A program made the translations under genes and the position numbers. This document shows positions 1 to 64,000 of a stretch of DNA of 64,000 nt, piece after piece. The notes beneath the pieces are model-generated. The model was given only the letters and a program-made list of their open reading frames with translations. It had not been told where the DNA came from and ran no database searches. The stretch spans positions 1 to 64,000 of the forward strand of contig NZ_CALFBQ010000039.1 of the NCBI RefSeq assembly GCF_937951745.1. The letters run 5' to 3'. How positions within the stretch are numbered: position 1 is the stretch's first letter; the number at the start of each line of letters is the position of its first letter. Source of the DNA: an uncultured Chloroflexus sp. (GTDB lineage Bacteria; Chloroflexota; Chloroflexia; Chloroflexales; Chloroflexaceae).

Positions 1-1931
1 TTCGTCGCTTGCCCACTGCGCTGACCTGCCAGAACGAACGTTACACCCTCTTGCAAGGTGGCTTTCGTTACAATCTTCGACAGATCAGCACCGATAGTAA
101 CCAACGTTTGGGCAACTTCGGGATTGATCCCTGTCAACACCACCTGCGCCCCCAACAAACCAACCGCCTGAGCCGCCCGAATGATGGTACCGGCAACTTG
201 CGTATCGACAACTTTGACACCGGTAATATCGATAATGGCAACTGTCGCCCGATAACGGCTCACCCCATCGAGCAACGTCTCAATCATTTGTTGGGCACGA
301 GCGCTGTCAATTGCGCCAATCAGCGGCAACGCCACCACTCGATCAGCAATCGGCAGTAGTGGCGTACTCAATTCACGCAAGATCGCTTGCTGGGCTTCAA
401 TGACCTGCTCTTGCAACGCTAACGTTTGCCGTTCACGTTCGGCGCGTCGTTGTTCAGTGATGTCGCGCACGATCACCAGCACATTGTCGCCGCTCGCCGT
501 CATCCGTGCTTCGTAATCGCGGAGGTCACCCTCGATCACCATCTGGTATTCGTAACGCTGCGGCTGACCGGTTTGCTGTAGCGCAGTGATATGCGAGAGC
601 GTCAACTCAGCTAACTCCGGTGGCAGGACATCAGCCACGTGCCGGCCTAAGAAGAACTCAAGTGGTAGCGCGAGCTGATCGTTGCTATCGGCTTTGTATT
701 GCAGAAAGACGCCATCTCCACTGAGAAAGAAGAACAAATCGGGCAACGCCTGCAAAATAGCGCGCTGTTGTTGTTCACTTGCCCGCAGCCGTTCTTCTAC
801 CCGTAACTGTTCAGTCACATCGTGATTGATAATCGCATACCCAATCAATACCTCGTCACGGTCACGCAAGGCTACGACTGTCAGATGGGCAGTGATAAGC
901 GCGCCATCGCGGCGCGGATAGCGTAACATTGCCTGAGCATGGCCGGTTTGGTTGGCTTGTTTAACAATCGAAGGCAACTGATCGCGATCGTCAGGGTGAA
1001 CAAGGTCAGCCCAGTTTGCATGAATGAGCGACTCGCTGCCTATCATGGCCGTAAACACCGAGTTCGCGTAGGAAATCTGCAAATCCGCATCGACGATCCC
1101 TATCCCATCGGGGGCATGGTCAACCAGCAACCGGAAGGTACGCAGACCTGTTTCCTGTTGGTGAAGGGTAGTAATGTCTTCATAAAAGCCAAGGACGCCA
1201 ATCACCTCACCCTTGCGCCGCAACGGTAGTTTAGAGGTGCGAATGCGGATCGTCGATCCATCACCACGAGTAAAGGTCTCTTCAATATTCAACTTTGGGC
1301 CGGTTGCCATTACCACGCGGTCACTGTACTGGTAGAGTTTCGCCTTCGCACGCCACGGCAACTCGGCATCGGTCTTGCCAATCATATCCGTAAAATGAGC
1401 AAGACCGGCATCTTCCAGTGCGCGTCGATTGCACCCTAGAAAGCGCGACTCGCGGTCTTTCCAAAACACACCGATCGGTAAACTATCGATCACGAGGTGC
1501 AACATCTCGCGACTTGCAGCCAATTCTTGCGCTAATCGTTCTTGTTGCGAGATGTCGAGGCCAATCGAGGTAAAGCCGGTCACCTGCCGCTGATCGTCGT
1601 AGTGAATCGTCACCGACCAGAGAAAGGAGAAGACTGTACCGTTGCGGTGAATAATCCGATTCTCGCTGATCGCTGTCTGCAAACCAAGCTGAACCCATTC
1701 TGCAACCTGCTGTCGCAACCGCTCCCGATCGTCAGGGTGAGTCAGCTCTTGGATAGTCTTGCCAATGCATTCGGTTGGCGTGTAACCGAAGTAATATTGC
1801 GCAGCAGCATTTGCAAATGTGATCACCCCACGCGCATCGCCTTCCGTGATCAGTAATGACGCGCTGTTAACAGCAGTCAGCAGCCGTTGTATTTGAGCAG
1901 CGTCGGTGAGTTCGAGGGGGGAGAATTCCAT
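1..1931 (-). CDS. Multi-PAS sensor protein with C-terminal STAS domain (RsbR-like), 3' end beyond the window
   Basis: About 643 codons are visible from the ATG at 1931 and the reading frame runs open off the left edge. Conceptual translation shows four consecutive PAS-type segments (roughly residues 15-130, 140-255, 262-380 and 385-500), several ending in the PAS-associated pattern DIT or DIS, then a short coiled linker and a STAS domain (about 525-640) of the RsbR kind, with DITGVKVVDT around the usual phospho-threonine region. Family knowledge: PAS-STAS proteins take part in stressosome-like or partner-switching signalling; no histidine kinase domain is seen. A GGAG lies about 8 nt before the ATG. 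The sensed signal is unknown; PAS domains may bind heme, flavin or small ligands, but no diagnostic residue was identified. Confidence 0.82.
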   Translation of the reverse strand, partial: MEFSPLELTDAAQIQRLLTAVNSASLLITEGDARGVITFANAAAQYYFGYTPTECIGKTIQELTHPDDRERLRQQVAEWVQLGLQTAISENRIIHRNGTVFSFLWSVTIHYDDQRQVTGFTSIGLDISQQERLAQELAASREMLHLVIDSLPIGVFWKDRESRFLGCNRRALEDAGLAHFTDMIGKTDAELPWRAKAKLYQYSDRVVMATGPKLNIEETFTRGDGSTIRIRTSKLPLRRKGEVIGVLGFYEDITTLHQQETGLRTFRLLVDHAPDGIGIVDADLQISYANSVFTAMIGSESLIHANWADLVHPDDRDQLPSIVKQANQTGHAQAMLRYPRRDGALITAHLTVVALRDRDEVLIGYAIINHDVTEQLRVEERLRASEQQQRAILQALPDLFFFLSGDGVFLQYKADSNDQLALPLEFFLGRHVADVLPPELAELTLSHITALQQTGQPQRYEYQMVIEGDLRDYEARMTASGDNVLVIVRDITEQRRAERERQTLALQEQVIEAQQAILRELSTPLLPIADRVVALPLIGAIDSARAQQMIETLLDGVSRYRATVAIIDITGVKVVDTQVAGTIIRAAQAVGLLGAQVVLTGINPEVAQTLVTIGADLSKIVTKATLQEGVTFVLAGQRSGQAT

Positions 1932-2112
1932 GGTTCAGCTCCAATTGGTATGGGGCGCTCGTCAAAAACGAAACAAATGATTGAGTAAACCTACATGCTT
2001 TAGCGAGAGGGTTTATACATCGACACAATCGCTGCAGATGGCTACCTAGCGGCGTTGAGAGGCGGCAATGTAGCTAGAAACCTAACGGTAGTAGTGATAG
2101 TTTACCAAACAT

Positions 2113-2157
2113 ATTGTACACGGCAAAATCATACTAGCCAAAACGTGTTAACGTTTT
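2113..2157 (-). promoter_or_regulatory. Possible promoter and inverted repeat upstream of the PAS-STAS gene
   Basis: On the reverse strand TTGGCT (2136-2141) and TACAAT (2113-2118) are separated by 17 nt, a fair sigma70-type arrangement about 180 nt before the PAS-STAS start. A perfect inverted repeat, AAAACGT (2140-2146) with ACGTTTT (2151-2157), touches the -35 element and could be an operator. Pattern-based call only. Confidence 0.35.
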
Positions 2158-2352
2158 CATAAGTTTTTATTATGATACGATTAAATTTCGCTCAAGAATA
2201 AAGATACTCTCGCATTGGCATTCACTCTTCACCCCTCCACCTCTGCGAGAGCGGGATATACCCCTTCCCGCAGAGGGAAAGCCGTAGCGACCTAGCACTG
2301 CTATATCCCTGTCCCTAACACCTCGCTCGCCACCGACCCTACCGCTCTGTCT

Positions 2353-2462
2353 CCCCAGTATGCGCTCTTTCACCGACCGGCGGACTGAAACCTATTATAC
2401 CACACCACCCCACCCACCGCCCCCCCAGTATACGCTCTTTCACCGACCGGCGGACTGAAACC
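2353..2462. repeat. Pair of near-identical 40-bp direct repeats separated by 30 bp (CRISPR-like)
   Basis: Copies at 2353-2392 and 2423-2462 differ at one position (G2362/A2432), giving a 70-bp period. The unit ends in GGACTGAAACC, like the GAAAC end common in CRISPR repeats, and contains the short dyad CCGACCGGCGG. With only two copies and no cas gene in the window this may be an orphan or relic array, or an unrelated intergenic repeat. The rest of the 1932-2571 spacer holds a promoter-like site and C/G-rich hairpins but no convincing gene. Confidence 0.5.
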
Positions 2463-2519
2463 CTGCCTGAGCACAACTGGCGGTTGCAGGCGAAACGCTC
2501 GCGCCTCTAGCACGCACGT

Positions 2520-2546
2520 AACCCCTCCCCAAAAGGAGGAGGGGTT
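2520..2546. terminator. C/G-rich hairpin downstream of the CBS gene
   Basis: AACCCCTCC-CC (2520-2530) pairs with GGAGGAGGGGTT (2535-2546) around an AAAA loop, with one bulged base. It lies 26 nt beyond the stop of the reverse-strand CBS protein gene, where a terminator is expected, but lacks a long U tract. It also resembles the C/G-rich intergenic elements near 8.9, 12.96 and 33.15 kb. Confidence 0.45.
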
Positions 2547-2571
2547 TGGAGTGGGGGAATTCACCACGCTC

Positions 2572-3033
2572 CTAAAACCGGGGATGCGTTTCGAGCTGTT
2601 GCACCAGCGCCTCGAACAGATCGCTCTCGGTGATAATGCCGATAACCCGGTTTTGATCGTCAACCACCGGCAAGCCACCGATCTTGTTCTCAATCATTAA
2701 CAACGCCGCTTCACGCAAACCGGTCTCAGGCGTCACCGAGATCGGATTCTCAGTCATAACCTCGTACACTTTCACGTTACGCAGCGCCTGTGCAATATCA
2801 ACCGGATCAAGCCCAGCGACTCGCATGACATCGGCGCCACGAATATCGCCCTGTGTAATGATACCGCGTAGTTCGCCGGTATCGACCACCACCGGCAAGC
2901 GCCGGATGTCGTGCTCGCGCATCAATGCCAGCGCCTCGCTCAGCGGCGCGGCAAGATTAATGGTGATGGCCGGGGTGCGCATCCAGTAGCGAATCTCTTG
3001 CTCGGCTGGAACAGCCTTTGGTTTGTTCGTCAT
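2572..3033 (-). CDS. CBS domain pair protein
   Basis: 153-aa protein made almost entirely of two CBS motifs (about residues 20-75 and 90-145). The second repeat carries the usual GLPVVDDQNRVIGIITESDL pattern. CBS pairs (Bateman modules) bind adenosyl nucleotides and regulate partner proteins; stand-alone forms are common and their partners usually unknown. The start at 3033 is chosen over a longer frame because AAGGAGG sits 7 nt before this ATG. It is monocistronic by position, with a hairpin downstream at 2520-2546. No DNA-binding or membrane segment is visible. Confidence 0.85.
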   Translation of the reverse strand: MTNKPKAVPAEQEIRYWMRTPAITINLAAPLSEALALMREHDIRRLPVVVDTGELRGIITQGDIRGADVMRVAGLDPVDIAQALRNVKVYEVMTENPISVTPETGLREAALLMIENKIGGLPVVDDQNRVIGIITESDLFEALVQQLETHPRF

Positions 3034-3172
3034 GGTGCGCCTCCTTGCGCTGATGAGTCTGGTGAATCCTGTTTGCATTGTAGCAGATATTGCGCACGCT
3101 CATAATGAAAAGTTGCTGTATTGCGGTAATCATGCGACAACCGGATCGTGAGATTGCTCGTGATACTGATGC

Positions 3173-3196
3173 GGGGAGGACTTTTTACTCCTCCCC
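3173..3196. terminator. Hairpin in the spacer between the CBS and cyclotransferase genes
   Basis: GGGGAGGA (3173-3180) and TCCTCCCC (3189-3196) form a perfect 8-bp stem with an 8-nt T-rich loop. It sits between two divergent genes, so a terminator role is not obvious; it may be a dispersed hairpin. The 3034-3355 spacer shows nothing else apart from a TACAAT at 3320-3325, a possible -10 for the next gene. Confidence 0.3.
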
Positions 3197-3355
3197 GATG
3201 AGGGAGCGCGGACCACTGACCCGCCGTTCACTCAGATGCTCAAGAGCAAGGACGGCAGTTGGTCTGCCGCACGCTAAAACAATAGCGATTCGCCGTTCAG
3301 CGCATCTGGTTAAAGGTGGTACAATACCTCTGCCGGTTCAATGTGAGGTGCCTAT

Positions 3356-4336
3356 ATGTGGTTCCGCTGGGTATTCTGGTTGGCAGGATTGTTGTTGTTA
3401 GCGGCTTGCGTGAGCTCACCCGCTAGCCCGCCATCGCCAACACCCACCGGCGCGGTGGTGTCAATCCCGCTAGCAATGGCGCCGGCCCAAACCGCTACGC
3501 CAACCCCGGCAACGGTGTCAATTCCGCTTGTAGGAGCTTCTGAACCCGCTCCGGCGCAGTCGCTGCCCTTGTTGCCCTACCGCGTAATCGCCGATTATCC
3601 GCACGATCCGCGCGCATGGACGCAAGGCTTGATCGTGGCCGGGCCGGGTCGTTTGTACGAAGGCACTGGCGATTACGCCAATTCCTCGCTCCGCGAAGTT
3701 GAGATAGCAACCGGTCAAGTTATCCGCAGTATCAATCTCGGCGATCCAACCTTGTACGGCGAGGGAATTGCTCACATCGATAATCAGATTTTTCAGTTGA
3801 CGTGGCAGAATGGCCTCGGTTTGATCTACGATACTGCCACATTCGAGCGAGTTGGTACCTTTACCTACCCTACACCGCCGATGACGATGCCACGCGAGGG
3901 GTGGGGGTTAACTTACGACGGTACCCATCTGATTATGAGCGATGGCACCGCCACGCTGTATTTCATCGATCCGGAAGCAACCGTCGCTAGTGGCCAGTTG
4001 GCCGTTGTACGCACGGTAACAGTCACGATCGACGGTCAGCCGCGTGACCGCCTGAATGAACTAGAGTACATTAACGGTTTGATCTTTGCTAACGTCTGGT
4101 ACAGCGATCAGATCGTGCTGATCGATCCGGCTGACGGCCACGTGATCGGCGTGCTTGATATGAGCGGCTTGCTCTCGCCGTCGGAGCGCGCTGCGGCTGA
4201 TGTGTTAAACGGCATCGCTTACGATCCAATCAGTAACCACATCTTCATCACCGGAAAATATTGGCCGCGCTTGTTCACCATCGTGCTCGATCAGAATCTT
4301 TACCTGCCGCTGATCTCCGGCCCGGATGGTCAGTAG
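3356..4336 (+). CDS. Glutaminyl-peptide cyclotransferase-family lipoprotein
   Basis: 326-aa protein with a lipoprotein signal: hydrophobic residues 6-17 and lipobox LAAC with Cys18, then a Pro/Thr/Ser-rich linker to about residue 70. The remaining ~250 residues match the beta-propeller glutamine cyclotransferase family known from plants and bacteria: [11 protein letters not shown] at the start, [30 protein letters not shown] and a late GIAYDP. The family converts N-terminal Gln of peptides to pyroglutamate; an exported, membrane-anchored location is inferred from the signal. GTGAGGTG lies just before the ATG at 3356. It ends 46 nt before the FKBP gene and may be co-transcribed with it. Confidence 0.82.
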
Positions 4337-4382
4337 CGCCTTATTTTTTGCCCGCATGGGCCTCAACAGACAGGAGTGTACA

Positions 4383-5096
4383 ATGACTACCCCTAGCGGC
4401 CTCCAGTATATCGAAGTTCAGGCCGGTCACGGCGAGCAGCCACAGCCCGGTTCGGTCGTGGCGGTGCATTACCGCGGAATGCTCGCCGATGGTTCGGTGT
4501 TCGATAGTTCTTACGAGCGGGGAGAGCCGATCCGCTTTCCGCTCGGCGTCGGGATAGTCATTCCCGGTTGGGATGAAGGGATCGGGCTAATGCGGGTAGG
4601 CGGCAAGGCGCGGCTGATTATTCCGCCCCATCTCGGCTATGGCGCGATGGGATACCCGCCAGTGATTCCACCAAATGCAACCCTCACGTTCGATGTTGAG
4701 CTGGTTGAGATTATGCCCGGCCCGCCGGATGCGCCGCAAAATGTGCCTGCCGATCACTATACTACGAGTGCGAGCGGCCTGAAGTTCGCCGATTTGACGG
4801 TCGGCAATGGCGCGACGGCGACCGCTGGCCGCACGGTGACGGTGCATTATACCGGTTGGCTGACTGACGGCAGTATGTTTGACAGTTCGCTCAGCCGCGG
4901 TGAGCCGTTTGAGTTTCCACTCGGAGCGGGACGAGTGATCCGCGGTTGGGATGAAGGTGTGGCCGGGATGCGCGAGGGCGGGAAGCGGCAATTGGTGATT
5001 CCGGCGGCCTTGGCTTACGGCAGCCGCGGCGCGGGTGGTGTTATTCCGCCCGGAGCCACCCTGATCTTCGAAGTGGAGTTGTTGGAGGTGCATTGA
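4383..5096 (+). CDS. FKBP-type peptidyl-prolyl cis-trans isomerase with two tandem domains
   Basis: 237-aa protein of two consecutive FKBP domains (about residues 5-110 and 125-237). Each has the core motifs VHYxG, DGSxFDSS, RGEP, PGWDEG or RGWDEG, and a C-terminal IPPxATLxFxVEL strand. FKBPs catalyse proline isomerisation in protein folding. No signal peptide is seen from the chosen ATG at 4383, which is preceded by CAGGAG; an upstream in-frame extension lacks a ribosome site. Most bacterial FKBPs have one such domain, so the duplication is mildly unusual. The stop overlaps the MenC-like start by one base, implying translational coupling. Confidence 0.9.
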
Positions 5097-6205
5097 TGCG
5101 GATCGAAGCCATCGAGTTACGGCGGATCAGGCTGCCGTACCGGTCGCCGTTTGAGACGAGCGGCTGGCGGGAAGAGGCCAATCACTCGGTGATCGTGACT
5201 TTGCACAGCGAGGGTGCAATCGGCTGGGGCGAAGCGCCGGTCGGTGCCGGGCCGTGGTACAACGAAGAGACGCAGGCCACGGCGTGGGTGATGATGCGCG
5301 AGATTCTGGCCCCGATGCTGCTAGGGCGCGATCTGAGCCGACCCGAAGAGGTGGACGCGACCTTTGCCCGTGTGCGCGGCAACCGCATGGCGCGGGCTGG
5401 CCTCGAATTCGCAGCGTGGGATCTGTTTGGCCGCGCACGCAGCGAGAGCCTGAGTACGATGCTTGGCGGTACCCGGCAACGGGTTGAAGTCGGCGTTAGC
5501 GTTGGCGTCCAACCCTCAATCGAAGCCTTGCTTGAGGTGGTTGAGGGCTATGTCAGCGCCGGCTACCAGCGGGTGAAACTCAAGATCAAGCCGGGTTGGG
5601 ACGTAGAGCCGACCCGAGCGGTGCGCGAGCGCTGGCCCGATCTGCGCTTGCAGGTTGATGCTAATAGCATCTACACGCTTGACCAAGCGCCGCAACTGGC
5701 GCAGCTCGATGAGTTCGAGCTGCTGTTGATCGAACAGCCATTAGCCCACGACGACATTATCGATCACGCCAAGTTGCAGCGTCAATTGCGCACGCCAATT
5801 TGCTTGGACGAGAGCATCGTCTCGCCCGATCATGCGCGCTGGGCGATTGAGCTGCGCGCTTGCGGCGTGATCAACATTAAGCCGTCGCGAGTCGGTGGCT
5901 TCACCGCTGCTCGCCAGATTCACGATATGGCCCAAGCTGCTGGCATTCCGGTCTGGTGCGGCGGCATGCTCGAAACCGGTATTGGCCGCGCCGCCAACGT
6001 TGGGCTGGCCAGTCTGCCCAACTTTAGCTTGCCCGGCGACATCAGCGCCAACGACCGCTACTTCCACCAAGATATTGTCACGAACCCGTTCACGCTGAAC
6101 CCTGACAGTACGTTGACAGTGCCCACCGGGCCGGGGAGCGGCGCCGAAGTTGATCTGGAACGGTTGCAAGCAGTGACGGTGGATTATGTGATGTTAAAGG
6201 CCTAG
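5096..6205 (+). CDS. menC: o-Succinylbenzoate synthase-like enolase superfamily enzyme
   Basis: 369-aa protein of the muconate lactonizing enzyme/OSBS branch of the enolase superfamily. Catalytic features are in order: the VKLKIKPGWD lysine motif near residue 165, metal ligands in VDANS, IEQPL and LDES, and INIKPSRVGG for the second lysine. OSBS makes o-succinylbenzoate in menaquinone synthesis, but members of this subfamily can also racemise N-succinyl amino acids. The menaquinone role is inferred from the probable lifestyle; no other men gene lies nearby. The ATG at 5096 follows GGAGG by 8 nt and overlaps the FKBP stop as TGATG. The stop overlaps the next start, so this is part of a tight operon. 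Confidence 0.8.
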   Translation: MRIEAIELRRIRLPYRSPFETSGWREEANHSVIVTLHSEGAIGWGEAPVGAGPWYNEETQATAWVMMREILAPMLLGRDLSRPEEVDATFARVRGNRMARAGLEFAAWDLFGRARSESLSTMLGGTRQRVEVGVSVGVQPSIEALLEVVEGYVSAGYQRVKLKIKPGWDVEPTRAVRERWPDLRLQVDANSIYTLDQAPQLAQLDEFELLLIEQPLAHDDIIDHAKLQRQLRTPICLDESIVSPDHARWAIELRACGVINIKPSRVGGFTAARQIHDMAQAAGIPVWCGGMLETGIGRAANVGLASLPNFSLPGDISANDRYFHQDIVTNPFTLNPDSTLTVPTGPGSGAEVDLERLQAVTVDYVMLKA

Positions 6206-6879
6206 TGGTTGAGCCGGCAATGAAGCAACGAACGGTCAATTGGATTATCAGCAGCGTGATTGCCGTAGCCCTTGCAGGCTTGCTGCTGTTCATCAACAGC
6301 GGCTGGAACCAGCCAACGCCGGCGGTCACGCCGCTCACTCCTGAGCCGTGGCCTACCACACCTCCAACCTTCACGCCGTTACCTCCCACCGCACCACCGG
6401 CAGCGCCAACCCTCATCCCCCTCCCTGATCTACGCCGGATCGATCCGGCGATCGGCTTGTCGATCAAGTTTCCGGTTACAACTGTAACCACGGTGAGCGG
6501 CGCCCAGAGTTTCTTTGGTCGCGATGAAATTACGCTGAAGGTGACGGCTGAGGTGCGGTTGACGGTTGATCTGAGCCGGGCGCAGATCCAGCGCGATGGC
6601 AATACGCTGACGATCCGTTTGCCGCGCGCGGCCATCGATGGCGAACCCAACCCGATCGAGATTGAGGTGATCGGTGAGTCGCGGCGCTGGATCGGAACGC
6701 AGATCACGGCAGCCCAGAATCAGGCCCTCGCGCAGGCGCGAGCCGAGATTCGCCAGCGCGTGGCGAATGATCCTGAGTTGATGAGCATCGCGAGCGAAGT
6801 TAGCTATCGTCGCCTCGAACGGTGGCTCATCGATGAGCTGGGGTTTAGCCGGGTGGTAATCGAACCGCTGTCGTCGTAA
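6205..6879 (+). CDS. DUF4230-like membrane-anchored protein (first copy)
   Basis: 224-aa protein with one N-terminal membrane segment (about residues 11-28), a Pro/Thr-rich linker (33-75) and a ~150-residue extracytoplasmic domain with alternating strand pattern, QSFFGRDEI and a helical C terminus rich in Ala/Gln/Glu. The layout matches DUF4230 proteins, whose function is unknown. A GTG start overlaps the menC stop by one base; an ATG five codons later is an alternative. It is followed after 16 nt by a second protein of similar design. Confidence 0.6.
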   Translation: MVEPAMKQRTVNWIISSVIAVALAGLLLFINSGWNQPTPAVTPLTPEPWPTTPPTFTPLPPTAPPAAPTLIPLPDLRRIDPAIGLSIKFPVTTVTTVSGAQSFFGRDEITLKVTAEVRLTVDLSRAQIQRDGNTLTIRLPRAAIDGEPNPIEIEVIGESRRWIGTQITAAQNQALAQARAEIRQRVANDPELMSIASEVSYRRLERWLIDELGFSRVVIEPLSS

Positions 6880-6895
6880 GTTCCCGGAGGCGAGT

Positions 6896-7549
6896 GTGCG
6901 CACGCTGAAGCTGGTTTGGAACGGGTTGGCCATTGCGGCGGTGTTGTTTTTGGTCTGGAGCGTCGGGCAAGCGTTTCAGCATGCCTCAGCGCCACCCACT
7001 TCAGTCACAACCACCGTTGGCCCGCAGATTATCGAGGCGGTACGGCGGGTCAACAAGCAAATCTTCATCGAACATTACGCCGGGGTAGAAGTGCGCCATC
7101 TCGACGCGCCGGCAGGATGGGCATCGTTTCTGCGCAATCTGGGGGTACGGCAAGAGTTTCTGGTGTTGATTCGCGGGCGGGTGCCGGCGGGGATCGACCT
7201 CAGCCAACTACGGCCCGAAGACATCTGGGTGAGCAGTGATGGCCGGCGGGCGCAGATTACGCTCCCGCCGCCGCAAGTCTTTACCGATCAGGTATCACTC
7301 GATCTCGCTAACAGCCGGATCATCGAAAACACCGACTTCTGCCCCGGCTTTATCTGCCCGCAAACCAGCCTCGAAAGTTTTTTCCAATCGGTTGATACCG
7401 AAGCCAAAGCTGCGCTTGTGCAAGCTGCGATCGAAGCCGGCATTCTCTCGCAAACCGCCCGCGACGCTGAAGCCTACTACACCCAGTTGCTCAATAACCT
7501 CGGCATTGCTGAGGTGCGCGTGATCGTGCGCGGGTACAGCACACCCTAA
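6896..7549 (+). CDS. DUF4230-like membrane-anchored protein (second copy)
   Basis: 217-aa protein from a GTG start preceded by GGAGG. It has an N-terminal hydrophobic anchor (about residues 8-27) and an extracytoplasmic domain with VLIRGRVPAGIDLSQLRPED and a C-terminal helical part ending in GIAEVRVIVRGY. The layout parallels the upstream protein (anchor, short strands, then a helix with many Ala/Glu), so the two look like diverged paralogs acting together. Function is unknown. One Cys pair (DFCPGFICP, near 140-147) could form a disulfide outside the cell. It is the last gene of the forward run, convergent with carA. Confidence 0.58.
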   Translation: MRTLKLVWNGLAIAAVLFLVWSVGQAFQHASAPPTSVTTTVGPQIIEAVRRVNKQIFIEHYAGVEVRHLDAPAGWASFLRNLGVRQEFLVLIRGRVPAGIDLSQLRPEDIWVSSDGRRAQITLPPPQVFTDQVSLDLANSRIIENTDFCPGFICPQTSLESFFQSVDTEAKAALVQAAIEAGILSQTARDAEAYYTQLLNNLGIAEVRVIVRGYSTP

Positions 7550-7568
7550 ACGACAAGCCTAGCGTTGG

Positions 7569-8696
7569 CTATGCCTGCCGCCATGCCTCCATCATTGCCG
7601 TAAACTGACCGAACAGATAGGTCGCATCGTGCGGCCCCGGCCCGGCTTCGGGATGATACTGCACACTAAAGCAGTGCAGTGCAGGATAGCTAAACCCCTC
7701 TAGTGTCTGGTCATTCAGATTGATATGGGTCAGCTCAACCCCTGCCGGCAACGAATCGGGATCGACGGCAAAGCCGTGGTTCTGCGAAGTAATTTCGACC
7801 CTCCCAGTCGGCAAATAGCGCACCGGATGGTTCGCGCCGTGATGGCCGAACGGTAGCTTGTACGTCCGCCCTCCCAATGCTAACCCCATCAGTTGGTGGC
7901 CGAGACAGATGCCAAAGATGGGTCGCTTGCCCAGCAAAGCGCGCAAGTTGGCCACCGCGTAATTCGCCGCCGCCGGATCGCCCGGCCCATTCGAGAAGAA
8001 GATACCGTCGGGTTGGAGTGCCAGCACATCAGCGGGTGAAGTGGTTGCCGGCACCACTGTCACCCGGCAGCCATGATCGACCAACCGGCGCAAGATGGTG
8101 CGCTTGAGGCCGAAATCATACGCTACCACGTGATAGGTTAGCTCTTGGGCCGGACCATTCGGGTAGGGCGGCGTAAACGGCACGCTATTCGTCGCCCAAT
8201 GGTACGGTTCGGGGCAGGTCACCACCTGCGTCAGGTCTTGCCCCTCCATCGGCGGCGCAGCGCGGCACTTAGCTAGCAGCGACTCAATCGACTCACCAGT
8301 GGTCGAAATAATCCCACGCATCGCGCCGGCAGTGCGGATATGGCGGGTGAGCGCGCGCGTATCCACATCGCTAATCGCGACGATACCATAATCGCGCAGC
8401 AATTGGGCCAAACTGCCGCGCGCGCGCCACGAGCTGTAATGCTCGCTGTAGCTACGGACGATAAAACCAGCCACTTGGGGCTGGATCGATTCGGGGTCAA
8501 AATCGTTGACGCCGGTATTGCCAATATGCGGCGCAGTCATCGTCACCAACTGGCCGCAATAGGAAGGATCGGTCAAAATCTCTTGATACCCGGTCATACC
8601 GGTGTGAAACACCACCTCGCCGATGCGTTCGCCGGGTGCGCCAAACGAGCGACCGGGGAAGACACGGCCATCTTCGAGGACAAGCACTGCATCCAT
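7569..8696 (-). CDS. carA: Carbamoyl-phosphate synthase small (glutaminase) subunit
   Basis: 375-aa CarA. The N-terminal domain begins with ALVLEDG-like [13 protein letters not shown] and contains [14 protein letters not shown]; the C-terminal class I glutamine amidotransferase carries [11 protein letters not shown], the nucleophile Cys in GICLGHQ and a late HPE (YHPEAGPG). It hydrolyses glutamine and passes ammonia to CarB for carbamoyl phosphate, feeding pyrimidine and arginine synthesis. carB is not adjacent. The ATG at 8696 gives the usual family length; the longer in-frame extension is repeat-derived and rejected. No strong ribosome site is visible. Confidence 0.95.
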
Positions 8697-8895
8697 TGTC
8701 GTGTTCTCGTGGTGGGGCGTGGGCCATTGGCCGTTGCCTGCCTGATCATCGGCGGTATTGTAACATAAGCGGAAGGGTTGGCCGCAGGGAAGGACGCCAT
8801 TTCGTTTACTGTAGAGAACGCAACGGGCGCGGAGGGATAGGGACTGCTGGCACGTCTTCGTCGCGCCAGTAGTCCCCTCCGAGAGAGGTATGAAA

Positions 8896-8987
8896 CTCCC
8901 TCCCCCAGCGGGAAAGGGTTGGGGTGGGGGCCACCCCAAAACCACCTTTGCGCCCTTCGCGCGCTTTGCGTCTTTGCGTTACACGCC
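8896..8987. repeat. C/G-rich hairpin element next to a CTTTGCG-type repeat
   Basis: The 347-nt spacer 8697-9043 between carA and ribH has no gene. It contains a C-tract/G-tract element (8896-8930) followed by a perfect GGGGTGG/CCACCCC stem (8921-8927 with 8931-8937), then a copy of the CTTTGCGTCTTTGCGTT repeat family (about 8946-8980) and a CCGGAC/GTCCGG dyad near 9005-9020. Such short dispersed units recur in other spacers of this window. Confidence 0.55.
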
Positions 8988-9043
8988 TCTGCATCTTTGG
9001 GGGGCCGGACAGTCGTCCGGTGCTACCGGCGTTACCCTACGTT

Positions 9044-9556
9044 TCAACCCTCAACCGCCAGCGCCACCCGATCAATCTCCCGCAGCACATTAGCCATCTC
9101 AATGGCGGCTAGCGCCGCATCAGCGCCGCGATTACCAGCCTTCGTTCCGGCCCGTTCAATCGCCTGCTCAATGGTTTCAGTCGTCAGTACACCAAACACA
9201 ATCGGCACATCGGTCGCCAACGCCGTGGCCGCTATCCCGCCGGCAGCCTGCCCCGCCACATACTCAAAATGGCTCGTTGCGCCCCGAATAACCACACCGA
9301 GACAGATGATCGCATCGTAATACGGGCTATCGTCGGTCGCACTCTTGCGCTTAGCCATCCGCTTCGCGACGAGCGGCAACTCAAACGCTCCCGGCACCCA
9401 CGCAATATCGATGTCATCGTGAGCGACGCCGTGCCGGGTGAGCGTCTCAATAGCGCCCCGTAGTAACTCGCGCCCAATCGTGTCGTTGAAGCGCGAGATC
9501 ACGATCCCGAATCGCAAGCCGGTTCCAACCAGATGGCCCTCAAACGTGATACCCAT
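9044..9556 (-). CDS. ribH: 6,7-Dimethyl-8-ribityllumazine synthase
   Basis: 170-aa lumazine synthase, the penultimate step of riboflavin synthesis, joining the ribulose-derived butanone phosphate and the pyrimidine. Motifs: FGIVISRFN near the start, WVPGAFELP for the substrate loop, [16 protein letters not shown] and the catalytic His region. The ATG at 9556 is preceded by GGAGG, and the gene overlaps the 3' end of ribBA by 17 nt. It is the last gene of the rib operon and ends just before repeat-rich DNA. Confidence 0.95.
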
Positions 9557-10787
9557 TGTTGCCTCCAAACACACGTTCAGCGTCATAGTCAGGGAGCAGA
9601 TGCCCTAATTTCGCCCGTTTCGTCGTCAAATAGCGCCGGTTAGCGTCGGTTGGCGCGATGTGCAGCGGAATCCGTTCACGTACAACCACACCGTACCGTT
9701 CGAGACCGGCGATCTTAGCCGGATTATTCGTCAGCAAGCGCACCTCTTCCATACCGAGACAACGTAGCATTTGAGCTGCAACACCATAATCGCGCGCATC
9801 AACCGGCAAACCTAATTGGCGATTGGCTTCGACCGTATCAAACCCGTGATCTTGCAACGCATAGGCGCGCAGTTTGTTGAGCAAGCCAATCCCGCGCCCT
9901 TCTTGGCGCAGATAGAGAATGGCTCCGTAACCTGCCTTGGCAATCTGCCGTTGCGCTTCGGCCAACTGCGCGCCGCAATCGCAACGCTGCGAACCGAGCG
10001 CATCACCGGTTAGGCATTCGGAATGCAGGCGCACGAGCGGGGAACGCCCATTAGCAGCGCCGAAGATCAAGGCGAGATGCGTTTCGGCGGTGAAGATATG
10101 CTCAAACGCAATCAGGCGAAACGTACCGTACTCGGTCGGCAAACTCGTTTCGGCTACTTGGCGCACCACTGTTTCGGTGCGGTAGCGATGAGCGATCAGG
10201 CTGGCGATGGACAAGATCGAGAGACCGTGATGAGCGGCAAACACTTCAAGGTCGGGCAGACGGGCCATCGTGCCGTCGGGGTTCATGATTTCGCAAATCA
10301 CCGCTGCTGGGTAAAGCCCGGCTAGTCGCGCCAGATCAAGAGAAGCCTCAGTTTGGCCGGGGCGCACTAACACACCGCCGGCAGCAGCGCGGAGGGGAAA
10401 GACATGGCCGGGCCGAGCGAGGTCTTCGGGTCGGGTAGTCGGATCAATCAGAGTACGGATCGTGGTGGCGCGATCAAACGCCGAGATGCCGGTCGTTACT
10501 CCCCGCCGCGCTTCAACCGAAACGGTGAAGGCGGTACCGAAGCGAGTGGTGTTCTCGGAAGGCTGAACCATCAGCGGAATCCGCAGTTCATCGAGCCGCT
10601 CGCCGGTCATCGCGACGCAGATCAGGCCACGCCCCTCTCGCGCCATAAAGTTAATCGCCTGTGGTGTGGCAAATTCGGCGGCAATCGCCAGATCACCCTC
10701 GTTCTCACGGTCTTCATCATCAACAATGATCACAAACTTACCGGCTCGAACATCGGCGATAGCGGTTTCAACGCTCGCGAATGGCAT
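9540..10787 (-). CDS. ribBA: Bifunctional 3,4-dihydroxy-2-butanone-4-phosphate synthase / GTP cyclohydrolase II
   Basis: 415-aa fusion. RibB half (about 1-205): [11 protein letters not shown] metal/substrate motif and a late HGLSILSI. RibA half (about 210-400): zinc ligands in [11 protein letters not shown] and [14 protein letters not shown] of GTP cyclohydrolase II. It supplies both precursors that enter riboflavin synthesis. The ATG at 10787 follows GGGGAGG. The 5' end overlaps ribE by 20 nt and the 3' end overlaps ribH, so the operon is translationally coupled throughout. Confidence 0.96.
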
Positions 10788-11379
10788 AAGGCGCCTCCCC
10801 AAGGAATTTCTCCACATACTTGGCTAGCACATCCACTTCGAGATTGACGCGACTACCAACTGGCTTGCGCGGCAAGGTAATATGCTGTTGCGTGTAAGCG
10901 ACCAGCATAAATGTGAACGCATCAGGCAGAACATCCACCACCGTAAGACTCGTACCATCAACCGCGATGTAGCCTTTCGGCACGATATAGCGCAGCAATG
11001 CAGGCTCAGCCTCGACCGTCACCCAGAGGGAATCGCCTTCTGGACGGAACGAGCGGATCACACCGGTGCCATCCACATGGCCCTGCACAAAATGCCCGCC
11101 AATCCGACCATTGACCGCCAGCGAGCGTTCAAGGTTGACCCCGTCACCGGGCTGCACCTCGCCAAGGTTCGTTCGGCGCAGTGTCTCTGGCGAGAGACCA
11201 ACCGTAAAGCTACCGTCGGTCAGGGCCGTAACAGTGAGACACGCTCCATTCACGGCAATGCTGTGCCCTAACGCAGTGCCTTCTAGCACTGTAACGGCTT
11301 GTACCGTCAGCGACCAGCCGCCTTCGGCTTGGCTTAACTGTTCGACGATCCCTATCTCTTCGATAATGCCGGTAAACAT
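10768..11379 (-). CDS. ribE: Riboflavin synthase, alpha subunit
   Basis: 203-aa protein of two lumazine-binding repeats (about 1-95 and 96-200). It starts with the hallmark [10 protein letters not shown], and has VNGACLTV in repeat one and VDGTSLTVV in repeat two. It dismutates two lumazines to riboflavin. The ATG at 11379 lies 2 nt past the ribD stop, with AGAGGTG upstream. ribE overlaps ribBA by 20 nt. Confidence 0.95.
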
Positions 11380-11381
11380 CG

Positions 11382-12533
11382 TTACACCTCTGGATAGATC
11401 ACATCGGCCTGAATCCACACATCAGGCGCTGAGGAAGCATCAGTTGCGATCGGTTCAAGCTGGAACTGACCCAAACGCACTGCCTGCGCAATCGTCGCAC
11501 AACCCAACCCGCCAACCGGCCCCGGCGCGTCGCGACCGCCGATAATCATGGGCGCGAGAAAGACCCACACCCGATCGACCAATCGGCTTGCGAAGAGCGC
11601 GCCAAGGAGTTCGCTGCCCCCCTCAACCAAGAGGCTCGTGAAGCCACGCCGACCTATTTCCGCAAGCAATGCCGGCAGGCTTACCCGACCCTGTTCATCG
11701 GCGGGCAACACCCACACCTCAACGCCGCGCGCAGCTAGAGCGCAGCGGTGATCGGCAGATGCCTGCGCCGTCGTCGCCAGCACCGTCTGGCCGGGCAACA
11801 CTGGATCGAACACTTTAGCAGACAGTGGCGTCCTCCCGCGACTATCGGCGATAATGCGTACCGGATGGCGAATATCGCGCGGCAAACCCGGTTGATCGCC
11901 GATCAAGCGCGTGGTCAGAGAGGGGTCATCGGCAATCACCGTTCCCGCCCCCACCAGCACAGCATCGGTGACATTCCGCAGCGCATGCACACGCTGGCGC
12001 GAGGCAAGATTACTGATCCAGCGCGATTGGCCGGTGACGGTGGCGATCTTGCCATCGAGACTCATCGCAAACTTTGCAGTCACGAATGGCTGGCCGGTGG
12101 TAATATGCTTGAAATACGCCCGATTGAGTTGGTAGGCCTCGGCAGCGCAGAGACCGTGATGCACGCGAATGCCGGCAGCGGCAAGTTGGGCATGGCCTTT
12201 GCCATTCACCCGCGGGTTGGGATCCCCGATGGCGTAGTAAACCTCAGCAATACCGGCGGCGATCAGCGCATCAGTGCAAGGTGGAGTACGACCATAATGC
12301 GCGCACGGCTCAAGCGAGACGTACATCGTTGCCCCGTGCGCGGCTTCACCAGCAGCGCGCAGGGCTTCAATCTCAGCATGGGGCGCGCCAGCCCGATGGT
12401 GATAGCCTTCACCGACGATACGCCCATTGTTCACTATGACGGCGCCGACCATGGGGTTTGGACTGGTACGGCCTTCTGCTTGCCGCGCAAGTTCGAGCGC
12501 GCGGCGCATGTAGATTTGGTGCTGCGCAGACAT
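11382..12533 (-). CDS. ribD: Bifunctional riboflavin deaminase/reductase
   Basis: 383-aa RibD. The N-terminal cytidine deaminase-like domain has zinc ligands in HAEIEAL and in SLEPCAHYGRTPPC; the C-terminal reductase domain (about 150-370) has KFAMSLDGKIA, a nucleotide-binding region and LLVEGGSELLG. It deaminates and reduces the GTP-derived pyrimidine. It is the first gene of the rib operon, directly behind an FMN riboswitch and nested hairpins. The GGGG 8 nt before the ATG, its best ribosome site, lies in the 3' arm of a 12-bp hairpin, so translation may be controlled as well as transcription. Confidence 0.96.
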   Translation of the reverse strand: MSAQHQIYMRRALELARQAEGRTSPNPMVGAVIVNNGRIVGEGYHHRAGAPHAEIEALRAAGEAAHGATMYVSLEPCAHYGRTPPCTDALIAAGIAEVYYAIGDPNPRVNGKGHAQLAAAGIRVHHGLCAAEAYQLNRAYFKHITTGQPFVTAKFAMSLDGKIATVTGQSRWISNLASRQRVHALRNVTDAVLVGAGTVIADDPSLTTRLIGDQPGLPRDIRHPVRIIADSRGRTPLSAKVFDPVLPGQTVLATTAQASADHRCALAARGVEVWVLPADEQGRVSLPALLAEIGRRGFTSLLVEGGSELLGALFASRLVDRVWVFLAPMIIGGRDAPGPVGGLGCATIAQAVRLGQFQLEPIATDASSAPDVWIQADVIYPEV

Positions 12534-12540
12534 AACGAAA

Positions 12541-12579
12541 CCCCAAAGGAACGTTCTGGCGAACCTTGTTCCTTCGGGG
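12541..12579 (-). promoter_or_regulatory. Hairpin sequestering the ribD ribosome site, with an overlapping alternative stem
   Basis: In the leader RNA, CCCCGAAGGAAC (12579-12568) can pair with GTTCCTTTGGGG (12552-12541): a 12-bp stem with one G-U, burying the GGGG next to the ribD start. An overlapping competitor pairs GAACGTTCTG (12599-12590) with CAGAACGTTC (12558-12549). The two folds share bases and are mutually exclusive, as in a riboswitch expression platform. Confidence 0.6.
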
Positions 12580-12632
12580 CAATGCGAATCAGAACGTTCG
12601 GCATGCTGGTCACAGCCGCGTTCAATCGAAAA

Positions 12633-12657
12633 CCCCGAACAAACAATGTGTTCGGGG
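12633..12657 (-). terminator. Attenuator-like terminator in the rib leader
   Basis: On the reverse strand a 9-bp stem CCCCGAACA/TGTTCGGGG with a 7-nt loop is followed at once by TTTTC. It lies between the FMN aptamer and ribD, the position of a riboswitch-controlled terminator. Its 5' arm begins CCCCGAA, which is complementary to UUCGGGG at the 5' end of the aptamer and could form an antiterminator when FMN is absent. Confidence 0.7.
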
Positions 12658-12718
12658 CATGCAAACTATGCGCAACACGGCCCTAAGAAAAGCACGTAGA
12701 GCACACGTTGCAACGAAC

Positions 12719-12877
12719 CCTTCTTTCATCCCGACTATACGGTCGGCCCCGGAATTTCACCGGATCGTGCAGATTGCCGGTTACGACAATCCGCTCGTGG
12801 GCTATACCACCGATCGGGAATTGCCTGCTGTTCACGCGATGGCGAACCTCAGACTCACCCTGCCCCGAAGGTTACGT
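12719..12877 (-). ncRNA. FMN riboswitch (RFN element)
   Basis: The reverse strand carries the RFN consensus blocks in order: CCTTCGGGGCAGGGTGAG, AATTCCCGATCGGTGG, AGCCCACGAGC, GATCCGGTGAAATTCCGG, GGCCGACCG and GGATGAAAGAAGG. RFN aptamers bind flavin mononucleotide and switch off riboflavin genes. It lies about 190 nt upstream of ribD with a terminator and a ribosome-site hairpin between, so it should control the whole ribDEBAH operon. A possible -10 (TACAAT) lies just upstream at 12894-12899 on the same strand. Confidence 0.95.
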
Positions 12878-12939
12878 ATTGAGTTGTTACTCTATTGTAC
12901 ACCAACTAGCAAGCATGCGCAGCAGGCGTGCTCCCCTTC

Positions 12940-13100
12940 TAAGGAAGAGTGAGGCTCACTCCGCCAACGGGGGAGGGCTGGGGTGGGGGCTACCCAACAA
13001 CCCATGCGCGCCTTCGCGTCAAAAATCTCCACGTCTTGACGGAGCCAGACAGCCGTCCGGCTTTACTCACTTCGCACTTTGCGTCAATCGTCTTTGTGTG
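12940..13100. repeat. C/G-rich element and degenerate CTTCGCGTC/CTTTGCGTC repeats before the GT4 gene
   Basis: The segment holds CTCACTCCGCC followed by a G-rich run (about 12953-12992), then CCTTCGCGTC near 13011, a GCCAGACAGCCGTCCGGC dyad near 13043-13060 and CTTTGCGTC near 13077. It closely parallels the 8896-9020 spacer in order of elements. No gene is supported here although the downstream frame stays open. Confidence 0.45.
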
Positions 13101-13113
13101 TATCATTCGCCCT

Positions 13114-14220
13114 ATGCACATCTTGCAACTCTACAAAGATTACCCGCCGGTGCAAGGCGGCATCGAAGGCCATCTGCAACTGCTCAGTGAAGGGTTAACC
13201 TCCCGCGGCCACCGAGTCACAGTGCTTTACGTCGCACCGGGACGACAGGGCCGGCACGAATGGCGCAACGGCGTCGAACTGATCGCTACGCCACGTCTAC
13301 TCACCCTTGCCCGCGCCCCCATCAGTCCGGCCCTGCTCTGGCAGGTAACCCGCTGCCGGCCCGACCTGATCCACTTCCACCACCCATATCCAGTTGGCGA
13401 CCTCGCCCTGCTGGCCACTCGCGCGCCGCTCGTTGTCACTTACCATAGCGACATCGTGCGCCAGCGCGTGCTAGGTGCGCTCACGGCGCCGCTGATTCAC
13501 CACACCTTGCGCCGCGCTGCTTGCATTATTGCCAGTAGCCCAGCGATCGTTCAATCATCGCTATGGCTGGCCCGCCACCGCGAACGAGTGCGAGTCGTGC
13601 CGTTCGGCCTGCCACCGCTGCCCTTGCCCGATCCGGCGCTCGTCGCCGCCTTGCGCCGCCGCTTCCCCGGCCCCAATGCGCTCTTCGTTGGCCGGCTGCG
13701 CTACTACAAAGGCGTTGATCGACTCGTGCGCGCGCTTGCGCTGCTCCCACGCGGCCATGCCATCATTGCCGGAGGGGATGCCACTGTGCGCGGCAGTGAT
13801 CTCGCCCGCTTAGCGAACGAATTGGGCATAGGCGAGCGAGTGCATGTGCTCGGCGCAGTTGACAACGTGACGCTGCGCGCCCTCTACGCGATCGCTGATG
13901 TCTTTGTCTTGCCATCGGTTGCCCCCAGCGAAGCCTTCGGCATTGTTCAGATCGAAGCCCAAATGGCCGGGCTGCCGGTGATCTGCACCGAACTAGGCAC
14001 CGGCACGAGCTATGTGACCATCCATGGCCGCACCGGTTTCGTCGTGCCGCCCGATAACCCGCCAGCGCTGGCCCGCGCTCTGGCCGAGCTGTTCGCCAAC
14101 CCAGTTCGTGCCCGCGCATTGGGGCTAGCTGGACGGGAACGGGCGCTAGCCGAATTCCGCCTTGAACGCATGTTGGATCGGATCGAAACAGTGTACGCCG
14201 AAATCTGCAACCGCACGTAA
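13114..14220 (+). CDS. Glycosyltransferase family 4 (GT-B fold)
   Basis: 368-aa protein. The N-terminal domain begins HILQLYKDYPPVQGGIEGHL, with the glycine-rich GGIE loop typical of GT4 enzymes; the C-terminal domain has FVGRLRYYKGVDRLV and the donor-binding EX7E motif in EAFGIVQIEAQMAGLPVI. GT4 enzymes transfer sugars from nucleotide donors to lipids or polysaccharides; acceptor and sugar cannot be told here. The ATG at 13114 fits the family start; upstream in-frame sequence is repeat-derived. No clear ribosome site is visible. Confidence 0.88.
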   Translation: MHILQLYKDYPPVQGGIEGHLQLLSEGLTSRGHRVTVLYVAPGRQGRHEWRNGVELIATPRLLTLARAPISPALLWQVTRCRPDLIHFHHPYPVGDLALLATRAPLVVTYHSDIVRQRVLGALTAPLIHHTLRRAACIIASSPAIVQSSLWLARHRERVRVVPFGLPPLPLPDPALVAALRRRFPGPNALFVGRLRYYKGVDRLVRALALLPRGHAIIAGGDATVRGSDLARLANELGIGERVHVLGAVDNVTLRALYAIADVFVLPSVAPSEAFGIVQIEAQMAGLPVICTELGTGTSYVTIHGRTGFVVPPDNPPALARALAELFANPVRARALGLAGRERALAEFRLERMLDRIETVYAEICNRT

Positions 14221-14234
14221 CCGCCATATTGCCT

Positions 14235-14240
14235 TATAAT
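14235..14240 (+). promoter_or_regulatory. Perfect TATAAT box before the M20 peptidase gene
   Basis: TATAAT at 14235-14240 lies 38 nt before the ATG at 14278, within the short spacer after the GT4 gene. No good -35 is present 16-18 nt upstream, so the promoter is only suggested. Confidence 0.4.
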
Positions 14241-14277
14241 ACCGGCGTGGAACCGAATATTGGACGGAGCAACTATT

Positions 14278-15627
14278 ATGGAACGTTTTGCCGCCTACAT
14301 TGACGCCAACCGGGAGCGCTTTCGCGTCGAATTGGCCGATCTGATTCGCTTACCCTCAGTTGCAGCCCAAAATCGCAACATTGCCGAAACCGCGGCGTTC
14401 GTTGCGCAGCGGTTGCAACAGCTTGGCGCCGAAACCCGCCTGCTCACTGCCGATGGCGGCAACCCCATGGTCTATGCCACAATCGGCAACGGCCCGCGTA
14501 CCCTGCTGATCTACGACCACTACGATGTGCAACCGGCGGAACCGCTGGAGTTGTGGGACAGCCCGCCATTCGAGTTGACTGAACGTGACGGCAAGCTGTA
14601 TGGGCGCGGCGTTGCTGATAATAAAGGTAACTTGATGCTGCGCATTCAAGCAATCGAGGCGTGGCTAGCGACCCAAGGCGAACTCCCGATCAACATCATC
14701 TTTGCCATCGAAGGCGAAGAAGAGACCAGCTCGCGCACCTTGCCGGCCATTTGCCGCGACTACGCCGATCTGCTGCGCGCCGACGGCTGTCTATGGGAAA
14801 CAGGCGGGGTTGATTTAAGCGAGCGGCCCACCGTCACCTGCGGCGCAAAGGGCATTCAATATGTCGAGCTGGTCGCGCGCGGCGCCAGCTACGACCTGCA
14901 CTCGTCGTATGCCACCTTTGTGCCCAACCCAGCGTGGCGGCTGACATGGGCACTCAACACGCTCAAAGGCCCCGATGGGCGGGTACGCATTCCCGGTTTC
15001 TATGATCGAGTGCGCCCCCCTTCAGCAGCCGACCTCGCCGCACTCGCCACTATTCCCTCCGGTGATGACGATGCCTTACTCGCCAGTTTTGGCTTGAGCG
15101 AATTTCTCGATGGCGTGCGCGGGATCGAGCGGCTGCGTCGCCATCTGTTTGAGCCGACCTGCACCATCTGCGGCCTCATCAGCGGCTACACCGGCGAGGG
15201 CAGCAAGACGGTGCTGCCGAATGAAGCGCGAGCCAAGATCGACTTCCGTCTTGTACCCGATATGGAACCGGCTGAAGTGTTACACCAATTGCGCTGTCAT
15301 CTCGACGCGGAAGGGTTCAGTGATATTGAGATCATCGATCTCGGTGGTGAACATCCGGCCCGTGGCCCACTCGATGCGGCGATTGTGCAGGCCGCCGTCG
15401 CCTCGGCGCGTGAAGTGTATGGCAGCGAACCGATCCTCTATCCGACGATGGCCGGCACCGGCCCAATCTACCCGCTCTGCACCGCGCTCGGCACTCCGGT
15501 CGCCAGCGGCGCCGGCTGCGGCTACCACGGCGCCCGCGTCCATTCCCCCAACGAAAACATCCGCGTGGCCGATTATTGGCGTGCGATGCAATGGATGGGC
15601 AGCCTCATCAAACACTTCGCCCGGTAG
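14278..15627 (+). CDS. M20-family metallopeptidase (dipeptidase-like)
   Basis: 449-aa M20/M28-fold peptidase. Metal ligands are recognisable: YDHYDVQP (first His/Asp), GVADNKGN (bridging Asp), EGEEETSS (catalytic Glu pair), and a late GCGYHGARVHSPNE His. A dimerisation lid is inserted in the middle (about 210-330). Relatives cleave dipeptides or deacylate amino acids; exact substrate unknown. The ATG at 14278 with GGAGC upstream is preferred to a TTG six codons earlier. It converges on the Zn/Cd ATPase gene with a shared hairpin between them. Confidence 0.87.
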   Translation: MERFAAYIDANRERFRVELADLIRLPSVAAQNRNIAETAAFVAQRLQQLGAETRLLTADGGNPMVYATIGNGPRTLLIYDHYDVQPAEPLELWDSPPFELTERDGKLYGRGVADNKGNLMLRIQAIEAWLATQGELPINIIFAIEGEEETSSRTLPAICRDYADLLRADGCLWETGGVDLSERPTVTCGAKGIQYVELVARGASYDLHSSYATFVPNPAWRLTWALNTLKGPDGRVRIPGFYDRVRPPSAADLAALATIPSGDDDALLASFGLSEFLDGVRGIERLRRHLFEPTCTICGLISGYTGEGSKTVLPNEARAKIDFRLVPDMEPAEVLHQLRCHLDAEGFSDIEIIDLGGEHPARGPLDAAIVQAAVASAREVYGSEPILYPTMAGTGPIYPLCTALGTPVASGAGCGYHGARVHSPNENIRVADYWRAMQWMGSLIKHFAR

Positions 15628-15635
15628 AGGTACGG

Positions 15636-15662
15636 TAAGGGCACAGCGTTGCTGTGCCCTTA
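15636..15662. terminator. Bidirectional terminator hairpin between convergent genes
   Basis: TAAGGGCACAGC (15636-15647) and GCTGTGCCCTTA (15651-15662) form a perfect 12-bp stem with a GTT loop. It begins 9 nt after the peptidase stop, and its right arm contains the stop codon of the reverse-strand ATPase gene. Confidence 0.7.
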
Positions 15663-17837
15663 CTGCCCCCGGAACCCCAACAACCGCATGCCGTTTAACG
15701 TCACTAACAACGATGCCCCCACATCGGCCAGCACCGCCATCCACATCGTGCCAAGACCGGCTAACACGAGCACAATAAACAGCAACTTAATGCCAATACT
15801 GAAAGTGACATTCGCCACAATGGTGCGCATCGTCCGCCGGCTCAACGCCACTGCAAACAGTAACTGGCGCAAATCACCGCCGAGCAACGTAATATCGGCG
15901 GTCTCCATCGCCTGCGTTGTGCCGCCAGCGTCAGCGCCGATCGCGATACCAACATCGGCGCTAGCCAGCGCCGGCGCGTCGTTGATGCCGTCGCCGACCA
16001 TCGCGACCGCACCGTCAGACTGGCGCAACTCGCTCACCGCCTGCGCCTTGTCTTCCGGCAATAGGCCGGCGCGCACCTCATTGACACCGAGTTCGCCGGC
16101 AATTCGCTCGGCGGTCACCGGTTCGTCGCCGGTCAACATTACTACTCGCAAGCCCTGATCGCGCAAAGCGGCAATCGCGCTGCGGCTCTCTTCACGCACG
16201 GTATCAGCGACGGTTATCGTGCCACGATAACGACCATCAACCCCAACCATCAACGGCGTGCGCCCGAGTTGGCTATCGCGTTTCGCGGCAAGGCAGTGCC
16301 ATTCATCGTGGGCCAATGTCTGATCAAACACTCGATGGCTTCCGATCATCACTTCGTTGCCGTTCACCACCCCCTGCACACCCTTGCCTACCAACGCCCG
16401 CACCTGTTCGGCTGGCGGCAAATCAAGACCGCGATTGGCAGCCGCGTTCACAATCGCGTGGGCCAATGGATGCTCCGAACGGCGCTCGACCGCACCGGCC
16501 AGCGCCAGTAACTCATCACAGGCCTGACAATGACCTACTGGCGCAGCATCAGGCGCGCTGCACCCCACCGTGCGCAACGCCACTACTGCCGGCTTGCCGG
16601 TCGTCAGCGTGCCGGTCTTATCCACCGCCACCGTCTTCACCCGCGCTAGCGTCTCAAGGTAAGTGCCACCCTTAATCAACACCCCGTGGCGGGCTGCGAC
16701 GCTGAGGGCGCTGACAATGCTCACCGGGGTGCTGATCACGAGCGCACACGGGCATGCCACCACCAGCAGCGCCAGACCACGGTAGAGCCAGCCAAACGTA
16801 TCGGGCGCAGGATTCCAGAACGGTTGACCAAACAAGAGTGGCGGCACCATCGCTACTAGCGCCGCTAGCGCCACCACCAGCGGCGTATAGTAACGGGCGA
16901 AGCGATCAACGAACCGCTGCACTGGCGCACGCCGCTCTTGCGCCTCTTGCACCAAATGGATCATGCGCGCCACCGAACTCTCGGCGGCAGGCCGCTCAAC
17001 GATCACCTCAAGACACCCCTCCCCATTCATTGTTCCGGCAAACAGCGCATCACCCACACCCCGCTCGACCAACCGGCTCTCACCGGTCATCGGAGCCTGA
17101 TTCACCAGTGAACTCCCGGCAGCCACCGTGCCATCAACCGGAATCCGCTCGCCGGGTTTAATCACAATCCGGTCGCCGGGACGCAACGCAGCCACCGGCA
17201 CAACCTGCTCACCCGTAGCGGTGAGCAAGGTCGCCGTGGGTGGGGTCAACTCCAACAGACTGCGAATGGTATGGCGCGCACGGCTCGCCGTATAGCCCTC
17301 TAACGCCTCGCCGATCGCATACAGCACCATCACCAACCCCGCCTCGACATACGCGCCAATAATTACCGCGCCAACAGCGGCAATCGTCATCAGCGCATCA
17401 ATGCTCACCTCGCGATTGGTGCGCAGCGTGCGCCACGCATTGCGCGCCACCAACGGCCCTACTAGCGCCAACCCACCTAACGCCAACCCATCAATCCACC
17501 ACGCATCCCAACCTAACACCTCGTGTAACACCATACCCGGTAACACGAGCAGCAACCCGATCAGCGCTAATTGCGTCTCGCGCCGGCTGAGCATAAAGCG
17601 GAGAAAAGTCGGGGGAGGTTCAACCTTAGCTGTTGCCGCAGGCTCAGCTTCATACCCCAACTCGCGCACCCGCGCGATCACCGTTGCTGGGTCAACCTCA
17701 CCGGTGACGTGCAACGTCTCGGTGGTGAAATTGAGGCTGCACAACCTCACCCCTTCCAGCCGGGCCACACCACGCTCAATCGAACGCGCGCAATCGGGAC
17801 AATCCAAACCCTTAATCGTAAACTGCTGGTTGTTCAT
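15660..17837 (-). CDS. Zn2+/Cd2+/Pb2+-exporting P1B-type ATPase
   Basis: 725-aa heavy-metal P-type ATPase. N-terminal HMA domain with GLDCPDCA (Cys13, Cys16); membrane metal site CPC at 362-364; phosphorylation Asp406 in DKTGT; HP motif in SEHPLAHA (about 454-460); GDGINDAPA hinge near the C-terminal third; and DVGASLLVTLNGMRLL at the end, typical of the Zn/Cd (ZntA/CadA) group rather than Cu pumps. An insertion after DKTGT carries three Cys and one His (426-440), possibly another metal site. It exports toxic divalent metals from the cytoplasm. No regulator gene is adjacent. Its stop lies inside the shared terminator hairpin. Confidence 0.93.
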   Translation of the reverse strand: MNNQQFTIKGLDCPDCARSIERGVARLEGVRLCSLNFTTETLHVTGEVDPATVIARVRELGYEAEPAATAKVEPPPTFLRFMLSRRETQLALIGLLLVLPGMVLHEVLGWDAWWIDGLALGGLALVGPLVARNAWRTLRTNREVSIDALMTIAAVGAVIIGAYVEAGLVMVLYAIGEALEGYTASRARHTIRSLLELTPPTATLLTATGEQVVPVAALRPGDRIVIKPGERIPVDGTVAAGSSLVNQAPMTGESRLVERGVGDALFAGTMNGEGCLEVIVERPAAESSVARMIHLVQEAQERRAPVQRFVDRFARYYTPLVVALAALVAMVPPLLFGQPFWNPAPDTFGWLYRGLALLVVACPCALVISTPVSIVSALSVAARHGVLIKGGTYLETLARVKTVAVDKTGTLTTGKPAVVALRTVGCSAPDAAPVGHCQACDELLALAGAVERRSEHPLAHAIVNAAANRGLDLPPAEQVRALVGKGVQGVVNGNEVMIGSHRVFDQTLAHDEWHCLAAKRDSQLGRTPLMVGVDGRYRGTITVADTVREESRSAIAALRDQGLRVVMLTGDEPVTAERIAGELGVNEVRAGLLPEDKAQAVSELRQSDGAVAMVGDGINDAPALASADVGIAIGADAGGTTQAMETADITLLGGDLRQLLFAVALSRRTMRTIVANVTFSIGIKLLFIVLVLAGLGTMWMAVLADVGASLLVTLNGMRLLGFRGQ

Positions 17838-18204
17838 TGTAATACTTCCTCAGCAGTGCAAACATGCGGTTCATGCCCTCACTCTACTGCATTCAAGCAC
17901 AAAGTCAAGGGGGATGAGTAAAAATGACACTATGTCTTAGGTATGAGGTGAGTGATACTTGAAAAGTAAGGCAGGACGTCCGTTGTATCGAGCTACGAAG
18001 TTGCAAAGGTGTTTATTTGGGTTACAAAATCTTTCGCACGAGAAAGTCAAAAGATCGTGGTTAAGCCACACTAATACAGAAAAGCCTAGCCTCTTGATCC
18101 ACCCCATCTACACCCCTTTGCGCCCTTCGCGTCTTTGCGTTATGTATTATGATATACTTGCACATGCAACCAAGTCGCTATCCGCCAGAAAGGCGAGGGA
18201 TGAA
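17838..18204. other. Spacer between divergent ATPase and phosphofructokinase genes
   Basis: No gene is supported: the in-frame extension upstream of the phosphofructokinase start lacks a ribosome site and family similarity. A copy of the CTTTGCG...CTTTGCGTT repeat lies at about 18116-18141. TATGATATACT-like AT-rich sequence follows near 18149-18160 and could serve as a -10 region. Confidence 0.5.
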
Positions 18205-20445
18205 ATGACAAACCCAACGATTCGCATCGGGGTATTGACCAGTGGTGGCGATGCACCGGGAATGAATGCGGCAGTTCGGGCCGTCGTGCGAACCGGAATT
18301 AGTCGCGGCTGCGAGGTATATGCGATTTACGAAGGGTATCAGGGACTCATAGAGGGCGGTAAGCTCATTCGACGCATGGATTGGAGTTCGGTCGGTGGAA
18401 TTATTCACCGCGGTGGCACCATCATCGGCACAGCACGGAGCGCCGAGTTTCGTACCCGTGATGGCCGCCGCCGAGCAGCGGCTAATCTGCTCATCCTCGG
18501 TATCGACCGACTGGTAGTTATCGGCGGTGATGGCAGCCTAACCGGCGCCGACATCTTTCGCCGTGAGTGGCCGGAGTTGGTGGCCGAGTTGGTTGATGAG
18601 GGCGAAGTTAGTAGTGAGAAAGCGGAAGCGCATCCCCATCTACGGATTGTTGGAGTCGTGGGCAGCATCGACAACGACTTTTGCGGCACCGATATGACCA
18701 TTGGCGCCGATACAGCATTGCATCGCATCACCGAGGCGATAGATGCCATTAGCTCGACGGCGGCCAGCCATCAACGCACCTTCGTCATTGAGGTGATGGG
18801 CCGCAATTGCGGCTATCTGGCGCTAATGGGAGCCATCGCCGGTGGCGCCGATTGGGCACTTATTCCAGAAATGCCGCCCCAGATGGACGATTGGGAACAG
18901 CATATGTGCGATGTGCTGCGGATCGGGCGCGAGCAGGGCCGGCGCGATAGTATTGTAGTAGTCGCTGAAGGAGCATGTGATCGTCACGGTAGGCCGATCA
19001 CTGCCGCTTATGTGAAAAAAGTCCTTGAAGAACGACTCGGCGAAGATACGCGGGTTACCATCCTCGGTCACGTGCAACGCGGCGGCGCGCCGAGTGCCTT
19101 CGACCGCTGGATGAGCTCGTTGCTCGGCGCAACAGCGGTCGAAGAACTGCTGGCCGCTGGCCCTGAGGCTGAACCCAAATTGATCGGTTTGCGCGAAAAC
19201 CGGGTGGTGCGGTTACCGCTGATGACGTGTGTGACCGATACCCGGCAGGTAGCGGAAGCGATCGCTCAACATGATTATGAACGCGCTATGGCGCTGCGCG
19301 GCAACAGTTTTGTCGAAGCATATCGCACCCTCGGCACACTCATCCAGTCACAACCATCACCACCCGATCGCTTGCAACGTGGCCATCGCTTCGCTGTGCT
19401 GCACAGCGGCGGCCCGGCACCGGGAATGAATACCGCAGTGCGGGCTGCTGTACGGATTGGGATCGATCGTGGCCATACCATCCTCGGTGTGCGCAACGGT
19501 TTTCAGGGTCTGATTGATGGCGACATCTTCGAGATGGATTGGATGAGCGTGAGCGGTTGGGCGACGATGGGCGGGGCCGAGTTGGGTACCAACCGCAAGA
19601 TTCCGCAGGGCAGCGAACTGTACCAGATCGCGCGCAATATCGAGCGCTTCGGCATTGACGGCATCTTGATGATTGGTGGCTGGGCCGGTTATCAGGCCGC
19701 CTACAAGCTCTACAGCGAACGCCATATCTTCCCGGCCTTCAATATTCCGATCATCTGCTTACCGGCCACCATCGACAACAATCTGCCCGGCTCCGAGTTG
19801 AGCCTCGGCGCTGACACGGCGCTGAACAGCATTGTGCAAGCGATTGATCGAATCAAGCAATCGGCAGTCGCCTCGCGCCGCTGTTTTGTGGTTGAGGTCA
19901 TGGGCCGCGACTGCGGCTATTTGGCCCTGATGAGCGGGCTTGCCACCGGGGCCGAGCGGGTCTATTTGCCCGAAGAGGGGATTAGCCTGCGCACTCTGCA
20001 AACCGATCTGGACGAGATGACGGACTGGTTCAGGCGCGGCAAACGGCTGAGCTTGATAATTCGCAACGAAAAGGCCAATCCGGTATATACCACCTCGTTT
20101 ATCTGTTCGCTGTTTGAGGAAGAAAGCGGCAAGCTGTTCGAGGTGCGGCAAGCGATCCTCGGCCACTTGCAACAAGGCGGCGATCCATCACCCTTTGACC
20201 GTATCCAAGCCACCCGCTTAGCCGTGCGCTGCATCGACTTTCTGATCGAACACACCGACCGGCGCCAGCCGGTGGGGGCATTTATCGGCTATCGCGGCGG
20301 CAAGGTGCAGTTCCACCAGCTCGATGATATGCCGCGGCTGATGGATCCGGTCTATGCCCGCCCCCGCGAGCAGTGGTGGCTCGAATTGCGCCAGATGGCC
20401 CAATTGCTGACTACCCCGCCATCGCCGCGACGGGTGGCAGACTGA
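18205..20445 (+). CDS. Tandem-domain (eukaryote-like) 6-phosphofructokinase
   Basis: 746-aa protein of two consecutive phosphofructokinase domains. The N half (about 1-390) keeps the active site: TSGGDAPGMN, IGGDGSLTGA, GSIDNDFCGTD and MGRNCGY; Gly in GGDG and GSIDND points to ATP rather than pyrophosphate as donor. The C half (about 395-746) is altered: HSGGPAPGMN, GGWAGYQAAY and PATIDNNLPGSE replace catalytic residues in the way the regulatory half of animal and fungal enzymes does. Family bacterial enzymes are usually ~320 aa. Role: fructose-6-phosphate to fructose-1,6-bisphosphate in glycolysis, probably with allosteric control by the C half. The ATG at 18205 follows GAGGGA. Confidence 0.92.
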   Translation: MTNPTIRIGVLTSGGDAPGMNAAVRAVVRTGISRGCEVYAIYEGYQGLIEGGKLIRRMDWSSVGGIIHRGGTIIGTARSAEFRTRDGRRRAAANLLILGIDRLVVIGGDGSLTGADIFRREWPELVAELVDEGEVSSEKAEAHPHLRIVGVVGSIDNDFCGTDMTIGADTALHRITEAIDAISSTAASHQRTFVIEVMGRNCGYLALMGAIAGGADWALIPEMPPQMDDWEQHMCDVLRIGREQGRRDSIVVVAEGACDRHGRPITAAYVKKVLEERLGEDTRVTILGHVQRGGAPSAFDRWMSSLLGATAVEELLAAGPEAEPKLIGLRENRVVRLPLMTCVTDTRQVAEAIAQHDYERAMALRGNSFVEAYRTLGTLIQSQPSPPDRLQRGHRFAVLHSGGPAPGMNTAVRAAVRIGIDRGHTILGVRNGFQGLIDGDIFEMDWMSVSGWATMGGAELGTNRKIPQGSELYQIARNIERFGIDGILMIGGWAGYQAAYKLYSERHIFPAFNIPIICLPATIDNNLPGSELSLGADTALNSIVQAIDRIKQSAVASRRCFVVEVMGRDCGYLALMSGLATGAERVYLPEEGISLRTLQTDLDEMTDWFRRGKRLSLIIRNEKANPVYTTSFICSLFEEESGKLFEVRQAILGHLQQGGDPSPFDRIQATRLAVRCIDFLIEHTDRRQPVGAFIGYRGGKVQFHQLDDMPRLMDPVYARPREQWWLELRQMAQLLTTPPSPRRVAD

Positions 20446-20652
20446 TGGCCGAGCGCACCTACGTGGTAAGCCGCGCCGAGGATAAGGGTAAGGGCGGGTG
20501 GGCAACCCGCCTCGAGACCCTCCCCAGACGGCTTGCCCGTACAGTGTACTTGGCTATCTAGACGCCCCACTATCCCCCGCCCATGCGAGCAGTGGTGGCT
20601 CGAATTGCGCCAGATGGCCCAATTGCTGACTACCCCGCCATCGCCGCGACGG
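20366..20652. repeat. 68-bp perfect direct duplication of the phosphofructokinase 3' end
   Basis: The segment 20366-20433 inside the phosphofructokinase gene recurs without mismatch at 20585-20652 in the downstream spacer, offset by 219 bp. Between them lies a GGCGGGT/ACCCGCC hairpin. This looks like a local tandem duplication or template-switch event. The copy cannot encode anything functional. The 20446-20808 spacer has no gene. Confidence 0.9.
20493..20511. terminator. Hairpin after the phosphofructokinase gene
   Basis: GGCGGGT (20493-20499) pairs with ACCCGCC (20505-20511), loop GGGCA, 48 nt past the stop. It lacks a U run, so it is a weak terminator candidate. Confidence 0.4.
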
Positions 20653-20771
20653 ATAGAAAACTAACGTGTGCGCACAATAGCAACGCTAGCCGTGCAGAGC
20701 GCAGCGAGCAAGCGGATAGATATCAGCACAAGGAGGTAAGCGTGGATTGGTCAGGGCGAACCGTAAGGGCA

Positions 20772-20790
20772 GGCGGGTTTAAAACCCGCC
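20772..20790. terminator. Hairpin downstream of ssb
   Basis: GGCGGGTT (20772-20779) pairs with AACCCGCC (20783-20790) with a 3-nt loop, 18 nt past the ssb stop on the reverse strand. It can serve both convergent genes. Confidence 0.55.
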
Positions 20791-20808
20791 CCCTTCCCGT
20801 CTCACCAC

Positions 20809-21333
20809 TTAAAACGGAATATCTTCGTCATCCAGCGGCTGGGGCTGGTTACGGGCAGGCGCACGGTTGGCTGGCGGGCGCGCCGCAGGCGGATTGTTGT
20901 TCGCCGAGCGTGGGCTAGCCGGTGGCGGCGTGCGGCGTACCGGCTCGTCAACCGGCTCGTCATAGACCGGTTCAGCATCGGGTACCGGCCCGCGCTCGCC
21001 CTTGGCCGAGAGAATAATCATATCTTGCGCAATCACCTCGGTAGTGTAGCGCTCTTGGCCGTCGCGATCCGTCCACTTCCGAGTTTGCAGCCGCCCCTCG
21101 ATATAAACGCGGGTGCCTTTGGTGAGATACTGATTGCAGATCTCACCCAATTTATCCCACGCCACGATGCGGAACCACTCAGTCTCTTCGTGGGAGTTAC
21201 CGTCTTTGTCGCGCCACGTGCGGTTGCTCGCCACCCGGAAGGTCGTTACGGCGCTGCCTTGCGCAGTGTAGCGCATTTCCGGATCGGCGCCGAGATGACC
21301 CGTCAGTTGCACTTTGTTCAGATCCTTTGCCAT
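20809..21333 (-). CDS. ssb: Single-stranded DNA-binding protein
   Basis: 174-aa SSB. The OB-fold (about 1-110) starts MAKDLNKVQLTGHLGADPEM and includes FRVASNRTW and YIEGRLQTRKW. A Pro/Ala/Arg-rich disordered linker leads to the acidic tail DDEDIPF that recruits replication and repair partners. The ATG at 21333 follows GGAGGG. It has its own strong promoter at 21423-21451 and is not linked to rpsF or rpsR here. Confidence 0.96.
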   Translation of the reverse strand: MAKDLNKVQLTGHLGADPEMRYTAQGSAVTTFRVASNRTWRDKDGNSHEETEWFRIVAWDKLGEICNQYLTKGTRVYIEGRLQTRKWTDRDGQERYTTEVIAQDMIILSAKGERGPVPDAEPVYDEPVDEPVRRTPPPASPRSANNNPPAARPPANRAPARNQPQPLDDEDIPF

Positions 21334-21402
21334 CGTAACCCTCCTCGTCACTCGTGTGTCATCGTCCCAACAGTACCGAACCGAGCGAGAGCTTTCCCGC
21401 AC

Positions 21403-21451
21403 GTTCTAGAACTATTGTGCGAATTATAACACCCGTTCTGCTGGCCGTCAA
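21403..21451 (-). promoter_or_regulatory. Strong sigma70-type promoter of ssb with a palindrome near the start site
   Basis: On the reverse strand TTGACG (21446-21451), a 17-nt spacer and TATAAT (21423-21428) form a near-consensus promoter 90 nt before the ssb ATG. The perfect palindrome GTTCTAGAAC (21403-21412) lies about +4 to +13 and could be an operator. Confidence 0.75.
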
Positions 21452-21477
21452 GCACATAGATTGCAGCTTGCTAACAA

Positions 21478-21756
21478 TTATGATAAGCCGATGTCAAACC
21501 CGGCTTCAAGGTCGCGCCGCGAGTAGCGGCGAAAGGCGAGCACCGTCGTCGTGTGGCGCACTCCCGCAATGCGGGCAATGCCTCCCGGCACCGCCTCGTC
21601 GAGCGATTCGTAGTCGTTGACGCGCAACACCGCGATAATATCATAGTCACCCGTGACCGAATAGACTTCGGCAACATTAGGCAGTTCGGCAACCTCTTGG
21701 GCGATGTCGCTGATCCGTTGCGGTTCGCAGGTAATGAACACAAACGCTGTCACCAT
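21478..21756 (-). CDS. Stand-alone Lrp/AsnC ligand-binding (RAM) domain protein
   Basis: 92-aa protein equal to the C-terminal sensor domain of Lrp/AsnC regulators without the DNA-binding half: begins MVTAFVFITCEP, contains NVAEVYSVTGDYDIIAVL and ends in a strand with HTTTVLAF. Such single-domain proteins bind amino acids or effectors and form oligomers; some modulate full-length Lrp. AAGGAG precedes the ATG at 21756. It lies between the membrane protein gene and ssb, 73 nt after the former. Confidence 0.85.
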   Translation of the reverse strand: MVTAFVFITCEPQRISDIAQEVAELPNVAEVYSVTGDYDIIAVLRVNDYESLDEAVPGGIARIAGVRHTTTVLAFRRYSRRDLEAGFDIGLS

Positions 21757-21829
21757 AAGCGCGCTCCTTTGCTCGCTGGCGGTTGTTTAGCTCCATCATA
21801 CCAGATGAACGCGCCGGCTCAGTAGCATT

Positions 21830-23791
21830 TCAAAACGGCTCCGGTGGACGTGCGCGCCACAGCATTGGCGTGAGCCAGTACCAGAGCGTGTTGAGCAGTA
21901 CCAACAGACCGACGATAAGTACGCTCAACCGCCCCCACCATCCTCGTCGCCAGAGTACGTCACAGGCAGCGGCAGCACCAATCGCGATTGCCCAGCCAAG
22001 CGCCATCAGGTAGCGCGGGCTATTTGAGATTTGGGTGATAAACGGCAGCGTCGCAAAGATGATCGCAACGACAAAACTCAATGCCATGAGACCGGTAGTG
22101 ATCTGCCATCCTTGCCAACGGTTGAGCAGCCAAAGACCGCCTAGCGCGAAGGGCAGAGGAAAGAAGCCATAGTGGGCTATCAGACCGGCTTGCCAGAGCG
22201 TGCGCCAGAGTGTTTCACGACTGGCCGGTGCTCGTCCGGCGACAGCCGGGAGACCGCCACTGCGCACTCTTTCCAGTTGGTCGAGGAATATCGGTAAGTA
22301 GGCACTGTAGAAGAAGACTATCGCTATCAATGCACCGCAACCGATAGCAATTGTTAGCGGCCAACGCACCCGTTGCGCCCACGCTGTGCCACGCCAGCCG
22401 GCACCCCAAACGATGGCGATCAACAGGGCAAAGAGTGCGCCACTGCTGAGTAAGAAGCCAAAATGACCGAGAAAGACCATTGCACTGAGCGCAGCGATAC
22501 CTAGCACCCATTCACGGCTGTATTGTCCAGCTTGCCAGTCTTCCCATGCTCGGATTACACCCCAGATCAGCAATAGATAGAGCGCCTGCGTGATGATGTG
22601 CGTATCGAATGACCACCACGTGGTGAGGTAGGTCGCCGCCGTGAAGATGTACACGCCCGCTGCCAACAGCGCCGATCGTGGCGGTAAGACACGGCGGGCA
22701 ATGACGTAGATGATCAACCCGCTCAAACTATCGGCTAAAGCTGCACCGATCTGTAAGACGAGCGGTGTTTCAACGCCCAGTAGCCGTAGTGGCGCGAGCA
22801 GGAAGTAAGCACCCGGTGGATAGGGAAAGTCGATACCACGATTGTTAGAGACGATTGTTATCAATCCACCAAGCGCTTCATGGAATCGGTTGGTGTGAAA
22901 GCCGATGTCACCGGGCATACTGGTAGGATAGAAGCGGCCACCGATGCGTGTGGCAAAGGCAATCGCAACCATCGCAGTGAGTGTGCCGTCAATGCCGGCC
23001 GGCCATGATTGACCCCGAAGCCATATTTGCACACCAATGGCCAGCGGATAAGTCAGTGCGAGCGCCGCAAAGGCCGCTTCGGCCCCGAAAGCCCAACGGA
23101 CTGGGTCAAACAGGATGGCAAGACTGAGCGCACCAATTGCCATTGCTAAACTCCAACCGGCCCACCGATCCAAGGTACGTGCGAGAGTCAGCCAGCCAAG
23201 CACAACAGCTCCGACCCACCACGCTAATCGATCAACCGCCGGCCACACCCAGCCTTGCGAAACTGTCGCAATGGTGATGTGTGCTAGTGGCAAACCGAGC
23301 CAGCGTGGGTCTTGGGGTGGTTGAAAGGTGTCGCTTACGATCCGGATGCGGAGATTGCCATCCGCCGCTGCCGGTACCAGCAGCCATTGCCGACTACCGC
23401 TGCGCCTGACCGGTATTTCGGCTAGCAGATGTTCGTTCTGCCACACCTGATATGTTGTTGGTGCTATCGAAACAATACGCTCATCGATCGGCAACCAGTG
23501 AAACTCGACGAGTGCCGCCTGTGTTCCAAAACCGGGTAGCGTAATCTTAGAGTTGCCGCCGCTCCAGCGGTAGCTGCCATACAGTCCTTGTTCAGCGGTA
23601 TTGAAGTCACGCAGAAACGGGAGATCGGTATGACCAATCCCCTCTTCATACCCGACGTCAATCACATATTGGTGAGGTAATTGGGCTGAGAGCAGCGCTG
23701 CCGCGAGGAAGCAGGCCAGTGCTATCCAGAGCGCCGGCGCGCGCAATGCGCGCCATTCTTGGGCGATAAAGTTCATAATGACGTGATGCAT
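21830..23791 (-). CDS. Large multipass membrane protein, possibly a GT-C-type glycosyltransferase
   Basis: About 653 aa. One hydrophobic segment near the N terminus, a ~130-residue non-membrane part with strand-like sequence (the Trp-rich region before PRWLGLPL), then about ten membrane helices. Between helices sits a loop with SNNRGIDFPYPPGAYFLLAP, resembling dolichyl-phosphate-mannose/ArnT-like GT-C proteins, but the diagnostic acidic pair is not clear. The start is uncertain: ATG at 23791 is used, 23776 and TTG 23830 are alternatives, none with a ribosome site. Function unknown; lipid-linked sugar transfer is a guess. Confidence 0.68.
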   Translation of the reverse strand: MHHVIMNFIAQEWRALRAPALWIALACFLAAALLSAQLPHQYVIDVGYEEGIGHTDLPFLRDFNTAEQGLYGSYRWSGGNSKITLPGFGTQAALVEFHWLPIDERIVSIAPTTYQVWQNEHLLAEIPVRRSGSRQWLLVPAAADGNLRIRIVSDTFQPPQDPRWLGLPLAHITIATVSQGWVWPAVDRLAWWVGAVVLGWLTLARTLDRWAGWSLAMAIGALSLAILFDPVRWAFGAEAAFAALALTYPLAIGVQIWLRGQSWPAGIDGTLTAMVAIAFATRIGGRFYPTSMPGDIGFHTNRFHEALGGLITIVSNNRGIDFPYPPGAYFLLAPLRLLGVETPLVLQIGAALADSLSGLIIYVIARRVLPPRSALLAAGVYIFTAATYLTTWWSFDTHIITQALYLLLIWGVIRAWEDWQAGQYSREWVLGIAALSAMVFLGHFGFLLSSGALFALLIAIVWGAGWRGTAWAQRVRWPLTIAIGCGALIAIVFFYSAYLPIFLDQLERVRSGGLPAVAGRAPASRETLWRTLWQAGLIAHYGFFPLPFALGGLWLLNRWQGWQITTGLMALSFVVAIIFATLPFITQISNSPRYLMALGWAIAIGAAAACDVLWRRGWWGRLSVLIVGLLVLLNTLWYWLTPMLWRARPPEPF

Positions 23792-23903
23792 AAACGGTAC
23801 GGTTATCGAATACCTTGCCCTATTATGCAAAAAGTTGCAGCCTCGTGACAGGCAATCTGCTATCAGTGTAGCTCATATCGCCTGATGGCTAGGCACACCG
23901 CTC

Positions 23904-24090
23904 ATTGCTGCGCCGCGCGTAGGGTCAGAACGGCGCAGCAATCTCCTCCAAGCACGGACGATGGCCGCTCACTCCGTGTCGCTCAGGTGGGAGATTGCTT
24001 CGGTTGGGCGGCACCCAACCCGGCTAAGTGCCGCCACCCCTCGCAATAACAGTGGAACTACGCCCTGCTTCCTCTTTGTCATTGCGAGCT
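23904..24090. repeat. CATTGCGAG-type inverted repeat elements upstream of the membrane protein gene
   Basis: Three nested dyads lie in the 23792-24366 spacer: ATTGCTGCGCCG/CGGCGCAGCAAT (23904-23915 with 23931-23942, perfect 12 bp), GCAATCTCC with GGAGATTGC (about 23938-23999), and CTCGCAAT/ATTGCGAG (24040-24047 with 24081-24088). This is the pattern of non-coding mobile-like repeats seen again near 38.05 and 50.4 kb. No gene is supported in the spacer. Confidence 0.6.
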
Positions 24091-24366
24091 GCGCAAAGGG
24101 GCACAGCATTGCCATGACCCGCGCGGTGCAACAATCCACCACGCGGGCGAGAGGCCCCCTGCCCGCCTTGGACATCGTCTTGCCGGCTCATCATGACCTT
24201 GCAAAACATCGCATCAGCCACAGCCGGAGACCGCTGCGGGCACACCACGCTCTCGCAACGGCAATCGCACACATCTCCTCCCCCGCCAAGTCAGCAAAAA
24301 GAGAGAAGGGCGCATGATGTCGCCCTTCCCCTCCGCTGCTACCGCCAATGGCGTCCCACTTCGCGC

Positions 24367-28869
<4,503 letters not shown>

Positions 28870-28975
28870 GTGGGCTTACTCCTGTAGCGGAAGCGTACCG
28901 CCAGACTCCACGCGCCCAGCGCGGCTAGCCCGCGTTGGCGCAGCTATTGGGTCAGATCCGTTTTGTTCGGCGTAG

Positions 28976-29003
28976 CCGGGCAACGGGATGTACCGTCGCC
29001 CGG
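28976..29003. promoter_or_regulatory. Hairpin in the rpoB-rpoC spacer
   Basis: CCGGGC (28976-28981) pairs with GCCCGG (28998-29003), extended by ACGG/CCGT after a one-base bulge on each side; loop of six. It lies 15 nt past the rpoB stop. No U tract follows, so it may mark RNA processing or partial attenuation between the two subunit genes. Confidence 0.4.
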
Positions 29004-29018
29004 ATGAGGATTGAGTGG

Positions 29019-32000
29019 TTAGAACTCGCCGCGCTCCATGCCGCTCAGGTTGATGCCTTCGAGCGCGCCGATGTCGCTGTCGAGGTCATCGCTCAGCTCA
29101 ACCGGCTTCTCATCGGCGCTCAACACCTCGACGCTGAGACCAAGGCTTTGCAGCTCCTTGATCAGCACCTTGAAGCTTTCGGGCACGCCAGCCTCTTGGA
29201 TCGGCTCGCCCTTCACGATCGCCTCGTAGGTCTTGACGCGGCCAACCACATCGTCGGACTTCACTGTCAACATCTCTTGCAAGGTGTAGGCCGCCCCGTA
29301 TGCCTCCAGCGCCCAGACTTCCATTTCACCGAAACGCTGGCCGCCAAACTGGGCCTTACCGCCGAGCGGTTGCTGAGTCACGAGGCTGTAGGGGCCGGTC
29401 GAACGGGCATGGATCTTATCTTCGACAAGGTGGGCCAGCTTAAGCATATACGCGTAGCCGACCGTCACCGGATGATCGAACTTCTCGCCGGTGCGTCCAT
29501 CGTAGAGCGTCACCTTACCGTCGGCAGGCAACCCGGCCTGCACCAGCAGATCTTTGATCTGATCCTCGTGCGCACCATCGAACACCGGCGTGGCGACCCG
29601 AAAGCCGAGGCGAGCAGCGGCCCAACCAAGGTGGGTTTCAAGAATCTGGCCGATATTCATACGCGACGGCACACCAATCGGGTTGAGAATGATGTCCACC
29701 GGGCGGCCATCAGGCAAGAAGGGCATATCCTCGATTGGCAGCACCCGCGACACTACACCCTTATTGCCGTGGCGACCGGCCATCTTGTCGCCGGCGCTGA
29801 TCTTGCGCTTCTGGCAGAGCAGCACGCGCACGGTCTGATTGACGCCGACCGGCAGTTCAGCGCCTTCGCTACGCGAGAAGACCTTGACATCGATCACCTT
29901 GCCGCGCACACCGTTAGGCACGCGCAATGAACTATCCTTCACCTCGCGCGCCTTCTCGCCGAAGATTGCACGCAGCAAACGCTCCTCAGCCGTCAGGTCA
30001 GTCTCACCTTTCGGGGTAATCTTGCCAACCAGAATATCGTTGGGCTGCACCTCGGCACCGATGTAGATAATACCGCGCTCATCGAGATTGCGCAGGCTCT
30101 CTTGGCCAACGTTAGGAATATCGCGAGTAATCTCTTCAGGGCCAAGCTTGGTATCGCGCGCCTCCACCTCGTACTTCTCGATATGGATCGAGGTGAAGAT
30201 ATCTTCGCGCACCAGCCGCTCGCTGACAAGGATCGCGTCCTCGAAGTTACCGCCTTCCCACGGCATGTAGGCGACCAACACATTCTGGCCGAGGGCTAGT
30301 TCTCCTTGATCGGTGCTCGAGCTATCGGCGATCACCTCGCCGGCCCGCACCCGCTGCCCGCGCACCACTGCCGGACGCTGGTTAATGCAGGTATCTTGGT
30401 TGCTGCGCATGAACTTGCGCAAGCGATACTCGGTCTGCGTGCCGTCATCCTCTTCCACCACGATCCGGCTGCTGGTGGCGCTGACCACGACGCCATCGCG
30501 GCGCGCGACCACTACCTGACCGCTATCGCGGGCAGCGCGATACTCCATACCGGTGCCGACGATCGGCGCGTCGGGCCGCAGCAACGGCACCGCCTGCCGC
30601 TGCATGTTCGACCCCATCAGCGCGCGGTTGGCGTCATCGTGCTCAAGGAAGGGGATGAGCGAGGTCGAGACGCTTACCACCTGCTTAGGCGACACGTCCA
30701 TATAGTCCACCCGCTCAACCCGCTCGGTGACGAAATCCTCGCCAAAGCGGCACGAGACGGTTGTTTCGAGGAAGCGGTTATGTTCGTCGAGCGGTGCGTT
30801 GGCCTGCACAATCACAAAGCGGTCTTCTTCATCGGCGCTGAGGTAATCGACCTCTTGCGACACCACCGGGCGAATCTTGATATGCTTGATCGGTAATGCG
30901 ACGATCCGCTCGGCCAAGGCACGGTTAATCTCGGTGCCAGCCTCGGCGATCACCTCATCGGTATCGGGATCGACAATATCCTCGCGCAGAATCTGGCCAC
31001 GCAACAAACCGATCGTAATCTGGCGGGCAATCTGGTCATCAACCCGCGTACCCTTCGCCGCAATCAGCTCACCGGTGCGCAGATCGCGCACATCGCGGAG
31101 CAGAATCCCCTTTTCTTTCCAGACTTGCACGTTATCAACGCTGTTATACACCTTGCGGTATGGCGTCTCAAGGAAGCCCATCTCGTTGACGCGGGCGAAG
31201 GTGGACATCGTGCCAATCAGACCGATGTTCGGCCCTTCCGGCGTTTCAACCGGGCAGATGCGGCCATAGTGCGAGTGATGCACGTCGCGCACTTCAAAGC
31301 CGGCCCGATCACGCGAAAGACCACCGGGGCCGAGAGCTGAGAGACGGCGCTTATTGGTCAACTCAGCGAGCGGATTCGTCTGATCCATAAACTGGCTCAA
31401 CTGCGACCCGCCAAAGAACTCGCGCATCGCCGCCACCACCGGACGAATGTTGATCAAACCATTCGGAGTCGCACTAGCCGGCTCTTGCAACGACATGCGC
31501 TCCTTAACAACCCGTTCGAGGCGGAGCAGACCAACGCGGAACTGCTGCTGGATCAACTCGCCGACGGTGCGTACCCGCCGATTACCGAGGTGGTCAATGT
31601 CGTCAGGACGACCGTGGCCATTGTTCAGCAGAATGATCTGCTCGACAATGCGGAAGATATCGCGCGGCAGCAGCACCCGCACGCTCAGATCGGGCGCCTT
31701 CGCGCTATCGCGGCGGGCATCGCGCTCCCAGAGGTTCTTGTTCAACTTATAGCGGCCCACCTTCGCCAGATCGTAGCGACGCGGGCTAAACAGCAACGAC
31801 TCGATCAGCGAACGCGCATTCTCAAGCGTCGGCGGATCACCGGGGCGCAAGCGCTTGTACAGCTCAAGCAGCGCCTCTTTCGCATTGCGCGACGGATCTT
31901 TATCGAGCGTCGCCTGAATATATGGGTGCTCGGCCACCGTGTCAATGTGGCGGAACAGCTCGATCAACTGGTCGTTGTGGCCATACTTGTCCAACTCGTT

Positions 32001-32702
32001 GTCTGGCGCCCAGCGCCCGCTGCCATCTTCTTCGGCCAACCATGCACTAATCGCGCGCAGCAGAATCGTGACCGGAATCTTGCGCTTGCGATCAACCTTG
32101 ACGCTAATCACATCGCGCTTGTTGGTCTCGAATTCCAGCCATGCGCCGCGGTTCGGGATCAGCTTGGCCGTATGCAACGAACGTCCGCTGGTCGGATCCT
32201 TCTCATCTTTGAAATAGACGCCGGGCGAGCGGATCAACTGCGACACCACCACCCGTTCGGCCCCATTATAGACAAAGGTGCCATTGTCGGTCATCATCGG
32301 GAAGTCACCGAGAAAGATCTCTGACTCCTTAATTTCCCCGGTGGTGAGAATGCGCAATTCCACCCGTACCCGCAATGGCGCGGCATAGGTCAGATCACGT
32401 TCGCGGCACTCGAACTCGTCGTAACGCGGCTCGCCGAAGGTGTAGTCGCGAAAATGAAGCTCAAGGTTCTTACCGGTAAAGTCGGTAATCGGCGAGATCT
32501 CGTCGAAGAGTTCACGTAGCCCCTCGCGTTTAAACCACTCAAAACTCTTGAGTTGGGTTTCGATCAGCAACGGCAGATCGATCGTGTCCTTAATCCGGGC
32601 AAACGAACGACGTTCAATCCGGCGCGACCGGCGACCATCGGCGCCCGGGTCGATCGGGGCGATCAGCGGCTGAAGGACCACGCTCTCAATCAACGGGGGC
32701 AT
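29019..32702 (-). CDS. rpoB: DNA-directed RNA polymerase beta subunit
   Basis: 1227-aa beta subunit. Recognisable blocks: the rifampicin region with [31 protein letters not shown] split over two lines of fork loop 2, [13 protein letters not shown], the catalytic [42 protein letters not shown] and the C-terminal [13 protein letters not shown] and [16 protein letters not shown]. The rifampicin-pocket residues read wild type by eye. Start ATG 32702 with AGAGGTG upstream; a longer frame is rejected. Promoter candidate at 32929-32957. The ribosomal protein genes that often precede rpoB are absent. Confidence 0.98.
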
Positions 32703-32928
32703 ACGCACCTCTCTTCTATCACTTGCGGTTATGCTATCGGCGCTCCGTGGCAACCAGTTTCGTCAAAAAAACAGAAACAGCCGACCTGCCGCTCTCCCTT
32801 CAGCGGGTTACCGGCAGACTGGCACACTTCTCGTTCGCTGTTCAATATTCGTTACGCCCCGCACGGGGACTTCCTGCTATCGTGTTACTCACGCTTGTCG
32901 GCGCGCATCTTATAGATCGCGAAAGACA

Positions 32929-32957
32929 ATGATACCACGTACTTACGAAAAGATCAA
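32929..32957 (-). promoter_or_regulatory. Probable promoter of rpoBC
   Basis: On the reverse strand TTGATC (32952-32957) and TATCAT (32929-32934) are exactly 17 nt apart, leaving a leader of about 220 nt before rpoB. The same -35 sequence and spacing occur in the promoter at 47531-47559. Nothing else with coding character is visible in the 32703-33198 spacer. Confidence 0.55.
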
Positions 32958-33143
32958 GGAGGTTTTTAGGCGAGTCTGTACCTTGTTGTAGGTAGTATAC
33001 CATGAGTAGAGAGATTTGGCCCTCACCCCCACCCCCGCTCCCACTGGCTAGGCAACGGCGGGCAACGCACTGGCCGCAGAGGCTTTAACCGCACAGGCAC
33101 CAAGTGTGCACCGGCCGCAGAGGGTTTTTGGGTTACCATTCAG

Positions 33144-33171
33144 CCCCTCTCTCACTGACGAGGGAGAGGGG
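33144..33171. terminator. C/G-rich hairpin downstream of the Ca2+-type ATPase gene
   Basis: CCCCTCTC (33144-33151) pairs with GAGAGGGG (33164-33171). It lies 28 nt past the reverse-strand ATPase stop. The surrounding sequence belongs to the C-tract/G-tract intergenic repeats. A GGCCGCAGAGG unit is also repeated nearby at about 33070 and 33112. Confidence 0.45.
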
Positions 33172-33198
33172 GCCGGGGGGCAAGGGCCTGCCTTATGC

Positions 33199-35928
33199 TC
33201 ACGCCAACGCCGGCTGGCGGCGACTGGCGTATTGCCGGCGCAGCCATTTCTCAAGCTCGATCAGGAGGTAACCGATCAAGGCCATCGTGATAATCTTCCC
33301 CCAAGCTTCGAGGCTGATCGGCGCGCTATACATAATCTGGTTCATCCACGGTAGATACGTGAAGGATAGTTGCAAGAGGATCATCACCCCAACCCCAACA
33401 AACAGCCAACGGTTGCTGAACACGCCAATCTGGAACATTGAATGGGTAAGTGAGCGGCAGTTCAGGAGGTAGCATAGCTCAATCATCACAATCACATTCA
33501 CCGCCACCGTGCGCGCTTCGGCGAGGCTGGCGCCGGCTTGCAATTCCCATTCAAATAGCGTGAAGGCGCTGATGACGATCAGTAACCCGACCGCTAATGT
33601 GCGCCAGAGTAAGGTGCTGTCGAGGATTGGAGCATCAACCTTGCGCGGCGGACGTTGCATGATCCCCGGTTCTTTGCGCTCAGCCGCCAGCACCATGCCT
33701 AGCGCGGCAACCGTAGCCATATTCACCCACAAGATTTGCACCGGCAAGACGGGCAAGACCGATCCGATCAGGATGGCGGCCAGAATGACTAACCCTTCGC
33801 CGACGTTGGTAGGCAGCGTCCACGCAATGATTTTGGTCAAGTTATCGAACACGCCGCGCCCCTCTTCCACTGCCGCTTCGATGGTGGCGAAGTTGTCGTC
33901 GGTCAGTACCATATCCGCCGCCTCACGCGCGACATCGGTACCCATCAAGCCCATCGCAATGCCAATATCGGCCTGTTTGAGCGCCGGCGCATCGTTGACG
34001 CCATCGCCGGTCATTGCCACAATATGGCCACGCGCTTGCAGCGCTTGTACCAGTCGCAACTTCTGTTCAGGAGTAACCCGAGCAAAGACGGTGGTATGTT
34101 CGGCAGCGTCAATCAACTCTTTATCATTCAACACCTCTATGTCGCGTCCGGTCAATACCGACGGCTTACGACCTCGATCGAGACCGATCTGCTCGGCAAT
34201 CACCGCCGCAGTGAGCGCATGATCGCCGGTAATCATCTTCACCCGGATGCCGGCCTCTTGGCAGGCCCGCACAGCAGTGATCGCTTCAGGACGGGGCGGA
34301 TCAACCATGCCTTGCAGACCGAGGAAGGTTAACCCGCTCATCACATCGTGATGCGAGATCGAGTCAGTGCCGGGGGGCGGGCACCCGCGAGCAAACGCCA
34401 ACACACGCAATCCTTGCCCGGCCAAGGCTTCAGCAGCGCGATGGATAGCGGCGGTGTCACATGGCACACAATGACCGTTCCTATCGAGCATCGTCGTGCA
34501 GCGGGCCACGATCGCCTCGACTGACCCTTTCACGTAGACGACCCGCTCGCGAGCGGGGCCGGCATCGTGCAGTGTCGCCATATACTGATGTTCCGACTCA
34601 AAGGGGATGCTGTCGAGCCGCGGTAGCCATTGCTCTTGGTGAAGGCCAGCTTTGTAGGCGACGACTAGTAGCGCACCTTCAGTCGGATCACCACGCACAT
34701 CCCAACGGCCATCTTGCTCGATCAGTTCACTATCGTTGCAGAGCAGACCGGCGCGTAGGCATTCCGCCAACGCCGGATGCTCCGCCACTGCCACCGGCGC
34801 ACCGTGAAGCGTGATTTCACCGTCTGGTTGGTAGCCTGAGCCGGTAGTGGCGAATGTTTCACCACCAGCGATAATCTGCTGCACCGTCATTTGGTTCTGA
34901 GTCAGCGTGCCGGTCTTGTCCGAACAGATCACCGTCGTGCTGCCCAGCGTCTCAACTGCCGGCAGCTTGCGAATGATCGCCTGCCGACGCGCCATGCGCA
35001 CCACGCCGATTGCAAGTGTCACCGTGACCGCAGCGGGCAACCCTTCAGGGATGGCACTCACTGCCAGCGCAATCGCGGCAATCAAGGTGTCGATCAACGG
35101 CTGCCCGCGCATAAAGCCGATCACTATCGTCATCGCGGCGAAGCCGAGGATCACAAAGAGGAGCAATCGGCTAAACTCGGCGATCTTGCGGGTAAGCGGG
35201 GTTTGCAGATCGTGCGCGGTAGCGATGAGTTGCGAGATGCGACCTACTTCGGTTTGATTGCCGGTCGCGACCACAATCCCCATCCCTTGCCCATACGTCA
35301 CCAAGGTTGAGGCATAAGCCATCGTCACCCGATCGGCCAGTGCGGTATCAGCTTCGAGGGCAGCATGGGCATCTTTGCTCACCGGCACCGACTCGCCGGT
35401 CAGCGCCGCTTCAGCAATCTGCAAATCGCGGGTATGGATGAGGCGCAGATCGGCAGGCACACGATCGCCGCTATGCAAGATCACGAGATCGCCGGGAACC
35501 AGCTCGGCGGCAGAGATGCGCATCGTCTTGCCATCGCGCACCACTGTGGCTTCCATCTTCATCGCGCGGGCCAATGCCTCGATCGCCTTTTCAGCCCGGC
35601 TTTCTTGAATGTAGCCGAGAATGACGTTCACAAGCACCGCACCAAAGATAATCGCGGCGTCAACCGGGTCTTTGAGCCACAGCGTGATCACGCTAGCAAC
35701 CAGCAAAATGTAGAGCAGCGGATTATGAAACTGCAACAGAAAACGCATCAACGGACTTTTGCCGCCTTTGGCCGTGATCACGTTCGGTCCGTACTGTTTG
35801 AGCCGACGGGCTGCTTCGTCAGCGCTAAGACCGTGGCGATCGTGGCTGGCCAGCGTTGCCATCACATATTCTGGCGACTCGCTGTGCCACAGTTGGTTGG
35901 GAGTGACGTGAGTCGGTGGAGCAACCAT
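33199..35928 (-). CDS. P2-type cation (Ca2+-like) transporting ATPase
   Basis: 909-aa P-type ATPase. Order: cation_ATPase N-terminal segment, actuator with LTGESVPV, PEGLP in membrane helix 4 (AIPEGLPAAVTVTLA, the Ca2+/Na+/H+ group signature), phosphorylation site CSDKTGTLTQNQMTV, nucleotide domain with KGSVE and a GDPTEGALLV, then MTGDGVNDAPALKQADIGIAMG and six C-terminal membrane helices with QILWVNM. Likely Ca2+ export, but Mg2+ or Na+ cannot be excluded. Start ATG 35928 has AAGGAG upstream; a longer frame is rejected. Monocistronic by position. Confidence 0.92.
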   Translation of the reverse strand: MVAPPTHVTPNQLWHSESPEYVMATLASHDRHGLSADEAARRLKQYGPNVITAKGGKSPLMRFLLQFHNPLLYILLVASVITLWLKDPVDAAIIFGAVLVNVILGYIQESRAEKAIEALARAMKMEATVVRDGKTMRISAAELVPGDLVILHSGDRVPADLRLIHTRDLQIAEAALTGESVPVSKDAHAALEADTALADRVTMAYASTLVTYGQGMGIVVATGNQTEVGRISQLIATAHDLQTPLTRKIAEFSRLLLFVILGFAAMTIVIGFMRGQPLIDTLIAAIALAVSAIPEGLPAAVTVTLAIGVVRMARRQAIIRKLPAVETLGSTTVICSDKTGTLTQNQMTVQQIIAGGETFATTGSGYQPDGEITLHGAPVAVAEHPALAECLRAGLLCNDSELIEQDGRWDVRGDPTEGALLVVAYKAGLHQEQWLPRLDSIPFESEHQYMATLHDAGPARERVVYVKGSVEAIVARCTTMLDRNGHCVPCDTAAIHRAAEALAGQGLRVLAFARGCPPPGTDSISHHDVMSGLTFLGLQGMVDPPRPEAITAVRACQEAGIRVKMITGDHALTAAVIAEQIGLDRGRKPSVLTGRDIEVLNDKELIDAAEHTTVFARVTPEQKLRLVQALQARGHIVAMTGDGVNDAPALKQADIGIAMGLMGTDVAREAADMVLTDDNFATIEAAVEEGRGVFDNLTKIIAWTLPTNVGEGLVILAAILIGSVLPVLPVQILWVNMATVAALGMVLAAERKEPGIMQRPPRKVDAPILDSTLLWRTLAVGLLIVISAFTLFEWELQAGASLAEARTVAVNVIVMIELCYLLNCRSLTHSMFQIGVFSNRWLFVGVGVMILLQLSFTYLPWMNQIMYSAPISLEAWGKIITMALIGYLLIELEKWLRRQYASRRQPALA

Positions 35929-36041
35929 GCCTTCTCCTTTCTCCAACAGATGGTTAAGAAGCAAGACTGCTCAATACCTAACCAGTCAACCGTTTACCGG
36001 AAAGCATTGACAGAGACTGTCCCAGCGCTTTGAACAGCGCC

Positions 36042-36065
36042 GAAAGCAAGAAGGAGCTTGCTTTC
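36042..36065. other. Hairpins in the spacer upstream of the P2 ATPase gene
   Basis: GAAAGCAAG/CTTGCTTTC (36042-36050 with 36057-36065) and a shorter GCGCT/AGCGC just before it near 36025-36040. They lie 115-140 nt upstream of the ATPase start and may belong to its leader. The remainder of 35929-36522 shows no gene, RNA or clear promoter. Confidence 0.35.
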
Positions 36066-36522
36066 AGTATATACCGCAAGCTGATGCGGTATCATTGAGA
36101 TTGCGTTATCGTTGGGTAACTGGGGACGGAGGGAGTTGGCGATGCTCTTGGGATTGTGATGAACAGTGAGCAGTCAAGTGGCGATTGCCGATACTGTGGG
36201 TTATCACTCCGGGATACCCTGACAATGTGGAGTATAGCAGTTTGACTGCCGCACTCCGCGCGAGCAAAGGCATGGACCATACCTGCCAATACGATCAATC
36301 TTCGCCATCGGGCCGGGTAGGTCAGCTATGCAATAGGGATGCCATAACGTCAACTGGAACAAAACGTTCTTGGCCGAGTATAAATACGCTGTCACAACAG
36401 GAGCCATAGGAAAGCGCGCATCAGCGTTCCATCGTCATGCAAGACTGATTGTGATCGCACATATCACGCATGATAGCGGTGATCGCTGTTTCTAGGACTG
36501 TTCGGTTTTGGGTTGCGGTCAG

Positions 36523-36793
36523 CTATACCGCAGCAAGATCCACGCTGAAATATTTAGATAAGTTTATCTCGCATGCCGGCAATATCTTTCCAAGGAACGT
36601 GCGGATAGCGGCCGCGTAGCTCGGGTGTAACATATTTCGCCGCTTCCTCGATAATTTCGAGCTGGCGAATGACACTATCTTGAACGAACGGCTGAGCCAA
36701 GCATACCGCTTCATCAAGTTGGGCGATGTAGCTTTCCACTTTAGCGATCGCATCAAGAACATGCTAAAGATAGATGGCATCATTGCGCTTCAT
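36523..36793 (-). pseudogene. Degraded HepT-like HEPN (DUF86) gene
   Basis: Conceptual translation from ATG 36793 gives MKRNDAIYL, an in-frame TAG (36764-36766), then HVLDAIAKVESYIAQLDEAV and on to PWKDIAGMRDKLI, matching HepT-type HEPN proteins. A second lesion follows: frame stops at DKLI, while the expected continuation KYFSVDLAAV is read in another frame, as if two bases were lost, and that frame ends in TAG where Trp is usual. The ATG overlaps the end of the MNT gene by 14 nt, the usual MNT-HepT arrangement. In working systems HepT is an RNase-type toxin silenced by its MNT partner. Re-initiation at GTG 36739 could yield a 61-aa fragment. Confidence 0.8.
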
Positions 36794-37082
36794 ACACTAC
36801 CTGAAGGTCGCGCAACACCGCAGAGCGAAGATACGGATGCAATGACTGCTCGGTCACAAGATCGACCGGCGTTCCTAACGCTGCGGCAAGCTGCCATTCG
36901 AGGCCGACTAACGTCAGCAAACTCTTCGGTTTGGCAAAACGAACCAGCACATCAATATCACTGCTAGATGTAGCCTCGCCACGCGCAGTCGAACCGAAAA
37001 CGCCAATCATAATGGCATCGTTCACCCGGCAAATATCGATCAGATGTCGCTTAACTTGCCGGCTGTTACGCCTACATAGCAT
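36780..37082 (-). CDS. MNT-type nucleotidyltransferase (antitoxin of a MntA-HepT pair)
   Basis: 100-aa minimal nucleotidyltransferase with the signature GVFGSTARGEATSSSDIDVLV (the GSxARG and DxD metal site), read as 26-46, and a C-terminal half with a DLVTE motif. MntA antitoxins AMPylate and silence HepT RNases. Its partner downstream is broken, so the antitoxin remains without a functional toxin. The start ATG 37082 lies at the base of a long inverted repeat (37083-37153), with no clear ribosome site. Confidence 0.8.
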   Translation of the reverse strand: MLCRRNSRQVKRHLIDICRVNDAIMIGVFGSTARGEATSSSDIDVLVRFAKPKSLLTLVGLEWQLAAALGTPVDLVTEQSLHPYLRSAVLRDLQVVYEAQ

Positions 37083-37153
37083 GTGAGCGTGGGCCTACTC
37101 TTGTGTTTCCATGGAGGATCAAACACCTCGCACGTAGGCAATCCCACTCTCAC
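37083..37153. repeat. Imperfect 71-bp inverted repeat between the CPBP and MNT genes
   Basis: GTGAGCGTGGGCCTAC (37083-37098) is complementary, with a few gaps, to GTAGGCAATCCCACTCTCAC (37134-37153); an inner TGTTT/AAACA pair (37104-37108 with 37121-37125) extends it. It covers the last codon of the broken CPBP gene and abuts the MNT start, so it could be a terminator or leader structure. Confidence 0.5.
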
Positions 37154-37942
37154 CCCTGCCAGCGCACCCGTTCGCGCCGCGCCAGATGGGCCGGCCCCGT
37201 GACAATGGTGATGGCTAGGGCGATCAGGATCTGCGCCACGGCTAAGGCCACAATCGACCCACCGATCGCCGTTACAGCCGTATTGAACGCGATGTGAAAC
37301 AGCGTCACCGGCAAGAGGCTGCCGGCGGTACCGTTGTAGAGCCACGTATAGATCACTGCACCGGAAATAGTACCTGCCAACCATGGAAAAAACGGGTAAT
37401 TCGCCATCGGATTGCCGATCCAAAAAAATTGGCAAATGCCATAGCCCCCATAATCCACCAACGATCACGGTGGCTGCCAGCGCATTGTAGCGTTGCTGCC
37501 AGTGCGGTAAGGCAAACCCGCGCCAGCCAACCTCTTCCCACGGATTAGCCAACAGCGAGCTAATCAGCGCAGCGATGACCACCGCGACCCGTTCGTCTTG
37601 CGGTGCCAGCAGATCGTCCGGCCAACCTAACAGCGCGGCAAACGTCCTTGCCAACCCTGCGATCATCAGCGGCCCGCCAACCGCCGCCAGATACCAGATC
37701 GGCGCGACCCGCCATTGAAGCAAGGCCGCAAACAGCGCATTGGCCTGCGCCGTGCCATAGCTGCGCCGCGCCACCACACCGGCAGCCAGCGCCGGCGCCA
37801 CCGCGGGCAAGATCAGCAGCACCTGCCAGACCGGCGCCGTAAAGGGCGTAATCCCGCGCGATCTGAGCGCCGCCGGGAGCCAACCCAGCCATGCAAGGCC
37901 AAAGGCGAGCAAGTAAAAGCGGAGGAGAGGAGAGGCGGTCAT
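37150..37942 (-). pseudogene. CPBP-family intramembrane metalloprotease, frameshifted
   Basis: The first ~190 residues (from ATG 37942) contain several membrane segments, the ANPWEEVGWRGFALP glutamate pair and WGLWHLP histidine of CPBP/Abi proteases. After HLPIF the frame runs into unrelated sequence, while the proper continuation WIGNPMANYPFFPWLAG and the late FHIAFNTA motif are in another frame. The break is at seven T residues on the coding strand (A 37422-37428 on +). Six T would restore one ~263-aa protein. It may be a pseudogene, a phase-variable tract or an assembly error. Family role: prenyl-protein or peptide processing, bacteriocin immunity. Confidence 0.8.
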
Positions 37943-38042
37943 AGGGTGTATTGCTCAGCAATCAGATACCATTTCAAGCCATCGCAAGCGGGAATCAATC
38001 CCCGCCACAGGTTTATGATCATTGTGCGAGGAACGCTCTTGC

Positions 38043-38097
38043 TGTCATTGTGAGGGGCACAGCCCCCGAAACAATCTCTCGTTTCGGCGAGAATGAC
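38043..38097. repeat. Small GTCATT...AATGAC palindromic element
   Basis: The 37943-38293 spacer has no gene. GTCATTGTGAG at the left and CGAGAATGAC at the right are inverted ends of a ~55-bp element containing a GGGGC/GCCCC hairpin and CAATCTC, related to the CATTGCGAG elements elsewhere in the window. Confidence 0.5.
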
Positions 38098-38293
38098 CAC
38101 TGTATGAAAATATCACTCCAACGATGTCCTAAAGATACTCGATAACTCCTTGGCCGGCAAGAACGATGCGTGGCACGCTTTTGCTCTCCATCAAGTAATC
38201 GCCGCGCTATCGTGAGAGATGACTTCGCTCCGGGGCAGGGCTGCGCGCTGACCCTACCGCTCGCTATGACAGCGAAACGCAGGAATCACCGCA

Positions 38294-39691
38294 TCAGGGT
38301 TGCGCATTGACGATCACCGGTTGGTTTACGGTCATCACGGACGGTGCAAACCCCGCCGGCAGCCGGAAACGCACCGTCGTGCCGCGCCCTAGCTCGCTTT
38401 CGGCCCAAATTTGACCACCGTGTGCTTCAACCAAGCGGCGAGCAATCGCCAGCCCTAACCCTGCGCCGCCGCTGCTGCGCGTGCGCGCCCGATCGGCACG
38501 GTAGAAGCGGTCGAAGATGTGCGGCAAGTCAGCGGGATTAATACCCGGGCCAGTATCGGTCACGCTGAAGACGATGCCATCCGGATCGGCGGCAACGGTC
38601 ACGCGCACCACACCGCCAGCAGGGGTATGGCGCAACGCGTTGCTGATCAAGTTGCCTAAGACTTGTGCGATCCGTTGGGGATCAACTTCAATATCGGGCA
38701 AGCCATCGGCTGACCCAGCAGAGAGTTGGATCGCGCGCTCGGCGGCGCTCTGCGCGAATGAGCGTACCGCTTCGTTCACCAGCATCGTCGGCGCGACCGT
38801 TTCGCGGTAGAGCGGCAATTGGCCGGCATCAGCCAGCGCCAGCAGGTGCAGATCATTGATCAACCGTTCGAGCAGGGCAACTTCGGCCAGTAACGCTTCG
38901 ATCTGCCCGGCGTCAGCCTCATACACTCCATCTTGAATGCCCTCTAACTGGCCTTTGATGATCGACAGCGGCGTGCGCAACTCGTGGGCAATGTCAGCAG
39001 TGAGTTGGCGGCGTTGCTGGTCGGCCTGCTGCAAAGCGGCAGCCATGCGGTTGAAACTCTCGGCCAATTCAGCTAATTCGCGCACATTGGCCGGTTTCAC
39101 TCGGCTGCTATGGTCACCATCGGCAATCGCGTGCGCAGCGGCGCTGATCTGGCGCAATGGCGCGCTAATCCGGCGCGAGAAGATGGCAGCAATGGCAAGC
39201 AAGACGATCATCAGGCCGGTGCCAGCGCCGAACACTCCCCATAAAAGTGGCCGGCGATTGAGCTGACCAACCGGAAATGCCTCGTCGGTATCGAGCACTG
39301 AAATGACCAGCGTGCCAACCTGTTGACGATTAGCCACAATTGGAATACGTCGCACGGCTTCGTTACCGCGCACGATGAGAGGACGACGCTGCCCAGCGAC
39401 TACGCGACCTTTTGTATCAAGCAGCGAAACGGCACCATCGATACCGCCAAACCCTTGGGGAAGCGGACCTAGTCGCTGTTCGACCTTGTGCCACGAGCCG
39501 GTGCGTTGATAGTAGGCAGCCAACTGCATTGCAAGGTCTCGCGCCGCTATATCAGCCTCCATCCAACGGATTTGCTCTGGCTCGTTCCAGCGCGTTACGA
39601 TCCAGAACGAAGCCACCATACCGCTGATACCAAGCACGATGACTAGTGCAAAGGCGGTGAGCATAAGATTGAAAATGCGCGGCGGACGCAT
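38294..39691 (-). CDS. Two-component sensor histidine kinase (HAMP, HisKA, HATPase)
   Basis: 465-aa membrane kinase: transmembrane segments at about 11-33 and 150-172 flank an extracytoplasmic sensor; HAMP (about 172-225) with SRRISAPLRQI; dimerisation/phospho-acceptor DIAHELRTPLSIIKGQ; N box NLISNALRHTP, G1 DTGPGI, F DRFYRADRARTR and G2 GAGLGLAIAR. It phosphorylates the response regulator 42 nt upstream. The BaeS/EnvZ-like layout suggests envelope sensing, but the signal is unknown. Confidence 0.94.
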   Translation of the reverse strand: MRPPRIFNLMLTAFALVIVLGISGMVASFWIVTRWNEPEQIRWMEADIAARDLAMQLAAYYQRTGSWHKVEQRLGPLPQGFGGIDGAVSLLDTKGRVVAGQRRPLIVRGNEAVRRIPIVANRQQVGTLVISVLDTDEAFPVGQLNRRPLLWGVFGAGTGLMIVLLAIAAIFSRRISAPLRQISAAAHAIADGDHSSRVKPANVRELAELAESFNRMAAALQQADQQRRQLTADIAHELRTPLSIIKGQLEGIQDGVYEADAGQIEALLAEVALLERLINDLHLLALADAGQLPLYRETVAPTMLVNEAVRSFAQSAAERAIQLSAGSADGLPDIEVDPQRIAQVLGNLISNALRHTPAGGVVRVTVAADPDGIVFSVTDTGPGINPADLPHIFDRFYRADRARTRSSGGAGLGLAIARRLVEAHGGQIWAESELGRGTTVRFRLPAGFAPSVMTVNQPVIVNAQP

Positions 39692-39733
39692 ACGGAACCT
39701 TATTGATCAATACCAAGACATGCCAATGCTTGA

Positions 39734-40447
39734 TTATCGGCCTTCACGTTCATCGTTCTCGGCAAACTTATACCCAACGCCGTAGACCGTCAAAATCAGG
39801 CGCGGCGGGCCATTCGGATCAGGCTCGATCTTGCGACGCAGATTTTTGATGTGGGCGTCGATGGTGCGGTCAAAACCGGTGTAATCGGTATCGTACACCC
39901 GATCGAGCAGTTGGGCCCGGGTGAAGGGCCGGCCCGGCGCGCTGGCCAATACCGCCAGCAGGTCGAATTCGGTCGCGGTTAGTTCGATGGTCTCGCCGTC
40001 ACGGCGCACCGTGCGCCGTTCGAGATCGATCACCAACCCGCCGGTTTGAAGGATATTGGCCGGCTGCAATGCCCCCTCACTGCGGCGCAGCACCGCGCGC
40101 ACACGGGCGACCAGCTCACGTGGACTAAACGGTTTCGTGATGTAGTCATCAGCACCCAATTCTAGCCCAATCAGGCGATCAGTCTCTTCGACGCGCGCCG
40201 TGAGCATGATGATCGGCAACCGGCACGTGAGTGAGTCTTGCCGTAATGCCCGTGTGACATCCAACCCGTCCATACCGGGCAACATCAGATCAAGCACGAT
40301 CAGCGCCGGGCGTTCTTGGCGGGCCAGCCGCAACGCAGTTGGCCCGTCGCCGGCGCTGATCACCTGAAACCCGGCCCGTTCGAGGTAATCGCGGGCAATT
40401 TTGACGATACCGGGTTCATCATCGACGACCAAAATCGTGCGTGCCAT
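39734..40447 (-). CDS. OmpR/PhoB-family response regulator
   Basis: 237-aa protein. Receiver (1-120) with DDE near residue 9-11, phospho-acceptor in LIVLDLMLPGMDG, LTARVEE and the conserved Lys in DDYITKPFSPREL; C-terminal winged helix (about 135-232) with FDLLAVLASAPGRPFTRAQLLDRVY and YGVGYKF. It regulates target promoters when phosphorylated by the adjacent kinase. Start ATG 40447 chosen over a longer frame since the receiver begins ARTILVVDDEP there. Target genes unknown; the neighbouring membrane protein may be one. Confidence 0.95.
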   Translation of the reverse strand: MARTILVVDDEPGIVKIARDYLERAGFQVISAGDGPTALRLARQERPALIVLDLMLPGMDGLDVTRALRQDSLTCRLPIIMLTARVEETDRLIGLELGADDYITKPFSPRELVARVRAVLRRSEGALQPANILQTGGLVIDLERRTVRRDGETIELTATEFDLLAVLASAPGRPFTRAQLLDRVYDTDYTGFDRTIDAHIKNLRRKIEPDPNGPPRLILTVYGVGYKFAENDEREGR

Positions 40448-40477
40448 AGATCTGCCCGAGTTGCCATCAAGCGCGGC

Positions 40478-40501
40478 AGAGCCGCACGGACGTGCGGCTC
40501 T
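40478..40501. terminator. GCCGCAC/GTGCGGC hairpin
   Basis: AGAGCCGCAC (40478-40487) and GTGCGGCTCT (40492-40501) form a perfect 10-bp stem with GGAC loop, just past the stop of the small membrane protein gene and before the response regulator. The same core recurs at 45.18 and 52.71 kb. It may attenuate transcription into the two-component genes. Confidence 0.55.
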
Positions 40502-40510
40502 CAACATTAT

Positions 40511-40993
40511 TTATTCGACGCGCGGGTCGTGACCGGCGGGGGTTAACGGCGGCGCAGGTGGCGCGGGCGGCGCGGGTGGCGTTTGGCGTTGGCGGAAGAT
40601 ACGGATGCCCAGCCAGATCAGCAAAGCTAGCGCCGCGAGCTTCAGCAGCCCATCAATCAGACCAAGCAAGCCGCTGAACCATCCCTTCCCACCTAGCATA
40701 CCGGGCATTCGGTCACCCCACATCACGGGTGGCATCACCTGCCCCCGCTCACCCCATGTGCGCTCGCGCCGGGCGGGAGGGGTAAATGGAGGGGTAAATT
40801 GGCCACGCTCTTCCCGGCCCTGCCAGCCGGGAGGGAGATTTGGAATCGTCGGTAGATTGGCCCCCGCCGACGTTGCCCACATCGTCCACATTGCTCGTTG
40901 ACTCATCGCGATGCTGCTCAAGGCAACCACGAGCGCTATCAACGAGATGCCTAGCGCCAGCCATGCCGGCCAGTTCACTCTTCGTTGTTCCAT
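40511..40993 (-). CDS. Small membrane protein of unknown function
   Basis: 160-aa protein. Hydrophobic segments at about 8-30 and 110-132 are separated by a long Pro/Gly/Arg-rich, probably disordered part; a Pro/Ala-rich tail follows (QTPPAPPAPPAPPLTPAG). No family recognised. ATG 40993 follows AGGAG. It precedes the response regulator and kinase in the same direction, so it may be a signalling accessory or a target of that system. Confidence 0.7.
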   Translation of the reverse strand: MEQRRVNWPAWLALGISLIALVVALSSIAMSQRAMWTMWATSAGANLPTIPNLPPGWQGREERGQFTPPFTPPARRERTWGERGQVMPPVMWGDRMPGMLGGKGWFSGLLGLIDGLLKLAALALLIWLGIRIFRQRQTPPAPPAPPAPPLTPAGHDPRVE

Positions 40994-41123
40994 ACGCTTC
41001 ACTCCTGTATTGTGACTGGGTTGTATGATACCAGTTTCACCATCAAGATAGCCGGCAATTGTGAAGATGGTGTGAATGTGGCGTGGAGAATCTTGCACGC
41101 ACGGTCGTGTTGCGGCAGAGCGA

Positions 41124-44114
41124 TCAAGCGGATTGCCGCGCAAGAAAACTCTCGCCAAGAATAGCTTCTAACCGTTCGAGGAAAATGGTGAGTGCGGCGC
41201 GATCAAAGGTCAACGGCGGTCGAATCTTCAACACATTATCGAATGGGCCTTCGGTGCCGATCAGAATCCGTTCGGCGCGCAGGCGCTCTTTGAGATAACT
41301 GGCCGCTGCGGTGGCCGGCGCGCGGGTGGCCCGATCCGTCACTAATTCCACGCCAATAAATAAGCCCATCCCCCGCACATCGCCAATGATGGCATAGCGT
41401 TGTTGCAGGTCGCGCAATCCGGTCAACAGCTCGGCGCCGATCCGAGCGGTGTGAGCCATCAATCCTTCGTCGTCAATGATCCGCAGCACTTCGCGCCCGA
41501 TCACGCACGACAGCGTGCTGCCGCCAAAGGTCGAGAAAAATTCGAGTCCATTGTCGAAGGCACGGGCAATCTCGGCAGTAGTGATGACCGCACCGATCGG
41601 ATAGCCGTTGCCGAGCGGTTTGCCCAGCACTACGATGTCGGGCACGATGCCTTGGGTCTCGAAGGCCCAGTAGTGCGTCCCTAACCGGCCCAACCCGGTC
41701 TGCACTTCGTCGGCGATACAGACACCACCGGCGGCATGGATGCGACGATAGACCGCCGCCAGATAGCCGGGTGGCGGGATGATTTGCCCGGCCACACTGG
41801 GAAACGTCTCGGCGATGAAACCGGCCAGTCGGCCACCACGTGCCGCGATCCGTTCGAGCGCCGCGTCAACGGCAGCAGCGTACCGTTCGCCATCGTCGCC
41901 GTAAGGGCCACGATACGGGTCGGGTGCAGGAACAACTTGTACCCAATCAGGTCTACCGCTGCCGGCAGGATGGTTGAACTTGTAGGCTGAGATGTCGATT
42001 GCGCCGGTGGTGTGGCCATGGTAGCCATGATCAATCGTGATCATATCACGTCCGCCGGTAGCGGCCCGTGCCAGCCGCAACGCCAGCTCGTTAGCTTCCG
42101 AGCCAGAATTGACGAAGAAGCAGACGCTCAACGAGGGCGGCAGTTTGGCTAACAGTTCGTGAGCGAAAGCGATCTGGGCCGGGTGCAGATAGCGCGTGTT
42201 CGTGTTGAGCATCTGCAACTGCTGCGCCGCGATGGCCTGAATGCGTGGATGGGCATGTCCGACATGGGGAACGTTGTTGTAGGCGTCGAGATACGCCCTC
42301 CCCCATTCGTCGAACAGATAGTGCCGCCAGCCCCGCAACAGCGTACACGGCTCGGCGTAACTGAGGCGTAGGTTGCCGGCGAAATGGTGGCGACGCTCGC
42401 GCAGCAGGTCGACGGTATCGAGCGGACGGTAGGCAACGTAGGCGTCAGACAGATTGAGCAGCGCCGCTGGATTGGGGCACACTGCCTGCCACCAGTCCCC
42501 TTCTTCCGGGGCGGCCACGCCGGGCCAGTGGCTGGCCAACGCACCATAGTGCAAGATGAGTTGGAAATGGAGGTGAGGCTGCCAGCCACCGTTGTTGGCG
42601 CTGCTGCCGAGTGCGGCAAAGAGTTGGCCGGCTGCTAGTGCTTGACCAACCTTTAACTTGCGCATACATATCGGATCGAGATGACCGTACAGCGTGTAGA
42701 AATGGTCACCTTCCGGTGTCTGATGCTGCAACACCACCATCCCGCCATAGTCGAGCGGCGCAGTGCGATGCTCAAGCGCAACGATCACCCCATCGAGCGG
42801 CGCGCAAACCGGTGTACCGGGGGGCGCGAACAGATCGACTCCGAGGTGAATGGTACGCCGTTCGGCCAGCGGCGATAATTCGGCAAAAAACTCTGGCGCC
42901 GTGTAGATCAAGCGTGGTTCACCGTATCGACCGATCTGCACCGGGTTATCTGTGGCACTGGCTAACGCCATCACTTCCGTCGCACTCAACCCAAAAGGAT
43001 CGCGCGGCAACGGCGTTTCACCGGCAGCGAGGCTCACTACCGGCGCATCACCGATCTCACGACCAAGCACTGGCGCAAAACGGCCACGCTGCGCATGTAA
43101 CCAAGCCACTACTCGTGCCGCTGCATCGCTGATCGGCAACCCACAAGCAGCACGGAGCCGAGCAGCAACCAGTGCGGCATCCATCGCAGCAGTAGCTCTC
43201 AGCAAGCGCCACGCCGGTGCTTCCGAAATGGTCACGTATTCATCGTCAGGTCGCTGCTGTTTCATCAGCGCTGCATTGATCACACTGACTGTGAGCCGAG
43301 TGCGCACCAACGGCCAGATCAGATCAATCTCAGCGGCGCCGAGCGGCCAGACCGCATGATAACCGGTGACAATCTCGCTGAGCGCACGCAGCGGATTGGG
43401 TTGGTCGAGAATAGCATACGCGGCGGCGATCGCTACTTCGCACACGCGCGGCGCAGCGCAGAGATCGCCAAAATCGAGCAGACCGCTGATGGCAAACTGG
43501 CCGCGCCCATCCGCCGTCACCAGCAGGTTGTAGTCGTTGAGATCGTTGTGGATCGGGGTATGCGGCAACGCTAGCAAGGCCGGGCGAATCTGATTGTAAG
43601 CGGCCAGCGCCGCGGCGGCAAGCTGGCGCTGCTCGGCATCAGCAATCGCCGCTAACTCCGTCGTCGCCCACTCTGCCTGCAACAGATTCCACTTCAACGG
43701 GCGATCGAGCAGGGGGTGGGCAAAACCGGCCAGCGCCTGATCGAGCCGGGCGGCTTGACGGCCTACGTCAGCGCGCAACGCTGCGGTGTGTGGGCGAAAG
43801 GTGGCATACAGTTCACCGGGCACAGCCGTGATTAACCAGACCAACCGGCCCGCTTCAACCACGAATGGCTCGCCACCAGTCGAGCGCACTAATCGCGGCA
43901 CCGGCAGCTCAGGCGCCATACGGCACAGATGCTCTAGCGCCGCGCATTGCATCTCCACTAGCGCCGGATCGCAATCCGGTCGCATCACTTTCAGCACATA
44001 CTGAGCGCCGTCAGTGGCAGTGACAAGGAAATTCAGGTCATATTCGCCCGGTAATGGCGCGAGGGCGCCGTGAAGGTCATAATGGCGAGCGAGGGCGGTT
44101 TGCCATAGCATCAT
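41124..44114 (-). CDS. Triple fusion: APH-type kinase, M23 metallopeptidase-like domain, class III aminotransferase
   Basis: 996 aa. Domain 1 (about 1-330): aminoglycoside phosphotransferase/choline kinase fold with HNDLNDYN (His189, Asp191) and LLDFGD (Asp215). Domain 2 (about 400-545): M23-like beta-sheet peptidase with HLGVD (His423, Asp427), LYGHLDP (His478) and HLHF (514-517). Domain 3 (about 575-990): PLP enzyme with NSGSEANELALRLARA, DHGYHGHT, ADEVQTGLGR (Asp802) and GKPLGNG (PLP Lys832). The kinase and aminotransferase halves resemble the human hydroxylysine kinase and phospholyase pair, so phosphorylation of an amino alcohol followed by lyase action is inferred. GGAG precedes the start. 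Divergent from the reductase gene. Confidence 0.88.
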   Translation of the reverse strand: MMLWQTALARHYDLHGALAPLPGEYDLNFLVTATDGAQYVLKVMRPDCDPALVEMQCAALEHLCRMAPELPVPRLVRSTGGEPFVVEAGRLVWLITAVPGELYATFRPHTAALRADVGRQAARLDQALAGFAHPLLDRPLKWNLLQAEWATTELAAIADAEQRQLAAAALAAYNQIRPALLALPHTPIHNDLNDYNLLVTADGRGQFAISGLLDFGDLCAAPRVCEVAIAAAYAILDQPNPLRALSEIVTGYHAVWPLGAAEIDLIWPLVRTRLTVSVINAALMKQQRPDDEYVTISEAPAWRLLRATAAMDAALVAARLRAACGLPISDAAARVVAWLHAQRGRFAPVLGREIGDAPVVSLAAGETPLPRDPFGLSATEVMALASATDNPVQIGRYGEPRLIYTAPEFFAELSPLAERRTIHLGVDLFAPPGTPVCAPLDGVIVALEHRTAPLDYGGMVVLQHQTPEGDHFYTLYGHLDPICMRKLKVGQALAAGQLFAALGSSANNGGWQPHLHFQLILHYGALASHWPGVAAPEEGDWWQAVCPNPAALLNLSDAYVAYRPLDTVDLLRERRHHFAGNLRLSYAEPCTLLRGWRHYLFDEWGRAYLDAYNNVPHVGHAHPRIQAIAAQQLQMLNTNTRYLHPAQIAFAHELLAKLPPSLSVCFFVNSGSEANELALRLARAATGGRDMITIDHGYHGHTTGAIDISAYKFNHPAGSGRPDWVQVVPAPDPYRGPYGDDGERYAAAVDAALERIAARGGRLAGFIAETFPSVAGQIIPPPGYLAAVYRRIHAAGGVCIADEVQTGLGRLGTHYWAFETQGIVPDIVVLGKPLGNGYPIGAVITTAEIARAFDNGLEFFSTFGGSTLSCVIGREVLRIIDDEGLMAHTARIGAELLTGLRDLQQRYAIIGDVRGMGLFIGVELVTDRATRAPATAAASYLKERLRAERILIGTEGPFDNVLKIRPPLTFDRAALTIFLERLEAILGESFLARQSA

Positions 44115-44209
44115 GCGTGCTCCGTATTATCAATAACACAGCGATCATACCATAGGAGCACCGGCCCAAACGTGGTATGATAGGCGGCGATAACAATCAC
44201 GGAGGCGTT

Positions 44210-45169
44210 ATGCGCGTCTTTATCACCGGCATTACCGGTCCGGTTGGCAGTTTTCTGGCCGACTACCTGCTGACCATCCCCGACCTCGACATTCACGCAT
44301 TCAAACGCTGGCGCAGCGATCCGCGCCCGATTGCGCATCTGTTGGGCAAGATCACCATCCACGAGGGTGATATTGAAGACGCCTTCTCGGTTGATCGCGC
44401 CATCGCCGCTGCCCGACCCGACCGCATCTTCCATCTTGCCGCACAGAGCTACCCCAGCGCCTCGTGGGATGCGCCAATCCTCACGATGCGGGCCAACGTG
44501 GAAGGCACAATCAACGTACTCGAAGCGGCCCGCCGCCACGTGCCGCATGCCCGCATCCACATCGCCGGCACCAGCGCCGAGTACGGGCCGGTGCGCCCGG
44601 AAGATGTGCCGATCCGCGAAGATCACCCGCTCCGCCCGGCCAGCCCTTACGGCGTGAGCAAAGTTGCCGCCGAGCTGAGCGGTTTGCAGTATCACGCCAG
44701 CTACGGCCTGCACGTCGTTGTCACCCGTTCGTTCAACCACGTCGGCCCGCGCCAAGGCGACCGCTGCTCGATCCAAACCTTCTGCCGCCAGATGGCCTTG
44801 ATCGAAGCGGGCCGGCAACCACCGGTGATGTACGTGGGCAATCTGGCGCCGAAACGCGATTTCAGCCATACCCGCGACGTAGCACGTGCGCTGTGGCTGC
44901 TGCTCGAACACGGTGCTCCCGGCGAGGTTTACAACCTCTGTTCCGGCCAAGCGGTGCGGATCGGCGATATTGTTGATATGGTGGTCGCGATGGGGCGCGT
45001 GCCGGTGAAGGTACAGGTCGATCCCGCTCGCCTGCGCCCGGTCGATGAGCCGATTTTACAGGGAGACAATCGCAAACTGCGCGCAACCACCGGTTGGCAA
45101 CCTGAAATCGGCATCGAACAGATCGTGGCCGAGGTGTTAGATTATTGGCGGCAACAATTCGCCCTATAA
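44210..45169 (+). CDS. NAD-dependent epimerase/dehydratase (GDP-6-deoxy-4-ketohexose reductase-like)
   Basis: 319-aa short-chain extended dehydrogenase. GITGPVGSF nucleotide-binding loop at the N terminus, catalytic Tyr/Lys in YGVSKVAAE, and NHVGPRQ, as in sugar-nucleotide enzymes. SFNHVGPRQG and RDFSHTRDVARA suggest the GDP-mannose-derived reductase (Rmd) group making GDP-D-rhamnose or a related deoxysugar; substrate not proven. Start ATG 44210 with GGAGG upstream. Followed by a hairpin at 45176-45196. Confidence 0.85.
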   Translation: MRVFITGITGPVGSFLADYLLTIPDLDIHAFKRWRSDPRPIAHLLGKITIHEGDIEDAFSVDRAIAAARPDRIFHLAAQSYPSASWDAPILTMRANVEGTINVLEAARRHVPHARIHIAGTSAEYGPVRPEDVPIREDHPLRPASPYGVSKVAAELSGLQYHASYGLHVVVTRSFNHVGPRQGDRCSIQTFCRQMALIEAGRQPPVMYVGNLAPKRDFSHTRDVARALWLLLEHGAPGEVYNLCSGQAVRIGDIVDMVVAMGRVPVKVQVDPARLRPVDEPILQGDNRKLRATTGWQPEIGIEQIVAEVLDYWRQQFAL

Positions 45170-45175
45170 TCAGTA

Positions 45176-45196
45176 GAACCGCACGACGTGCGGCTC
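45176..45196. terminator. CCGCAC/GTGCGG hairpin after the reductase gene
   Basis: CCGCAC (45179-45184) pairs with GTGCGG (45188-45193) around GAC, with two further outer pairs after one mismatch. It lies 7 nt past the reductase stop. A second repeat follows: two CCGCGTCCT...ATACGAG(A/G)GCA units about 70 nt apart (near 45308 and 45366), up to the rsmI start. Confidence 0.5.
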
Positions 45197-45400
45197 CATA
45201 ATGCCCGGCGTGCGTCGCCATCACGCCCGGCAGTGCAGCGTGCGACAATAGGCTGGCCTGCCATGCGCTGCTGTAGCAAGTTATGCCCTGTGGCTATCGC
45301 ACACCCTCCGCGTCCTCTGCGCTCTCGGCGGGAAGATACGAGGGCATGATCGCGATCAGCTATTCCGCGTCCTTGGCGGTAAAATACGAGAGCACTATCC

Positions 45401-46270
45401 ATGGGCACCTTATATCTCGTCGCCACCCCCATCGGCAATCTCGAAGACATTAGCTTGCGCGCGCTGCGTGTCTTGCGCGAAGTGCGACTGATCGCTGCCG
45501 AAGACACTCGCCATACCCGCATTCTGCTGAACCACTACCAGATTACAACCCCCTGCATTTCTTACCACGAACACAACAAACTGGTTCGGCGCGACGAGAT
45601 ACTCGCTGAGCTGCAAGCCGGTGATGTTGCGTTGGTATCAGATGCCGGTACGCCGGCAATTTCCGACCCCGGTCAAGAACTGGTGCAGGCGTGTCTCGCG
45701 GCGGGGCACGCGGTGACGCCCATTCCCGGCCCCAGCGCGCCACTCGCCGCCTTGGTTGTGTCAGGCATGGAAACCAGCCGCTTTCTGTTCGTTGGTTTTC
45801 TGCCGCGCCAAGCGCGTGAACGACGCGAACTGCTTGGTGAGATCGCTGATATGACCGTCACCGTGATCTGTTTCGAGACGCCGCACCGTATCATCGAAAC
45901 ATTGCGTGACATCGCCGAAACACTTGGCGAACGACAACTCGCCGTCGCCAACGATCTCACTAAACGCTTCGAGGCCACTATTCGTGGCACTGCGAACGAG
46001 CTGATCGAACACTTTACCAGCCACCCTCCCCGCGGCGAGTTTACCATTGTCATCGCTGGCGCTACCTTAACCGGCGAACACAAACGTGACCGTCAACGCT
46101 TACGCCTACCAGCAGCCACAGTCACTCGTGACACCATCGCCGACTACCTCCGCCAACTCGCCGCCCAAGGGATCAGCGGTAGCACCGCCGTTCGCCGCGC
46201 CGCCCAAGCCTTGGGCGCGCCCAAAAATACGGTGTACGACGTGTGGCAAGAGGTGTTTGGGAAACAATGA
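45401..46270 (+). CDS. rsmI: 16S rRNA (cytidine-1402-2'-O)-methyltransferase
   Basis: 289-aa tetrapyrrole-methylase-fold protein with the RsmI pattern: GTLYLVATPIGNLEDISLRA, AAEDTRHTRILLNHY, SYHEHN, VALVSDAGTPAISDPG, IPGPSA and FVGFLPR. It methylates the ribose of C1402 in 16S rRNA, fine-tuning decoding. The C-terminal segment has the usual helical extension. It converges on the next gene with only 4 nt between stops. Confidence 0.96.
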   Translation: MGTLYLVATPIGNLEDISLRALRVLREVRLIAAEDTRHTRILLNHYQITTPCISYHEHNKLVRRDEILAELQAGDVALVSDAGTPAISDPGQELVQACLAAGHAVTPIPGPSAPLAALVVSGMETSRFLFVGFLPRQARERRELLGEIADMTVTVICFETPHRIIETLRDIAETLGERQLAVANDLTKRFEATIRGTANELIEHFTSHPPRGEFTIVIAGATLTGEHKRDRQRLRLPAATVTRDTIADYLRQLAAQGISGSTAVRRAAQALGAPKNTVYDVWQEVFGKQ

Positions 46271-46274
46271 TGAG

Positions 46275-47453
46275 TTACGAAGCACTCCGCAATAGTGCTA
46301 CCATGGTGCGGGCCCGTTTTGTATTCTCAGGCGATGATTGACCATCGGTTGCCCATTGATCGAGCAAAGCCAGTGCAATATGATAATCGTCACCGACTAG
46401 ATTGCCACGTCGGTAACGCTCGCCGATATACTCAATAATCCGCTTGCGCGACTTCCAATACTTCGATCCGGCAAATGCCTGCAAAAGAGTAATTGTTTCC
46501 GGCTTGTTATATTCGGCATCGGCATCAGTAATTGCCTCTATCGCCAACCAGCGAATCAACCAGTAGCGATGATTGGCGATATTGGGAATAGTCAGGTAGA
46601 CCGGATCAATGCGCTGCGCGCGGACGAAATCACCGGCCAGCTTGACTGCGTTTAATACCACATCTTGGTGCGAGTCGTTGAGTACGTGCAACAAGTCGTC
46701 TTCGGCTATAGGCACCTGATACTCTCGCATCATCTGCACGGTAAACTTACGCACGCTGGCATCAAAATCATGGAGCAACACACTGCACACATCAGCCCGT
46801 CGCTGCGTCGGAGGCGTTGCCCGTAAATACACCTCTAGCGCCATCATCCGTAGTTGCGGGTATTCTTTTCGCTCACGCATAAACGTGATCAGTGTGTCGG
46901 GAGTATGTTGCCCGTCCCCGTACCCTACCCGCTGTACTAATTCGGCAATCTGTTGCGAACTGAGATCATCACGCAGACGATCAAGCTTCGATCGAGCATA
47001 GGGATAGATTTCGTAACCACGAATGTGTTCGATTTCTTGGTATTCTGCCGGAGTGAAATCCTCTACTCCCATCTCACTCAATATCTGTCGAACGCGCAGC
47101 CGACTATCTAAACAACCCCAGATCAACAATTGACGCACGATTCGCTTAACATCCGCCGGTAACAACGGCTCTTTCCCGTGCAACTTGCGGCTGAGGGTCG
47201 CATTTGAGAGACCAATCGCCTCGGCCAATTCGGCATGAGTTCGATAGCGCCGGCCACGACGAGACTCCTCAGAAGGTATCGTTTTCAACTGTGTTTTCAC
47301 AAATTCGGCGAAGATTGCCAAGCGATCGGCTGAGCGCTGGAAACCATGACGTGAGGCATTGTGCTGCTCGCAGCAACGGCGCAGCTCATACACTTCGGCG
47401 CGTAATTGCTCGATGTCGCGGCGTAATGAGTTGAGTTCAGCCTCGAGATCCAT
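46275..47453 (-). CDS. Helix-turn-helix protein with helical-repeat (HEAT-like) C-terminal region
   Basis: 392 aa, no family recognised with confidence. Residues 1-30 form a short coiled coil; about 70-92 read as an Xre-type helix-turn-helix (HAELAEAIGLSNATLSRKL); from ~130 the protein is a series of paired helices with aromatic and Leu spacing, like HEAT or ARM repeats. This suggests a DNA-binding regulator with a protein-interaction solenoid. A good promoter lies 77-105 nt upstream. No ribosome site is clear before ATG 47453. Confidence 0.7.
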   Translation of the reverse strand: MDLEAELNSLRRDIEQLRAEVYELRRCCEQHNASRHGFQRSADRLAIFAEFVKTQLKTIPSEESRRGRRYRTHAELAEAIGLSNATLSRKLHGKEPLLPADVKRIVRQLLIWGCLDSRLRVRQILSEMGVEDFTPAEYQEIEHIRGYEIYPYARSKLDRLRDDLSSQQIAELVQRVGYGDGQHTPDTLITFMRERKEYPQLRMMALEVYLRATPPTQRRADVCSVLLHDFDASVRKFTVQMMREYQVPIAEDDLLHVLNDSHQDVVLNAVKLAGDFVRAQRIDPVYLTIPNIANHRYWLIRWLAIEAITDADAEYNKPETITLLQAFAGSKYWKSRKRIIEYIGERYRRGNLVGDDYHIALALLDQWATDGQSSPENTKRARTMVALLRSAS

Positions 47454-47530
47454 TGGCCGGTCGATATAAAAAAGAAGACCTCAAAATAACCGCAAGAAAG
47501 CTCAAAGATTTTGGGTATTTCGTACTCTAT

Positions 47531-47559
47531 AGTATAGACATAAAGAATGAACCGATCAA
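47531..47559 (-). promoter_or_regulatory. Promoter of the HTH/HEAT-like gene
   Basis: On the reverse strand TTGATC (47554-47559), 17-nt spacer, TATACT (47531-47536). The -35 and spacing match the proposed rpoB promoter. The rest of the 47454-47762 spacer is AT-richer than its surroundings and shows no gene. Confidence 0.65.
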
Positions 47560-47762
47560 GCTGTCTAATTACATGACGCCTGCTGGGTAGTTTTGAGACG
47601 TTCGGCGCCCAATATCAATCGCAAGGAAACTTACGATAGCCGTTTGGGATCGCTGTAAACCACCAACGCTCATCCTGCCTGCTAAGCGTTCGTCACGACG
47701 GTCGAAGAATTACGCCGGCGTCGGCGCAATGAACTGGCCCAGCAGCAACGTCCGCCGAGCCA

Positions 47763-48521
47763 TTGGCAACACGAACCTTGGGCCTTCACCGACAACCAGT
47801 TTCGCGAGGTCTATTCGTCATGCCCAGCTCTCCGGTCCGGGAAGTTAAGAAACCGCCGTCACGCGATATCGTGATGACGATTGCCGATTACTTAGAATGC
47901 GATCTCACTGAAGGCAACCGGCTGCTGATGACCGCCCATCATGACCCCATTCAACCGTACCGGTCAGGCGAGGCATTAGCAACCTTCGTGCAGGTGGCCC
48001 GCAAGGTCATGCAGTTCGTTCCGCTGCCGGTATACACCATCAACCGCGATTGGGATGTGCTCGATGTGAACGAGTGTTTGCTCGCTGTAGCGAGTATCGC
48101 GCGCGCGGAGTATGAAGCGATACCGGCGGAAATGCGCAATGTGATACAGATGATGTTCGATCCGCGTTCACCGGTCTATCACCTGCTCTACCTTGATCAC
48201 GAGCGATGGCGCTGTTTCGCTCAGCGGAACATTTACGGCTTTAAGGTGCAAAACGCTTATTGTGAACGTGAGTCATGGTATATCGAGCAGGTAGCGCGCT
48301 GGTGGGAATGACCCCATTTCAGCGAGTTGTGGGAGCATACTCCCGATGCTTACACCGCTCCTGCGAGCGACGCCGCACCGCCATTCTCTATCTCTGCTAT
48401 GCGCACGGCAACCGGATAGATCATCCACTTCGGCTCGTTGTTTATCACTCTTGGCGATGAGATCGCTCCGCAGGTGGTGGCGCGGATGCCGGGAGGGAAT
48501 GGAGGGGAGGGTGGCAGCTAG
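47763..48521 (+). pseudogene. Decayed MmyB-type (Xre family) transcription regulator
   Basis: The frame from 47763 has a residual helix-turn-helix (LGLHRQPVSR) with a disordered insertion, then PSRDIVMTIADYLECDL and an MmyB-like ligand-binding domain (VPLPVYTINRDWDVLDVNE, RWRCFAQRNIYGF). It stops at TGA 48309-48311 inside the domain. Downstream the family sequence goes on: PHFSELWEHTPD to AMRTATG in the same frame up to TAG 48417, then DHPLRLVVYHSWR and DEIAPQVVARMPGG in two further frames. At least three lesions are present and the N terminus is missing. The first 182-aa piece could still be expressed. Confidence 0.75.
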
Positions 48522-48854
48522 TCACCCTGCGCTTCGATCCAAAGAGTATGGCTGCGCCGCATAGCAAATGCAGCGCGATCCGTAAAGCTACTTCTTAGCT
48601 CTTAATCAACTTCGCGAGAAAAGCAAGCCAGTTATGCAATCCTCACTCTCCTTGACCCTGTTCACCATTCGCAATCCCACTGCCCAATTGCATTCCGCAC
48701 AGCCAACATCGCTGCCAAATTCGGCCATTGTTGGCATTTCTTGATGTGAGCCAACCAAAACTGACTTCCGCGCAATAGTACGACCGCTCATCACAGAGAT
48801 CGAAGGCCGGGCGAGCGCGCAGACAAGAACACGGCACCACCCAAGGAGACGACA
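48522..48854. other. Spacer without recognised gene
   Basis: No coding region, RNA gene, promoter or repeat could be supported here. The last 20 nt hold the AAGGAG ribosome site of the following gene. Confidence 0.5.
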
Positions 48855-49187
48855 ATGCAGCCATCAGACTACTTTCTCGCCTCGATTGACGATCCGCGCT
48901 TACGCGCCGCCGTGCAACGAATCGCACCTCGGTTCGACCGTCTGTCGCACCACTTGCGCGAAATAGCCATGCAGCTTCACTTCACACCTGACCATCTTGC
49001 GCGCCAACGCAATTTGAGTGAGAGTACCGTGCGCAAATATATCGATAACCTCTACAAGGCGCTTGATGTACGCAACGACATCGATGCGAATGTGTTTGAT
49101 CGCACGACCCTCATCTGCTTCGCCGCGCAGTATTGGCGCATGCGCCGCCAAGAAGACCAGAACGAGATGGATACGACGGGGTGGTAG
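48855..49187 (+). CDS. Small helix-turn-helix protein
   Basis: 110 aa. The central segment (about 40-75), with HLARQRNLSESTVRKYIDNLYKALDV split over two helices, resembles the LuxR/GerE or sigma region-4 DNA-binding fold, where a recognition helix ends in VRKYIDNLYKALDV. No receiver or ligand domain is present. AAGGAGACGACA precedes ATG 48855. It may regulate the nearby rmlA or decayed regulator locus, but nothing shows this directly. Confidence 0.7.
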   Translation: MQPSDYFLASIDDPRLRAAVQRIAPRFDRLSHHLREIAMQLHFTPDHLARQRNLSESTVRKYIDNLYKALDVRNDIDANVFDRTTLICFAAQYWRMRRQEDQNEMDTTGW

Positions 49188-49209
49188 TGGTACAGCGTGC
49201 TGTGCCTCA

Positions 49210-49233
49210 AGGGACGCAGCGGGCTGCGTCCCT
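49210..49233. terminator. Hairpin shared by convergent genes, overlapping the rmlA stop
   Basis: AGGGACGCAGC (49210-49220) and GCTGCGTCCCT (49223-49233) form a strong stem with two central G. The right end covers two bases of the rmlA stop codon. Same design as the hairpin at 15636-15662. Confidence 0.65.
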
Positions 49234-50299
49234 ACAACACGCCCACCGAACTGTTATCACCCAACATCAATCGGTACGCCTTGGGCCGCAGCGGGCTGCG
49301 CCCAATCTCGACATTACGCCCGATCAGACTGTCTTCTAAGCGGTGGGGCAACCCGCGGATGGTGCAATATTCCAGCACAATGCTATGCTCAATCTCGCAC
49401 TCTTCGATGTGGCAGTGATGGTAAATCGAGGTAAACGGCCCTACATACGCATTCACAATTCGCGTATGCTCGCCAATAATCGCCGGCCCACGAATCGTGC
49501 TGTTGATAATCTCGGCCCCCGGCTCGATGATCACCTTGCCGATCAACTGGGAGTCGCGATCGACATAGCCCTGCACCGACGGCTCCATTTCGTCGAGTAC
49601 CAGCCGGTTGGCTTCGAGCATATCGTCCTTCTTGCCAGTGTCGATCCACCACCCTTCATGGATGTAGGGGTAGACATTGTAGCCGTGGCTCACCAACCAC
49701 TGGATCGCATCGGTAATCTCCAGCTCACCGCGCGCCGAGGGCCGGATCGCCTCAACCGCCTCGAAGACATGGTGATCGAACATGTAAATCCCGACCAGTG
49801 CCAGATCCGACTTCGGTTCACGCGGTTTCTCAACTAACCGGATGATACGCCCATCATCATCAAGTTCGGCGACGCCGAACGAGCGCGGATCGGCTACTTT
49901 TTTCAACACGATCTGCGCATTGTAGTCACTCCGCCCAAACTGCTCGATCAACGGGCTGATCCCGCCTTGAATGCAGTTATCGCCTAAAAACATCACAAAT
50001 CGGTCATCGCCGAGAAAATCGCGGCTAATCTTGACCGCATGCGCCAACCCCAGCGGCGCTTCTTGCGGGATGTAGGTAATTTTGACCCCCCACCGCCGGC
50101 CATTGCCAACCGCTGCGCGGATCTCGTCGCCGGTATCGCCGATCACAATGCCGATGTCAGTGATGCCGGCATCGCGGATGGCTTCGATCACACGAAAGAG
50201 AACGGGTTTATTCGCTACTGGCACCAGTTGCTTGGCACTGGTATACGTAATCGGACGGAGCCGAGTTCCTTTGCCGCCGCTCAGCACAAGACCTTTCAT
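49232..50299 (-). CDS. rmlA: Glucose-1-phosphate thymidylyltransferase, long form
   Basis: 355-aa nucleotidyltransferase. N-terminal catalytic domain begins MKGLVLSGGKGTRLRPIT with the Gly-rich signature, then QLVPVANKP, FLGDNCIQGG and EKPREPKSD; the C-terminal ~110 residues are left-handed beta-helix hexapeptide repeats (from about 245). It makes dTDP-glucose, the first step to dTDP-rhamnose and other deoxysugars. The long form is typical of Gram-positive and related phyla. ATG 50299 with GAAGAAGGCGG upstream. No rmlB/C/D is adjacent. Confidence 0.92.
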   Translation of the reverse strand: MKGLVLSGGKGTRLRPITYTSAKQLVPVANKPVLFRVIEAIRDAGITDIGIVIGDTGDEIRAAVGNGRRWGVKITYIPQEAPLGLAHAVKISRDFLGDDRFVMFLGDNCIQGGISPLIEQFGRSDYNAQIVLKKVADPRSFGVAELDDDGRIIRLVEKPREPKSDLALVGIYMFDHHVFEAVEAIRPSARGELEITDAIQWLVSHGYNVYPYIHEGWWIDTGKKDDMLEANRLVLDEMEPSVQGYVDRDSQLIGKVIIEPGAEIINSTIRGPAIIGEHTRIVNAYVGPFTSIYHHCHIEECEIEHSIVLEYCTIRGLPHRLEDSLIGRNVEIGRSPLRPKAYRLMLGDNSSVGVL

Positions 50300-50360
50300 A
50301 ACCGCCTTCTTCACTGATAAGCTTGCTTGCCGCCGATTGATTCTACACCATGTGGCGCGG

Positions 50361-50384
50361 TAAGGAGACAGGGCTGTCTCCCTA
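50361..50384. repeat. GGAGACAG/CTGTCTCC hairpin and CATTGCGAG remnant between rmlA and the aldolase gene
   Basis: GGAGACAG (50364-50371) pairs with CTGTCTCC (50374-50381), flanked by TAA/CTA. It lies between divergent genes, so it is not an obvious terminator. A GTCATTGCGAG...GAAGCAATCCC element follows at about 50400-50465. Confidence 0.45.
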
Positions 50385-50578
50385 CTGATCTTGCTAAGTG
50401 TCATTGCGAGGGTCGGTCTAGGCAATGCGAAATATTATCTAGAAAACCCGAAGCAATCCCCTACGAACACGGACATGATCATCTTGTTGGGTGTCATCCC
50501 CAACGCATATCTTGTTTACGCAAAATGATATTAGTGGTAGATTCTACCAAATGCAATGATCAGGGAGGAGGAGCGGCT

Positions 50579-51472
50579 ATGGCAGAGATTCAGGGCATTA
50601 TCAGCGCAATGCTCACTCCATTCACCAGCGATGTCGGCCCGGTTGATTATGAATGGCTGCCGGGATATGTACAATTTCTGGCTGATGGCGGCATGCATGG
50701 CGTCCTTGCACTCGGTACTACCGGTGAAGGGCCATCGATGAGCGTCGCTGAACGCATACGAACGCTTGAGATCATTATGCAACACCGTAGTGAACTAAGC
50801 GTCATTGCCGGTACCGGCTGCGCGGCGCTCACCGATACGATTGCGCTGAGCCGGGCAGCGGTTGAGTTAGGGGTTGATGCGATTCTGGTGATGCCGCCAT
50901 TTTATATTAAGCAACCGAGCGAGACCGGTATCTTGGCCTATTTTCGCGCTCTCTGCGACGCATTGCCGGCGGATGCGCGGGTCATGCTCTACCACATCCC
51001 GCAAGTGACCGGGGTACCAATCACGACCACAATTATCGATGGCCTGCTCGATAGCCATCCCGGCCAGTTCTTTGGCCTTAAAGATAGCAGCGGCGATTGG
51101 GAGCATTCCAAGATGCTGATCGACCGTTACCCGCAATTGCGCATCTTCACTGGCAGCGACCGCCTCATCGCCCGCGCGCTGGCCGATGGCGCCGCCGGCG
51201 CGATTACCGCTCTTTCCAGCGCTTTCCCCCGCCTTGCCCGCGCCGTGTTCGATGCTTACCACAACGGCGGTGATGTCTCGGCAGCCCAAGCTCGTCTCAG
51301 CGCTGTGCGCGACCTGATCGATCCGATCAATACCCCGACGGCGCTTAAAGCCGCGTTGGCTTGGACAAGCAACTTGCCCGAAACAGCGCTGCGCTTGCCG
51401 CTCATGCCGCTCAGTAATGAGGAAGCTGCTGCGCTGCGTGCCGCTTACGAACGCATTATGGCCGGAGAATAA
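50579..51472 (+). CDS. DapA-family aldolase/lyase
   Basis: 297-aa TIM-barrel of the dihydrodipicolinate synthase/N-acetylneuraminate lyase family. Visible catalytic residues: GTTGEG (Thr47, Thr48), Tyr138 in MLYHIP and Schiff-base Lys168 in FGLKDSSGD. The Arg that true DapA uses to bind the substrate carboxylate (usual NVPSRTG) is replaced: the sequence reads HIPQVTGVP. So 4-hydroxy-tetrahydrodipicolinate synthase is possible but another keto-acid aldolase is as likely. GGAGGAG precedes ATG 50579. Neighbours do not settle the pathway, though DAHP synthase and aspartate kinase lie downstream. Confidence 0.85.
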   Translation: MAEIQGIISAMLTPFTSDVGPVDYEWLPGYVQFLADGGMHGVLALGTTGEGPSMSVAERIRTLEIIMQHRSELSVIAGTGCAALTDTIALSRAAVELGVDAILVMPPFYIKQPSETGILAYFRALCDALPADARVMLYHIPQVTGVPITTTIIDGLLDSHPGQFFGLKDSSGDWEHSKMLIDRYPQLRIFTGSDRLIARALADGAAGAITALSSAFPRLARAVFDAYHNGGDVSAAQARLSAVRDLIDPINTPTALKAALAWTSNLPETALRLPLMPLSNEEAAALRAAYERIMAGE

Positions 51473-51560
51473 ATGACTATCGCAGAGAACACAGCCCCAT
51501 CCCGCGCTGCGCGCTCGCTGCAATTCGCGGTATACTAGTACCGGCCATTTGAATACCAGA

Positions 51561-51596
51561 CGCGAAGACGCAGAGGCACGTACCTCTGTCTTTGCG
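51561..51596. repeat. AACGCAAAGACGC-family palindrome before the DAHP synthase gene
   Basis: CGCGAAGACGCAGAGG (51561-51576) and CCTCTGTCTTTGCG (51583-51596) are inverted halves around CACGTA. It ends 26 nt before the DAHP synthase start and would form a hairpin in its leader. Confidence 0.6.
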
Positions 51597-51621
51597 TTTT
51601 CTCTTAGTTAGCATACGCCCT

Positions 51622-52677
51622 ATGAACCAGACGCCATTAGCAAACCTGCACGTCCGCGAATTGACGCCGTTGCAACCGCCGCGTGCGCTCAAGACCGAGT
51701 TACCCATTACCCCTACTGCGGCCCAAACCGTCGCCGAGGCCCGCGCCGCGATTCGCCGCATTCTGCGCGGCGACGACCAGCGTCGGATTATAGTCGTCGG
51801 CCCGTGCTCAATCCATGATCCCGAAGCGGCGCTCGACTACGCCCGTCGCTTGCAAGCCCTCCAACAGCCGCTCAGTGATCAGTTGCTGATCGTGATGCGC
51901 ACCTACCTCGAAAAACCGCGCACGACCGTCGGCTGGCGCGGTCTGATTAACGATCCCCACCTCGACGGTTCGTTCGATATGGCAGCCGGCCTGCGCATCG
52001 CCCGCCAACTGTTGCTGGCGATTAATGAATTAGGTGTGCCAGTCGCCACCGAGATGCTCGACCCGATCAGCCCGCAGTACCTCGACGATCAGATCAGCCT
52101 CGCCACCATCGGCGCCCGCACCAGCGAAGCCCAAACCCACCGCGCGCTGGCCAGCGGCGTCTCGATGCCGGTCGGCTTCAAAAACGGCACCGATGGCGGG
52201 ATCCAAGTCGCCGTCAACGCCTGCGTCTCAGCGGCGGTGCCGCACAGCTTCCTCGGCATTGATGAAGACGGCCGCAGCGGCGTGGTGCGCACCACCGGCA
52301 ACCCCGACAGCTTCGTGATATTGCGCGGTGGTCGCCACGGCCCCAACTATCACCTTGAGTATGTCGTGCAAGCGACGCGCCTAATGCGCGAAGCTGAACT
52401 GACACCCGCAGTCATGATCGACTGTAGCCACGCCAACTCCGGCGGCGATTTCCGCCGCCAAGAAGCCGTCTGGCAGACGGTGCTCGGCTATATGGTCGAA
52501 GAGAATCTGCCGATCATCGGTATGATGCTTGAGAGTAATCTGTTCGAGGGTAAGCAACCACTCGTCGCCGACCGCAGCGCCCTCAAGTACGGCGTCTCGC
52601 TAACCGATGGCTGCGTCGGCTGGGATACCACCGAGCGTCTTCTTTACGAAGCGCATCTAGCGCTGAGCAGACGGTAA
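51622..52677 (+). CDS. 3-Deoxy-7-phosphoheptulonate synthase, class I
   Basis: 351-aa DAHP synthase of the AroF/G/H type: GPCSIHDPEAAL, MRTYLEKPRTTVGWRG, EMLDPISPQY, GFKNGTDGG, LRGGRHGPNY and the metal-binding DCSHANSGG. It condenses phosphoenolpyruvate and erythrose-4-phosphate, the entry to aromatic amino acids. No ACT or chorismate mutase domain is fused; feedback residues cannot be judged by eye. Start ATG 51622 preferred over an ATG ten codons earlier that lies in repeat-like DNA. Confidence 0.95.
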   Translation: MNQTPLANLHVRELTPLQPPRALKTELPITPTAAQTVAEARAAIRRILRGDDQRRIIVVGPCSIHDPEAALDYARRLQALQQPLSDQLLIVMRTYLEKPRTTVGWRGLINDPHLDGSFDMAAGLRIARQLLLAINELGVPVATEMLDPISPQYLDDQISLATIGARTSEAQTHRALASGVSMPVGFKNGTDGGIQVAVNACVSAAVPHSFLGIDEDGRSGVVRTTGNPDSFVILRGGRHGPNYHLEYVVQATRLMREAELTPAVMIDCSHANSGGDFRRQEAVWQTVLGYMVEENLPIIGMMLESNLFEGKQPLVADRSALKYGVSLTDGCVGWDTTERLLYEAHLALSRR

Positions 52678-52703
52678 TTCGGGACAGACACCGGCCACGT
52701 GGG

Positions 52704-52731
52704 GGAACGCCGCACCGCTGTGCGGCGTTCC
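52704..52731. terminator. Bidirectional hairpin between DAHP synthase and aspartate kinase genes
   Basis: GGAACGCCGCAC (52704-52715) and GTGCGGCGTTCC (52720-52731) form a perfect 12-bp stem with CGCT loop, between convergent genes. A weaker related dyad, GGAGCCGTAC with GTGCGGCTTTCC, follows at about 52748-52772. Confidence 0.6.
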
Positions 52732-52809
52732 GTTCCCACAATATGCGGGAGCCGTACCACCGTGCGGCTTTCCGAAACGATTCGTTACCCCTTTCGTTCA
52801 TTCAGTCGT

Positions 52810-54228
52810 TTATTCGTTCCCCTCATTCGTTGTCACGAAAGCCCCATGCACCGCCCGCACCGCCTTATCGGCGTCTGCTTCTGAGACGACCAGCGAGATA
52901 TTATTCTCGGTGCTGCCTTGCGCGATCGCGATCACGTTCACCCCCGCCGCGCCGAGCGCGCCAAACACCCGCCCGGCAATCCCCGGCGTGCCGCGCATGC
53001 CTGACCCTACTACAGCTACAATCACAACTGGCGCAATCGTGCCGATATGCTCGACATCATGGGCGGCAAATTCGCGATCAAGCTCGCAACGCAGCTCGTT
53101 GACCACTTTAGTCGCTTCGTCACCCGGCACTGCAAAACAGACGCTCTGCTCGCTGCTGGCTTGCGAGATCAGCAAAACATTTGCGCCAGCCCGCGCCACT
53201 GCACCAAAGATGCGCGCCGCCACCCCCGTGAGGCCCAGCATGCCCGGCCCGCCAACGGTAATCAGACTTAACCCTTTGATCGCCGTAATTGCCCGCACAC
53301 TCTCGCCATCGCCCTCGGCGTCAATCAACGTACCCGGATGGCTGGGGTTGAAGGTGTTGCGAATGCGGATCGGGATGCGGCGATGCACCAGCGGCAGCAC
53401 CGTCTTGGGGTGCAGCACATTCGCCCCGTAGTACGCCATCTCACCCATCTCAGCATACGAGAGCCGGGGCAGGGTGCGCGCTTCCGGTACGACTTTCGGA
53501 TTCGCCGACAACACCCCGTCCACTTCTTTCCAGAACCATACCTCATCGGCATCGAGGTCGGCGCCGAGGATGGCGCAGGTGTAGTCAGAACCACCCCGGC
53601 CCAACGTCGTCGGTACGCCGGCCCGCGTCGCGCCGATAAAGCCGGTCACCACCGGCACCCGCTTCGCCGCCAGCAACGGCAACAACCGCGCCCGGCTGCG
53701 TTCGCGGGTGTCAGGTTCGATTGGTGACGCATTGCCATAGCGGTCGTCAGTTACGATCAACTCGGTGGCATCGATTGCCTCAGCGTCGATCCCAGCACTC
53801 CGCAGGGCCGCCGCAATCAGCCGCGCATTGAGCCGCTCACCCAACCCGCTGAACAGATCGAGCGCCCTCGGCGTCAGTTCGCCGAGCACCGCGATGCTAC
53901 GCGACAGATCGCTCATGTAGTCAAGCATTGCCCGAATTTCTGGCTCAAGCGCCGCCCGCTCGGCCGGCGTCACCAACTCGGCGGCGACCCGCATGTGGAG
54001 TTCGAGCAACCGCGGCGCTACCTGCGCCGTGGCATCGCCATTGCCCGCCGCCGCTGCCTTCGCCGCCGCGATTAAGGTGTCGGTGGTGCGCAGATCAGGT
54101 GCGTTCATCGCCGATACCACTACCACCACCTCATGCTCGCGGGCATGCGTGCCGACAATCTCTGTCACCCGCCGGATCGCGTCGGCGCTGCCAACCGAGG
54201 TGCCGCCAAATTTCATCACCAGCCGCAT
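52810..54228 (-). CDS. lysC: Aspartate kinase
   Basis: 472-aa monofunctional aspartokinase. The N-terminal kinase begins MRLVMKFGGTSVGSADAIRR, with GFIGATRAGVPTTLGRGGSDYT and VDGVLSANP; two ACT domains follow (about 315-385 and 395-465) for feedback by lysine and/or threonine. First step of the Lys/Thr/Met pathway. ATG 54228 has AAGGAG upstream; a longer frame is rejected. No lysine riboswitch is seen in the leader. Convergent with DAHP synthase. Confidence 0.95.
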   Translation of the reverse strand: MRLVMKFGGTSVGSADAIRRVTEIVGTHAREHEVVVVVSAMNAPDLRTTDTLIAAAKAAAAGNGDATAQVAPRLLELHMRVAAELVTPAERAALEPEIRAMLDYMSDLSRSIAVLGELTPRALDLFSGLGERLNARLIAAALRSAGIDAEAIDATELIVTDDRYGNASPIEPDTRERSRARLLPLLAAKRVPVVTGFIGATRAGVPTTLGRGGSDYTCAILGADLDADEVWFWKEVDGVLSANPKVVPEARTLPRLSYAEMGEMAYYGANVLHPKTVLPLVHRRIPIRIRNTFNPSHPGTLIDAEGDGESVRAITAIKGLSLITVGGPGMLGLTGVAARIFGAVARAGANVLLISQASSEQSVCFAVPGDEATKVVNELRCELDREFAAHDVEHIGTIAPVVIVAVVGSGMRGTPGIAGRVFGALGAAGVNVIAIAQGSTENNISLVVSEADADKAVRAVHGAFVTTNEGNE

Positions 54229-54312
54229 AAGCTTGTCTCCTTCTTGCGCTAACAAAAAACGTCACGGCGCGCAATCTGCGCATCACCGCGACGTGGATAC
54301 CGTTATGAATTC

Positions 54313-54431
54313 AAACGCAAAGACGCCACCCAAAGATGAGCCGTTTTTAGCGCGAAGACGCTAAGTATCTAGAGCTTAGCTCACTCTCGCACACCCTCTT
54401 AAAACCTCTGCGTGCTTTGCGCCTTTGCGTT
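54313..54431. repeat. ~119-bp element with AAACGCAAAGACGCC/GCGCCTTTGCGTT inverted ends
   Basis: AAACGCAAAGACGCC (54313-54327) and GCGCCTTTGCGTT (54419-54431) are near-complementary ends; inside are GCGCGAAGACGC and the dyad CTAAG/CTTAG. It fills the lysC-oxidoreductase spacer and resembles a miniature inverted-repeat element, although no transposase is present. Confidence 0.55.
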
Positions 54432-54440
54432 GATCCCTTG

Positions 54441-55409
54441 CTACGGGATAAGCAACAGCTTCCCGCTCGTCGCCCGGCTCGCCAAGGCGATCTGCGCCTC
54501 GGCTGCCTCAGCCAGCGGATAGCGCCGGTCGATCCGCACCTGCAATTCACCTGCCCCGATCCACGTGAACAGATCACTCGCCCGCCAGCGCAATTCTTCT
54601 GGCGTCGCGATGTAGTGAAAGAGGGTAGGCCGGGTCATAAACAACGACCCCTTGCTGCTGAGCGTCAGCGGTGAAATCGGTGGCACCGGCCCGCTGGCAT
54701 TGCCGAAGGTGACAAACATCCCGCGCGGGCGCAAGCTGTCGAGGCTGCCTTCCACCGTGCTCGCCCCCACCGAGTCGTAAACCACGTCAACCCCCCGCCC
54801 GTTGGTAAACGCCCGCGCCCGCTCGACAAATGACTCGCGCGTATAGATCACCACCTCGTCGGCGCCGGCAGCGCGGGCCAGCGCCGCCTTTTCTTCAGTT
54901 GAGACTGTACCAATCACCCGCGCCCCCAGCCGTTTCGCGATCTGGATCAGCAACAGGCCGACCCCGCCGGCAGCGGCATGCACGAGACACGTGTCACCCG
55001 CTTTTAAAGGAAACGTGCTAAAGGTGAGATAATGCGCCGTCATGCCCTGCAACAGTACCGCTGCTGCGGTTTCGAGATCAACATTATCAGGCACCCGCAC
55101 CAGCTTATCGGCTGGCGCCAGCGCATATTCGGCATAGCCACCGAGAGCGGTCACACACCCCACCCGGTCGCCAACCGCCCACTCGCTGACACCTTCACCG
55201 ACCGCATCGACCGTGCCGGCCACCTCCAGACCCAGCGTGAACGGTAACGGCTGCGGGTAGAGACCGCTGCGATGGTAGATGTCGATAAAATTGACTCCTG
55301 CCGCCGCCACTTTTACCCGCACTTGCCCCGGCGCTGGCGCCGGCGCTGGAATATCGACCAATTGCAACTGCTCTGGCCCGCCGGTCTGATGGATCTGGAT
55401 TGCCCGCAT
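54441..55409 (-). CDS. Zinc-independent quinone oxidoreductase (MDR superfamily)
   Basis: 322-aa NADPH:quinone reductase-type protein: [39 protein letters not shown] and the nucleotide loop [20 protein letters not shown]. The zinc ligands of alcohol dehydrogenases are absent. It likely reduces quinones or enones with NADPH. GAGGTACCACC precedes ATG 55409. A TATAGT-like element occurs upstream at about 55458-55463, without a clear -35. Confidence 0.9.
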
Positions 55410-55767
55410 GGTGGTACCTCACTGCAAGCTCGCCCTTGCGCTCGAATCAAAAACCGACCTATACTATAACATAGCGTCACTGCTCTGGTGTTGGCAGGTA
55501 CAGACTGCCACAAATGGATTGCGCTAGCGGACCGGCTGCGCCCATCCCAGTTGTCCAAACGAGCAGACGTGCTTAACATTTTGCAGGTTTATCTCGAGAA
55601 GCTGCAACAGCCTAGCTGCTGTACACCGCTAAGGTTCTAGTTTGGACGGCTCAGATGCTGCATTCTACAGCTATCGTTATCGGTCAATTCACAGGCTGTA
55701 ACCGTCTATTCGCTGCTCGCAGCAGCGGGTGATTAGCAATATCGCAAGATCACACCACCCGCTCGCA
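55410..55767. other. Spacer between the oxidoreductase and methyltransferase genes
   Basis: No gene is seen. CGCTGCT/AGCAGCG (55711-55717 with 55721-55727, loop CGC) forms a hairpin, and GCAATATCGC...GCTCGCAATGAC (about 55736-55772) is a degenerate CATTGCGAG element that includes the proposed start codon of the next gene. Confidence 0.45.
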
Positions 55768-56421
55768 ATGACTAACCAGATGGGGGCAATAGTGCGCCAA
55801 AGCGGTCTTCCACCTGAATACTTCGAGCGATACGATGAGAGCGATGATCGTCTTTTCTATCTCTACCCCCGTCTCACTGCTCATATTGATGAACTGGCCC
55901 GCTGCGCCGTGACACAGTTGATCCGCGAGGAACTGCCCCACGGCGGTTGCCTACTCGACCTGATGAGCAGTTATGTCAGCCATCTGCCAACTGATATTCC
56001 GCTGACCCGCGTGGTTGGACTTGGTCTCAACGAAGACGAGATGCGGCTCAACCCGCAGCTCCACGAATATGTCGTCCACGACCTCAACGACAACCCGCAG
56101 TTACCCTTTGCCGACGCCACCTTTGACGGTGTCGTTTGCACCGTCTCCGTCCAATATATGACTCGCCCGGTCGAGGTCTTCGCCGAGGTGGCCCGCATCC
56201 TCAAACCGGGAGGACCCTTCATCGTCACCTTTTCCAACCGCTGCTTCCCAAGTAAAGCAGTGCGAGTCTGGTTAGCCACCAACGACCGCCAACACATGGA
56301 GTTGGTGCGTTACTACTTCGAGCTGGCCGGTGGCTTTGAACAGATCCGGTGTCTTGACCGTTCGCCCCATCATTGGCTGAGCGATCCTCTCTACGCCGTT
56401 GTTGGGCGACGAGTGGTATAA
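55768..56421 (+). CDS. SAM-dependent methyltransferase (class I)
   Basis: 217-aa protein. Motif I is modified (CLLDLMSSYVSHLP), then VVGLGLNEDEM, DLNDNPQLPFADATFDGVVC and motif post-I to III ILKPGGPFIVTFSNR. Substrate unknown; the methyltransferase type 11 fold is evident. Start ATG 55768 lies in a dispersed repeat and has no ribosome site; ATG 55780 or later starts are alternatives. It ends 38 nt before the CpXC-like gene. Confidence 0.8.
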   Translation: MTNQMGAIVRQSGLPPEYFERYDESDDRLFYLYPRLTAHIDELARCAVTQLIREELPHGGCLLDLMSSYVSHLPTDIPLTRVVGLGLNEDEMRLNPQLHEYVVHDLNDNPQLPFADATFDGVVCTVSVQYMTRPVEVFAEVARILKPGGPFIVTFSNRCFPSKAVRVWLATNDRQHMELVRYYFELAGGFEQIRCLDRSPHHWLSDPLYAVVGRRVV

Positions 56422-56459
56422 TCAGCGACGAACGAAATGGTAGACACTGGAGAAGATCA

Positions 56460-57767
56460 ATGCCTTCGGCCCCTCCTCAACCGGTTCAACTCGCTTGCCC
56501 ATCCTGCGGCACCCGCTTCCGCTCGCTGGTCTATACGATTGTTGATGGCGGCGAGCAACCCGAACTCAAAGCGGCGCTGCTCACCGGCCAACTGAATGTC
56601 GCCGTCTGTCCCGGCTGCGGGCTGGCCAGTATGCTCAGCGCGCCGTTGATTTATCACGATGCCGGTAAGCAGCTCTTTCTAGTGTACGTGCCGCAAGAGC
56701 TGAATAGCCAGCCCAAAGAGATTGAGCAATTCGTCGGCGATGCCTCGGCGTTTCTGATCCGTGCCTTACCCGCCGACGCGCCCCGCGGCTATCTGCTGGC
56801 GCCCCGCCGCTTTCTGACCCTACAATCGCTGATCGAAGCTATTTACGAAGCTGATGGCGTCTCTGCCGAAGACTTGCGCCGCCAAAATCGCTATGTTGAG
56901 ATTTTGACTGAGCTGGTCAATCTGGTTGAAGATGACGCGCAGTTTACTGAGGCGGCCCAACGCTACACTGCCGAGCTTACGCCGGAGTTTTTTGCCACCC
57001 TCGATGCATTTATCAACGCCACCAATGACGCGCAAGCTCACATGCGTGCGATGTTGATCAAGGTGCGCGAGAAGCTGCAAGCGCATGTCGCCCGCGCCGC
57101 CGCCTTGGCCGCCGCCGAAGAGGTGAAGGCCGCTATCGAGCGTCTCCGCACCGTCAGCGACGACGAGCTGTCTGCCGCTGTCCACGAATTGCGCCCGCTG
57201 ATCGATTACGGCTTTTTTGAATTGTGGACTGAGCAAATCGAGGCGGCAGAGGCTGCCGGCGATACCGCTACGGCCCAGATGCTCACCGCGCGGCGCGCGC
57301 GCATTCTTGAGCTGGTCGAAGAGATTGACCGCGCCGCTCAAGAGCTATTCGAGCGTGGCAGCGCCTTGATTGATGCCGTGCTGTCTACGCCTGATCCAGT
57401 AGCCGCTTTACGTGAACGGGCCGCTGAAGTGGATGAAGGCTTGCTGACAGTCATTTCGGCCAGTATTGCTGCCGCTCATCACGCCGGCAGTTTAGAACTG
57501 GTCGAGCAGCTTGAGAAGCTGGCGACCGCTGCGAAAGACATTATTGAGTCACGTCTCTCGCCCGAAGACCGCTTTATCAACGAGCTGCTCGCCCAAGAGA
57601 CAACGGCTGAGGCCACGCGCTTGCTGCGCAAGAATGTGACCAAGATCACACCTGACTTGGCTCGCCGCCTTAACGAGCGGACTGCCGAGGAAGAGAAACG
57701 CGCGAATCAAGCAGTTGCCGAACGATTACGCCAATTGGCCCGTGAAGCAAGTGCGTTGTTATTTTAA
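56460..57767 (+). CDS. CpXC domain protein with long helical C-terminal region
   Basis: 435 aa. The N terminus carries two CPxC zinc knuckles (ACPSCGTRF near residue 12 and VCPGCGLAS near 49), as in CpXC proteins, and a beta-rich domain to about 130. The remainder is helical and coiled-coil-like with many Ala/Glu/Arg. Function unknown; roles in protein or RNA binding are only suggested. GGAGAAG precedes ATG 56460. Followed by a strong hairpin at 57770-57804. Confidence 0.78.
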   Translation: MPSAPPQPVQLACPSCGTRFRSLVYTIVDGGEQPELKAALLTGQLNVAVCPGCGLASMLSAPLIYHDAGKQLFLVYVPQELNSQPKEIEQFVGDASAFLIRALPADAPRGYLLAPRRFLTLQSLIEAIYEADGVSAEDLRRQNRYVEILTELVNLVEDDAQFTEAAQRYTAELTPEFFATLDAFINATNDAQAHMRAMLIKVREKLQAHVARAAALAAAEEVKAAIERLRTVSDDELSAAVHELRPLIDYGFFELWTEQIEAAEAAGDTATAQMLTARRARILELVEEIDRAAQELFERGSALIDAVLSTPDPVAALRERAAEVDEGLLTVISASIAAAHHAGSLELVEQLEKLATAAKDIIESRLSPEDRFINELLAQETTAEATRLLRKNVTKITPDLARRLNERTAEEEKRANQAVAERLRQLAREASALLF

Positions 57768-57769
57768 TC

Positions 57770-57804
57770 ATCGTAGAGACGTTGCATTGCAACGTCTCTA
57801 CGAT
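57770..57804. terminator. Long palindromic hairpin between CpXC-like and GT9 genes
   Basis: ATCGTAGAGACGTTGC (57770-57785) and GCAACGTCTCTACGAT (57789-57804) form a perfect 16-bp stem with ATT loop, two nt after the stop. The GTAGAGACG...CGTCTCTAC core is a palindrome type known from intergenic repeats of cyanobacteria and other phyla. Confidence 0.65.
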
Positions 57805-57815
57805 ACATTCACGCT

Positions 57816-58964
57816 ATGCATCCCTCACTCTTGCGCCTGCTGGCCGCCGTAGCCCGTCCATTAGTGCGCCGTATGCCGGCCAATCCAGCGCAACGGGTGC
57901 TGATCATCAAACCCGATCACCTCGGTGATCTATTGCTGGCGACGCCGGCGCTGGCCGCGCTGCGAGAAGCGTTGCCCACCGCACACCTTACGGGGCTGGT
58001 CGGGCCATGGGCTGCCACGATGTGGCAGCGCTTGCCCGAACTCAACGCGCTCGAAACGCTGCCTTTTCCCGCCTTCGACCGCGCCGCCGCCAAACCGATG
58101 CCGCTCGCGCCGTATACCCTCTTGCTGCGCGCGGCATGGCGGCTGCGCCGACAGTGCTACGATGCGGCGCTCATCTTGCGTGATGACCATTGGTGGGGCG
58201 CAGCTCTCGCGCTACTGGCCGGTATTCCCCACCGGATCGGCTTTGCTCACCCGCTCTGCCAACCGTTGCTCAGCGTGGCATTGCCCTACGATCCCCGCCA
58301 GCACGTAACCCAACAGGCGCTCGACCTCGTTGCAGCTCTTACCAGCGCCAAGCCTGCGCCGGGGCCGCTGCGCTTCTCGCCTACACCCGCTGCACAGGAA
58401 TGGGCGAAGGCATGGCTCCACCACCATAGCGCGCCGGAGGCGCAGGTGATCATCCTCCATCCCGGCACTGGCGGCCCCACCAAACACTGGCTGCGCGAGC
58501 ACTGGATGCGCCTGATTCAAGGGTTGCGCCAACCGGGCCGGCGGATTGTCCTCACCGGCAGCCCCACCGAAGGCGCTGAGCTGGCCGCGATTGCCGCCGC
58601 CCAACCAGATGTATTGACGCTGAGCGCCGACCTCACTATCGACCGGCTCGCCGCCTTGCTTAGCTATGCCGCACTGGTGATTGGCGTTGATAGCGGCCCG
58701 CTCCATATCGCCGTCAGTCAAGGTGTGCCCACGATCCACCTCTTTGGGCCGAGCGATCCGCGCCGCTTCGGGCCGTGGGGTGATCCGGCCCGCCAGCGCG
58801 TGATCAGCGCCAACCTGCCGTGCAGCCCCTGCGGCGTCTTCGCCGCCTGCCCGCGTGCCACCGATCCACCCGAATGCATGGCGGCCATCCAACCGGCCCA
58901 CGTGCTGACCGTCGCGGAAACGATGTTACTGAACCAGCGTCGCCACACGCCCGCCCCACACTGA
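57816..58964 (+). CDS. Glycosyltransferase family 9 (heptosyltransferase-like)
   Basis: 382-aa GT-B enzyme: RVLIIKPDHLGDLLLATPAL at residues 27-46, HPGTGGPTKHW around 222, GVDSGPLHIAVSQGVPTIHLFGP split at 290-312. GT9 enzymes add heptose or other sugars from ADP or UDP donors; in phyla without classical LPS their acceptors are unknown. No ribosome site is obvious before ATG 57816. The C terminus has a CSPCGVFAACP Cys cluster. Confidence 0.9.
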   Translation: MHPSLLRLLAAVARPLVRRMPANPAQRVLIIKPDHLGDLLLATPALAALREALPTAHLTGLVGPWAATMWQRLPELNALETLPFPAFDRAAAKPMPLAPYTLLLRAAWRLRRQCYDAALILRDDHWWGAALALLAGIPHRIGFAHPLCQPLLSVALPYDPRQHVTQQALDLVAALTSAKPAPGPLRFSPTPAAQEWAKAWLHHHSAPEAQVIILHPGTGGPTKHWLREHWMRLIQGLRQPGRRIVLTGSPTEGAELAAIAAAQPDVLTLSADLTIDRLAALLSYAALVIGVDSGPLHIAVSQGVPTIHLFGPSDPRRFGPWGDPARQRVISANLPCSPCGVFAACPRATDPPECMAAIQPAHVLTVAETMLLNQRRHTPAPH

Positions 58965-59019
58965 AACGGTAATTTCCCTGCTACCGCGCCAATCGCAGTT
59001 TCGTCGCCGCGAAACCACA

Positions 59020-59048
59020 TTGACGTCGATTCGACCGCCTGCTACAAT
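59020..59048 (+). promoter_or_regulatory. Promoter of the LysM lipoprotein gene
   Basis: TTGACG (59020-59025), 17-nt spacer and TACAAT (59043-59048) form a near-consensus sigma70 promoter about 45 nt before the GTG start. Confidence 0.7.
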
Positions 59049-59092
59049 AATCTGTTGTGACCGCACAGGTGCCGATCAAGGGGGTGATTGTG

Positions 59093-59476
59093 GTGCGCCA
59101 AATGTGGCTTGGGATGATAGGGGCGCTTATGTTGTGCGCTAGTGTGGCATTGACTGCCTGCCTGCCCGATCCGCCGCCACGCAATCTGCCTACCCTGCCG
59201 GCCGTTCTCGACATTACACCCGCGCCAACCCTCGATATTGACGCTACGGCGACGGCCTACGCTAGCGCCCCGCGCCCAACACCAACGGTGGCGGCATTAT
59301 ACATCGTGCAAGCTGGCGATACACTCAGCGCCATCGCCGAGCGCTTCAGCGTCACCGTCGATGAGTTGGTCGCGGCCAACAATCTCACCGATCCCAACTT
59401 CATCCAACCCGGCCAAACCTTGCTGATTCCGTCGCTGATCGGCACCCCGCGCCCGGCGCTCACACCGACGCCGTAA
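59093..59476 (+). CDS. LysM domain lipoprotein
   Basis: About 127 aa. N-terminal lipoprotein signal with LTAC lipobox (Cys near residue 23), a Pro/Thr-rich linker and one LysM domain (YIVQAGDTLSAIAERFSV ... NFIQPGQTLLIP). LysM binds N-acetylglucosamine-containing glycans such as peptidoglycan, so an envelope-bound role is likely. AAGGGGG 6-12 nt before GTG 59093 supports this start; GTG 59090, GTG 59057 and ATG 59102 are alternatives. It has its own promoter. Confidence 0.8.
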   Translation: MRQMWLGMIGALMLCASVALTACLPDPPPRNLPTLPAVLDITPAPTLDIDATATAYASAPRPTPTVAALYIVQAGDTLSAIAERFSVTVDELVAANNLTDPNFIQPGQTLLIPSLIGTPRPALTPTP

Positions 59477-59533
59477 ACAACGACCTATGGAGTGCGGTAG
59501 TCCCACTGCCTCAATCATTATGTTCACTCTTCC

Positions 59534-59941
59534 CTACCGCACCGCCAACACCAGCCGCCAGCAATTGAGGTTACGGAACCGGCGGTACTGCAACGTATCA
59601 AGAATCGCGCCGGCAATCGCCAATCCACGCCCACTCTCGTGCCAATCCTCCGGGAGCGAGGTTACTATTGCCGGTCTCTCCCACGCGCGCCCTCGATCAA
59701 CCAACCGAGCCTCAATTCGCGCCGGGGTGAAACGCAACCGCAACTGAATTGGCCCATCGCCCGGCCTCACCGCATACTGCAAGATATTCGCCACCACTTC
59801 GGCTATCGCCGTGTTAAACCGTATCTGCGCCTCAGGCGCAACCCCGGCTTCATCCCAAAATGAAGCCAGTGCGGTATGCAACTGCTCAATCCCTTCTGAC
59901 GGCACGACGCTGAGTTCATACTGGCGCTCGATACGGTTCAT
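59534..59941 (-). CDS. RsbW-like anti-sigma/serine kinase (HATPase)
   Basis: 135-aa GHKL ATPase: N box FNTAIAEVVANILQYA, a modified G1 region LVDRGRAWE (DxGxG expected) and G2 ESGRGLAIAGAI. RsbW-type kinases phosphorylate a STAS antagonist and bind a sigma factor or other partner. The cognate antagonist gene lies 14 nt upstream. The altered G1 box may affect ATP binding. No sigma gene is adjacent, so the target is unknown. Confidence 0.88.
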   Translation of the reverse strand: MNRIERQYELSVVPSEGIEQLHTALASFWDEAGVAPEAQIRFNTAIAEVVANILQYAVRPGDGPIQLRLRFTPARIEARLVDRGRAWERPAIVTSLPEDWHESGRGLAIAGAILDTLQYRRFRNLNCWRLVLAVR

Positions 59942-59955
59942 AGCGCATCTCAGAA

Positions 59956-60294
59956 CTACAAGTTCGCCTGCAATGCCTCAGCCACGTTGGGGTAAGGACG
60001 TAAGACTCGGTTCAGCGTGGTCAATTCCAAAATCGCCAGCGCTTGCGCGCCCACACAAGCTAGCCGCAGATCACCACCGGCCAACCGGGTCGCCTTCAAC
60101 CCGCCGATGAGTGCGCCCAGCCCTGAACTATCAACAAAACTGACTTCGCTCATATCAACTACCAATAACCGAAACCCTTCGTTGACGGCCTGTACCAGCC
60201 GTTGCTTCACCTCTGCGGCGACTAACAGATCGAGCCGGCCCCGCAATTGAACCACTGCCGTGCGTTCGTCCACTGGATTGACCGTGATCTCCAT
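59956..60294 (-). CDS. STAS-domain anti-sigma factor antagonist (RsbV/SpoIIAA-like)
   Basis: 112-aa STAS protein: VVQLRGRLDLLVA, then VDMSEVSFVDSSGLGALIGGL with the phospho-acceptor Ser of DSSGLG. It is expected to be phosphorylated by the adjacent RsbW-like kinase and to release its target when dephosphorylated. AAGGGGG precedes ATG 60294. It is 36 nt downstream of the BcsA-like gene, in one operon with it. Confidence 0.92.
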   Translation of the reverse strand: MEITVNPVDERTAVVQLRGRLDLLVAAEVKQRLVQAVNEGFRLLVVDMSEVSFVDSSGLGALIGGLKATRLAGGDLRLACVGAQALAILELTTLNRVLRPYPNVAEALQANL

Positions 60295-60330
60295 CAACGC
60301 CCCCTTCACAAACTCTGGCGCCATACTGTG

Positions 60331-62307
60331 CTACTGCTCCTCGGTAGGTTGGTACATTGCTGCATCGATAACTACACTGAGCATAACTAGATCATACACT
60401 GCCCAAAAAACGTTGACCACCACCGGCAACCCGTCGCTCCGCCAGCCCAATGCCAATTGCCCTAACCCCACCACAATCGCTACCGCAAGCAATGGCATCA
60501 TCAAAAGCTGCCAGCGCACCAGCCCAAAATAGCGCCCCGCTTGCCGGGTCTTCGGCGTAACGATAAAACCGAGTTTCTTACCGAACCATACATTGGCTGC
60601 CGCAGTCGTCACCGCCTTGATCCAGAGCGGAAAGAGCGCCAGACTGTATTGCTGCCCGCGCCACGTTGGCCGTCCCCAACTGATCACGGCAAAGAGCAAT
60701 TGGTTGACAATCAGATACGGCGCCAACCGCCAGAAAAATTCATCGGATAACGCATTGACCGGCAATAAGCCAAAGATAAGGTAAAGCACTGGTGAGATCA
60801 AATAAATAATTGTCGGCACTCCCGACAAATAGCTCCACATCGTGTCAAAATAGGCGAGGCGTTGACCCAAACTCAAGCCCGGCAAGGTCAATGGATTTTC
60901 CCGCAGCATCACTTGAATCGTGCCCTGCGCCCACCGTAATCGCTGTTGCAGCGCGCTGCGCAGATCTTCCGGCGCCAACCCATGGGCCAATATTTCATCG
61001 TGGTAGACCGAACGCCAACCGGTCGCATGCATGCGCATTGAAGTTGACATGTCTTCGGTGACCGAGATCGTCGAAATCGGCAGGTAATCCATCGCTTCAT
61101 TAACAAGCAGCGGGATGAGTTGCCGCACGGTTTCGATCGCCGCCAACGGCGATCGATCGCGCGCTGCCAGTTCCGCCAAGAGCGCCTCGTCATTCAGCGC
61201 ACGCATAATCTCGGCAGCTTCGACCGCTTGAATTTCAGCCAGATCGGCCATGATCTGTTGCAAATCAGCCGCCACCACCATCCGCGCCGCTTCTTCGGCT
61301 CGTCGCTGAAACCGCTCGGTCACTTCCTGAAAGGTATCTCCGCGATCTAACTCGCGCCGCGCTTGCGCCACCGCCCTGCGCAGCTCGCGCAACGCCGGTG
61401 CAATCCGCTGCCGATCTACTTTGGTCAACCGCCGTTCTGCTTGCCGGATCACCGTATCGGCCTCGCGTAATGCTCGCCGGATACGCCGCTCGACATCGCG
61501 CACAAAGAAGCGCAAGCCGGTGCGAGCCAACGCCTCGCGGCGCAAGACTGCATTTGAACCACAGAAAAATGCTGCGTTCCAACCGTCCTTCCCCTGTTGG
61601 ATCGGGCCGTAAAAGAGCGGCGCTTGGCTGCCGAACGGATCTCCCGGAGGTACATTGATAAAGTATTGCGGCGTCTGAACCAACCCAACTAGTGGATCGG
61701 CAAAATAACCGAGGGTGCGGTCAAGGATCTGCGGCAACGGCACCTGATCGGCATCAAGGATCAACACAAAATCGCCGGTTGTCTGTTCAAGCGCATTGAT
61801 CAAATTACCGGCTTTGGCGTGCCGATCAAATCCTTTCCATGCCGCCGAACGAGTAATATAGCCACATCCCTCTTCCGCCGCCATTGCCCGCATTGCCGGA
61901 CTATTGCCATCATCGAGCAGATAGGTCTGATGTGGATAGCGGATCGCCACGGCCGCCCGCACGGTCTTGCGCACCAGTTCGACCGGCTCGTTATAGCAAG
62001 TGATAAATACATCAACCCGCAGACCGGGCGGGGCCGGCGGCGGCTCGCCCCGCTCGCGCAGCCGAAAGACGGTAAGCCCAAAGAGGAAGCTGCCAATATA
62101 GCTGTACAGCTCAGCGCCAAACAATGCTAACGCAAACAGCCACGCATTCCAGTTGAGCGAAACAGTTCCTCGCCAGAGTAGGTAGTACGCGCCGAGCGTT
62201 AGGTTGGTAATCACCAGAATCTTGATCAGGCCACGCCGGAACGCAGCCCATTCCGCTGGCCCCCAACTGGCGCGCAGGAAGGTTGTGTCGAGGTACGAAG
62301 ACCGCAT
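60331..62307 (-). CDS. BcsA-like family 2 polysaccharide synthase with helical insertion
   Basis: 658-aa membrane glycosyltransferase. Two N-terminal membrane helices, GT2 core with FITCYNEP, LLDDGN (Asp132/133), LDADQ (Asp185, 187), FFCGSNAVLRREAL (247-260), TED (417-419) and QRLRW (455-459), then about five C-terminal membrane helices. A charged, probably coiled-coil insertion (about 264-411) splits the core between the AVLRR and TED motifs, where cellulose synthases have only a few residues. A PilZ domain is not seen, so c-di-GMP control by the usual route is absent. AAAGGAT precedes ATG 62307. Product may be cellulose or another beta-glycan. Confidence 0.9.
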   Translation of the reverse strand: MRSSYLDTTFLRASWGPAEWAAFRRGLIKILVITNLTLGAYYLLWRGTVSLNWNAWLFALALFGAELYSYIGSFLFGLTVFRLRERGEPPPAPPGLRVDVFITCYNEPVELVRKTVRAAVAIRYPHQTYLLDDGNSPAMRAMAAEEGCGYITRSAAWKGFDRHAKAGNLINALEQTTGDFVLILDADQVPLPQILDRTLGYFADPLVGLVQTPQYFINVPPGDPFGSQAPLFYGPIQQGKDGWNAAFFCGSNAVLRREALARTGLRFFVRDVERRIRRALREADTVIRQAERRLTKVDRQRIAPALRELRRAVAQARRELDRGDTFQEVTERFQRRAEEAARMVVAADLQQIMADLAEIQAVEAAEIMRALNDEALLAELAARDRSPLAAIETVRQLIPLLVNEAMDYLPISTISVTEDMSTSMRMHATGWRSVYHDEILAHGLAPEDLRSALQQRLRWAQGTIQVMLRENPLTLPGLSLGQRLAYFDTMWSYLSGVPTIIYLISPVLYLIFGLLPVNALSDEFFWRLAPYLIVNQLLFAVISWGRPTWRGQQYSLALFPLWIKAVTTAAANVWFGKKLGFIVTPKTRQAGRYFGLVRWQLLMMPLLAVAIVVGLGQLALGWRSDGLPVVVNVFWAVYDLVMLSVVIDAAMYQPTEEQ

Positions 62308-62318
62308 AGACCTATCCT

Positions 62319-64000
62319 TTACTGTTTGCGCAACCAGCGAATACGAACGACCAACACTACCGTTGCCAGCAAAGCAATCAGCAAGATGCCGCCGACAAAT
62401 TGCCACACCGGGATGCGCTCAAGCAAGGCGACTTCAATTTGCGGCGTCAAGGTCTGCGGCGGGGCGGCCAGCGGCGGCGTCAATGGCACAACAATACTAT
62501 CGCGATCCCCTGTAATCTGGGCCTGCGCTCCGCGTAGCACATCTAAGAGCGCTCGTTCACGCAACGCTCGCACCCCTAGCCGCATACCTGCACCGTCAGC
62601 AGCGTCGATCAGCAACACCCGCGCACCAAATTGCCACGGCGACGGTATCAGACTCAACGTCGCTTGTGCGCCGCGACCGGGTTGATACACAAACGGGGTG
62701 GTTGCGGCTGTATTGAGGGTCATTGTCAATGAATTCCGGTTGCGATCTCCCAGAATCGCCAATGGCCCACTCCGTTCATTGCCAATTGTATCTGCAGTCA
62801 CGAGACGCGGCGGCAACACATCAGGCAGCGCGCTCCAACGACCCATTGCTGCCGCTAACTCCAAGCCGGCTTGGATCTCGGCGAGAGTTGGTTGCGCCGG
62901 CAATACCAATCGCGCGCTCGTGTCTCCAATAATGAGCGCTGCTGGAAACCGGCCAAGATCGTCTGCTGCCGCTGGATCATGGGGTAAACGCCACGCCGAT
63001 GTCGGTTCGATGATTGCCCATGCTGCTGATGTATCGACCTCTTCACAACCATTGTTCGGCAGATCGAGATACAAGCGCGCTTGGAGATCAATCCGGCGCA
63101 GCGGTGTACCGGCCAAATCGCTATTGAGCAGATCGGCGGGCAGTTCAAACCGATACCGCTCGATCGCGTTAGCTTCCACCCGCAGCCGCTGCGAACCAAG
63201 GGTGATGCCATTGACAGATACCGCCAACCACGACCTTTCCGGCACGAGGCCAGCCGCCGTCACGACGTGCAATTCGAGGGTAGCCCCCACTCGAAGATTC
63301 CATCCCGGCGGACGCTCGAAGGCGTAATCGATCTGGTGTTCACCCGCGCCGATCACCCGGCGCTGTGCGATGCCCAACTGGGCAAAACTGGCAGCGCCTT
63401 CCTGCCACGCTGCAGCGACTGGTGCCGGCGGCGCTTGAGTCACTGCCAGCGCCGGCGCCGCCGGCAACGCGACTGTCAAAGCCCGCGCAGCGTACTCTAG
63501 TGCGATGGGGGTTGCACCTGCCACCAGTAGTTGTGGCGGCGCAGTTGGTGCCAACGCCAAAATGCCGTGATCAACCGGAATCACCTGTCCATCCACTTCA
63601 TAGGCATTGCCATTCCAACGCACATTTCCCCAATCTCCGGCTGGCAGTGGGCCTAACGCGACCACGATCGCAGGGGATTGTGCAGGGACTGCCTCTGCAA
63701 CGTTCACGACCGGATCTTGCCTCGCCAATGCGGCCCACTGCCCAATCGCAAAGGCGACTATGCCTCCTGCAGTTAACGTAGCCGTATCAGTTGCCGGCGA
63801 TAACACAATGGTCGGCGGTAACCGGATCGTAGGTACGCTCAGCGGTAGCGGCGCGAACAGTGCTGCCAGATCGGCGAGCGTTCCTGTCATAACCGGTTGT
63901 AAGTCAAGCTGGAGCGTTGACTCTCCACTCACAACCGTCCATAACGCTGGATTCTGCACCTCTTCGCAGGCATCATCGGTCAAGCGCATGTGGATCTGCA
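62319..64000 (-). CDS. BcsB-like subunit of a polysaccharide synthase, 5' end beyond the window
   Basis: About 560 residues are visible and the frame continues off the right edge. Two similar modules each end in a CEE motif (DDACEEVQNPALW and NNGCEEVDTSAAW), with strand-rich jelly-roll-like sequence between, and a C-terminal membrane helix (about 525-548) before RIRWLRKQ. This fits BcsB, the periplasmic partner of BcsA, with which it forms the translocation complex. It ends 11 nt before the BcsA-like start. Confidence 0.75.
   Translation of the reverse strand, partial: QIHMRLTDDACEEVQNPALWTVVSGESTLQLDLQPVMTGTLADLAALFAPLPLSVPTIRLPPTIVLSPATDTATLTAGGIVAFAIGQWAALARQDPVVNVAEAVPAQSPAIVVALGPLPAGDWGNVRWNGNAYEVDGQVIPVDHGILALAPTAPPQLLVAGATPIALEYAARALTVALPAAPALAVTQAPPAPVAAAWQEGAASFAQLGIAQRRVIGAGEHQIDYAFERPPGWNLRVGATLELHVVTAAGLVPERSWLAVSVNGITLGSQRLRVEANAIERYRFELPADLLNSDLAGTPLRRIDLQARLYLDLPNNGCEEVDTSAAWAIIEPTSAWRLPHDPAAADDLGRFPAALIIGDTSARLVLPAQPTLAEIQAGLELAAAMGRWSALPDVLPPRLVTADTIGNERSGPLAILGDRNRNSLTMTLNTAATTPFVYQPGRGAQATLSLIPSPWQFGARVLLIDAADGAGMRLGVRALRERALLDVLRGAQAQITGDRDSIVVPLTPPLAAPPQTLTPQIEVALLERIPVWQFVGGILLIALLATVVLVVRIRWLRKQ

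Follow-up and report, generated by a model that had tools for sequence, protein, structure and literature searches.

Bacterial cellulose-type synthases have largely been discussed in terms of gating by cyclic di-GMP (c-di-GMP), and homologues of RsbU, RsbV and RsbW classically target sigma factors. Partner switches acting on diguanylate cyclases have been described in the SiaABC-SiaD and HsbA-HsbD systems (PMC7647112, PMC8457831), and BgrUVW-BgrR of Sinorhizobium meliloti controls a mixed-linkage glucan (PMC7647112). BgsA senses c-di-GMP without a PilZ domain, through its C-terminal domain (PMC5567048). STAS-based switches are also found at polysaccharide or motility loci, as with SypA/SypE of Vibrio fischeri and HmpUVW of Nostoc, for which the review describing them names no target (PMC8256260). 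No report linking a partner switch to a cellulose synthase or glycosyltransferase was found in the open-access literature searched. The Chloroflexus operon described here points to a mode of switching bacterial polysaccharide synthesis that appears not to have been described before.

The operon lies at the end of the window, by which we mean the whole 64,000 nt stretch of DNA that was analysed; the contig continues for 4.2 kb past the window edge, and the genome totals 4.25 Mb. Profile searches and open reading frame coordinates place genes for a BcsB-like subunit, a BcsA-like synthase, a STAS protein and an RsbW-like HATPase in the same orientation on the minus strand. The BcsB-like protein, 686 aa in all, is encoded from 62319 to 64000 and on to contig position 64379 (Pfam PF03170, E 1.1e-60 for the full gene), and is separated by 11 nt from the gene for the BcsA-like family 2 glycosyltransferase, a membrane synthase of 658 aa (60331-62307; Pfam PF03552/PF13641). 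The start of the latter was set at the ATG at 62307, which is conserved across relatives, the mechanical open reading frame beginning earlier. There follows a single-domain STAS protein of 112 aa, resembling the RsbV and SpoIIAA antagonists (59956-60294; Pfam PF01740, E 1e-19) and scoring above the cut-off of the NCBIfam model ant_ant_sig (TIGR00377). Its gene has two alternative starts: an ATG at 60294, with the better ribosome-binding site, leaves a gap of 36 nt after the synthase, and one at 60324 would give a protein of 122 aa and a gap of 6 nt. The last gene of the operon, a further 14 nt away, encodes a HATPase_c_2 protein of 135 aa similar to RsbW and SpoIIAB (59534-59941; Pfam PF13581, E 6e-15). 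The four co-oriented genes with 11-36 nt spacing in the preliminary description are therefore confirmed, and the PP2C phosphatase that it suggested seeking upstream is encoded immediately adjacent. This first gene of the operon (contig 64376-67231, minus strand), wholly beyond the window, overlaps the start of BcsB by 4 nt and encodes a 951-aa protein with the architecture Hpt-REC-REC-GGDEF-REC-PP2C(SpoIIE), as judged from Pfam matches to Hpt (7.6e-9), three Response_reg domains, GGDEF (3.9e-44) and SpoIIE (2.5e-32). Scans for promoters and terminators gave signals no higher than those in shuffled sequence. After the operon come a convergent LysM-lipoprotein-like gene (59057-59476) and a GT9 gene (57816-58964), both of which follow it in most Chloroflexus loci and were not found in one of them (L030) or in the Roseiflexus loci.

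The synthase carries DDG, DAD, TED and QQRLRW motifs and an FxVTPK gating loop, and in an alignment of 44 synthases the DDG, DxD, TED and QxxRW motifs and the FxVTxK loop are invariant or nearly so. Its AF2 model matches E. coli BcsA (9fmz_A) with a Z score of 31.0 and an rmsd of 2.6 Å over 454 residues; hence, outside the insertion discussed below, the modelled fold is that of BcsA. Against the NCBIfam model for CelA (TIGR03030) the protein scores 336.9 bits, under half the curated cut-off of 699. The polymer is presumably a cellulose-like beta-glucan. PilZ is missing, as the preliminary description had it: none was found in the synthase by a Pfam search, and none was detected anywhere in the genome. 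The synthase is also without a C-terminal domain, ending directly after the last transmembrane helix, such that no recognisable c-di-GMP receptor, be it PilZ or a BgsA-type C-terminal domain, was found on it.

The helical insertion reported in the same description is real. Comprising approximately 148 residues (about residues 265-412; 61072-61515, minus strand) directly before TED, it results in 159 residues from FFCGSNAVLRR to TED. This RR-to-TED spacing is 158-166 residues in 49 of 49 insertion-type synthases measured, compared with 13-14 in 24 of 24 canonical Chloroflexota synthases. The insertion is predicted to be all-helical both within the whole-protein model and when modelled alone, the latter AF2 model being a helical bundle with a pLDDT of around 90 over its first 100 or so residues. 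Its sequence varies more, with a mean entropy of 1.28 compared with 0.53 in the catalytic core, and its invariant positions in the synthase alignment include T330, S386-P387-L388, A390 and A405. The sequence gave no credible match to Pfam or to PDB sequences, and the insertion-only model gave no match in the PDB at E <= 0.001, the best rows being designed or generic helical bundles, which gives no grounds for calling its fold new. Mimicry of a sigma factor domain by the insertion was likewise unsupported by this comparison.

The accompanying proteins have the features of a partner switch, namely a phosphorylatable DS[ST]G motif in the STAS protein, the N, G1 and G2 boxes in the HATPase and metal-binding Asp residues in the PP2C. 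The Ser-Ser pair of the STAS DSSG motif (60124-60129, minus strand) is, from its conservation in relatives, the presumed phosphorylation site: the first Ser is found in 112 of 112 distinct relatives and the second in 111, with Thr in the remaining one. The HATPase, presumed to be the Ser kinase for the STAS protein, retains the E and N of the N box in 112/112 distinct relatives, and the GxGL of its G2 box is nearly invariant. The Asp of the G1 box is present here and kept in 73/112 relatives; its replacement, mainly in Arthrobacter-like ones, calls for caution over the kinase chemistry of the HATPase in those relatives. The metal-site Asp residues of PP2C are conserved in 98-102 of 102 phosphatases. 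Elsewhere in the window are a further STAS domain (51-356, in a 644-aa frame) and a further HATPase_c_2 domain (38363-38770, in a 470-aa frame). Many switches of this type are probably in use, given 30 STAS matches across the genome and at least a dozen to HATPase_c_2 above the family cut-off.

Among the phosphatases sampled, the REC-PP2C form occurs in Roseiflexus, other Chloroflexota and some Arthrobacter, and GAF-PP2C in Rhodococcus-type (L101), Pseudonocardia (L136), Kocuria (L112) and one Arthrobacter (L090) locus; Chloroflexus alone has a phosphatase with a fused GGDEF domain. As the Roseiflexus protein, of around 400 aa, is only REC-PP2C, Hpt and GGDEF fall outside the conserved core. 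The Chloroflexus GGDEF domain looks active, its GGEEF motif being intact, though no PilZ was detected in the genome. Such a domain would suit a c-di-GMP step, which counts against the explanation we favour, in which the switch acts on the synthase itself. The operon could instead work in the manner of BgrUVWR or SiaABCD, with the phosphatase's own GGDEF domain, under the control of the switch, raising c-di-GMP that would activate the synthase via some non-PilZ site. Consistent with this, the GGEEF motif is intact throughout the aligned Chloroflexus proteins, the PilZ-less BgsA of S. meliloti binds c-di-GMP (PMC5567048) and the Bgr switch governs a diguanylate cyclase upstream of mixed-linkage glucan (PMC7647112). 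However, the Roseiflexus, actinobacterial and other Chloroflexota phosphatases sampled, being REC- or GAF-PP2C, have no GGDEF; the sensing domain of BgsA is C-terminal and cytoplasmic, whereas the synthase here stops after its last transmembrane helix; and no PilZ was detected in the genome. A c-di-GMP route of this kind thus appears distinctly unlikely.

Within the Chloroflexales, the synthase was found in 8/8 Chloroflexus genomes searched, counting the source genome, and in the five Roseiflexus genomes; at the same search threshold it was in no other genus of the order among 61 genomes. The order PP2C-BcsB-BcsA-STAS-HATPase occurs in every Chloroflexus and Roseiflexus locus with enough contig, and the identities between the two genera are 62-63% for the synthase, 50-57% for STAS, 38-43% for the HATPase and 45-47% for BcsB.

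A wider scan of one genome per species returned 435 relatives, and the loci of the best 80 were inspected. These 80 belong to Chloroflexota and Actinomycetota, the latter including Arthrobacter, Nocardioides, Rhodococcus, Kocuria and Pseudonocardia, with a few metagenome-assembled genomes (MAGs) under other labels; the 'Pseudomonadota' MAGs L067 and L070 were not counted as a third phylum, as these bins may be contaminated. Most of the best 80 loci have PP2C, synthase, STAS and HATPase genes in direct succession, BcsB being missing outside the Chloroflexales, and in a few (L090, L096 and L112) STAS and HATPase lie a few kb away in the opposite orientation. In order to avoid choosing genomes by similarity, 395 Actinomycetes genomes were also drawn evenly. 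Twenty-four had a synthase match, one of which was broken and one on too short a contig; STAS and HATPase adjoin the synthase in all 22 assessable loci (21 re-fetched, L232-L252, plus L101 of the query genome), and PP2C is present in all of these but L252, which is on a short contig. Of the 165 loci in total, 112 of them non-identical, 162 have the genes in the same orientation, and STAS is within 300 nt of the synthase in 160. The conservation of gene order, on which the preliminary description had made its proposal depend, hence extends across both phyla. In one genome, that of Arthrobacter agilis (G427), two insertion-type synthases (L254 and L255) are without switch genes nearby, and the sole family-specific HATPase sits in an intact PP2C-STAS-HATPase trio elsewhere in the genome (L290).

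The constant genes across loci are those for PP2C, STAS, HATPase and synthase; those for BcsB, OpgC and GH26 are not. Genes for a GH26-like/TIG protein and an OpgC-type acyltransferase recur near some Arthrobacter-type loci (L082:10803-12101, L087:12141-14666), hinting at an acylated polymer. The class-specific region of plant CesA proteins is located between DxD and TED, the same sequence interval as the insertion, which itself matched no known fold. The insertion might accordingly serve oligomerisation, as in the plant enzymes, with the switch acting elsewhere, on BcsB, an acyltransferase or the machinery of the cell surface, or being a passive hitch-hiker, and the OpgC-type acyltransferase or GH26 genes at some actinobacterial loci could be read in this way. 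Yet it is precisely these genes and BcsB that vary whilst the trio and the synthase stay constant, and the trio is retained even when unlinked from the synthase, unlike passive neighbours. We consider such an arrangement very unlikely.

Comparison with canonical synthases ties the insertion to the switch. None of STAS, HATPase or PP2C was found in the retrieved flanks of the 24 canonical Chloroflexota synthases, some of which are on short contigs. Given 112 non-identical loci in two phyla against this absence from 24 canonical loci, the linkage of synthase and switch is far beyond chance. In a tree built without the insertion columns, a branch with SH-aLRT support of 98 separates the insertion-type synthases from the others, so the insertion and the linkage share one origin; their co-occurrence is a single evolutionary event kept over time, rather than many independent ones. 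Distances between pairs of loci are correlated among the synthase, the STAS protein and the HATPase (rho 0.69-0.78). An MI-APC analysis of co-evolution between the insertion and STAS or the HATPase was underpowered (112 sequences, effective number 62), its top STAS-HATPase signals being reading-frame overlap at the gene ends.

One locus in another lineage resembles these. A plasmid of Nostoc sp. UHCC 0926 (NZ_CP117772.1, 5732-13113) encodes a PilZ-less CesA-like synthase, preceded by a weakly GH26-like protein, with STAS (8751-9089), PP2C (9394-10110, opposite strand) and HATPase (12655-13113) genes within around 5 kb. Its extra segment lies between DDG and HAKAGN, not before TED. This is possibly a second coupling of such a kind in a third phylum, and since the synthase is without the insertion described here, the insertion may be unneeded for such coupling.

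The same linkage bears on a classical transcriptional switch, in which the HATPase would be the anti-sigma factor for an unlinked sigma factor transcribing the operon or a wider regulon, and proximity to the synthase would reflect co-regulation only. Sigma factors are the classic targets of RsbU/V/W homologues, and this genome has five region-3 sigma factors besides its dozen or more HATPase_c_2 matches over the cut-off. Nevertheless, no sigma factor is conserved near the system, a sigma-like gene being present at only 9/111 loci, at no constant position, with seven of the nine being of the primary type, judged by score and length. A general sigma switch would not be expected to be tightly linked to one synthase clade in two phyla and to 0/24 canonical synthases, and it moreover leaves the insertion unexplained. 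We therefore regard this as unlikely.

Instead, we favour a dedicated partner switch whose output is the synthase, controlled post-translationally, rather than a sigma factor, with the insertion as the likely docking module, and would put the probability of this reading at roughly 0.6. In such a scheme, a signal at the receiver domain, or the GAF domain in some actinobacteria, would turn on the PP2C phosphatase, which would strip phosphate from the STAS Ser, the HATPase kinase restoring it. According to its phosphorylation, the STAS protein would hold or free the HATPase, and one of the two would dock on the cytosolic helical insertion beside the TED/QxxRW active site and so set synthase activity, the partner switch taking the place of the missing c-di-GMP/PilZ gate. 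We lean slightly towards STAS, rather than the HATPase, as the protein that contacts the synthase: its conservation is the higher of the two, and SiaC and HsbA, themselves of STAS type, make direct contact with the enzymes they control. The original proposal was that the switch may directly control glycan synthesis. There is good support for the trio and the insertion-bearing synthase being a single system; direct action, and action through the insertion, we infer, together with the phosphorylation activities, the binding to the insertion and the direction of the switch. The full evolutionary version, in which a clade of PilZ-less glucan synthases gained a helical docking domain of around 150 aa, through which Ser phosphorylation of STAS gates synthesis directly without transcription or c-di-GMP, seems to us an even bet.

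If true, processive glycosyltransferases could be gated in a second way, unrelated to the first, by a Ser-phosphorylation switch, and the reach of partner switching would widen beyond sigma factors and cyclases to include a membrane polymerase. The operon also offers a concrete set of genes to target for polymer production in Chloroflexus and Roseiflexus, which build hot-spring mats, and in soil actinobacteria, and the insertion is a single domain on which the idea can be tested.

Each described system shares part of this arrangement. The synthase has the fold, GT2 motifs and gating loop of the E. coli and Rhodobacter BcsA proteins and, in the Chloroflexales, a BcsB partner, but differs in being without PilZ, in the insertion of about 150 aa before TED and in scoring under half the CelA cut-off. 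The switch consists of the same three protein types as SpoIIAA/AB/E and RsbV/W/U of B. subtilis, with the conserved Ser, N-box and PP2C metal residues; however, those target a sigma factor, none of which is conserved near the system here. As with SypA/SypE and HmpUVW, a STAS-based switch is tied to a polysaccharide locus, although those are not tied, in the review describing them (PMC8256260), to one insertion-bearing synthase clade. The Bgr/BgsA system of S. meliloti similarly has a partner switch alongside a PilZ-less cellulose-synthase-like glucan synthase, but acts via the cyclase BgrR and the C-terminal c-di-GMP-binding domain of BgsA; that domain is missing here, as is, among the phosphatases sampled, any cyclase outside Chloroflexus. 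In SiaABCD and HsbRA-HsbD of P. aeruginosa, a PP2C, a kinase and a STAS-type antagonist likewise make up a partner switch, which controls an enzyme by protein contact and governs biofilm formation, but that enzyme is a diguanylate cyclase instead of a glycosyltransferase, and polysaccharide is reached via c-di-GMP. What is new in the Chloroflexus operon and its relatives is a partner switch with a new target, probably an enzyme.
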